This document shows positions 1-38,947 of a DNA stretch of 38,947 bases, one piece after another. The DNA lies in contig JAPKAF010000008.1 of the NCBI GenBank assembly GCA_028825365.1, positions 1 through 38,947 on the forward strand, in the 5' to 3' direction. The notes below the pieces were generated by a model. The model was not told where the DNA came from and did not search any database. It was given only the letters and a program-made list of their open reading frames with translations. Each line of letters starts with the position of its first letter. Positions within the stretch are counted from its first letter, which is position 1. The translations under genes were made by a program, and so were the position numbers. The DNA is from Flavobacteriaceae bacterium. GTDB lineage: Bacteria > Bacteroidota > Bacteroidia > Flavobacteriales > Flavobacteriaceae.

Positions 1-30
1 TTTTTTAAACAACTCTTAAATTGCTAAAAA

Positions 31-360
31 ATGCGTAATCTAATATTTATATTAATATTTTCAGTAATTTCTTGTTCAAATAATTCTGATGACCAATCTG
101 AAATAAATAATAACGACTGTAGCAGTTCTACAGTAGATTTTATTGCTGAACTAAGTAATGTATCTAATTTAGTAGAAGAAAACCCCATTGATTGTTTAGC
201 TACTAATGAAAGTCTAGATAATTTGTTTTGTATTTATTCTAACTTGTCAGAAAGTGATATAGCTAGTTTACAAGTCATTTTATCTAACGAACAAGAAGGG
301 TTAATCTTAGAGGATGCTTTAAATGAGTTAAGTACTGAAATAGATACTATTTGTAATTAA
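31..360 (+). CDS. Small lipoprotein of unknown function
   Basis: This 109-residue protein is not recognised. It opens with a short hydrophobic signal ending in the lipobox-like VISC, followed by an Asn/Asp/Ser-rich linker (SNNSDD), so export and lipidation at about Cys15 are likely. The mature part is acidic and mostly helical-looking, with three further Cys residues near residues 30, 55 and 67 and one at the penultimate position, which could form disulfides in the periplasm. It starts with ATG after an A-rich stretch and has no Shine-Dalgarno, as is normal here. It lies 59 bases upstream of an outer-membrane-type gene on the same strand and might be co-expressed with it. No function can be assigned; that it is a gene rests on the intact frame and clear lipoprotein signal. 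Confidence 0.7.
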   Translation: MRNLIFILIFSVISCSNNSDDQSEINNNDCSSSTVDFIAELSNVSNLVEENPIDCLATNESLDNLFCIYSNLSESDIASLQVILSNEQEGLILEDALNELSTEIDTICN

Positions 361-388
361 ATTAGAAATATTGTTCGTATTTGTTTTA

Positions 389-396
389 TATATTTG
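389..396 (+). promoter_or_regulatory. Possible -7 promoter element
   Basis: TATATTTG matches the Bacteroidota -7 consensus TAnnTTTG. A TTG lies 15 bases upstream, which is shorter than the usual spacing of about 19, so the -33 match is poor. The box sits about 24 bases before the preferred ATG of the barrel gene. Confidence 0.35.
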
Positions 397-419
397 CGCA
401 AAATATTCAACAAAACAGA

Positions 420-1238
420 ATGTCAAAATATTTCCTTAGAACTCTTTTTTTTAGTTTATTATTTCTGTGTTTTTTCAATTCCAAAGCTCAAACAAAATCT
501 AGCTACAACAAAGGAGATATTTATTCTTATTGGGGGTGGAATTTTTCATGGTACTCAAAATCAGATATTCATTTCAAAGGAGACAATTATGACTTTACAA
601 TACATAATGCAACCGCTCAGGATAGACAAACTGAATTCAGTTTTGACAAGTACTTTAACCCAGGGACAATAACTATCCCTCAATACAACTTCAGAATAGG
701 TTACTTTATAAAAGAAAATATAGATATATCCTTTGGTATTGATCATATGAAGTATGTCTTGGAACAGGACCAATTATCTAGAATATCTGGATTTATTGAA
801 GATTCAGGGACTGTTTATGATGGAGTTTATGATAATACTTTGCTGCCTATTAGTGAGGGCTTTTTAAAGTACGAACATAGTGATGGTTTAAATTATATAA
901 ATTTTGAAATCAGAGAACATGATTTATTCTTAGAGCAAGGTAATTTAAAGGTTACTTTTATTAAAGGAGTAGGTTTAGGTTTTATGTTACCTAAGACAAA
1001 TGCTACTTTGCTTAATAATAAACGTAATGATAATTTTTATTTATCAGGCTACGGAGTACACACTGTTTTTGGATTGAATGTTAATTTTTTTAAAAACTTT
1101 TTTATACAAACAGAGGTAAAGGGAGGATACGTTTCATTACCATCAGTTAGAACTACTATAAATAAATCAGATACAGCTAGCCAAGACTTTTTCTACGCAC
1201 AATATAATTTAGCATTTGGATACCTTTGGAGCTTTTAA
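420..1238 (+). CDS. Predicted outer-membrane beta-barrel-like protein
   Basis: From the preferred ATG the product is 272 residues. The ORF track begins at a TTG 13 codons earlier, but MSKYFLRTLFF gives a standard signal peptide ending near NSKAQ, and a -7 promoter box lies inside the longer version. The mature protein alternates short polar and aromatic segments and ends in a strand-like run with terminal phenylalanine (YLWSF), typical of small Bacteroidota outer-membrane barrels. Internal stretches such as YNFRIGYFI and GLNVNFFKNFFIQTEV look like amphipathic strands. I recognise no specific family. Its 3' end overlaps the converging TauE/SafE gene by four bases. A role as a porin-like or structural envelope protein is inference from shape only. 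Confidence 0.7.
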   Translation: MSKYFLRTLFFSLLFLCFFNSKAQTKSSYNKGDIYSYWGWNFSWYSKSDIHFKGDNYDFTIHNATAQDRQTEFSFDKYFNPGTITIPQYNFRIGYFIKENIDISFGIDHMKYVLEQDQLSRISGFIEDSGTVYDGVYDNTLLPISEGFLKYEHSDGLNYINFEIREHDLFLEQGNLKVTFIKGVGLGFMLPKTNATLLNNKRNDNFYLSGYGVHTVFGLNVNFFKNFFIQTEVKGGYVSLPSVRTTINKSDTASQDFFYAQYNLAFGYLWSF

Positions 1239-2035
1239 AAAACTTCTTTAAAAAGTATTGAACTGGCTACAATTATAATAAAGTAACCAAACCCTTTTTT
1301 TAATTTACTTCCATCCGTTTTAAGGCCTATCGCCTGGCCAATAAAAATACCTATTATTGAAATAGATGAAAATTTTATTAAAAACAGCCAGTCTATAATG
1401 TGATTTTCTATATCACCAATGAAACCAAAAAGGGATTTGATAGAAATTATTACCAAAGAAGTCGCTATTGCCTTTTTCATATCTAATTTACTAAAAAGTA
1501 CTAATACAGGTATAATAATAAATCCTCCACCAGCGCCAACTAATCCTGTAATAAAGCCTACTACAGTTCCTTCAGCTAAAATTAATACTTTACTATACTT
1601 ATAAGCTTTCTTTTCTTTAGCATCATTATCTTTTCTTTTTCTAATCATTGCTATACCAGCGAAGTATATTAAGAGTGCGAAAAATAACATTAAAAATTTC
1701 TCCTTAGTTATTATCAATTCTCCAATTGAAATTATTTCATCTGGAATTAACTCTATCAAATATCTTCTAGTTAGGTAAACAGAAACTGCTGCAGAAAAAG
1801 AGAAGTAAATAACAGTATTTATGTGAATTAGTTTTAGCTTAATATTTTTAATTGAACCAATAAGGGAAGTTAGTCCAACAGTAAATAAAGAATAAGCTGT
1901 TGCGATAACAGGATTGATCCCGAATAAATAAACAAATATAGGTAGGGAAAGTATAGATCCACCGCTACCAATTAGCCCCAATGTTATTCCAACAAAAAGT
2001 GCACCTATGTAGCCTAAAATTATATTTAAATCCAT
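1235..2035 (-). CDS. TauE/SafE family membrane permease
   Basis: This is a 266-residue inner-membrane protein of the TauE/SafE (DUF81) family, members of which export sulfite, sulfoacetate or related organosulfur anions. The sequence shows the family's internal duplication: GLIGSGGSILSLP near residue 20 and GLVGAGGGFIIIP near residue 165 are the paired glycine-rich motifs, each followed by a hydrophobic helix and an ATAYS or ATSLV segment. About eight membrane helices are visible, with a basic loop (RKRKDNDAKEKK) between the halves. Length is normal. It is transcribed alone on this strand, converges with the upstream barrel gene and diverges from the secreted unknown at 2120. No sulfur-metabolism gene is nearby, so the substrate cannot be stated. 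Confidence 0.88.
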   Translation of the reverse strand: MDLNIILGYIGALFVGITLGLIGSGGSILSLPIFVYLFGINPVIATAYSLFTVGLTSLIGSIKNIKLKLIHINTVIYFSFSAAVSVYLTRRYLIELIPDEIISIGELIITKEKFLMLFFALLIYFAGIAMIRKRKDNDAKEKKAYKYSKVLILAEGTVVGFITGLVGAGGGFIIIPVLVLFSKLDMKKAIATSLVIISIKSLFGFIGDIENHIIDWLFLIKFSSISIIGIFIGQAIGLKTDGSKLKKGFGYFIIIVASSILFKEVF

Positions 2036-2119
2036 TTATTTCTGAATTAAAATTATGTTAATATAAATTTCAAAACGATAATTTTAAATATCTTTAACAA
2101 ATCTATAATTATATATTTA

Positions 2120-2767
2120 ATGAGGTCTAAATTTTTATTTTTATTTTTTATTTTTTCCTGCTATTTATCTTATTCACAGCAAGATAGTTCGGTGAAAATA
2201 TTAATAATTAAATCCCTTGAGGATAATGAAATTCCATTAAACACATTTCCTGTAAAAGTACCTTTAGTTAGAGGTTTAACTAATAAACTTATAATCCCTT
2301 TTTTTAATTATAATTTAAGTAATGCTCTTAAGAAACCTGACTTAGATATAACCAATAAAACAGATTTAGTATCACCTACTTGGGATATAAAGCAGACATT
2401 CAAAGAAGGAAACACGACCTCTTCAAAGTTTAGAAAAGATTTTTATTTAGGGGAGTTAGAAACAGAATCAAAGTACATTATAATAAAATGTAGAGATCAT
2501 GAATATGTTGATGGCGATAGAATTAAATTAATGTTAAACAATATCGTTATACACCCAAATATAACTTTAACTGCCAATTATTATACAATAGACATTGATT
2601 TAATGGAAGGCTATAATAATATAGAGTTCGTTGCCTTAAACGAAGGAGAGTCTAGTCCTAATACAGCTCAACTGAGTGTTTTTGATGAAAATGGCAGTAA
2701 TTTATCAAACAATAAATGGTTAATAATGACTGGTTATAAGGCTAAGCTTGTAGTTTTTAAGAAATAA
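2120..2767 (+). CDS. Secreted protein of unknown function
   Basis: This 215-residue protein is not recognised. The N-terminus (MRSKFLFLFFIFSCYLSYSQ) is a clear signal peptide ending at SYSQ. The rest is predicted to be beta-rich: short hydrophobic strands separated by Asn, Asp and Lys turns, with YIIIKCRDHEYVDGDRIKLML followed by IDIDLMEGYNNIEFVALNEG looking like a compact immunoglobulin-like or jelly-roll fold. It lacks an obvious type IX secretion C-terminal domain, lipobox or barrel end, so it is probably periplasmic. It converges with dnaN, five bases away. Its position beside dnaN but apart from any pathway gene gives no functional clue. Confidence 0.75.
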   Translation: MRSKFLFLFFIFSCYLSYSQQDSSVKILIIKSLEDNEIPLNTFPVKVPLVRGLTNKLIIPFFNYNLSNALKKPDLDITNKTDLVSPTWDIKQTFKEGNTTSSKFRKDFYLGELETESKYIIIKCRDHEYVDGDRIKLMLNNIVIHPNITLTANYYTIDIDLMEGYNNIEFVALNEGESSPNTAQLSVFDENGSNLSNNKWLIMTGYKAKLVVFKK

Positions 2768-2771
2768 AAAC
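2753..2771. terminator. Possible bidirectional hairpin at convergent ends
   Basis: GTTTTTA and TAAAAAC form a seven-pair stem around the five-base loop AGAAA, exactly where the secreted-protein gene and dnaN converge. The stem is almost all A-T and no long U-tract follows, so it would be a weak terminator if it is one. Confidence 0.3.
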
Positions 2772-2772
2772 A

Positions 2773-3891
2773 TTAACTATTTAGCATAACTGGCATTACT
2801 AGCATAGTTATACTTTCTCCGTCCACATTTCCACTTGTAGGTTTTAAGATACCTGCTCTGTTTGGCAGGCTCATTTCAAGCTTTATTTCAGGGGATTCTA
2901 AATTATTTAACATTTCTAATAAAAACCTAGAGTTAAATCCTATTTGTATATCGTCTCCTTGGTAATCACAAGTCAACCTCTCTTCTGCCTTATTACTAAA
3001 GTCTAGATCTTCTGCAGAAATATTTAATTCAGCACCAGCTGCTTTTAGTCTTATTTGATGAGTTGTTTTGTTAGAGAAAATAGAAACCCTTTTTACCGAA
3101 TTCAAAAATTGAATTCTGTCAATAGTTAATACGTTTGGATTTTCTTTAGGAATTACAGCTTCATAATTAGGATAGTTGCCGTCAATTAATCTACATATTA
3201 TAAGACTATCGTTAAGTATAAACTTAGCGTTAGAGTCATTGTATTCGACCTCAATTTCCTGATCATTGTCGTTTAGTATGGTTTTAAGTAAATTAAGTGG
3301 TTTTTTTGGCATTATAAACTCTGCAGTCTCAGACGCTGTAAAATCACTCCTAGTGTACTTAACTAGTTTGTGTGCATCGGTAGCTACAAAAGTTAAGTTA
3401 TTGTTAGATAATTGAAAAAACACCCCACTCATCACTGGTCTTAGATCGTCGTTACCTGCTGCAAATAATGTATTATTTATTGCCTTTAGTAAAACTTCAC
3501 TAGATATTTTTGTTGAGGATGGATTGTCTAGCTGAATCGTTTTTGGAAATTGCTCTCCGTCTGAATAAGCTAAAGCATATTTACCATGGTTTGAATTAAT
3601 CTCAATTATATGGTTTTCAAGTACAACAAAAGTTAAAGGTTGTTCAGGAAAAGTTTTTAATGTATCTAAAAGAAGCTTTGAAGGAATAGCTAAAGTTCCT
3701 TTACTATCACTGTCAACTTCTATAGATGTGCTCATTGTGGTTTCGAGGTCACTTGCTGTAATACTCAAATTAGAATTATCTAATTCAAATAGAAAATGAT
3801 CAAGAACAGGGATTGTATTAGACGAGTTAATAACTCCACCAACAATTTGTAATTTCTTAAGTAATGCTATACTTGAAACAATAAATTTCAT
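2773..3891 (-). CDS. dnaN: DNA polymerase III subunit beta (sliding clamp)
   Basis: DnaN forms the dimeric ring that tethers DNA polymerase III to DNA and serves as docking site for repair and replication partners. The 372-residue length and three repeated clamp folds fit the family. The first domain opens with MKFIVSSIALLKKLQIVGGVI, the second contains LRPVMSGVFFQL and FVATDAHKLVKY, and the third ends with the conserved C-terminal ITMLVMPVML, where the family's partner-binding cleft is completed. It reads downstream of the SAM hydroxide adenosyltransferase gene with an 85-base gap that holds a -7 promoter box, so it is probably transcribed from its own promoter. dnaA is not beside it, as is common in Bacteroidota. 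Identification is secure. Confidence 0.97.
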   Translation of the reverse strand: MKFIVSSIALLKKLQIVGGVINSSNTIPVLDHFLFELDNSNLSITASDLETTMSTSIEVDSDSKGTLAIPSKLLLDTLKTFPEQPLTFVVLENHIIEINSNHGKYALAYSDGEQFPKTIQLDNPSSTKISSEVLLKAINNTLFAAGNDDLRPVMSGVFFQLSNNNLTFVATDAHKLVKYTRSDFTASETAEFIMPKKPLNLLKTILNDNDQEIEVEYNDSNAKFILNDSLIICRLIDGNYPNYEAVIPKENPNVLTIDRIQFLNSVKRVSIFSNKTTHQIRLKAAGAELNISAEDLDFSNKAEERLTCDYQGDDIQIGFNSRFLLEMLNNLESPEIKLEMSLPNRAGILKPTSGNVDGESITMLVMPVMLNS

Positions 3892-3916
3892 ATTTGGAAA
3901 TTTAGATTTATATCTA

Positions 3917-3924
3917 CAAATATA
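3917..3924 (-). promoter_or_regulatory. Likely dnaN -7 promoter element
   Basis: Read on the minus strand the site is TATATTTG, a full match to TAnnTTTG, ending 25 bases before the dnaN ATG. This predicts a 5' leader of roughly 20 bases. A TTTG lies only 11 bases upstream, so the -33 element is unclear. Confidence 0.5.
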
Positions 3925-3971
3925 TTGTAAACAGACAAATAAAGGAAAGAAACTTATTAACAGTTTTTTTT

Positions 3972-3991
3972 ATAAACTATTTAAAGTTTAT
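3972..3991 (-). terminator. Hairpin over the stop codon of the SAM adenosyltransferase
   Basis: ATAAACT pairs with AGTTTAT across a six-base loop and spans the TAG stop of the adenosyltransferase gene. On the minus strand it is followed by A's, not U's, so it does not look like a classical terminator; it may instead protect the mRNA end. Confidence 0.25.
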
Positions 3992-4807
3992 GGTTACACT
4001 ATCTAAAATATTTAGCCCCATTAAAGAAGCTGCAGTACCGAAATTTACGGGATTACTTTTGTAAATCGCAATTTCTAAATTTAAGCTTGAATTGAAAATA
4101 GCTAAAGCTTGACCGTCATTGTTTCTTCTATTTTCATCAATACTAAAATTCACTATGTCACTATATTTACTGTGTATTTTTTTAAATTTATAATTTCTTA
4201 CAGAAATTTCAAAATCTCTTGATTTAGATATTTCTCTAAAGAAAGGTTTTGTAATGTTAGTAACTACATTTCCGTAATTGTCTATATAAATAACATTACC
4301 TATAATCTGATTTTTACTTTCGTTTATAAAAGGAGTTAAGTTTTTTACAGATTTTATTTTATCTATATTCTTACCTATTACTTCAAGTTTACCTCCTCTT
4401 GAAATGTGACATGCTACTTTAACAAACACATCTAAAACACTAAAATTTGAAATCAAATTATCATGAATATTGATTTCTACAATTTCCTCAGGTTCTATAT
4501 TTAAACAGGCCATACTCATAATTCCATTATCAGCACAAATAAAGTATTGGCCTTCAAATTTGACTACTAAATGTTTATTTTCAGGGTTCAATTCTGAATC
4601 TACTCCGATGATGTGTATTGTATTTATTGGAAAGCTTGTGTAAGAGTTTTGAATTATATAGGCTGCCTCTAATATATTAAATGGAGATATTTGATGAGAG
4701 ATATCAACAATATTAACATCAGGTAACTCTGAGAAAATAGCCCCTTTAATATTGGCCGTAAAGTGGTCTTTTATACCAAAATCTGTAGTTAATGTTATTA
4801 TTGACAT
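3977..4807 (-). CDS. SAM hydroxide adenosyltransferase (DUF62 family)
   Basis: The 276-residue product belongs to the SAM hydroxide adenosyltransferase (DUF62) family, whose studied members split S-adenosylmethionine to adenosine and methionine using water or hydroxide; relatives include fluorinases and chlorinases. Visible family signatures are TLTTDFGIKDHF at the start, with the SAM-ribose-binding Asp, HIIGVDSELNP, ICADNGIMS in the middle and YGNVVTNI in the C-terminal domain. The halide-pocket residues of fluorinases are not evident, so halogenation is unlikely. It sits upstream of dnaN on the same strand and diverges from phoH. A full-looking promoter lies in front of it. The physiological reason for SAM cleavage in these bacteria is not known. 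Confidence 0.92.
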   Translation of the reverse strand: MSIITLTTDFGIKDHFTANIKGAIFSELPDVNIVDISHQISPFNILEAAYIIQNSYTSFPINTIHIIGVDSELNPENKHLVVKFEGQYFICADNGIMSMACLNIEPEEIVEINIHDNLISNFSVLDVFVKVACHISRGGKLEVIGKNIDKIKSVKNLTPFINESKNQIIGNVIYIDNYGNVVTNITKPFFREISKSRDFEISVRNYKFKKIHSKYSDIVNFSIDENRRNNDGQALAIFNSSLNLEIAIYKSNPVNFGTAASLMGLNILDSVTINFK

Positions 4808-4865
4808 TTATAAATTGTTAATATTTTTTTTAAAATATATGATATAAAATTATGTACATTTATTA

Positions 4866-4897
4866 CAAATTTAATAAAATCATCTCTATAAAATCAA
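4866..4897 (-). promoter_or_regulatory. Predicted promoter of the SAM adenosyltransferase gene
   Basis: On the minus strand TTG, 21 bases and then TAAATTTG (plus-strand 4866-4873) approximates the Bacteroidota TTG/TAnnTTTG promoter. It would give a leader of about 50 bases. The spacer is a little long. Confidence 0.4.
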
Positions 4898-4912
4898 TAA
4901 AACAGATTTCTA

Positions 4913-5866
4913 TTGAACGAAAAAATAATTAAAATTAAAAATATTGATCCAAAAGAATTATTTGGGTCAAGAAATAAAAATTTAGATTTTATAAAATCTA
5001 GCTTTCCTAAGTTGAAAATCATTGCTAGAGGAGATGAGATAAAGGTCTTTGGTGATGAAAGCTTGTTAATTGATTTTGAATCTAAAATTGAAATTATTTT
5101 CAAATATTTCTTGGAGTATAACTCTATTTCTGAAAATGAGATAGAGACTTTAGTTAAAAGTGGTTCTATTAGCGAAGTGAAAACTTCTAAAAAAAGTCAT
5201 GGTGCTATATTGCATGGAGTAGGTGGTAAGCCAATTAAAGCTAAAACTATTAATCAAAGAAAAATTGTTGATAGTATTTCAAATAATGATATGGTATTTG
5301 CTATTGGCCCTGCTGGTACAGGTAAAACATATACTGCTGTAGCTCTTGCAGTTAAAGCCTTAAAAGATAGACAAGTAAAAAGAATTATATTAACTAGACC
5401 TGCTATAGAAGCTGGTGAGAACCTTGGTTTTTTACCTGGAGATTTAAAGGAAAAACTAGATCCATACATGCAGCCTCTTTATGATGCCTTACGAGATATG
5501 ATCCCTGCAGAGAAATTAAATGATTATATAGAAAATGGAACTATTCAACTAGCACCATTGGCATTTATGCGTGGGAGAACTTTAGATAACGCTTTTGTTA
5601 TTTTAGACGAAGGTCAAAATACAACCCATGCTCAAATGAAAATGTTTCTAACTAGAATGGGTAAAAACGCTAAGTTTTTACTCACTGGAGATCCTGGTCA
5701 AGTCGACTTACCAAGGAGAGTTACATCTGGTTTAAAAGAAGCTTTGTTAATATTAAAAGATGTTAAAGGAGTTGGTATTGTTTTTTTAGATGATAATGAT
5801 GTTATTCGTCACAAGTTAGTTAAAGATGTGATTGAAGCTTATAAAAATATTGAGAATTTAGAATAG
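4913..5866 (+). CDS. PhoH family ATPase
   Basis: PhoH-like proteins are cytoplasmic P-loop NTPases thought to act in RNA metabolism, often linked with YbeY and ribonucleases. This 317-residue copy has an N-terminal KH-like region ([11 protein letters not shown], residues 8-18), a Walker A motif GPAGTGKT at 132-139, the [17 protein letters not shown] family signature, and Walker B with FVILDEGQN followed by [10 protein letters not shown]. The start is TTG: flavobacterial relatives begin with an MNE-type sequence followed by IxxKE, which matches this codon, and no better ATG precedes the domain. It is followed two bases later by purC, so the two are probably co-transcribed. The exact cellular substrate is unknown. 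Confidence 0.93.
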
Positions 5867-5868
5867 AG

Positions 5869-6831
5869 ATGTATATGAATAATACTATTATTAAGACTGA
5901 TTTTAATTTTAAGAATCAGGTAGCGGTTTACAAGGGAAAGGTTAGGGATGTTTATACATTAAAAAACAACTTACTTGTTATGGTTGCTTCTGACAGGTTA
6001 TCTGCTTTTGATGTGGTTATGCCAAAAGGAATTCCATATAAAGGCCAGATTTTAAATCAAATTGCTACAAAAATGATGAAAGATACCGAGGACTTAGTTC
6101 CTAATTGGCTGATTTCTACACCAGATGCTAATATAGCTATTGGACATAGTTGTGAGCCATTTAAGGTTGAAATGGTGATTAGAGGGTATCTATCTGGACA
6201 CGCTGCAAGAGAATACAAGAAAGGACTTAGAATGATCTGCGGAGTAGGTATGCCAGATGGTATGATTGAAAATGACAAGTTTCCTAGTCCAATTATAACT
6301 CCTGCTACTAAAGCAGAGTTTGGTGAGCATGACGAGGACATTTCAAAGGAAAATATTATTTCTAAAGGAATTGTTTCAAAATCAGATTACGAAGTACTTG
6401 AAGATTACACCCATAAGCTTTTTCAAAGAGGTACTGAAATTGCTAGTAAAAGGGGGCTTATACTAGTCGATACCAAATATGAGTTTGGTAAGACATCATC
6501 TGGGAAGATTGTTTTAATTGATGAAATCCATACTCCTGATTCGTCAAGATATTTTTATAAAGAAGGTTATTCTTTAAGGCAAGAAAATCGAGATCCGCAA
6601 AAGCAACTTTCTAAAGAATTTGTTAGGCAATGGTTGATAAAAAATAATTTTCAAGGTTTAGAAAACCAAACTGTTCCATATATGTCTGACGAATATATTA
6701 GTGAAGTTAGTGAAAGGTATATTGAATTATATGAAAATATTACTGCTGAAAAATTTATTAAAAGTGATACTTCTAATATAATTAGTCGAATTCAATCCAA
6801 TGTTGATAATTTTCTAAATTCGTATGAGTGA
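5869..6831 (+). CDS. purC: Phosphoribosylaminoimidazole-succinocarboxamide synthase
   Basis: PurC (SAICAR synthetase) joins aspartate to CAIR with ATP in purine synthesis. Family motifs are clear: YKGKVRDVY near the start (ATP-binding), [11 protein letters not shown], the central [12 protein letters not shown], and LVDTKYEFG plus [14 protein letters not shown] near the active site. The 320-residue length fits the longer Bacteroidota and eukaryote-like form. A second ATG two codons in is an equally good start. It lies two bases after phoH and overlaps the next gene, a symporter, by eight bases, suggesting one transcript and translational coupling. No other purine gene is nearby. Confidence 0.96.
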
Positions 6832-8194
6832 TATAGAATCTTTCGTCTCTAATCTGGCTTCTTTCCTTTGGGGAATACCATTATTAATTGTTTTAATCGG
6901 TGGTGGTCTTTTTTTATTAATCTATTCTAGATTGATCCAGTTCAAGTTTTTTTTCCATGCAATAGATATCTTAAGAGGTAAGTTTGATGACAAAGATGAT
7001 ATTGGTCAAATTAGTCATTTTAGCGCTCTCTCAACTGCTTTATCTGCTACTGTTGGTATGGGAAATATAGCTGGAGTTGCAGTAGCTATTAGTATTGGCG
7101 GACCTGGTTCAATTTTTTGGATGTGGATAAGTGGAATTATTGGAATGTCTACAAAATTTTTTACATCTACTTTATCCATAATGTATAGAGGTAAAGATTC
7201 AAATGGTGACCTTCAGGGTGGGCCGATGTACTTTATCACAGAAGGATTAGGGAGTAAGTGGAAGCCTTTAGCAGTAATGTTTAGCTTAAGTGGTTTAATT
7301 GGAGTTTTACCTCTTTTTAATGTCAATCAGTTAACCCAGGCAATTAATGATATTTTACTCATACCATCGGGATTTACCGTTAGCTTAAATTCTAATATTT
7401 TAATTGGTTTTGTACTTATAATTGTAACCTCGCTGGTGATTTTAGGTGGATTAAAACGAATAAGTTCTGTTGCTACTAAGCTAGTGCCATTTATGGTCGG
7501 TATTTATATGATATGTGTTATTGCTATTTTGATAATTAATTATGATGTTTTACCTATGTATATTAAGATGATCTTTACGGATGCCTTTGTGGCTGAAAAT
7601 TACAATGGAGAACAAGTTTATGGAGGTGTTTTAGGAGCCTTAATTATTCTAGGCATTAGAAGAGGTGCTTTTTCTAATGAAGCTGGTATAGGAACTGCGC
7701 CAATGGCACATGGAGCTGCCAAAACTAATTCTCCAATTAAAGAAGGTTTAGTTGCTATGCTTGGACCTGCTATTGATACCTTGTTAGTTTGTACACTAAC
7801 AGCTTTGGCTATTTTAGTGACTGGAGTATGGAAAAATGAGGGAGTAAGTGGAGTTACTCTAACTGCATTAGCTTTTGAGCACTCTATGCCTAATATTGGT
7901 AAATACTTGCTTTTATTTTGTATTGTAGTTTTTAGTATGTCTTCTTTATTTACGTATTCTTACTATGGAACTAAATGCATGTCCTTTTTATTTGGAGCTA
8001 ACAACAAGAAATATTATAATTATATTTATATACTTAGTATAATTATCGGAGCAACAACATCTTTAAGTTTAATGATAAATCTTATTGATAGCTTTTTTGC
8101 TCTAATGGCCATTCCAACTATGCTGGCAACATTATTATTGTCTCCTAAGGTAATAGTAGCACTAAAAAAATACAATAGTTCAAAAAAACAATAA
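6824..8194 (+). CDS. Alanine/glycine:cation symporter (AGCS family)
   Basis: This 456-residue inner-membrane protein is a sodium- or proton-coupled alanine/glycine importer. The AGCS signatures are present: [16 protein letters not shown] around residue 75, [25 protein letters not shown], and [19 protein letters not shown] around residue 290, which line the substrate and sodium path in characterised members. Ten or eleven membrane helices can be read from the hydrophobic pattern, and the C-terminus is short and basic. The start codon lies inside the end of purC, overlapping by eight bases, so translation may be coupled. The link to purine synthesis is positional; glycine feeds purine synthesis, but that connection is inference. 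Confidence 0.93.
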
Positions 8195-8243
8195 CAACAT
8201 ATTTGGTTAGTATTTTACTACTTATTTGTTGTAATTTTAGCAC

Positions 8244-8990
8244 ATGAAAAACCCTATCCTCAAATTATTTATAATATCATTAATTATTTTTTCTTGTAAT
8301 AATGAAAATGTAATTACTCCAATAGAGACTACGGCACCTTTGCCTGCTTTGACTACTAAAATAATGCCGTTAGGTGCTTCTAGAGTTGAAGGGGATCGAC
8401 CTAATTATGAAAGCTACAGATATGAATTATGGAAATTACTTATCGATGGAAATTGGAATTTTGATTATGTTGGGACACAAAGTGATAATTCAGAATATCC
8501 TACTTATTCAGGCTTAAATTTTGATACGGACCATGAAGGTAGAGGTGGATGGACTGCAGAACTAATTTTATCTCAAATTGAAAATTGGCTTAACGAATTA
8601 GAAGATATGCCAGATATTGTTTTATTTAGTTCTCCAGGGGGCAATGATGCTTTAGGAGGTGGTGACTATGGGACTATCTTATCTAATGTTAACTCAATAA
8701 TTGATATAATTCAACAGGCTAATCCAAACGTAACTATTATAATCGAAAAATTAGCCCCCGCAAATTCAATTATCATGGTTCCACCCCTTACAGATTATTT
8801 TGATAGTTGGGGTGAAGACGTAGTTACTCTAGCGCAGCAACAATCTACCTCTACTTCACAAGTGATAACCGTTGATATGTATACTGGTTTTAATGATAGC
8901 TATTTAGCGGATGTCCTGCACTATAATGAAAGTGGAGCAGAATTTATTGCTAATCGATACTATGATGTGTTAATTGATATTTTAAATTAG
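8244..8990 (+). CDS. SGNH/GDSL-like hydrolase lipoprotein
   Basis: The N-terminus is a lipoprotein signal (IIFSC, Cys18). The mature part is an SGNH-hydrolase fold: block I is IMPLGASRVEG with the presumed nucleophile Ser46, block II is GRGGWT around residue 100, block III is GGND with Asn134, and block V is DVLHYNESG with Asp223 and His226. All four catalytic blocks are thus visible, so it should be an active esterase or carbohydrate deacetylase-like enzyme on the cell surface or in the periplasm. The usual Asp before Ser in block I is Ala here (GAS, not GDS). It follows the symporter by 49 bases and converges exactly with the M42 peptidase gene. The substrate is unknown. Confidence 0.88.
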   Translation: MKNPILKLFIISLIIFSCNNENVITPIETTAPLPALTTKIMPLGASRVEGDRPNYESYRYELWKLLIDGNWNFDYVGTQSDNSEYPTYSGLNFDTDHEGRGGWTAELILSQIENWLNELEDMPDIVLFSSPGGNDALGGGDYGTILSNVNSIIDIIQQANPNVTIIIEKLAPANSIIMVPPLTDYFDSWGEDVVTLAQQQSTSTSQVITVDMYTGFNDSYLADVLHYNESGAEFIANRYYDVLIDILN

Positions 8991-9007
8991 TTATTTAAAA
9001 TAACTAA
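8987..9007. terminator. Possible bidirectional terminator hairpin
   Basis: TTAGTTATT and AATAACTAA form a perfect nine-pair stem with a three-base loop, precisely at the junction where the hydrolase and M42 genes converge. There is no long U-tract on either side and the stem is A-T rich, so strength is uncertain. Confidence 0.4.
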
Positions 9008-10079
9008 AATCTTCATTATTCTCAATATTTAAAAGTGTATTATAAATTAATTTAATAACACTTTCAACATCGTTTCTGTGAACCATTTCTACAGTTGTGT
9101 GCATATATCTTAACGGTAATGAAATTAGTGCTGAAGCAACACCTCCATTGCTGTATGCAAAAGCATCTGTATCTGTCCCTGTTGCTCTAGAAAGTGCAGC
9201 ACGTTGAAATGGTATTTTGTTCTTTTCAGCAGTACTTATAATTAAATCTCTTAATTTTTGTTGAACTGCAGGTGCATAAGCAATAACAGGACCTTTATCT
9301 AGTTCACAAAACCCTTCCTTTTTCTTGTTGATCATAGGGGTTGTAGTATCATGAGTTACATCAGTAACTATTGCTACGTTTGGTTTTATTGTTTCAGCGA
9401 TCATTTGAGCACCTCTTAATCCAATTTCTTCCTGCACCGAGTTAGTTATATACAATCCAAAAGGAAGTTCTTTTTTATTTTCTTTTAATAGCCTTGCAAC
9501 TTCTGCAATCATGAATCCACCCATTCGATTATCTAATGCTCTACAAACAAAATTATCTTTATTTAGAATATGAAATTCATCTGGGTATGTAATAACACAA
9601 CCAACATGAACATTTAATTTTTCAACTTCTTCTTTTGTTTTACAACCTACATCAATAAATATATTATCAATTTTTGGAGTTTCTTCTTTTGATGACATTC
9701 TAGTATGAATAGCTGGCCAACCAAAGACTCCTTTTACTATACCTTTTTTTGTGTGAATATTTACAATTTTACTTGGAGCAATTTGATGATCACTACCACC
9801 ATTTCTAATGACATATATTAATCCGTTATCAGAAATATAATTTACATACCATGATATTTCATCTGCATGTCCTTCAATAACTACTTTATATTTTGCGTCA
9901 GGATTTATAACAGCAACTGCTGTTCCGTATGTATCAGTAATAAACTCATCTACATAAGGTTTAAGATAATCCATCCATATCTTTTGTCCTTCCCATTCAT
10001 ATCCAGTAGGAGAGGGGTTATTTAAGTAGTTTTCTAAAAATTTTAAAGATTTCTTATTTAATATATTATCCTTAGCCAT
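8991..10079 (-). CDS. M42 family aminopeptidase
   Basis: The 362-residue protein is an M42 metallopeptidase (glutamyl aminopeptidase/tetrahedral aminopeptidase type), a cytoplasmic dizinc enzyme that trims peptides. Metal and catalytic positions can be read: His71 and Asp73 in EGHADE, bridging Asp183 in ALDNRMGG, the catalytic glutamate pair Glu217-Glu218 in VQEEIG, Asp240 in VTDVTHD, and His327 in MHTTVEMVH. A PDZ-like insertion domain occupies roughly residues 80-170. There is no signal peptide. The gene stands alone on its strand, diverging from the DUF4294 gene and converging with the hydrolase. A -7-like box (TACTTTTG) lies upstream on the minus strand at 10108-10115. Confidence 0.95.
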   Translation of the reverse strand: MAKDNILNKKSLKFLENYLNNPSPTGYEWEGQKIWMDYLKPYVDEFITDTYGTAVAVINPDAKYKVVIEGHADEISWYVNYISDNGLIYVIRNGGSDHQIAPSKIVNIHTKKGIVKGVFGWPAIHTRMSSKEETPKIDNIFIDVGCKTKEEVEKLNVHVGCVITYPDEFHILNKDNFVCRALDNRMGGFMIAEVARLLKENKKELPFGLYITNSVQEEIGLRGAQMIAETIKPNVAIVTDVTHDTTTPMINKKKEGFCELDKGPVIAYAPAVQQKLRDLIISTAEKNKIPFQRAALSRATGTDTDAFAYSNGGVASALISLPLRYMHTTVEMVHRNDVESVIKLIYNTLLNIENNEDFSYFK

Positions 10080-10185
10080 TCAATTGTTTTTTAAGTGTTA
10101 ATTGTAACAAAAGTAAAAATAATATGAATTATTTTAATTGTAGCTATTTTAATGATTAATTAACTTCCCAATATTTATTTATAGT

Positions 10186-10193
10186 TATTTTTG
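10186..10193 (+). promoter_or_regulatory. Likely -7 promoter element of the DUF4294 gene
   Basis: TATTTTTG matches TAnnTTTG and ends 14 bases before the ATG, predicting a very short leader. No TTG is present at the expected -33 distance. Confidence 0.4.
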
Positions 10194-10207
10194 TAATAAA
10201 TTTATAA

Positions 10208-10882
10208 ATGAAGTTTTATTTACCCTTACTAATAATTTTTTATAGTTTATTTTCTTTTTCTCAAGAAAATAATGAAGGAGACACCTTTATAATTATAAAG
10301 GGGGATTCAATAATGAAAAACTCAATTGAGTTAAATGAAATCACTTTACTTCCAAGAATTAAGTTCACCGATAGAGATAAGTTAAGACAATATTTAATAT
10401 TAAAAAGAAAGACTCTAAAGGTTTATCCTTATGCCAAGTTAGCGTCGGTAAGACTAGAAACTTTATACGAAAGAGTAAATGATATAAAAAGAAAAAGAAA
10501 TCGCAAGAAGTACATTAAAAGAACTCAAAAGTATGTTGAAGGAAAGTTTACAGATGAACTAAAGAAATTAACTCAAACTGAAGGTCAAATTTTAATAAAA
10601 CTAATAAACAGACACACTGGATTTACTGTATATGAGGTTATAAAAGATTTAAAAAATGGATTTAATGCTTTTTTGTTTAATACGACAGCAAAAATCTTTA
10701 ATATGTCTTTAAAAGAAACCTATTTACCAACTGAAGTAATCGAAGATTATTATATAGAAGATATACTACAAAAAGCTTTTCAGTCTGGATTATTAGAGCC
10801 ACTAGCTCCTAAAAATGATATTCCAGATTTATTTTATTTAAAAAAATTATGGTCTACTAAATCAAGTATGCCAAAACAATAG
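10208..10882 (+). CDS. DUF4294 domain-containing secreted protein
   Basis: This 224-residue protein has a signal peptide (LLIIFYSLFSFSQ) and a basic body that I recognise as DUF4294, a family restricted largely to Bacteroidota and of unknown function. The conserved core runs from YPYAKLASVRLE near residue 77 through KKYIKRTQKYVEGKF and GQILIKLINRHTG to DYYIEDILQKAFQSG near residue 190. The core is helical and strongly positive, unusual for a periplasmic protein, and could contact an anionic polymer or the membrane; that is inference. Its last 26 bases overlap the convergent ZIP transporter gene on the other strand. Length is normal for the family. Confidence 0.85.
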   Translation: MKFYLPLLIIFYSLFSFSQENNEGDTFIIIKGDSIMKNSIELNEITLLPRIKFTDRDKLRQYLILKRKTLKVYPYAKLASVRLETLYERVNDIKRKRNRKKYIKRTQKYVEGKFTDELKKLTQTEGQILIKLINRHTGFTVYEVIKDLKNGFNAFLFNTTAKIFNMSLKETYLPTEVIEDYYIEDILQKAFQSGLLEPLAPKNDIPDLFYLKKLWSTKSSMPKQ

Positions 10883-11552
10883 CTAGAGTAATAAGAGAAA
10901 TTTTAGCTAAATTAAATTTATGCCCTTCGCTACTTTCAAATAAAATTGTAGTAGACACATGTAATAATACTCCAACTACAAAGGAGTCAATGAGAGTTGA
11001 GTATTGTAATAGCTGAGTACTGTTATTTGAAATAAATGTTCCAAATGGGGTCATTGCGCTGAAAAATAATATAAAAAATAAAATTTTGTATTTATTGATT
11101 TCACTATTTAAAAGTGATGTGGTGATAATAAATGCAATTGGAATTTTATGAATAAATATGCCGTATAAAATATTTTGATCTAAGTGAATTGAAAAACCTT
11201 CAACAAATGCATGAAGAGATAAACTTATAAGCAAAACCCAAGGCAGTTTATTGTTGTTGATATGTATGTGGCCATGTTCAGCACCCTTGGAGAAAAATTC
11301 TAGTATAACTTGAAAAAGAATTCCAATCATAATCATTAAACCAATTAATCTTTCATCATAATTTATTTCAGTGATAGGGTTAAGCAGTTTAACAGTATAA
11401 ACGCTCGGCAGAAGATCAAAAACGGTAATTGATAAAAGAAATGCACCACTAAATGCTAGCGTGAGTTGAGAGTTTATTTGTATAGCTCTTTTAGATAAAA
11501 AGATAACGATTAGTGCTCCTACAATTACAGCTAAAAATGGGTATAAATACAT
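10857..11552 (-). CDS. ZIP family metal transporter
   Basis: The 231-residue inner-membrane protein belongs to the ZIP family, which imports divalent metals such as zinc. Hydrophobicity shows seven or eight helices. A His-containing loop (HGHIHINN, about residue 93) precedes the two metal-site helices, which carry LHAFVEGFSIH and FIHKIPIAF, matching the paired HNxxE/HExPH-like sites of the family, although the second motif reads HKIP rather than HEIP. The methyltransferase gene lies six bases upstream on the same strand, so they form an operon. Its 3' end overlaps the DUF4294 gene. Substrate metal cannot be decided from sequence; the Lys in place of Glu may affect the binuclear centre. Confidence 0.88.
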   Translation of the reverse strand: MYLYPFLAVIVGALIVIFLSKRAIQINSQLTLAFSGAFLLSITVFDLLPSVYTVKLLNPITEINYDERLIGLMIMIGILFQVILEFFSKGAEHGHIHINNNKLPWVLLISLSLHAFVEGFSIHLDQNILYGIFIHKIPIAFIITTSLLNSEINKYKILFFILFFSAMTPFGTFISNNSTQLLQYSTLIDSFVVGVLLHVSTTILFESSEGHKFNLAKISLITLAIVLAYLI

Positions 11553-11558
11553 ATTTAA

Positions 11559-12290
11559 TTATTTAAAAATAAAAATTAATCGTTTAGATTTATTAATATC
11601 AAATTCATTTAATTTATAATCTCCAAATATATGAAGTATTTCGAGTTTAGACTGCTTAAACATATCTTTGAAATCACTTATAGTTAATGCCCTTACTTTT
11701 TCTTTAAAAGTATATTGCTTGAAATTATGTTTAAAATTTATTTCTTTAACTAAAAAACCATCACTAAAACACCTTTTTAAGTTGAATTTTATTCCTTCAA
11801 TTTCTTCAGTATTTTGGTGAATCAAATTATTTTTAACATTATTGATATTTAAAAAATCAATAACACCAATCCCGTTTTTATTTAAACTCAATTTTAAACT
11901 ACTCAAAGTTTTTAAATTATCATTAAAGTCTTCAAAGTATCCAAAACTTGTAAATAGGTTAACGATTAAATCAAATTTATTAGACATGGGGTTTCTCATA
12001 TCATGAATATCAAAATTTAAACTATCATTTTCATATTTTTTTGCCTTAAAGATATTTTCTTTTGATATATCAACTCCAGTGACATTATATCCCATTTTAT
12101 TAAAATTCACAGAGTGCCTTCCTTGACCGCATGCTAAGTCTAAAATTTTGGAATCAATTGGTAAATCAAGAAACTTCATTAATTCTGTTGAAAATATTTC
12201 AGCCTCTTTATAATCCCTGTTTTTGTATAGAATATGATAAAATGGTGTGTCAAACCAAGAGTCCTGTAAAGTATTATTGTTTTTAGGCAT
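11559..12290 (-). CDS. Class I SAM-dependent methyltransferase
   Basis: This 243-residue cytoplasmic enzyme has the Rossmann methyltransferase core. Motif I is ILDLACGQGRHS near residue 44, with the acidic ribose-binding residue in VTGVDIS, then a second adenine-contacting region FDIHDMRN and the post-core FDLIVNLFTSFGYF. The pattern most resembles the Methyltransf_25/11 small-molecule families rather than a nucleic-acid methylase, as no NPPY-type motif is present. It heads a two-gene unit with the ZIP transporter and diverges from the RlmL-like gene across a 58-base spacer with symmetrical promoter boxes. The substrate is not known. Confidence 0.87.
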   Translation of the reverse strand: MPKNNNTLQDSWFDTPFYHILYKNRDYKEAEIFSTELMKFLDLPIDSKILDLACGQGRHSVNFNKMGYNVTGVDISKENIFKAKKYENDSLNFDIHDMRNPMSNKFDLIVNLFTSFGYFEDFNDNLKTLSSLKLSLNKNGIGVIDFLNINNVKNNLIHQNTEEIEGIKFNLKRCFSDGFLVKEINFKHNFKQYTFKEKVRALTISDFKDMFKQSKLEILHIFGDYKLNEFDINKSKRLIFIFK

Positions 12291-12310
12291 AAAATATATT
12301 CAGTGATCGT

Positions 12311-12329
12311 CAAAAATAAAGTATTTTTG
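12311..12329. promoter_or_regulatory. Symmetrical divergent -7 boxes
   Basis: CAAAAATA-AAG-TATTTTTG is an inverted repeat in which each arm is a TAnnTTTG box, one for each strand. The plus-strand box lies 19 bases before the RlmL-like ATG and the minus-strand box lies 20 bases before the methyltransferase ATG. No good -33 TTG is seen for either, so the site could instead be an operator. Confidence 0.45.
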
Positions 12330-12348
12330 ATACTGATATTTATATTTT

Positions 12349-13506
12349 ATGGAAAATAATTTTCAAATGGTTGCAAAAACCTTGTTTGGTTTTGAGGACC
12401 TTCTTGCAAATGAGCTTACTCAACTTGGTGCTCAGAAAGTAAAAAAAGGGGTAAGGAATGTCACTTTTTATGGTGACAAAGGGTTTATGTATAAGTGTAA
12501 TTTAGCACTAAGAACAGCTATTAAAATACTTAAACCAATTGCATCTTTTAAAGTAGTTAATGAAGCTGATTTATACGATAAGATTTATAATATAAAATGG
12601 GAAGATTACGTTGACTATAAAGGAACTATAGCAATTAACTCTACAGTTCATTCAACTGTTTTTACTCATTCTCAATATATTTCCTTAAAAGCAAAAGATG
12701 CTATTGTTGATAGATTTAGAGCTGTTAAAGGAGAACGCCCTTCAATAGATTTAAAATTTCCAGATTTAAAAATTAATATACATATAGATAAATTGTTTTG
12801 TAATGTTTCGCTTGATTCATCTGGTGAGTCTTTACATAAACGTGGTTATAAGACTGCGACTAATATCGCACCTATTAATGAAGTTTTGGCAGCTGGGCTT
12901 ATTATGCTAAGCGGCTGGGATGGTCAATCTGATTTACTAGACCCTATGTGTGGTAGTGGAACGATTTTAATTGAAGCAGCTATGATAGCTTGTAATATCC
13001 CGCCTAATCTAATGAGGAATGAATTTGCATTTGAAAAATGGATGGATTGGGATGTTGAACTTTTTGAGACAATTGAAACTTCATTATTAGCTAAAACAAG
13101 AGACTTTCATCATAATATTTATGGTATTGACAAAGCTCCAAGTGCAGTATCAAAGGCAACAGAGAATGTTAAAAATGCAAGTTTAGAATCTTTTATTTCT
13201 ATCAGACATGATGATTATTTTAAGACTTCAAAACCTAATAATGATTTCTTACATATAATTTTTAATCCTCCCTATGGTGAGCGTTTAGAAATAAATATGG
13301 AAGAACTGTATGGCAATATTGGAAATACTTTAAAAAGAAACTATGCAAATAGTACAGCATGGTTTATAACATCTAATATGGAAGCACTAAAATATGTAGG
13401 ATTAAGACCTTCTAGAAAAATAAAACTATTTAATGCTAAGTTAGAATCAACTTTTCTTAAATATGAAGTTTATGATGGAAGTAAAAAAGCAAAAAAAAAC
13501 TTATAG
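12349..13506 (+). CDS. THUMP-domain 23S rRNA guanine-N2 methyltransferase (RlmL type)
   Basis: The 385-residue protein combines an N-terminal THUMP RNA-binding domain (about residues 50-160) with a Rossmann methyltransferase domain. Motifs visible are LLDPMCGSGTILIEAA near residue 197 (SAM binding) and IIFNPPYGERL near residue 302, the NPPY catalytic loop of N2-guanine methylases. This is the architecture of the N-terminal half of E. coli RlmL, which modifies G2445 of 23S rRNA; the RlmK half is absent, as is usual outside gammaproteobacteria. It starts with ATG after a short predicted leader and converges with the DUF6048 gene three bases away. The precise target base is inferred from homology. 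Confidence 0.92.
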   Translation: MENNFQMVAKTLFGFEDLLANELTQLGAQKVKKGVRNVTFYGDKGFMYKCNLALRTAIKILKPIASFKVVNEADLYDKIYNIKWEDYVDYKGTIAINSTVHSTVFTHSQYISLKAKDAIVDRFRAVKGERPSIDLKFPDLKINIHIDKLFCNVSLDSSGESLHKRGYKTATNIAPINEVLAAGLIMLSGWDGQSDLLDPMCGSGTILIEAAMIACNIPPNLMRNEFAFEKWMDWDVELFETIETSLLAKTRDFHHNIYGIDKAPSAVSKATENVKNASLESFISIRHDDYFKTSKPNNDFLHIIFNPPYGERLEINMEELYGNIGNTLKRNYANSTAWFITSNMEALKYVGLRPSRKIKLFNAKLESTFLKYEVYDGSKKAKKNL

Positions 13507-13509
13507 CTA

Positions 13510-14187
13510 TTACTTTTTTATAATTGGAATTAGGTAAGATATTTTATATCCAAAACCAACTCCAAACGAACTGCCATCAAAAGTTTTATTAAAGCCAGGT
13601 ACATGTAAGTTTTGAATATTATTTTTTGAATCAGAATTAATCATTTTTTTTACTTCTAAATTAAACCCTAAAAATAAATTATTTAATATTTCAGCTTTTA
13701 TACCAATTATTAATTCTAACCATAAAGAGGAAAGATTTGTATTACTAATTGGAATATTTATAATGCTTTCCCCCCAAGTTTGACTGTTTGTGTCATATAT
13801 AGTATAGTTGTTAATAGTTTGATCAAACATACTGTAGCCTACTCTTATACCTGAAAAAATCATGTTTTGCATATCTAACCAATTAGTATGCATATTGTAG
13901 TCAACACCAGTTTTTATATAAGTTCCTTTAGATGTAAAGTTTAAATAGTTTTCATCAATAGTTTTTTCACTTAATCCAATTTCAGAAGCTATATAAATTT
14001 TGTTGCTTAATCTATAGTCAGCATTAATCTCAAATCCATCACTGTATAATTTAAATAAATCAAATCCAACTCTAAGTCCATATTTTTGTTCATACTTAAT
14101 AGAATCATTCTCTACATTACTTTCTTGAGAAAAAGTACAAATAGGTATTATGAAAATAAATAATATTTTAGTGAAATATTTCAACAT
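13510..14187 (-). CDS. DUF6048 family outer-membrane-type protein
   Basis: The 225-residue product has a signal peptide (ILFIFIIPICTFSQ) and an alternating strand pattern with a C-terminal strand GVGFGYKISYLIPI, consistent with a small outer-membrane beta-barrel. I assign it to DUF6048 from its overall sequence and its position: in Flavobacteriia this family commonly follows a DUF6452 gene and rlmD, as here. Its start overlaps the end of the DUF6452 gene by 20 bases, so translation is probably coupled. Family function is unknown; an envelope role together with DUF6452 is inference from the constant pairing. Confidence 0.8.
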   Translation of the reverse strand: MLKYFTKILFIFIIPICTFSQESNVENDSIKYEQKYGLRVGFDLFKLYSDGFEINADYRLSNKIYIASEIGLSEKTIDENYLNFTSKGTYIKTGVDYNMHTNWLDMQNMIFSGIRVGYSMFDQTINNYTIYDTNSQTWGESIINIPISNTNLSSLWLELIIGIKAEILNNLFLGFNLEVKKMINSDSKNNIQNLHVPGFNKTFDGSSFGVGFGYKISYLIPIIKK

Positions 14188-14695
14188 GGGCTTGAGTTTC
14201 GTTATCTATTGTTGAGTTAACAAGTTCAGATCCATTTATCCAGGATTCAATAGGTGGCCCAAAGACAGCAGGGTCATAAGTTAAAATTGATAAATCGATA
14301 TAATTATTTATAAATCCACAAGCTCTCGAAACAAAAACTTCTACAGAGCTGTAATCTAGGTATATATGGTTTTCTTCCCCCTGAATTACTTCATCTATAA
14401 GAGAATAGTTTTTATAAAACTTAAATTCAGAAATATCAATATCATTTCTTAACGGAATACCGATAGAGTCTGTTGTTATACCATTAATTGATTCTATTAG
14501 TATCCATTGATTGTCTTTCACTGCATATACTGCTAAAGATTCCACAGCTTTGCTTTCTGTAGTATTATTAGCATCTTTAAAAGTAATTATTAATTGTGGG
14601 GTAGTGGCAGTAGATTCAGCACAAATATCATCTTTTTCACAGCTAGTAATAAAACTAAATATAAATATCAAATAAATATAATGATGAAACTTCAT
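14168..14695 (-). CDS. DUF6452 family lipoprotein
   Basis: This 175-residue protein starts with a lipoprotein signal ending in ITSC (Cys19) and an acidic EKDD sequence. Next comes a family-typical CAESTATTPQLIITF segment and a beta-rich domain. Cys residues near 25 and 131 might pair in the periplasm. I assign DUF6452 from the conserved N-terminal pattern and its location directly after rlmD (two bases apart) and before DUF6048 (20-base overlap). The three genes look like one transcript. The family is confined to Bacteroidota and has no known function; the pairing with a barrel suggests a lipoprotein-barrel complex, which is inference. Confidence 0.8.
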   Translation of the reverse strand: MKFHHYIYLIFIFSFITSCEKDDICAESTATTPQLIITFKDANNTTESKAVESLAVYAVKDNQWILIESINGITTDSIGIPLRNDIDISEFKFYKNYSLIDEVIQGEENHIYLDYSSVEVFVSRACGFINNYIDLSILTYDPAVFGPPIESWINGSELVNSTIDNETQAHVEIFH

Positions 14696-14697
14696 AA

Positions 14698-16104
14698 TTA
14701 TTTTTTCTTTAAAAGTACAACATTTTCAACATGGTGTGTTTGTGGAAACATATCTACAGCTTGAGAATTAATTATTTTATAATCATCTTTAAGTAATTCA
14801 AGATCTCTAGCTTGAGTAGCGCTATTGCAACTAACATATATGATTTTAGATGGTGAAATATTTTTTATTTGTTCAATTACTTTTTTATGCATTCCATCTC
14901 TAGGAGGATCAGTGATAATTACATTTGGATGACCGTTTTCTTTAATAAAATCATTATTAAAAACCGTCTTCATATCCCCAACATAGAAATCAACATTTTT
15001 TATGTTGTTATTAGTAGCGTTTTCTTTTGCTGCTACTATTGCATCAGGAACTGCCTCAATACCTACAACTCTTTTAGCATTTTTAGCTACAAACAAAGCG
15101 ATTGTACCTGTACCAGTGTAGAGATCATAAACAATATCAGTACTATCTAAGTCACTTACATCTCTCACGATTTTATATAATTCATATGCCTGATCTGAAT
15201 TTGTCTGATAAAAAGATTTCGCATTGATTTTAAATTTAAGCCCCTCCATTTGTTCGGTAATGAAACTATCTCCATAATAGGTTTTCACCTCTTGGTCATA
15301 TATAGTGTCATTGGCTTTATTATTAATCACATACAATAAAGAATTAGTAGTTGGGAATTTTTTTATTATGTAGTTTAATAATAGTTTTCTATTATCCTTG
15401 TTATCCGAATAAAACTGAACTAAAATCATAACCTCTCCGGTACTAGTAGTTCTAATCATTAGAGTCCTAAGTTCTCCACTTTGATTAGAGTGATTAAAAA
15501 ACGGAATATTGTTTTCTACTGAAAACTCTTTAATTGAATTTCTAATTATATTAGTAAAGTCTTCTTGAAGCCAACATTTATTAATGTCTACTACTTTATT
15601 CCACATTCCAGGGATATGAAATCCAAGAGCATTTTTTTCTTCAATTATTTTTTTCGATTGAATTTCCTCAATACTTAACCATCTAGAGTCACTAAATGAA
15701 TACTCCATTTTATTTCTGTAGAAATAATCGTTTTTTGCGGCTTTAATTGGAGTTATCTTAGGAAGTTCTAAATTTCCGATTCTAACTAAGTTATTTTCTA
15801 CTTCATTTTCTTTGAACTTTAACTGTTCTTCGTAATTAATATGTTGCCATTTACAACCTCCGCAAACTCCAAAATGCTCACATTTTGGGGTTGTTCTTAT
15901 TTCAGAATATTTATGAAATTCAGTAATTTTACCTTGATAATATGATTTTCTTTGCTTAGTGGTAAGTATGTTTACTATATCACCAGGAGCTCCTCCATCA
16001 ATTATTATAGTTTTTCCGTCATCAGCAACTCCGATAGATTTACCTTTTGAACCTACGCGTTCAATAGTAATATTATTGAACTCTTTATTTTTTTTTCTTC
16101 TCAT
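14698..16104 (-). CDS. rlmD: 23S rRNA (uracil-1939-C5)-methyltransferase
   Basis: RlmD methylates U1939 of 23S rRNA using SAM and carries a 4Fe-4S cluster. The 468-residue protein has an N-terminal TRAM RNA-binding domain (residues 10-65), the cluster cysteines Cys75, Cys81 and Cys84 in CEHFGVCGGC with Cys177 in INKCWLQ, the SAM site YDLYTGTGTIALF, the catalytic loop DPPRDGMH and the nucleophile Cys426 in YVSCNSATQARDL. The end MFPQTHHVENVVLL is also typical. All catalytic and cluster residues are present. It is the first gene of a three-gene unit with DUF6452 and DUF6048 and diverges from the ornithine aminotransferase gene. The related RumB/TrmA possibilities are less likely given the TRAM domain. 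Confidence 0.94.
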   Translation of the reverse strand: MRRKKNKEFNNITIERVGSKGKSIGVADDGKTIIIDGGAPGDIVNILTTKQRKSYYQGKITEFHKYSEIRTTPKCEHFGVCGGCKWQHINYEEQLKFKENEVENNLVRIGNLELPKITPIKAAKNDYFYRNKMEYSFSDSRWLSIEEIQSKKIIEEKNALGFHIPGMWNKVVDINKCWLQEDFTNIIRNSIKEFSVENNIPFFNHSNQSGELRTLMIRTTSTGEVMILVQFYSDNKDNRKLLLNYIIKKFPTTNSLLYVINNKANDTIYDQEVKTYYGDSFITEQMEGLKFKINAKSFYQTNSDQAYELYKIVRDVSDLDSTDIVYDLYTGTGTIALFVAKNAKRVVGIEAVPDAIVAAKENATNNNIKNVDFYVGDMKTVFNNDFIKENGHPNVIITDPPRDGMHKKVIEQIKNISPSKIIYVSCNSATQARDLELLKDDYKIINSQAVDMFPQTHHVENVVLLKKK

Positions 16105-16161
16105 TAATAGAAATTGTTGACATTTAATTGCCTAAGGTTATAATTCTGTACTAAATATTTT

Positions 16162-16169
16162 TAAATTTG
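16162..16169 (+). promoter_or_regulatory. Likely rocD -7 promoter element
   Basis: TAAATTTG matches TAnnTTTG and ends 29 bases before the rocD ATG, giving a predicted leader of about 23 bases. No TTG occurs at the expected -33 position. Confidence 0.45.
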
Positions 16170-16198
16170 TGTAAAATTAACAAAACTAAACGATTTGT

Positions 16199-17431
16199 AT
16201 GCATCAAAGTTTGTCAGATAAAGCAATTGAAATAGAAAATGAGTTTGGAGCTCATAATTATCATCCTTTACCAGTGGTTTTAAACAAAGGTGAAGGTGTT
16301 TATGTTTGGGATGTAGAAGGAAAGAAATATTATGATTTTTTATCTGCATATTCAGCCGTTAATCAAGGTCATTGTCACCCGAAAATTATTAAAGCCTTAA
16401 TTGATCAATCTACAAAATTAACTCTAACCTCTAGAGCATTTCACAATGATGTACTTGGTGAATACGAGAAATTCATAACATCTTTTTTCGGATATGATAA
16501 AGTTCTTCCAATGAACACAGGAGTAGAGGGAGGAGAAACAGCAGTTAAATTAGCAAGAAAGTGGGGTTATGATGTAAAAAAAATTCCTAGTAACTCTGCA
16601 AAAATTATTTTTGTAGAAGGTAATTTCTGGGGTAGAACTTTAGGAGCTATATCATCTTCTACAGATCCATCAAGCACGAACGGGTTTGGTCCCTTTATGC
16701 CTGGATTTGAGTTGATTCCTTATAATGATATTGATGCTTTAAAAATAGCTTTATCGGATCCTAATGTTGCAGGTTTTATGGTAGAACCTATACAAGGAGA
16801 AGCTGGAGTTGTAGTTCCAGATGATGATTATCTTTTGACAGCTTTTAACTTATGTAAAGAGCATAATGTATTATTTATAGCAGATGAAGTTCAGACTGGT
16901 ATTGCAAGAACAGGAAAGATGCTATGTTGTGATCACCATGGTTTTAAGCCAGATGTACTTATTTTAGGTAAGGCTCTTTCTGGGGGTGTTTTTCCAGTTT
17001 CAGCTGTCTTAGCTTCTAATGAAGTTATGCTTACAATTAAACCAGGAGAGCATGGGTCTACCTATGGTGGAAATCCTCTAGGTTGTAAAGTTGCAATTGC
17101 TGCTTTAGAAGTTGTTAAAGAAGATGGGCTAGTTGAAAATGCAGAATCTTTAGGGAAACTCTTTAGATCTGAAATTAATGAATACATTAAAACTAGTGGT
17201 ATAGCTAGAATTGTTAGAGGGAAGGGATTATTAAATGCTATCGTTATAAATGATTCAGAAGAAAGCGAGACTGCTTTAAACATATGTAAGTCCATGTCTT
17301 CTAAGGGTCTTTTAGCAAAGCCAACACATGGGAATATTATTCGATTTGCACCACCTCTAATAATTACGAAAGATCAGCTTATGGATGCTTTATCTATTAT
17401 TAAGAAAACTTTAAAAGAATTTGAAATATAA
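16199..17431 (+). CDS. rocD: Ornithine--oxo-acid aminotransferase
   Basis: This 410-residue PLP enzyme transfers the delta-amino group of ornithine to 2-oxoglutarate, giving glutamate semialdehyde and linking arginine or ornithine breakdown to proline and glutamate. Diagnostic segments are the start [41 protein letters not shown], Asp229 in IADEVQTG and the PLP lysine Lys258 in [14 protein letters not shown], followed by [10 protein letters not shown]. These distinguish ornithine aminotransferase from acetylornithine or GABA aminotransferases. It diverges from rlmD, a pairing common in Flavobacteriia, and is followed 17 bases later by a cysteine desulfurase gene on the same strand, with which it may share a transcript. 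Confidence 0.95.
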
Positions 17432-17448
17432 ACTTTAACTCATAATTA

Positions 17449-18597
17449 ATGAATTCTGTATACCTAGATAATGCTGCTACTACTCAAATAAGAGATGAAG
17501 TTATTGATAAAATGTTTCAAGTGTCTAAAAACCATTATGGTAACCCTTCATCTACTCATAGTTTTGGTAGAAGTTCTAGAACATTAATTGAATCTTCAAG
17601 AAAAAAAATAGCTGGTCATTTAAATGTTTCTCCATCTGAAATTATTTTCATGTCTGGTGGAACCGAAGCTGATAATTGTATTTTAAGAAGTGCAGTAAGA
17701 GACTTGGGTGTTAAGCATTTAATTTCTAGTAAAATTGAACACCATGCTGTAACACATACATTAGATCAATTAAAAGTAGATTACCCAATTGAAATCTCTT
17801 ATGTTAAATTAGATAACTTTGGAAATATAGACTATGCTGATTTAGAATTAATATTAAAATCCTCACAATCAAAGACTTTAGTTAGCTTAATGCATATAAA
17901 TAATGAAATAGGTAACATTTTAGACATGAGCTTAGTCTCTGATTTGTGTAAAAAATACAATTCTCTATTTCATAGTGACACCGTACAATCTGTAGGGCAC
18001 TATAAATTAGATTTATCTCTTCTAGATATAGATTTCATAGTTGCGAGTGCACATAAATTTCATGGACCTAAAGGAATCGGTTTTGCATATATAAAAAACA
18101 CTAATCCAATAAAACCTTTAATCTTTGGCGGTTCTCAAGAAAAGGGTTGTCGAGCTGGAACTGAAAGCGTACATAATATTGTAGGTATGTCAGAAGCACT
18201 TGATATCTCTATTAACAAAATGGAAAATGAGGTAGATCATATTAAAAAAATTAAATCTTATTTTATTGATCAGTTAAAGAATGTTATTAAAGGGGTAGAG
18301 TTTAATGGTTTAAGTTCCAACTTAAATGATTCTACTTACACTTTAGTCAATGTTAGGTTTCCCATTAGTAAAGAAAAGTCAGCGTTATTTTTGTTTCAAC
18401 TTGATATGAAAGGAATAGCTTGCTCAAAAGGTAGTGCTTGTCAGAGTGGGGCAGATGCAGGTTCTCACGTTTTAAATAATGTCCTTACAGTTGATCAAAA
18501 CAAATTTGTTTCACTAAGATTCTCATTTAGTATTTACAATACTATAGAAGAGATAGATTATGTTATTACTGAACTAAATGAATTAATAAAAGAATAA
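17449..18597 (+). CDS. Cysteine desulfurase (NifS/IscS family)
   Basis: The 382-residue enzyme is a class V PLP aminotransferase-fold protein that removes sulfur from cysteine and hands it on for Fe-S cluster or thio-modified RNA assembly. Visible features are the start VYLDNAATT, His99 in IEHHAV, Asp177 in HSDTVQSVG, PLP Lys203 in AHKFHGPKG, and the catalytic loop with Cys331 in CSKGSACQSG. The extended loop before GAD-SHVL places it in the IscS/NifS group rather than SufS. No iscU, iscA or regulator gene adjoins, so its partner is unknown. It follows rocD and converges with the TonB-dependent receptor gene two bases away. Confidence 0.93.
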   Translation: MNSVYLDNAATTQIRDEVIDKMFQVSKNHYGNPSSTHSFGRSSRTLIESSRKKIAGHLNVSPSEIIFMSGGTEADNCILRSAVRDLGVKHLISSKIEHHAVTHTLDQLKVDYPIEISYVKLDNFGNIDYADLELILKSSQSKTLVSLMHINNEIGNILDMSLVSDLCKKYNSLFHSDTVQSVGHYKLDLSLLDIDFIVASAHKFHGPKGIGFAYIKNTNPIKPLIFGGSQEKGCRAGTESVHNIVGMSEALDISINKMENEVDHIKKIKSYFIDQLKNVIKGVEFNGLSSNLNDSTYTLVNVRFPISKEKSALFLFQLDMKGIACSKGSACQSGADAGSHVLNNVLTVDQNKFVSLRFSFSIYNTIEEIDYVITELNELIKE

Positions 18598-18599
18598 TT

Positions 18600-21062
18600 T
18601 TAGAGTTTTACGTCTATTGTTAAATTTAATATTCTAGGAGTTAAGTAATTTGGTATTGAATATTGTCTTTTTGAATAGATATCTCTAACCCAAGTATTAG
18701 TTATTGAGTTCTGCATATCAAACATATTAAATATTTCTAAACCAATACTAAGCTCAGTGAAGTGCTTTTTCCAGCTTTTTTTGTAAGTTTTATTTTCATT
18801 AATAACTATGTATGATATTCCTAGATCCGCTCTTTTATAATCTGGAAGTCTATTTTGGTAATTATATGCATTAGAATAACTAGGTGCTCCTCCAGGTACT
18901 CCAGAATTATAAACTAAATTTAAATACATTTTTAAATCTGGAATATTAGGTATGTAATCTTGAAAAAGAATTCCAAACTTTAATCTTTGATCAGATGGTC
19001 TAGGAATAAAACCTTGATTATCAATATTTTCTTTCGTATTTAAATATCCGAAACTAAACCATGATTCTGTTCCTTTAATAAACTCACCATTTAGTCTTAT
19101 ATCAAGCCCGTATGCATATGCTTTAGTATTGTTGTTGGCTAAGTATCGAATTCTAACGTTATCAACGGTATAGGCGTTTATATCGCTCATGTCTTTATAA
19201 TAGACTTCTGATGTTAACTTAAATGGTCTATTCCAAAGCTTATAACTGTATTCATTAGATGCAACAATTTGTATTGATTTTTGTGCCTTTACATCATAAT
19301 TTATTTCACCACTATAATCTCTAAGCTCACGATAAAAAGGTGGTTGATAATATACACCACCACTTAATTTAAATATCATATCTTTTTTCCAGTCTGGTTT
19401 AATACCTACTTGAAATCTTGGACTGAATATGAAGTTGGTTTTATTACTGTCAATTGACCATCCATGAACTCTAACTCCAGCATTTGTGTATATTTCAGAG
19501 GAACCTAAGTTGGAATTTTTACTCCATTGAAAATAAGATTGAATTCGATTAGTTTTTGTTTGATTAGTTTTTCTTATATTTTGATATGGTACAATTGGAC
19601 CTTCGTTTGGAGTATAGGGTTGGTCTCCTATAGTTTCAAAAAAAGGAGGGTCAATTGAGTATCCTGTAGAATCGATTACTTCCCACTCTACAATTCTATC
19701 TTTAATATCTTCTCTAGTTAACTTTACAGACCATTCAAAATTATTATCGTTGGTTTTATAATTACCCTTGTGCTCAATGTTGAAAATTAAGGCATTTAAA
19801 TTATTTCTACCATGATTAAGCTGGCTACCAATTCCTTCCGAGAATTCTACATCACCTAAATTTTCATCTCCAATATTATTATTAACCTCTCCAAGCCTGT
19901 ATTTAGCAAGTATATCAAAATATTCTTTTTCACTAGTTTGAAAAGCAGAAGTTATTAAGGATAAATCTAATTTTTCAGAAACCTTAAAATTTAATTTTGC
20001 TGCACTAAAGAGCGTTTGATACTTATCTTTTTCTTGCCCTTCGTAAAAAACAATTAATGCAGTAGGATCATCTAGAGTTCCAAAGTTTGTTTGTCTACTT
20101 TTCGGCTTGTAATTGTAGTTGTTAATTGATAGATATGTTAAGAAATTTAAACTTAATTTATCTGTAAAGTTAGAAGTCAAAAAACTTTGAATATCAATAA
20201 ACTTAGGATTATAATTTGTTGCTGTTTCTTTAGAATTTACAAGCATACTATTATCTCTATACCTAACTCCTAAGATATTTGAAGTTTTAGTATTTTTTGA
20301 AATATTTTCTAAAGTAAGATTACCACCTAATAAATTTAAAGTTCCTGAAACTTTATTTATCTGAGGGTTTTTATACTCAATATCTAAAACGGAAGATAGT
20401 TTATCTCCATATTTTGACTGAAACCCTCCAGCTGAAAAATTTATATTTTTAATTAGATTAGAGTTAACAAAACTTAATCCTTCTTGTTGTCCTGATCTAA
20501 CTAAAAAAGGTCTGTATATCTCAATACCATTAACATAAACTAAGTTTTCATCAAAGTTCCCTCCTCTAACGGAGTATTGAGTGCTTAACTCATTAGAAAT
20601 ATTAACTCCAGGCATAGTTTTTAATAAATTTTCAACTCCTGGCTGAGCACCTTTAATTGTTCTAATAATCTGCGGGTCTATATTAACTATACTTTTAAGT
20701 TTTTTTCTTTGATTTGAGTTTAGTATAATTTCTTCAATCTGTTCAATGTTTACATCCATTACAGGATAAAACTCATACACTTCATTTACTTTTAAGTTAA
20801 TCTTGTAAGAGATATTTTTGTGATTTACATGAGAATAAATAATATTAACATCTTCAAGAGCATCAATTTCAATAGAGTAAAAACCATTAATATTTGTAGT
20901 AACACCATTTTTTAATTCTTTAGAAGTTGATGTTATATTGACATTTTCAATTGGATTATTATTAATGTCTAAAACTATTCCCTTTATATAACTCTTTTGA
21001 GAAAGGCATACTAGTGGCAATAAAAATATTATTAGTGAGATATATACTTTATTTCTTAACAT
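18600..21062 (-). CDS. TonB-dependent receptor with carboxypeptidase-like N-domain
   Basis: This 820-residue outer-membrane protein has a signal peptide (IIFLLPLVCLSQ), a carboxypeptidase regulatory-like domain (about residues 25-110, with GIVLDINNNPIENVNI and a NGFYSIEI turn), a plug domain (about 120-230, with GVENLLKTMPGVNIS, YSVRGGNFDENLVYVNG and YGDKLSSVLDI) and a 22-strand barrel ending in a short hydrophobic strand. This is the usual Bacteroidota layout. There is no SusD-like lipoprotein beside it, so it is probably not a polysaccharide system. The M23 peptidase gene lies three bases upstream on the same strand, indicating co-transcription. The transported ligand cannot be inferred. 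Confidence 0.92.
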   Translation of the reverse strand: MLRNKVYISLIIFLLPLVCLSQKSYIKGIVLDINNNPIENVNITSTSKELKNGVTTNINGFYSIEIDALEDVNIIYSHVNHKNISYKINLKVNEVYEFYPVMDVNIEQIEEIILNSNQRKKLKSIVNIDPQIIRTIKGAQPGVENLLKTMPGVNISNELSTQYSVRGGNFDENLVYVNGIEIYRPFLVRSGQQEGLSFVNSNLIKNINFSAGGFQSKYGDKLSSVLDIEYKNPQINKVSGTLNLLGGNLTLENISKNTKTSNILGVRYRDNSMLVNSKETATNYNPKFIDIQSFLTSNFTDKLSLNFLTYLSINNYNYKPKSRQTNFGTLDDPTALIVFYEGQEKDKYQTLFSAAKLNFKVSEKLDLSLITSAFQTSEKEYFDILAKYRLGEVNNNIGDENLGDVEFSEGIGSQLNHGRNNLNALIFNIEHKGNYKTNDNNFEWSVKLTREDIKDRIVEWEVIDSTGYSIDPPFFETIGDQPYTPNEGPIVPYQNIRKTNQTKTNRIQSYFQWSKNSNLGSSEIYTNAGVRVHGWSIDSNKTNFIFSPRFQVGIKPDWKKDMIFKLSGGVYYQPPFYRELRDYSGEINYDVKAQKSIQIVASNEYSYKLWNRPFKLTSEVYYKDMSDINAYTVDNVRIRYLANNNTKAYAYGLDIRLNGEFIKGTESWFSFGYLNTKENIDNQGFIPRPSDQRLKFGILFQDYIPNIPDLKMYLNLVYNSGVPGGAPSYSNAYNYQNRLPDYKRADLGISYIVINENKTYKKSWKKHFTELSIGLEIFNMFDMQNSITNTWVRDIYSKRQYSIPNYLTPRILNLTIDVKL

Positions 21063-21065
21063 GAA

Positions 21066-22742
21066 TTAGTTTTTTTTTCTATAAAAAACAGTTTCATAAA
21101 TAGAAGTATTTCCAACATTGTCAGAAACTTCAAGATTAAAAATATTTTTAGTCATATTAGATATGTTATCATCAAAATTATAACGAATAACCCCGTTTTT
21201 ATTAAATGGCTCCATTAAAATCCATTTACCATTTATGGTTGCTCTGTAATTTTTGATACCGGTTTGTTTATCTTTTATTTGAATTTTTAAGTAGTTTAGC
21301 CCACTTATCCAATCATTCTTATTGAATCCTAACGGAGTTATCGTAGGATTAATTGTGTCTCTTGCCAAGATATAAGTCCCAAGACTCTTTGTATAAGCTA
21401 GAATAGAATCTCCCTTAACATTTGATGAGACAAAACTGGTTTTATTAGATTTTTCAATTAGCTTTCCTATATATGAGTTATTGAAAGCAGTTTTTTTGAA
21501 TTTCACTCTCAATGATTTGATTAAAGGAATTGTATCGCTGTTTATAGTTAGAGTATCGATTTTACTATCTATTTTAAGAAAAAGACTAGAATAAAAAGTT
21601 TCTTTATCAATTGAAATTGAAGAGTTGTTTTTAGAGATAAAATATTTCTTATTTTTATTAATAAACTTTTTATTAATTTCTCCTAATTTAACTACTTCGA
21701 TATCTAAATTTTTAGTTTTAGATTCTTCTTCTTTTATTGGAATAATAATTTCAGATAAATTATTATTAAAATCAACTAGTTCTATTCTATATATATAGCT
21801 GCTATCTTTTTTAAGCTCAAGAATCCCTTTGTTCAATTGTTTTTTAAATACAGATAGCGGATTATTTTCTTGAATAAATAACTTTATAAATCTCTTTTTA
21901 TTTTTTTTAAATTCAGAATAATCGATTAATCTATTTATGTGTTTTGTTTCATCAAATGAAAATTTATTAAAAGCTACTTCTAAAATAGTATCCAGGTTTG
22001 TAAAAGCATTAAGGCTATATACTCCATTTTTATTATTTGCTAGATCTTGTCGATCAAATGCTTGAACTCCAAAACCTATATCTCCAGTATCATAAACAGT
22101 GTCTGTAATATATTTATTGTTACTTAATTTGTAAAAAGATAGATTTCTAGAGGACTGAATTTCGCTATTTTTATGCAGTTTATACAATTTTAAACCTTTA
22201 AGATTTGGTGCTTTTGTATCCGTAACATTAATCCCGTAATCTAAAGGATTTAATGGCTTTTGGTTAATGTCTCTTATTTCAAAATGAAGATGTGGACCGC
22301 TAGAACCTCCGGTATTACCAGAATAGGCGATGATTTCATTGTTTGAAATATTTATTTCATTAACTGCAGGAAAAAACTCAATTTCATAATTCTCTTTTTT
22401 GTATTGTATTTTTTTTACTATACTATCGATCTTAAATGAAAACTTTTGTAAGTGTGCATAGACTGAAGTAGTGCCATCAAGGTGTTTAATATAAATAGCT
22501 TTTCCATACCCTCCTCTTGATATCTTAATCCTACTAACAAAACCTTTATTTACAGCAAAAACTTTAGCGCCTTCTTTACCTTTTGTTTTAATATCTAAAC
22601 CTGAATGGAAATGATTTGATCTTAATTCGCCAAAAGTTCCGGACAAAACAGATTCAAAACCAAGAGGATTATTATTGATTTTTTGTGAGTAAACACATGT
22701 GCTTGCTAATAAAAAAAATAGATAAAAAAATGAATTTTTCAT
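21066..22742 (-). CDS. Periplasmic M23 family peptidase
   Basis: The 558-residue protein has a signal peptide (LFFLLASTCVYSQ) and an N-terminal M23 (LytM-like) domain. Zinc and catalytic residues are all present: His46 and Asp50 in HFHSGLD, His97 in YAHLQ, and His151 and His153 in GPHLHFEI. It should therefore be an active peptidoglycan endopeptidase rather than a degenerate activator. The long region after residue 170 is beta-rich and contains immunoglobulin-like segments (for example KIQIKDKQTGIKNYRATINGKW), an arrangement I have seen as typical of Flavobacteriia M23 proteins. It is the first gene of a two-gene unit with the TonB-dependent receptor and diverges from the zapA operon, so a link to cell-wall growth or division is plausible but unproven. 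Confidence 0.92.
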   Translation of the reverse strand: MKNSFFYLFFLLASTCVYSQKINNNPLGFESVLSGTFGELRSNHFHSGLDIKTKGKEGAKVFAVNKGFVSRIKISRGGYGKAIYIKHLDGTTSVYAHLQKFSFKIDSIVKKIQYKKENYEIEFFPAVNEINISNNEIIAYSGNTGGSSGPHLHFEIRDINQKPLNPLDYGINVTDTKAPNLKGLKLYKLHKNSEIQSSRNLSFYKLSNNKYITDTVYDTGDIGFGVQAFDRQDLANNKNGVYSLNAFTNLDTILEVAFNKFSFDETKHINRLIDYSEFKKNKKRFIKLFIQENNPLSVFKKQLNKGILELKKDSSYIYRIELVDFNNNLSEIIIPIKEEESKTKNLDIEVVKLGEINKKFINKNKKYFISKNNSSISIDKETFYSSLFLKIDSKIDTLTINSDTIPLIKSLRVKFKKTAFNNSYIGKLIEKSNKTSFVSSNVKGDSILAYTKSLGTYILARDTINPTITPLGFNKNDWISGLNYLKIQIKDKQTGIKNYRATINGKWILMEPFNKNGVIRYNFDDNISNMTKNIFNLEVSDNVGNTSIYETVFYRKKN

Positions 22743-22830
22743 AATATAATTGAAATGTAAAAATATTATAATTTAAGTAACTTCTTAACATATTTTTTAT
22801 AAAAAGAAGTGTTAGTTCTAATATCTATGT

Positions 22831-22838
22831 TAACTTTG
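22831..22838 (+). promoter_or_regulatory. Likely -7 promoter element of the zapA operon
   Basis: TAACTTTG matches TAnnTTTG and ends 25 bases before the first ATG, predicting a leader under 20 bases. The upstream half of the gap holds an imperfect inverted repeat (ACTTCTT ... AAGAAGT). No clear -33 TTG is seen. Confidence 0.45.
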
Positions 22839-22863
22839 TTACAATAGTATTTTTAATTATAGG

Positions 22864-23154
22864 ATGCAAGATTTAGATAATATAGTTGAATCATTAGAAA
22901 AGAACATTAGAAGATCTTTAGATAAGATATCAAACCTTCAGATTAAGAACAATGAACTTCAAGATGAATTAGCATTACTTAAAAATCAAGATGCTGCAAA
23001 ATCTAATTTAATTGATTTATGTGAAGAAAAATATAAATCACTTAAAATTGCTAATACTATTTCAGGTAGTAATAATAGTACAAAAGATACAAAACTAGAA
23101 ATAAATTCATTGATTAGAGAAATTGATTATTGCATATCTCAGTTAACGGAATAA
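22864..23154 (+). CDS. Coiled-coil protein upstream of zapA
   Basis: A 96-residue, hydrophilic protein dominated by heptad-like repeats in its first 60 residues (IVESLEKNIRRSLDKISNLQIKNNELQDELALL), so a dimeric coiled coil is expected. The tail contains a Ser/Asn-rich linker and a second helix ending in REIDYCISQLTE. There is no signal peptide or membrane segment. It sits 13 bases before zapA and is almost certainly co-transcribed. I do not recognise a named family. By size, coiled-coil nature and context it resembles ZapB-like divisome proteins, but direct sequence kinship cannot be claimed. Confidence 0.8.
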   Translation: MQDLDNIVESLEKNIRRSLDKISNLQIKNNELQDELALLKNQDAAKSNLIDLCEEKYKSLKIANTISGSNNSTKDTKLEINSLIREIDYCISQLTE

Positions 23155-23167
23155 ACTTAGTTTCTAA

Positions 23168-23455
23168 ATGGAAAAGTTAAAAATAAAATTATCTATTGCT
23201 AATAGAATTTATCCACTTACTATAGATCCTTCTCAAGAGGAAGGTCTAAGGAAAGCTGCGTTAGACATTAACAATATGATAAAACAATTAGAACAAAGTT
23301 ACTCAGTTAATGATAAGCAAGATGTTTTAGCTATGTGTGCTTTACAATTTGCATCAAAAACGAAACAAAGGTCAATTGACAATAGTAATTCAAATAAATC
23401 TTTTGAAATAAAATTAAAAGAGTTGAATGAATTAATTAGTGAGACTATTTCTTGA
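23168..23455 (+). CDS. zapA: Cell division protein ZapA
   Basis: ZapA binds FtsZ polymers and helps bundle them in the Z-ring. The 95-residue length fits. The N-terminal domain shows the family pattern KLKIKLSIANRIYPLTIDPSQEEGLRKAALDINNMI, and the helical tail contains DKQDVLAMCALQFA, the dimer and tetramer-forming coiled coil. It follows the coiled-coil gene by 13 bases and is followed by the 6S-like RNA and ribonuclease Y gene, an order that echoes the zapA-ssrS neighbourhood of enterobacteria. Confidence 0.92.
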   Translation: MEKLKIKLSIANRIYPLTIDPSQEEGLRKAALDINNMIKQLEQSYSVNDKQDVLAMCALQFASKTKQRSIDNSNSNKSFEIKLKELNELISETIS

Positions 23456-23469
23456 TTTTTTATAATATT

Positions 23470-23637
23470 AAAACTACCTACTTTAGTTTTTTTGATAAAC
23501 TCAACGCTTATTCTTTTAAAAAAGGTGAGTTTAAGTTGTAAAATTGTGCTGACTAGATCAGATCTTTGATCAACTTATTAGCCTTAAACTTGATTTAAAG
23601 GAGTTTATACAAAACCATAGCTATTGTAGGTATTTTT
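23470..23637 (+). ncRNA. ssrS: 6S-like regulatory RNA (Flavobacteriia type)
   Basis: The roughly 170-base gap between zapA and rny folds into a long interrupted hairpin, the hallmark of 6S RNA, which mimics an open promoter and sequesters RNA polymerase. Pairings that I can read are TACCTAC (23475-23481) with GTAGGTA (23626-23632), ATAAACTC (23495-23502) with GAGTTTAT (23601-23608), AGTTTAAG (23528-23535) with CTTAAACT (23583-23590), GCTGA (23548-23552) with TTAGC (23578-23582), and a terminal stem GATCA/TGATC with a six-base loop. An asymmetric bubble of about 25 bases on the 5' side separates the second and third helices. A U-rich run follows the outer stem. A 6S family specific to Flavobacteriia is known and lies in this context. 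Exact ends are approximate. Confidence 0.78.
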
Positions 23638-23655
23638 ATTTAATAATTAAACGTT

Positions 23656-25227
23656 ATGGAATTTACAACAACAACGATAATATTTTTAATTTGTGGGATC
23701 TTAGTAGGTTTTGTAATTGCGAAAATATTTGAAAAATCTAATGCAACTAAAATAATAAAAGATGCAAATTCAGAAGCTTCAATTATTTTAAAATCTGCTA
23801 ATCAAGAAGGTGAGTCTTTGAAAAAAGATAAAATGTTACAGGCAAAAGAAAGATTTATTGAACTTAAATCAGAACATGAGAAAGTAATATATTCAAGAGA
23901 AGATAAAATGAAGTCTCTAGAACGTATGGTTAATGAAAAAGATGCTAAAGCATCAAAATTATTAAAAACTCAATCTGATATAAATTTAGATCTAGAGTCA
24001 AAATCTAATGATTTTGATAAAAAACTAGCTAGCCTTGATAAGAAAAAAAGTGAGTTAGATAAAAATAGAATTAATCAAATAAAACAATTAGAAGTTATTT
24101 CTGGTCTTTCTGAAGAAGATGCTAAAGAACAGCTTCTAGGTTCTTTAAAAGAGGAAGCTAAAACTGATGCGATGAAATTCATTCAAGACAGAATGGAGGA
24201 AGCTAAAATGACTGTAGAACAAGATGCTAAAAAAATTATTATTAACACGATTCAAAGAATAGGTACTGAAGAATCGATTGATAATTGTGTCTCTGTTTTT
24301 AATATTGAATCTGATGATGTTAAAGGAAGAATTATAGGTAGAGAAGGAAGAAACATTAGAGCATTAGAAGCTGCAACTGGTGTTGAAATTATTGTTGATG
24401 ATACTCCTGAAGCAATCATATTGTCTTGTTTTGATTCTATTAGAAGAGAAATCGCAAGATTATCACTTCATAAACTTGTTACTGATGGTAGAATACATCC
24501 TGCAAGAATTGAAGAAATAGTAAAGAAAACAGAAAAACAAATTGACCAAGAAATTATTGAAATTGGCAAAAGAACTGTTATTGATTTAGGGATTCATGGC
24601 TTGCACCCTGAATTAATTAAAGTGGTAGGAAGAATGAAATACAGATCATCTTACGGTCAAAACTTATTGCAGCACTCCAGGGAAGTATCCAAGCTTTGTG
24701 GCATTATGGCGGCAGAGCTCGGCATTGATGCGAAATTAGCCAAAAGAGCTGGTTTACTGCATGATATAGGTAAAGTTCCATCTTCTGAAAAAGACGCTGA
24801 AACTCCACATGCAATACTAGGAATGCAGTGGGCAGAAAAATTTGGAGAGAAAGAAGAAGTTTGTAATGCGATTGGAGCTCACCACGATGAAATTGAAATG
24901 AAATTCTTATTATCACCAGTAGTTCAAGTTTGTGATGCTATTTCAGGAGCTAGACCTGGTGCAAGAAGACAGGTTTTAGATTCCTACATTGAAAGGTTAA
25001 AAAACTTAGAAGAAATTGCGCTTGATTATAATGGTGTTCAAAAAGCTTATGCCATACAAGCAGGAAGAGAACTTCGTGTTATAGTTGAAAGTGAGAAAGT
25101 AAATGATGAAGTTGCTTCCAAATTATCTTTTGATATTTCTCAAAAGATTCAAACAGATATGACATATCCTGGACAGGTAAAAGTGACTGTTATTAGAGAA
25201 ACTAGAGCGGTTAACATTGCTAAATAA
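23656..25227 (+). CDS. rny: Ribonuclease Y
   Basis: RNase Y is a membrane-anchored endoribonuclease that starts mRNA decay. The 523-residue protein shows every expected part: an N-terminal membrane helix (residues 7-24), a long charged coiled coil (about 30-200), a KH domain with [15 protein letters not shown] at 224-238, and an HD domain with the metal-binding His369-Asp370 in LLHDIGK and further ligands in GAHHDE. The tail [18 protein letters not shown] is conserved. It follows the 6S-like RNA directly, so a processed read-through transcript is possible. It converges with the xerD-like gene. Confidence 0.97.
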
Positions 25228-25250
25228 TTAATCCACAATATTTCATAACA

Positions 25251-26138
25251 TTAAGCTCTTGGGTGGAATTTATTTAATGCTTCGCTAAGGTACTTGTTAT
25301 CTAAGTGCATGTATATTTCTGTAGTTGTTATGCTTTCGTGTCCTAATAATTGCTGTATCGTCCTTAAATCTGCACCATTTTCCAATAAATGTGTTGCGAA
25401 AGAATGTCTGAAAGTATGAGGTGATATTGATTTGCTGAAGTTTGCTTTTTTCGCTAATTTTTTTATGATAGTGAAAATCATTGCCCTGCTTAAATTTTTA
25501 CCTCTTCTATTTAAAAATACATGATCTTTAAAAGTGTTTATCACTTTGATTTTATTTCTAGAATTATGTAGATAATTGTTAATATTTTGTTTGGTTATAT
25601 TTCCAATTGGTATTAACCTTTGCTTATTACCTTTGCCTGTAACTTTTATAAAATTCTCTTCAAAAAATAAATCAGATATTTTTAAATCCACTAACTCACT
25701 AACTCTTATTCCACAACCATAAAGTAACTCTATAATTGCTAAATTTCTTTCCCCTTGCTCTATGGATAAATCTATTTTAGAAATTAAAAGATCGATTTCT
25801 TCTAAAGAAAGTACATCAGGAAGTTTTCTAGATGTTTTAGGAGATTCAATTAGGTTTAGCGGGTTGTCTTTTATGTATTTTTCGAATATTAAAAATTCAA
25901 AAAAACTTCTTAAACCTGAAATAATCCTTGACTGTGAAGTTGAATTTAGTTCTTTAGAAATATCATGTAAAAACCCCTTAATATCATCTGAGTTTACTTC
26001 TAAAGGATTTTTAGTGTAGTTTATGAATTTTTTAAATTTTGTAATGTCTTCTTTATAACTAGAAATAGAATTAACTGAAAAACCTCTTTCTATCTTTAGA
26101 TAATCGTTAAAATCATTAATTGCATTAGTCCAATTCAT
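25251..26138 (-). CDS. xerD: Tyrosine recombinase XerD/XerC type
   Basis: The 295-residue protein has the SAM-like N-terminal core-binding domain (residues 1-90) and the catalytic domain of phage-integrase-type recombinases. The full catalytic set is present: Arg145 in GIRVSEL, Lys169 in TGKGNKQR, His241 and Arg244 in HTFRHSFATH, His267 in LGHESITTT and nucleophile Tyr276 in EIYMH. Length and lack of extra domains fit a chromosome-dimer-resolving Xer protein rather than a mobile-element integrase, and it diverges from aroQ in the arrangement usual for Flavobacteriia. XerC versus XerD cannot be settled without its paralogue. Confidence 0.92.
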   Translation of the reverse strand: MNWTNAINDFNDYLKIERGFSVNSISSYKEDITKFKKFINYTKNPLEVNSDDIKGFLHDISKELNSTSQSRIISGLRSFFEFLIFEKYIKDNPLNLIESPKTSRKLPDVLSLEEIDLLISKIDLSIEQGERNLAIIELLYGCGIRVSELVDLKISDLFFEENFIKVTGKGNKQRLIPIGNITKQNINNYLHNSRNKIKVINTFKDHVFLNRRGKNLSRAMIFTIIKKLAKKANFSKSISPHTFRHSFATHLLENGADLRTIQQLLGHESITTTEIYMHLDNKYLSEALNKFHPRA

Positions 26139-26220
26139 AGTTACAAGTTAATCAAAACTGATAAAAATAAATACTATTGGTTCTTTTTATTAGTTTAACA
26201 ATTTTCGATACATTTACAAG

Positions 26221-26643
26221 GTGAAAAATATTATTATAATTAATGGACCCAACTTAAATCTTTTAGGCAAAAGACAGCCTGAAATTTATGGGGACATTAA
26301 TTTTGATGACTTTATTGTTGAGCAAAAAGAAAAATTTCCAAGTCTTTCTATTGAATACTTTCAGTCAAATATAGAAGGGGAGATTATTGATAAACTACAT
26401 GAGGTTGGTTTTGATTTTGACGGTATAATATTAAATGCTGCTGCATACACACATACTTCCGTTGGTATTGGAGATGCTGTAGCTTCAATTTCTTCTCCTG
26501 TTATTGAGGTTCATATTTCAAACACATATTCAAGAGAAGAGTTTAGGCATGTGTCTTTTATATCTCCACATGCTAAGGGTGTAGTCCTAGGTTTTGGTTT
26601 GAAAAGTTATGAATTAGCTTTAACTAGTTTTATTAACTTATAG
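26221..26643 (+). CDS. aroQ: Type II 3-dehydroquinate dehydratase
   Basis: AroQ converts 3-dehydroquinate to 3-dehydroshikimate in the shikimate pathway as a dodecamer. Family motifs in this 140-residue protein are INGPNLNLLGKRQPEIYG at the start (with Tyr of the flexible lid), the QSNIEGEIID segment, NAAAYTHTSVGIGDAV, and EVHISNTYSREEFRH with the catalytic His. The start is GTG: it precedes the strand KNIIIINGP directly and no ATG lies nearby. The 3' end overlaps the convergent lpdA gene by six bases. Other aromatic amino acid genes are not present here. Confidence 0.96.
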   Translation: MKNIIIINGPNLNLLGKRQPEIYGDINFDDFIVEQKEKFPSLSIEYFQSNIEGEIIDKLHEVGFDFDGIILNAAAYTHTSVGIGDAVASISSPVIEVHISNTYSREEFRHVSFISPHAKGVVLGFGLKSYELALTSFINL

Positions 26644-28014
26644 GTGTATTACCTCACCATAAGCAGCAGCTACTGCTTCCATAACAGCCTCGCTCATAGT
26701 TGGGTGTGGATGTATAGTCTTTAAAACCTCTTGTCCAGTAGTTTCTAATTTTCTTCCTAAAACTGCTTCTGCTATCATATCAGTTACTCCAGTACCAATC
26801 ATGTGACATCCTAACCATTCTCCATATTTCGCATCAAAGATAACTTTTACAAAGCCTTCTTTCGTTCCCGACGCACTTGCTTTTCCAGAAGCCGAAAACG
26901 GAAATTTACCAACTTTGATTTCATATCCTTTATCTATAGCTTGTTGCTCTGTTAAACCAACACTTGATATTTCTGGCGTACAATACGTACATCCAGGAAT
27001 ATTTCCATAATCTATTGGCGCAACATCATGTCCTGAAATCTTTTCAACACACAAAATTCCTTCTGCCGATGCAACATGAGCTAATGCAGGACCAGGTGTA
27101 ACATCTCCTATAGCGTAATAACCAGGGATGTTTGTGCCATAATACTTGTCAACAAGTATTTTATCTCTATCTACAGCTATTCCAACTTCTTCAAGACCAA
27201 TGTTTTCTATATTGGTTTTAATACCTACAGCAGATAATATAATATCTGCACTAAGAGTTTCTTCACCTTTAGAAGTTTTAACCTTTGCAGTAACTCCTTT
27301 TCCAGATGTATCAACAGATAATACTTCTGAAGATGTCATAACTTTTATTCCACTTTTTTTGAATGATTTTTCCAACTCTTTTGAGATATCTTTATCTTCA
27401 ACTGGAACAATATTTGGTAAATACTCAACAACAGTAACATTAGTTCCCATTGAATTATAAAAATAAGCGAATTCTACTCCTATAGCTCCAGAACCCACAA
27501 TGATCATAGACTTAGGCTGTTTTTTTAATGTCATAGCTTGTCTATAGCCAATAATCTTTTCTCCATCTTGAGGAATAGATGGTAATTCCCTAGATCTTGC
27601 TCCTGTAGAAATTATAATATGACTAGCTGAATAATCTACTCCATCAACATCAACAATTTTACCAGCTTTGAGTTTACCATATCCTTTAATAACATCAATT
27701 TTATTTTTCTTCATTAAAAAAGTAACTCCCTTACTCATGCCACTAGCTATATTTCTACTTCTGTCAACTACCGCATTAAAATCCTTTGAAAATTCAGAAA
27801 CTTCAAGACCGTAATCTTTTGCATGCTTTAAATATTCAAAAACTTGAGCAGATTTCAATAATGCTTTTGTTGGAATACATCCCCAGTTTAAACAAACGCC
27901 TCCTAAACTTTCTTTCTCAACTATTGCAGTTTTTAAACCTAACTGAGAAGCTCTAATAGCAGTAACATATCCGCCAGGACCACTACCTAATACAATAACA
28001 TCATAATTACTCAT
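26638..28014 (-). CDS. lpdA: Dihydrolipoyl dehydrogenase (E3)
   Basis: The 458-residue flavoenzyme reoxidises dihydrolipoamide in 2-oxoacid dehydrogenase complexes and the glycine cleavage system. It shows the N-terminal FAD site LGSGPGGYVTAIRASQLG, the redox disulfide Cys41-Cys46 in GGVCLNWGCIPTK, the NAD site IVGSGAIGVEFAYF, the second FAD site YAIGDVTPGPALAH, and the active-site His437 with HPHPTMSEAV. All catalytic residues are intact. The WGC redox motif is the common Bacteroidota variant. It lies five bases after msrB on the same strand, so the two are co-transcribed, possibly linking both to redox maintenance. Flavobacteria often hold a second copy, so its complex is not fixed. Confidence 0.95.
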   Translation of the reverse strand: MSNYDVIVLGSGPGGYVTAIRASQLGLKTAIVEKESLGGVCLNWGCIPTKALLKSAQVFEYLKHAKDYGLEVSEFSKDFNAVVDRSRNIASGMSKGVTFLMKKNKIDVIKGYGKLKAGKIVDVDGVDYSASHIIISTGARSRELPSIPQDGEKIIGYRQAMTLKKQPKSMIIVGSGAIGVEFAYFYNSMGTNVTVVEYLPNIVPVEDKDISKELEKSFKKSGIKVMTSSEVLSVDTSGKGVTAKVKTSKGEETLSADIILSAVGIKTNIENIGLEEVGIAVDRDKILVDKYYGTNIPGYYAIGDVTPGPALAHVASAEGILCVEKISGHDVAPIDYGNIPGCTYCTPEISSVGLTEQQAIDKGYEIKVGKFPFSASGKASASGTKEGFVKVIFDAKYGEWLGCHMIGTGVTDMIAEAVLGRKLETTGQEVLKTIHPHPTMSEAVMEAVAAAYGEVIHL

Positions 28015-28019
28015 ATCTT

Positions 28020-28526
28020 TTAATTTTTAAAGTCAATACTAACTGAATTTACACAATACCTTTTTCCTGATTCTGTAGGTCCATCATTAAAAATATGACC
28101 TAAGTGTCCACCACAATTAGTGCAAAGTATTTCTACCCTTGACATTCCTAGAGTATTATCCTTTTTATACTCAACACTACCTTCAATAGCATTATCAAAA
28201 CTTGGCCATCCACAATCAGATTCAAATTTTTGGTCACTTGTAAATAGCGGATTATTACAGCCTTTACAATTATAAACACCCTCTTTCATGTGAATATTAT
28301 ACTCTCCACTGCCAGGGTATTCAGTTCCTTTATTAATTAAAACTCTGTATTCTTCATCATTAAGAGTTTTTTTCCATTCTTCTTTTGTCTTTTTCACTTT
28401 ATAGTCGGTTGTTATTTTTATTGATTTATTTAACTGAGGTTTTGTTTGTTGTGAAGTAAAGTTAACTAATAATATTCCACAAGTTGTAGCTAAAAAAACT
28501 AATAATATTTGTGTGTAATTTTTCAT
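28020..28526 (-). CDS. msrB: Peptide-methionine (R)-S-oxide reductase, membrane-anchored
   Basis: MsrB reduces methionine-R-sulfoxide in damaged proteins. The 168-residue protein has an N-terminal hydrophobic helix (about residues 7-24, no convincing lipobox), then the MsrB domain with two zinc-binding CxxC pairs (CKGCNNP and CTNCGGHLGH), the substrate segment CGWPSFD and the catalytic RYCVNSVSIDF. The anchor suggests a periplasmic location, which would protect envelope proteins. It precedes lpdA by five bases and diverges from the UMF1-type transporter. A TACTTTTG box on the minus strand (28588-28595) is a possible -7 element but would need a long leader. Confidence 0.93.
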   Translation of the reverse strand: MKNYTQILLVFLATTCGILLVNFTSQQTKPQLNKSIKITTDYKVKKTKEEWKKTLNDEEYRVLINKGTEYPGSGEYNIHMKEGVYNCKGCNNPLFTSDQKFESDCGWPSFDNAIEGSVEYKKDNTLGMSRVEILCTNCGGHLGHIFNDGPTESGKRYCVNSVSIDFKN

Positions 28527-28605
28527 ACAAGTATTTATTTAATATATAATTATAGTACTATTTGTTTAATAGAAATATTATATTAGGCAAAAGTATTTTA
28601 TTTTT

Positions 28606-29919
28606 ATGAAAATATATCAAAAAGGAGATAAAAAATTATTAAATGCTTGGGCGTTCTATGATTGGGCTAATTCAGTCTATCCACTTGTAATTTCAACTGC
28701 GGTTTTTCCAATATATTATGGCTTTATTACTGAGAGTAATAAATACATTGAATTTTTAGGTTATAATTTTAAAAATACTGCTTTAATTAGTTTTGTCACA
28801 GCCGTAGCTTTTATGCTTTTGGTTATAATTATACCAATATTGTCCGGTATTGCAGATTATACTGGTAAGCGTAAAGCTTTTATGAAGTTTTTCTGCTTTA
28901 TGGGTTCTATTTCTACTATTTCTTTATACTGGTTTGAAATTGACAACTTAACTCTTGGACTTGCTTATTACTTTTTTGCTATGATTGGTTTTTGGGGTAG
29001 TTTAGCTTTTTACAACTCTTATTTACCTGAAATAGCTTTTAAGAATCAACAAGATGCAATAAGCGCTAAAGGATATTCATTGGGTTATTTTGGAAGTGTA
29101 ATTCTATTAGTTTTTAACCTTTTAATGGTTAATTTCCCTGACTTTTTTGGAATTGTTTCAGATAATAATGTTCAGGCACCCATAATGGCTATGAAAATAT
29201 CTTTTGTAACTGTTGGTATTTGGTGGTTTGTGTTTAGTTTGTATACTTTTTATTATTTACCTAGCCACAATACAACCTCAAAATTTAATAGTAAGATTGT
29301 TTTCAATGGTTTTAAAGAACTTTATAAGGTATGGGAAGTAGTCAAATTACACTCTTATTTAAAAAGTTACCTGATAGCTTTTTTCGTGTATAGTATTGCT
29401 TTACAAACGGTTATTTTAGTTGCAATATATTTTGGAGAACAAGAAATTATATGGGCAGAAGGAGAAAAAACAGGCGGATTAATAATTAGTATTCTAATCA
29501 TTCAATTAATAGCTATAGTTGGGGCGCTAGTTAGTGCTAAGATTTCTGAAAAATATGGAAATATTTCAACTTTAATAATATTAAACTTGCTATGGGCAGT
29601 TTTATGTTTTTACGGATTTTTTATTGAGTCATCTAACGAATTTTATATAGCAGCTGGACTAGTTGGTTTAGTTATGGGTGGTATTCAGGCATTATCTAGA
29701 TCAACTTTTTCAAAGTTTCTTCCTAAAACAGATAGTACTACTTCTTTTTTTAGTTTTTACGATGTAACTCAAAAAGTTAGTATTGTTATTGGTATGTTTC
29801 TTTTTGGAGCAATTGATCAAATTACGGGAAGCATGAGAAATTCAATGTTGTTTTTCATGACTTTCTTTTTCATAGGAGCTTTCCTATTAATTAAATTAAA
29901 TAAAAAAATAAAAGCTTAG
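28606..29919 (+). CDS. MFS transporter, UMF1/Atg22-like
   Basis: The 437-residue inner-membrane protein has about 12 hydrophobic helices and the signature start LNAWAFYDWANSVYPLVISTAVFPIYY of the UMF1 (vacuole effluxer Atg22-like) branch of the major facilitator superfamily. A basic loop with DYTGKRKAF between helices 2 and 3 matches the MFS motif A position. A second conserved region is MGGIQALSRSTFSKFLP in the C-terminal half. Yeast Atg22 exports amino acids from the vacuole, but bacterial substrates are unknown. The gene precedes lon by about 120 bases on the same strand and diverges from msrB. Confidence 0.9.
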   Translation: MKIYQKGDKKLLNAWAFYDWANSVYPLVISTAVFPIYYGFITESNKYIEFLGYNFKNTALISFVTAVAFMLLVIIIPILSGIADYTGKRKAFMKFFCFMGSISTISLYWFEIDNLTLGLAYYFFAMIGFWGSLAFYNSYLPEIAFKNQQDAISAKGYSLGYFGSVILLVFNLLMVNFPDFFGIVSDNNVQAPIMAMKISFVTVGIWWFVFSLYTFYYLPSHNTTSKFNSKIVFNGFKELYKVWEVVKLHSYLKSYLIAFFVYSIALQTVILVAIYFGEQEIIWAEGEKTGGLIISILIIQLIAIVGALVSAKISEKYGNISTLIILNLLWAVLCFYGFFIESSNEFYIAAGLVGLVMGGIQALSRSTFSKFLPKTDSTTSFFSFYDVTQKVSIVIGMFLFGAIDQITGSMRNSMLFFMTFFFIGAFLLIKLNKKIKA

Positions 29920-30038
29920 TTCTTCTTGGCATAGATATTGAATTATATAGTTGAATTTGATACATAATTTTTTTGTTTTTCTCTGATATTTAGATGTTTG
30001 GAAAATCAAAATCTTTTATTTTTTTTATAAAATACTAT

Positions 30039-32489
30039 ATGGCTAACAGAAACTTATTTAATATTGACAACTTGTCATTAATTGACGTTGATGAAAACTC
30101 TGAATTGATTCCTTTAATGACACCTGAAGACGAAAAAGAGATTAATAATGAAGTACTCCCTGACTCATTACCTATACTTCCTCTTAAAAACACCGTTTTA
30201 TTTCCTGGAGTTGTTATTCCAATTACTGCTGGTAGAGATAAATCTATTAAATTGATAAATGAAGCTAATAAAGGCGATAAACTTATTGGAGTTGTTTCTC
30301 AAATTGACAAAAATATTGAAGATCCTTATTTAAATGATATTTACAAAACTGGAACTGTAGCTAAGATTCTAAAAGTCTTAAAAATGCCTGATGGTAATAC
30401 TACAGTAATCATTCAAGGTAAAAAGAGATTTACTATTGACAAAATGATTTCTGAAGAACCTTATCTTAAAGCAATTATTGAAAGTGTTCCAGAAATCATT
30501 CCTGACTTAGCTGATTCTGAGTTTAAAGCTATAATAGAATCTATAAAAGAACTCGCGCTGCAAATCATAAAACATAGCCCGAACATTCCTTCTGAGGCTT
30601 CTTTCGCTATTAAGAATATTGAAAGCAATTCTTTTTTAGTAAATTTTGTTTCCTCTAACATGAATCTTAAGGTTTCTGAAAAACAGGACCTATTAGAGAT
30701 AAATGACCTTCAGGAAAGAGCATTAGAAACGCTTAAATTTATGAACATCGAATTTCAAAAATTAGAAATTAAAAATGATATTCAGTCAAAGGTTCAAAGT
30801 GATTTAAATCAACAGCAAAGAGAGTTTTTTCTTCATCAACAAATGAAAACAATTCAAGAAGAATTAGGTGGCGTAAATCATGATGGTGAAATTGATGAAA
30901 TGAAAGCTAGATCTAAAAAAATAAAATGGACTAAAGAAGTAAAAATTCATTTTGAGAAAGAGCTTTCTAAATTACAAAGAATGAACCCGCAAGTGTCAGA
31001 ATATTCTGTACAGCGAAATTATTTAGATCTAATATTAGATCTCCCATGGTCAAAATATAGTAAAGACTTGTTTGATTTAGTTAAAGCTCAAAAAATATTA
31101 GACAAGGATCACTTTGGTCTGGAAGATGTTAAAAAAAGAATTATTGAGCATCTTGCTGTTTTGAAACTTAGAAATGACATGAAATCTCCTATCCTTTGCT
31201 TATATGGACCTCCTGGTGTAGGTAAAACATCACTTGGAAAGTCGATAGCTAGGGCACTGGGTAGAAATTATGTTAGAATGTCATTAGGTGGGTTAAGAGA
31301 TGAAGCCGAAATTAGGGGGCATAGAAAAACTTATATAGGAGCCATGCCTGGAAGAGTTATTCAAAATATAAAAAAAGCTGGAACTTCTAACCCTGTCTTT
31401 GTTTTGGATGAGATTGATAAACTATCTAATTCAAACCAAGGAGACCCGTCGTCTGCGTTATTAGAAGTTTTAGATCCTGAGCAAAACTCGGAGTTTTATG
31501 ATAATTATTTGGAGCTAGGGTTTGATCTTTCAAAAGTGATGTTCATAGCTACATGTAATAATTTGTCTTCGATTCAGCCTGCATTATTGGATAGAATGGA
31601 AATTATTAATGTCAGCGGTTATACTACAGAAGATAAAGTACAGATTGGCAAGAAATTCTTATTACCTAAACAGCAATCTGAACATGGAGTAAAATCATCT
31701 GAAATTAAATTATCGAAAAATGTTATTGAAAAAATAGTTGATGGTTACACAAGAGAATCTGGAGTCAGAGGATTAGAAAAGCAAATAGCTAAAGTTGTAA
31801 GGTATGCTGCTAAGAATTTAGCGATGAATTTAGAATACAACTCTAATATCAAAGTAGATGATTTAAATGAAGTATTAGGTTCTTCTAAATTAGACAGAAG
31901 TGTTTATGAAAACAATAAAGTAGCAGGTGTAGTTACTGGCTTAGCTTGGACTAGGGTAGGTGGAGATATTTTGTTTATTGAATCCATTATATCTAAAGGG
32001 AAAGGCAAGTTATCTATTACAGGTAACTTAGGTAAAGTGATGAGCGAGTCAGCTACCATAGCTTTAGAATTTATTAAAGCGAATTCACATCATTTTAATA
32101 TCAACGAAGAAATTTTCAATAAATACAATGTTCATATTCATGTACCTGAGGGAGCTACTCCAAAAGATGGTCCAAGTGCAGGGATAACAATGTTAACATC
32201 TTTAGTCTCTTTATTTACTCAAAAAAGAGTCAATAAAAATCTTGCTATGACTGGCGAAATTACTCTTAGAGGTAAGGTTTTACCAGTAGGAGGTATTAAG
32301 GAAAAAATATTAGCTGCTAAAAGAGCTAAGATTACAGATATTATTTTATGTAAACAAAATGAAAGTGATGTAAATGAGGTAAAGGCAGACTATTTAAAAG
32401 GATTAAAATTTCATTATGTTACAGAAATGAAAGAAGTTATACAATTAGCCTTATCTAATCAGGATGTGCTTTATGCTAAGAAGTTATAA
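30039..32489 (+). CDS. lon: ATP-dependent protease Lon
   Basis: Lon degrades misfolded and regulatory proteins in the cytoplasm as a hexamer. I place the start at ATG 30039 (816 residues): the longer ORF adds 15 hydrophobic residues lacking in relatives, while [14 protein letters not shown] matches Flavobacteriia. By this numbering the N-terminal LON domain covers about 40-240, a coiled coil follows, Walker A GPPGVGKT is at 390-397, Walker [10 protein letters not shown] near 453, and the protease dyad is Ser713 in PKDGPSAG with the Lys of [11 protein letters not shown] about 42 residues later. All catalytic residues are present. porQ follows 43 bases later and cmk after that, an order conserved in related genomes. 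Confidence 0.97.
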
Positions 32490-32532
32490 TAAAATCTTTA
32501 TTTTTAAGTTCTATAAAATATGATTTGTCCTG

Positions 32533-33549
32533 ATGAAAAATTTATTTAAATTATTTTTTTTATTTTGTCTTTTTGATGCAAGTTCACAAGTTGCAGGTGA
32601 ATCCGTATACCAATTTTTAAATATCACTACATCTCCTAGACAGTTAGCTTTGGGTGGTAAAGAGATCACCCTTTTTGATTATGATGTTAATCAGCCTAGC
32701 GTTAACCCAGCATCTCTAAATGTTAGGATGAATAATAATTTTTCTATAAATTTTTCTAATTATTTTTCAGATATTAATTATGGTACTGCTGCTTATGCCT
32801 ATACATTTGACAATAGGGGTAATACAATACACTTCGGACTTTCTTATATAGACTATGGGAGTTTTTCTGGCTACGATGAGTTAGGTAATCAAACAAATGA
32901 TTTTACAGGTAAAGAGAGTGCTTTTTCTGTTGGCTATTCTACAAAAATTCAATATTTACCAATTTATATTGGTTCAAACATAAGACTTATTACATCCTCA
33001 TTAGAGCAATATAATTCAATTGGAATTTCTGCAGATTTAGGTTTTTTATATGTAAACGATGATATTGATTTAAATATAGGTTTGGTCATAAGAAATTTTG
33101 GCACTCAATTAAAGGCATACAATGATTTATATGAAAAGTTACCTTTAGAAATTAACATCGGAGTATCACAATTATTAGAAAACGCACCTCTAAGATGGTA
33201 TTTAACTTTTGAAAATCTCCAAAAATGGAATATTGGTCTTTCAAACCCTTCTAGGCTAACAACAGATTTAGATGGTGTTGTCACTGAGGAAAAAGTTACT
33301 TTTTTTAATAATGTATTTAGGCATATGATAATTGGTGCTGAGTTATTTCCAGAAAGCATATTTAATATTAGACTTGGATATAATTTTAGAAGAGGTGAGG
33401 AGCTAAAAATTATAGACCAATCGAATTTCTCAGGAGTTTCATTTGGTTTTGGTATTAAATTTAATAAATTACGAATAAATTATACTCATGCTAAATTTTC
33501 TAGTGCAGCTAATACAAGCTTCATTGGTTTGCAATTAAATTTAAATTAA
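32533..33549 (+). CDS. porQ: Type IX secretion system protein PorQ
   Basis: PorQ is an outer-membrane barrel protein of the type IX secretion system; with PorU, PorV and PorZ family members it forms the attachment complex that anchors secreted cargo to the surface. The 338-residue protein has a signal peptide (FFLFCLFDASSQ), then GESVYQFLNITTSPRQLALGGKEITL, the conserved PorV/PorQ-like beginning, a DVNQPSVNPASL segment and a strand-rich body ending in SFIGLQLNLN. Its location between lon and cmk, overlapping cmk by one base, supports the identification. No other type IX gene lies in the window, but its presence implies the system exists or existed here. Confidence 0.9.
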   Translation: MKNLFKLFFLFCLFDASSQVAGESVYQFLNITTSPRQLALGGKEITLFDYDVNQPSVNPASLNVRMNNNFSINFSNYFSDINYGTAAYAYTFDNRGNTIHFGLSYIDYGSFSGYDELGNQTNDFTGKESAFSVGYSTKIQYLPIYIGSNIRLITSSLEQYNSIGISADLGFLYVNDDIDLNIGLVIRNFGTQLKAYNDLYEKLPLEINIGVSQLLENAPLRWYLTFENLQKWNIGLSNPSRLTTDLDGVVTEEKVTFFNNVFRHMIIGAELFPESIFNIRLGYNFRRGEELKIIDQSNFSGVSFGFGIKFNKLRINYTHAKFSSAANTSFIGLQLNLN

Positions 33550-34241
33550 TGAAGAAAAATATTATAATTGCTATTGACGGATTTGCTTCAACAGGAAAAA
33601 GCACTTTAGCCAAACATTTAGCTAATTATTTAAATTATATTTATGTAGACTCTGGGTCCATGTATAGAGCAATAACTTATTATGCTTTAAAAAACAACTA
33701 CTTACCTTTCAATGAAGAAAATTTGAAAGAATTCTCAAAAATATTATTAGATGTTAAATTGAGTTTTGTATTCAATAAAAAACTCGGCTACTCTGAAATA
33801 TTTTTAAATAATAATAACATTGAAAAGGAAATAAGATCTATACTAGTATCTAATCATGTTAGCTCTGTTGCTACTGTTTCATTTATAAGAAAACATATGG
33901 TAAATCTTCAAAAAAAATTAAGTTTGGATAAAGGTGTTGTTATGGATGGGAGAGATATAGGTACTGTTGTTTTTCCAAATGCAGAATTGAAATTATTTTT
34001 AACAGCATCTGCAGAAGTTAGAGCTAAAAGAAGATATTCTGAGTATGTTAATGAAAATGTAGAAGTTGAATATGATGAAGTGCTAAATAACTTAAAGTCT
34101 AGAGATCTGGATGACTCAAAAAGAAAGGATTCTCCTTTAATAGTAGCTGATGATGCTCTGGAGATAGATAATTCATTTATGTCTATGGAAGATCAGCTTA
34201 TCTTTGTTAAAAGTATTTTAAAAGATAAATTCAATCTTTAA
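33549..34241 (+). CDS. cmk: (d)CMP kinase
   Basis: Cytidylate kinase phosphorylates CMP and dCMP in pyrimidine salvage and DNA precursor supply. The 230-residue protein has the P-loop GFASTGKST at residues 10-18, YVDSGSMYRA, the nucleotide-binding VVMDGRDIGTVVFP and the lid region RAKRRYSEYV with KSRDLDDSKRKDSPL. The start ATG shares one base with the porQ stop (TAATG), so translation is probably coupled. The second position of the P-loop is Phe in place of Pro, a variant usual for Bacteroidota. A 159-base gap with a promoter separates it from rpsA. Confidence 0.95.
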   Translation: MKKNIIIAIDGFASTGKSTLAKHLANYLNYIYVDSGSMYRAITYYALKNNYLPFNEENLKEFSKILLDVKLSFVFNKKLGYSEIFLNNNNIEKEIRSILVSNHVSSVATVSFIRKHMVNLQKKLSLDKGVVMDGRDIGTVVFPNAELKLFLTASAEVRAKRRYSEYVNENVEVEYDEVLNNLKSRDLDDSKRKDSPLIVADDALEIDNSFMSMEDQLIFVKSILKDKFNL

Positions 34242-34252
34242 GAATAATATTA

Positions 34253-34283
34253 TTGTCATTATCATTTAATATGTTTATTTTCG
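34253..34283 (+). promoter_or_regulatory. Predicted rpsA promoter
   Basis: TTG (34253-34255), 20 bases and TATTTTCG (34276-34283) resemble the Bacteroidota TTG/TAnnTTTG promoter with one mismatch, followed by CAC. Transcription would begin near 34290, leaving a leader of about 110 bases. Confidence 0.45.
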
Positions 34284-34302
34284 CACTCCTTTTGGTGATT
34301 TA

Positions 34303-34372
34303 TTCGATATGACAAAGGGAATGAAAATATTTAATTAATCCTTCTAAAAGTTAATTACTTAATTCTATCGAA
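34303..34372 (+). promoter_or_regulatory. Possible structured leader of rpsA mRNA
   Basis: TTCGATA (34303-34309) and TATCGAA (34366-34372) are perfect seven-base complements that could close a 70-base domain, inside which AAGG and CCTT can also pair. It ends 28 bases before the rpsA ATG. S1 represses its own mRNA in enterobacteria; a comparable role here is inference. Confidence 0.35.
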
Positions 34373-34400
34373 GACTTCTAGAATACAAATTTAATCAGAT

Positions 34401-36344
34401 ATGTCTGAAGAATTAAAAAAAGAAACTGTTGAAGAAGTTTCTAAACCAGTAGTAAATACTGAATCCATTGAGCAACCTGCTCAAGAGGAAAAAATTTCAA
34501 CTGAAGAATCAAAAAAAGAAATTGTTGAAGAAGTTTCTAAACCAGTAGTAAATACTGAATCTAAAGAGCAACCTGCTGCCGAAGAAGAAAATAAAATTTC
34601 TCCTGAAGAATTTTTAAAAGACTTTAATTGGCATAATTATGAAGAGGGTATTGATCCTATTGATGATGCTAAGCTTGTAGAGTTTGAAGGTTTAGTTAAG
34701 GAAAACTTTGTCGATACATTAACGGATGAAGTAGTTACAGGAATTGTTACTAATCTTAGTGATAGAGATGCCATAATTGATATCAATGCTAAATCGGAAG
34801 GAGTTATATCCTTAAATGAATTTAGATATAATCCTAACTTAAAAGTTGGTGATAAAGTTGAAGTATTAATCGATATTAGAGAAGATGCAACAGGACAATT
34901 AATACTTTCACACAGAAAAGCAAGAGTTATAATGGCTTGGGATCGTGTTAATAACGCTCACGATACTGGAGAGATTGTTAACGGATTTGTTAAGTGTAGA
35001 ACCAAAGGAGGAATGATTGTTGACGTCTTTGGAATTGAAGCTTTCTTACCTGGTTCACAAATTGATGTTAAGCCTATAAGAGATTATGATGTTTATGTAA
35101 ACAAAACAATGGAATTTAAGGTTGTAAAAATCAATCATGAATTTAAAAATGTTGTAGTTTCTCATAAAGCTCTTATTGAAGCTGATATAGAACTACAAAA
35201 GAAAGAAATAATCAAACAACTAGAAAAAGGTCAAGTCCTTGAGGGTACTGTTAAAAACATTACATCTTATGGTGTATTTATGGATCTTGGTGGAGTTGAT
35301 GGATTAATTCATATTACTGATTTATCTTGGTCAAGAATCAATCATCCAAGTGAAATTGTAGAGTTAGATGCTAAAATCAATGTTGTTATTTTAGATTTCG
35401 ATGAAGACAAGTCTAGAATACAATTAGGTCTTAAGCAACTTAGTAAGCATCCATGGGAAGCTTTATCAGAAGATGTTAAAGTTGGAGACAAAGTAAAAGG
35501 TAAAGTTGTTGTAATCGCTGATTATGGAGCATTTATTGAATTAGCTGAAGGAGTTGAAGGTTTAGTACATGTATCAGAAATGTCATGGTCTACTCATTTA
35601 AGATCTGCAGGTGACTTTGTTAAAGTTGGAGATGAAATTGACGCTGTTATAATTACTTTTGATAGAGAAGACAGAAAAATGTCTCTTGGTATTAAGCAAT
35701 TAACACAAGATCCTTGGACAGATATTACTTCTAAATACCCTGTTGGTTCTAAACAAACTGGAATAGTAAGAAACTTTACTAATTTTGGTGTTTTTGTTGA
35801 GTTAGAAGAAGGAATTGATGGTCTAATTTATATTTCTGACCTTTCTTGGACTAAAAAAATAAAGCATCCTAGTGAGTTTTGCGCTGTAGGAGATAAGATT
35901 GAAGTTGTTACTCTAGAACTTGATGTTGAGAGTAGAAAACTAAGTTTAGGTCACAAACAGACTTTAGATAACCCATGGGATAAGTATGAAAATGAGTTTA
36001 CATTAAATTCAACTCATACATTTGAAATCTTTGAAATTGTTGATAAAGGTGCTACCGTTAAGTTTAATGACGATATTACTGCTTTTGTTCCATCTAGATA
36101 TTTAGCTAAAGAAGATGGTTCTAAGTTAGTTAAAGGTGAGTCAGCTGAATTCAAAGTAATTGAGTTCAATAAAGATTCTAAACGTGTTGTTGCTTCTCAT
36201 ACATCTGTATTTAAAGATGTTGAAGCGGAGAACATAAAAGTTGCTAACAAGAAAAACAAAAAAGAGAAAATCGAATCCAAAACCACTTTAGGTGATGCAA
36301 ATTTACAGTTGCAAGAGCTGAAAGATAAAATGGACGGAAAATAA
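34401..36344 (+). CDS. rpsA: 30S ribosomal protein S1
   Basis: S1 binds mRNA and helps load it on the 30S subunit, which matters in a lineage lacking Shine-Dalgarno sites. The 647-residue protein has an acidic, disordered N-terminal region (residues 1-70), then six S1 RNA-binding repeats starting near residues 111, 194, 278, 363, 450 and 535. Repeats three to five are the most canonical (for example GTVKNITSYGVFMDLGG, VVVIADYGAFIEL, GIVRNFTNFGVFVEL). A basic tail (NKKNKKEKIE) follows. The acidic N-terminal region contains a 32-residue tandem duplication. The gene has its own promoter candidate and a strong terminator, so it is probably a single-gene transcript. Confidence 0.96.
   Translation: MSEELKKETVEEVSKPVVNTESIEQPAQEEKISTEESKKEIVEEVSKPVVNTESKEQPAAEEENKISPEEFLKDFNWHNYEEGIDPIDDAKLVEFEGLVKENFVDTLTDEVVTGIVTNLSDRDAIIDINAKSEGVISLNEFRYNPNLKVGDKVEVLIDIREDATGQLILSHRKARVIMAWDRVNNAHDTGEIVNGFVKCRTKGGMIVDVFGIEAFLPGSQIDVKPIRDYDVYVNKTMEFKVVKINHEFKNVVVSHKALIEADIELQKKEIIKQLEKGQVLEGTVKNITSYGVFMDLGGVDGLIHITDLSWSRINHPSEIVELDAKINVVILDFDEDKSRIQLGLKQLSKHPWEALSEDVKVGDKVKGKVVVIADYGAFIELAEGVEGLVHVSEMSWSTHLRSAGDFVKVGDEIDAVIITFDREDRKMSLGIKQLTQDPWTDITSKYPVGSKQTGIVRNFTNFGVFVELEEGIDGLIYISDLSWTKKIKHPSEFCAVGDKIEVVTLELDVESRKLSLGHKQTLDNPWDKYENEFTLNSTHTFEIFEIVDKGATVKFNDDITAFVPSRYLAKEDGSKLVKGESAEFKVIEFNKDSKRVVASHTSVFKDVEAENIKVANKKNKKEKIESKTTLGDANLQLQELKDKMDGK
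34420..34605 (+). repeat. Tandem in-frame duplication, 96-base period
   Basis: Two nearly identical copies within the rpsA 5' coding region, offset by 96 bases (32 codons). The copies share GTTGAAGAAGTTTCTAAACC and encode VEEVSKPVVNTES followed by EQPA. Differences are few substitutions plus a small length change after the second copy. Confidence 0.85.
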
Positions 36345-36353
36345 TTTCTTATA

Positions 36354-36383
36354 AAAGCCTTTCTTTTGAAAGGCTTTTTTTTT
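36354..36383 (+). terminator. Rho-independent terminator of rpsA
   Basis: AAAGCCTTTC and GAAAGGCTTT form a ten-pair stem with a TTTT loop, ten bases after the rpsA stop, running into a nine-T tract. It is the clearest intrinsic terminator in the window. Confidence 0.9.
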
Positions 36384-36416
36384 AACTTAATTCTATATTT
36401 ATAAAAATAGAAATTG

Positions 36417-36953
36417 ATGAGTAAAAATATCATACTTAATAAAAAGGAGATAGATATTATTCTACAACGACTTGCTTGTCAATTAATTGAAAATCACCAG
36501 GATTTTTCTAATACCATATTAATAGGTTTACAGCCTCGCGGCAAATTTTTACTAAATAGATTAGTAGAAATATTATCTACTACTTATAATATTTTAAATA
36601 TTAATCACGGCTTATTGGATATAACTTTTTATAGAGACGATTTTAGAAGAAATGAAAAAATTTTAGAAGCAAACTCTACTGATAATATTCAGGTAGAAGG
36701 TAAGAAAGTTGTATTTATAGATGACGTTTTATTTACAGGTAGAACTATAAGAGCTGCACTTACTGCTGTTGAAACTTTTGGTAGACCTAAAAATATCGAA
36801 TTACTGATACTAATAGATAGAAGGTTTAGTAGGCATTTACCAATTCAGCCTGATTACAGAGGTAGACAAATTGATGTTTATGATAATCAAAAAGTCAATG
36901 TTAGTTGGAGTGATGATAAAGAAGACGACTGTGTTTATATAATAAATAAATAA
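36417..36953 (+). CDS. pyrR: PyrR: pyrimidine operon regulator/uracil phosphoribosyltransferase
   Basis: PyrR proteins bind UMP and, in Bacillus, control pyr mRNA attenuation; they also have uracil phosphoribosyltransferase activity. I prefer ATG 36417 (178 residues) over the TTG one codon earlier in the track. The PRPP loop VVFIDDVLFTGRTIRAA is at about residues 98-114; GLQPRGKFL near 38 and LLDITFYRDDF near 66 are also typical. The gene starts only 33 bases after the rpsA terminator, too little for a classical pyr attenuator, and overlaps pyrB by one base. Enzyme or regulator role in this lineage is not established. Confidence 0.93.
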   Translation: MSKNIILNKKEIDIILQRLACQLIENHQDFSNTILIGLQPRGKFLLNRLVEILSTTYNILNINHGLLDITFYRDDFRRNEKILEANSTDNIQVEGKKVVFIDDVLFTGRTIRAALTAVETFGRPKNIELLILIDRRFSRHLPIQPDYRGRQIDVYDNQKVNVSWSDDKEDDCVYIINK

Positions 36954-37888
36954 TGAACGAATTAAGTGTTAATCATTTATTAGGAATTAAGCATTTGAAT
37001 ATTAATGATATTAATCTAATATTCAAAACTGCAGATCATTTTAAAGAAGTAATAAACAGGTCTATAAAAAAAGTACCCTCACTAAGAGATATTACAATAG
37101 CAAATTTGTTTTTCGAAAACTCTACAAGAACTAAATTATCATTTGAATTAGCTGAGAAGAGATTGTCTGCTGATGTTATTAATTTTTCATCATCCCAATC
37201 TTCAGTAAAAAAAGGGGAAACACTTATAGATACAGTTAATAACATTCTATCTATGAAAGTGGATATGGTTGTTTTAAGGCATCCTAACCCTGGAGCTGCT
37301 ATATTACTTGCAAACAATGTAGATGCTACTATAATTAACGCAGGAGACGGTGCTAATGAGCACCCGACACAAGCGTTGTTAGACTCTTATTCAATTAAAG
37401 AAAAAATTGGTAATTTAAAAAATAGAAATATTTTAATAGTTGGTGATATTTCTCATAGTAGAGTTGCACTATCTAATATATATGCATTACAATTACAAGG
37501 AGCTAATGTTATGGTTTGTGGACCAAAAACACTTATACCTAAATACTTACACAAACTTGGAGTAAAAGTAGAATACGATTTTTTAAAGGCTCTTAAATGG
37601 TGTGACGTTGTTAATATGCTAAGGTTGCAAAATGAAAGAATGACTAATAGCTTTTTTCCTTCTGTTAGAGAATATGTTCAACAATATGGTTTAACATTAG
37701 ATATATTAAAATCTCTAGATAAAGAAATCTACGTTATGCATCCGGGTCCAATTAATAGAGGAGTAGAGATATCTAGTGATGTTGCAGATTCTAAAAACTC
37801 TATAATTTTAGATCAAGTAGAAAATGGTGTTGCAATAAGAATGGCCGTTATTTACTTATTAGCACAAAAAAAACCTCTCAAAAAATAA
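36953..37888 (+). CDS. pyrB: Aspartate carbamoyltransferase catalytic subunit
   Basis: PyrB condenses carbamoyl phosphate with aspartate, the committed step of pyrimidine synthesis. The 311-residue protein has the carbamoyl-phosphate motif STRTKLSFE (Ser57-Thr60), HPNPGA, the NAGDGANEHPTQALLD signature with catalytic His, the DISHSRVALSN segment and HPGPINRGVEI for aspartate binding. Length is that of a stand-alone catalytic chain. No pyrI regulatory chain follows, so it is probably unregulated by that route and may be controlled with pyrR, whose stop codon it overlaps by one base. rnz follows three bases later. Confidence 0.96.
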   Translation: MNELSVNHLLGIKHLNINDINLIFKTADHFKEVINRSIKKVPSLRDITIANLFFENSTRTKLSFELAEKRLSADVINFSSSQSSVKKGETLIDTVNNILSMKVDMVVLRHPNPGAAILLANNVDATIINAGDGANEHPTQALLDSYSIKEKIGNLKNRNILIVGDISHSRVALSNIYALQLQGANVMVCGPKTLIPKYLHKLGVKVEYDFLKALKWCDVVNMLRLQNERMTNSFFPSVREYVQQYGLTLDILKSLDKEIYVMHPGPINRGVEISSDVADSKNSIILDQVENGVAIRMAVIYLLAQKKPLKK

Positions 37889-37891
37889 AAA

Positions 37892-38797
37892 TTGAAAATT
37901 ACAATTATTGGATGTTATAGTGCTATGCCTAAAGTAGGTAACAATCTGTCATCACAGGTTTTAGAAATTCAAAACGAAATATTTTTAATTGATTGCGGAG
38001 AAGGAACACAGCTTGGGTTAAGAAAAAATAAAATTAAGTTTTCTAGAATTAAATGTATTTTTATTTCCCACTTACATGGAGATCATTATTTTGGTTTAAT
38101 AGGGCTAATATCAACATTTTCACTACTTAACAGAACTGCAGATCTTCACATATATGGTCCATTGGGACTTAAAGATTTAATTCTTAATCAAATAAAAGCG
38201 TCTGGATCTTGGACAAAATATAGATTAATTTTTCATATTCTATCTTCAGATAAATCCGAAATAATTTTTATTAGTGAATATATTGAGGTGTCGACTATTC
38301 CTCTATCACACAGAATTTATACTAATGGTTTTTTATTTAAAGAAATTAATCTTCCTAGAAAAATTAATCCAGAAGCTCTTAAAGATTTTAATGTAAATGT
38401 TGCATATGCAAATAAACTAAAACAAGGTTTTAATGTTACTAACGATAATGGTGATTTAATAGAAAACAGTTTAGTTACTTTTAATGGACTTAATCCTAAA
38501 TCTTACGCATATTGTTCTGATACAGAATATGATGAATCTATAGTTAAGTTAATAACTGGATGTGATGCTATATATCATGAGTCAACTTTTTTGGAAAAAC
38601 ATCAATTATTAAGTAAAGCAACTAAACATTCTACCGCTAAACAGGCAGGTATGATTGCTAGATTATCTAATGTAAAATTATTAATTCTCGGACATTATTC
38701 CTCTAGATATGATAATATTGATGATTTTAAATTAGAAGCAGAAACTGAATTTAATCCAGTTATTTTGTCAGAAGACAGTAAAATAATTGAAATATAA
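37892..38797 (+). CDS. rnz: Ribonuclease Z
   Basis: RNase Z trims the 3' trailer of tRNA precursors. The 301-residue protein is a metallo-beta-lactamase-fold enzyme with the zinc motif SHLHGDHYFGLIGL near residue 60, DCGEGTQLGLRKNKIKFSRI, the exosite-bearing region before residue 180, YCSDTEYDE near 208, YHESTFLEKH and the final LGHYSSRY. The start is TTG: KITIIGCYSAMP is the conserved first strand and no ATG precedes it. It lies three bases after pyrB, so it is probably translated from the same mRNA. Metal ligands all appear intact. Confidence 0.95.
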   Translation: MKITIIGCYSAMPKVGNNLSSQVLEIQNEIFLIDCGEGTQLGLRKNKIKFSRIKCIFISHLHGDHYFGLIGLISTFSLLNRTADLHIYGPLGLKDLILNQIKASGSWTKYRLIFHILSSDKSEIIFISEYIEVSTIPLSHRIYTNGFLFKEINLPRKINPEALKDFNVNVAYANKLKQGFNVTNDNGDLIENSLVTFNGLNPKSYAYCSDTEYDESIVKLITGCDAIYHESTFLEKHQLLSKATKHSTAKQAGMIARLSNVKLLILGHYSSRYDNIDDFKLEAETEFNPVILSEDSKIIEI

Positions 38798-38832
38798 TTT
38801 ATTTATTAATTTTTAGTTATTAAATTTGAAAT

Positions 38833-38947
38833 ATGGCATCAAAATCTGATTTAAGTAGTTATAGAAAGAGTTATAAAAAGAATTCTCCTTTTAATTATAA
38901 GGATTGTAAGAACCCTTTAGATTTATTTAATACATGGTTTCAGGATT
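38833..38947 (+). CDS. pdxH: Pyridoxamine 5'-phosphate oxidase, 5' part only
   Basis: The window ends after 38 codons. The visible N-terminus, MASKSDLSSYRKSYKKNSP followed by NPLDLFNTWFQD, matches PdxH, which oxidises pyridoxine or pyridoxamine phosphate to pyridoxal phosphate with FMN. The segment DLSSYRKSY and the LFNTWF motif are characteristic of the family's opening helix, and rnz followed by pdxH is a usual order in Flavobacteriia. The rest lies outside, so domain integrity cannot be judged. Confidence 0.82.
   Translation, partial: MASKSDLSSYRKSYKKNSPFNYKDCKNPLDLFNTWFQD

Follow-up and report, generated by a model that had tools for sequence, protein, structure and literature searches.

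The zapA-rny gap holds a 6S-Flavo RNA gene

The window (the whole 38,947-nt stretch of DNA that was analysed) corresponds to contig 11 in a genome of 1.43 Mb and 72.6% completeness whose closest named relatives, judged by RNase Y, belong to the Flavobacteriaceae, for example, Gaetbulibacter, Psychroserpens, and Winogradskyella. In this window, a gene for a 96-aa coiled-coil protein, zapA, and rny, which encodes RNase Y, follow one another on the forward strand, and a 6S RNA lies inside the 200-nt gap between zapA and rny (Table 1). 6S RNA is a small RNA thought to shut down RNA polymerase by imitating an open promoter; in general, it forms a rod of about 160 to 200 nt with a closing stem, a central bubble, and an apical arm and is usually present in one copy per genome. 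The same traits are found here, in a 164-nt RNA with an outer stem (P1 and P2), a bubble of 19 and 15 nt on its two sides, and an apical arm (P3 to P6), encoded once in the window genome.

A preliminary description of this DNA, made from the sequence alone, had placed a 6S-type RNA between zapA and rny, and ZapA and RNase Y Pfam matches confirm both neighbours. When the entire window was compared with Rfam using cmscan, the sole match was to the 6S-Flavo family (RF01685), over the full length of the model (positions 1 to 108 of 108), with 105.6 bits against a gathering score of 85 (E = 7.7e-18). Of the two covariance models that the description had proposed, only this one matched: the generic 6S model RF00013 gave nothing in the window even at an E value of 10. 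The RNA is therefore 6S-Flavo specifically, and a 6S function is compatible with the RF00013 result because Rfam keeps 6S-Flavo as a separate family. A model of the entire rod (R1, 168 positions) matched the window RNA, which is part of its training set, over positions 1 to 168 with 154.5 bits (E = 6.3e-34), and the modelled RNA agrees well with the extent first proposed. The fold of the complete gap (23456 to 23655; −41.3 kcal/mol, z = −3.43) and that of the RNA itself (z = −3.96) were each better than those of 200 out of 200 dinucleotide shuffles.

Work by Wehner in 2014 is said to have predicted product RNAs in Bacteroidetes. Weinberg (2010) counted 6S-Flavo among RNAs that fulfil the role of a validated class (PMC2864571), 6S RNA and its product RNAs have been seen in Bacteroides thetaiotaomicron (PMC7366714), and Flavobacterium psychrophilum expresses a 6S RNA, which is listed as a known, detected RNA (PMC9723704). 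Thus, the gap contains a bona fide 6S-Flavo RNA gene that, as a gene, is ordinary and expected; what goes beyond the known is its extended family, its operon setting, a boxA-like site in relatives, and a partial imitation of the −7 promoter box.

Table 1. Positions of the genes, RNA elements, and promoter-like sites in the window
Feature	Positions	Strand	Remarks
−7 box TAACTTTG of the likely operon promoter	22831..22838	+	Upstream of the first gene; only TAnnTTTG in 22501-23700
Gene for ZapB-like 96-aa coiled-coil protein	22864..23154	+	16 of 17 homologues match ZapB (PF06005)
zapA	23168..23455	+	PF05164, E 6.3e-19
Degenerate boxA counterpart ACTATTTCTTGATTTT	23446..23461	+	Overlaps zapA stop codon; at least 3 core mismatches, as read from the sequence
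Complete 6S RNA rod, P1 to U-tract, 164 nt	23474..23637	+	R1 covariance match; z −3.96
P1 5' strand (outer closing stem)	23475..23487	+	Pairs with 23620-23632; 9/13 pairs changed on both sides in 36 relatives
P2 5' strand TTTTG.TAAACTC	23490..23502	+	Pairs with 23601-23614; 4/12 pairs changed on both sides, 96.3% of cells paired
Rfam 6S-Flavo core	23499..23606	+	RF01685 covariance match, 105.6 bits
Central bubble, 5' side, 19 nt	23503..23521	+	Unpaired between P2 and P3
P3 5' strand AAGGU	23522..23526	+	Pairs with 23581-23585 GCCUU; 100% of cells paired, 4/5 pairs changed on both sides
P4 5' strand	23533..23538	+	Pairs with 23571-23576; 98.1% of cells paired, 5/6 pairs changed on both sides
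P5	23542-23544/23565-23567	+	Among the supported inner helices
P6 apical hairpin	23549..23561 (23549-23552/23558-23561)	+	96.5% of cells paired, 3/4 pairs changed on both sides
−7-box-like element TAAACTTG	23585..23592	+	T belongs to the final P3 pair; A is the bubble's first base
Central bubble, 3' side, 15 nt	23586..23600	+	Unpaired between P3 and P2
P2 3' strand	23601..23614	+	Partner of 23490-23502
P1 3' strand	23620..23632	+	Partner of 23475-23487, same covariation count
U-tract directly after P1	23633..23637	+	Likely 3' end/intrinsic terminator; T-run conserved
rny (RNase Y)	23656..25227	+	PF12072 (RNase_Y_N), E 4.1e-33; HD and KH domains

Covariation defines a rod with an asymmetric bubble

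RF01685 was searched for in 60 relatives and 14 control genomes; 45 of the relatives and none of the controls have a match with an E value of 0.001 or better. Unguided RNAalifold on 37 relatives with flanks yielded a rod of 36 pairs, 23 of them with two-sided changes. The named 43-pair rod was then counted on 36 trimmed relatives, with shuffles and partners slid by 1 to 3 columns as controls: 94.9% of cells are paired (86.4% in shuffles and 31 to 48% with slid partners), 25 pairs show two-sided changes (13.5 in shuffles), and so do 148 cells (36.8 in shuffles). The RNA thus forms a rod with an outer stem of P1 and P2, an asymmetric central bubble, and an apical arm of P3 to P6. Both checks set out in the preliminary description, a covariance-model match and compensatory changes among relatives, came out in favour of the 6S call.

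Two of the helices first read from the sequence withstood this comparison: the outer TACCTAC/GTAGGTA corresponds to P1 and the middle ATAAACTC/GAGTTTAT to P2, and the bubble described as one-sided is real and asymmetric. The other two did not. The inner pairing AGTTTAAG/CTTAAACT (74.3% of cells paired), which would mask the promoter-like box described below, and the apical GATCA/TGATC (66.1%) are no better paired than shuffles and show no compensatory excess; both were rejected, and P3 to P6 take their place. A release helix formed by bubble collapse in the style of Bacillus subtilis was also rejected (73.1% of cells are paired, without any excess relative to shuffles, and slid versions do equally well). 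Finally, P1 covaries strongly and is absent from the 108-nt Rfam model, and the U-tract that follows it has at least 4 T in 69 of 69 aligned loci and at least 5 T in 67.

Related RNAs extend across the Bacteroidia

Compared with Rfam 6S-Flavo (PMC2864571), the RNA is alike in its core fold and its full-length match above the gathering score but adds the covarying P1 and the U-tract; in other families and orders, related RNAs score below the Rfam threshold. Among genomes of the same order without an RF01685 match, 11 have a recognisable rny. Ten of these carry an R1 match ahead of it, with E values no higher than 3.1e-6, and the remaining one has a zapA-rny gap of just about 40 nt. In the whole class, R1 matched 28 of 197 genomes, and a broader model built from 69 sequences (R2) matched 118 of 296, with exactly one match in 117; these counts include the training sequences, and the weight rests on the nontraining matches. 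The R1 class loci that were fetched are all immediately in front of rny, and a single one lacks a detected zapA upstream. R2 matched before rny in 11 of 29 class rny loci, many of the others being short gaps without a match. The position before rny is common, but not universal, in the class.

In many Bacteroidia (L199 to L224), the zapA-rny gap is short and lacks a 6S match. Some of these genomes have their R2 match elsewhere (G070, with rny on contig 31 and the match on contig 27; G089, contigs 1 and 12, respectively; and G091, where the two are about 66 kb apart); therefore, the RNA moved to or from the gap, or was lost, more than once. Two R2 matches occur in just one class genome, G102, which has one between zapA and rny and one elsewhere (contigs 37 and 93), the second possibly being a 6S paralogue or contamination.

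The operon setting and a boxA-like site upstream of the RNA

The order zapA, 6S, rny holds in 45 of 45 RF01685 matches. The coiled-coil protein upstream is best described as ZapB-like: ZapB (PF06005) is the family that most of its homologues match (16 of 17, best E = 4.4e-6), and the window protein itself matches with an E value of 0.0041, below the Pfam cutoff and of a kind to which coiled coils are prone by chance. Of 153 loci, 149 have a TAnnTTTG box in the 120 nt that precede the coiled-coil gene. The operon promoter has the form TTG-N20-TAnnTTTG in 101 of 138 relatives, with N19 in another 16 (117 together), TAnnTTTG having been required when these relatives were collected and the spacing left free. 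This promoter is the only clear sigma-A promoter for the set of coiled-coil gene, zapA, 6S, and rny, which, to judge from the sequence, probably form an operon. A sigma-A promoter directly before the 6S RNA was considered and rejected, TAnnTTTG being found in just 15 of 153 zapA-rny gaps (and in 3 of 153 in either control stretch).

The zapA-side position had been likened to that of ssrS in enterobacteria, and the parallel is borne out: in beta- and gammaproteobacteria, the gene order ZapB, ZapA, 6S (ssrS) is known, with ssrS also directly after zapA (PMC7641849), and therefore the two phyla may share the arrangement. Like gammaproteobacterial 6S RNA, the RNA here is a rod with a closing stem, a central bubble, and an apical arm; unlike ssrS, it does not match RF00013, it is followed by rny rather than fau/EVE, and its bubble box resembles the −7 box of Bacteroidota.

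In relatives, a boxA-like site precedes the RNA. The core, GTTC[TA]TT or more broadly G[TC]TC[AT]TT, is found in the 80 nt preceding P1 in 59 of 79 loci, whereas dinucleotide shuffles give 2.35 ± 1.4 and the 140 nt further upstream give 5 of 79. The loci are related and do not amount to 59 independent events, but they spread well beyond the order. The consensus is about ACGTTCTTTAAAATAAA and contains GTTCTTTAAAA, which is identical to the boxA of the Legionella pneumophila Lens CRISPR array (PMC7862264), and it agrees with the 16S-leader boxA of the same genomes (GTTC[AT]TT, for example, GTTCTTTGAAAATATTG and GTTCATTAACATATTG). In Bacteroidia loci (L002 to L164), GTTC[TA]TT[AG]A stands anywhere between 12 and 72 nt away from P1; GTTCTTT was rejected as a promoter element on this ground, and the variation fits boxA better. 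Unlike boxA before 16S rRNA and CRISPR arrays, however, the site before 6S is degenerate in the genus of the window, yet a 16S leader there keeps GTTCATTTAAAATATTG; a functional boxA in the window genome itself is doubtful because of this degeneracy. A 23S search in this genus found nothing.

Taken as a whole, and with confidence somewhat short of even, the arrangement suggests that, in much of the Bacteroidia, 6S RNA may lack a sigma-A promoter of its own and may come from a zapB-like/zapA/6S/rny transcript with a boxA antitermination site before the RNA; this would tie 6S levels to the Nus-factor machinery of rRNA and to RNase Y expression, with the ZapB(-like)-ZapA-6S order shared with beta- and gammaproteobacteria. 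The literature search, with most subscription papers outside its scope, found no paper joining 6S RNA, zapA, and rny and none joining boxA, 6S RNA, and antitermination.

A partial −7 box at the duplex edge of the bubble

In Escherichia coli 6S RNA, a −10-like region lies in the 3' strand of the central bubble (PMC8876501), and this strand is therefore the place to seek a −7 mimic. The −7 box of F. psychrophilum is given as TAnnTTTG at −12 to −5 (PMC9723704). The preliminary description had pointed to this box as one to compare with the bubble, and the idea holds in part. For it, the 3' strand carries TAAACTTG, which has five of the six fixed positions and begins at the duplex/bubble edge at the end of P3; its register fits TAnnTTTG best among 17 around the bubble (mean, 3.61 of 6; next best, 2.97; 69 rows). 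A-11, C-8, and T-6 are invariant in 36 close relatives, with G-5 in 33, and in 69 diverse rows A-11 is kept in 65, T-6 in 64, C-8 in 56, and G-5 in 45. Against it stand the near-constant C at −8, a position held by T in promoters, and the variability of −7 across the class. The resemblance is thus partial. In the apical arm, where 6S RNAs in general have a −35-like region, a UUG conserved in the family precedes the box by 16 nt; locus promoters use TTG-N19/20, and a −33 TTG mimic is unsupported by this spacing, although spacing is perhaps not decisive for an RNA duplex. In several Flavobacteriaceae loci (L112, L139, and L140 to L143), the −7-like box is changed (TATGATTT, TATAAATG, and AAAACTTG).

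The same letters could instead act in the DNA, as an rny promoter embedded in the 6S gene, with no mimicry by the RNA. The resemblance of TAAACTTG to TAnnTTTG, the TTG upstream of it, and a start that would then fall some 59 nt ahead of the rny ATG speak for this reading, but the TTG spacing of 16 departs from the N19/20 of 117 of 138 locus promoters, the T at −8 is replaced by C in 56 of 69 rows, and the first position of the box is the end of a covarying helix. A DNA promoter is accordingly judged improbable.

Proposed mechanism and remaining alternatives

Very probably, the locus is best explained as the gene of a 6S-Flavo rod that would be made from an operon transcript, act as an open-promoter mimic for RNA polymerase with the main sigma factor, and give rise to product RNAs. 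On the model of the 6S RNAs of E. coli and B. subtilis, it would bind this polymerase as a look-alike of an open promoter, the end of P3 serving as the upstream duplex of the mimicked promoter and the 3' bubble strand as its nontemplate strand, in which TAAACTTG would substitute for the TAnnTTTG −7 box. The 5' bubble strand (AACGCTTATTCTTTTAAAA) is the putative template of the product RNAs, again by analogy (PMC8876501); short RNAs would start on it, perhaps opposite the U residues around 23511-23512, run into ...GUUGAGUUU, and release the 6S RNA. The bubble, the arms, and the expected release by product RNAs are features in common with B. subtilis 6S-1 RNA (PMC8876501), whose bubble-collapse helix, in contrast, lacks covariation support here. 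The promoter at 22831 probably drives cotranscription of the ZapB-like gene, zapA, and the 6S RNA, and the transcript would end at the P1 hairpin and U-tract, just before rny.

Its closeness to rny raises the alternative that the element is a cis-acting leader or attenuator, for example, in autoregulation of RNase Y, rather than a free 6S RNA. The U-tract stops just 18 nt short of the rny ATG, rny comes next in all 45 RF01685 loci checked, and few gaps (15 of 153) have their own TAnnTTTG, so that rny transcription probably reads through. Nevertheless, the fold matches a 6S family above threshold, the F. psychrophilum 6S RNA is listed as a known, detected RNA (PMC9723704), and the R2 matches in G070, G089, and G091 lie apart from rny, which makes the RNA there independent of that gene; a leader is very unlikely. 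An intrinsic terminator with incidental extra pairing, as the terminator-like P1 and U-tract of 69 of 69 aligned loci might suggest, is already contradicted by compensatory changes across P3, P4, and P6, far from the terminator, and has a negligible likelihood.

Implications

The longer model detects 6S RNAs below the Rfam threshold in many Bacteroidia families. For the 6S-Flavo rod as a promoter mimic, the box offers a testable proposal for how 6S RNA could imitate promoters in a phylum with a different −7 box, namely, by keeping A-11, T-6, and G-5 at the duplex edge, and the RNAs with altered boxes are natural variants for this idea. The boxA-like site and the operon placement, in turn, suggest an unexpected link among rRNA-type antitermination, cell division, RNA decay, and 6S synthesis.
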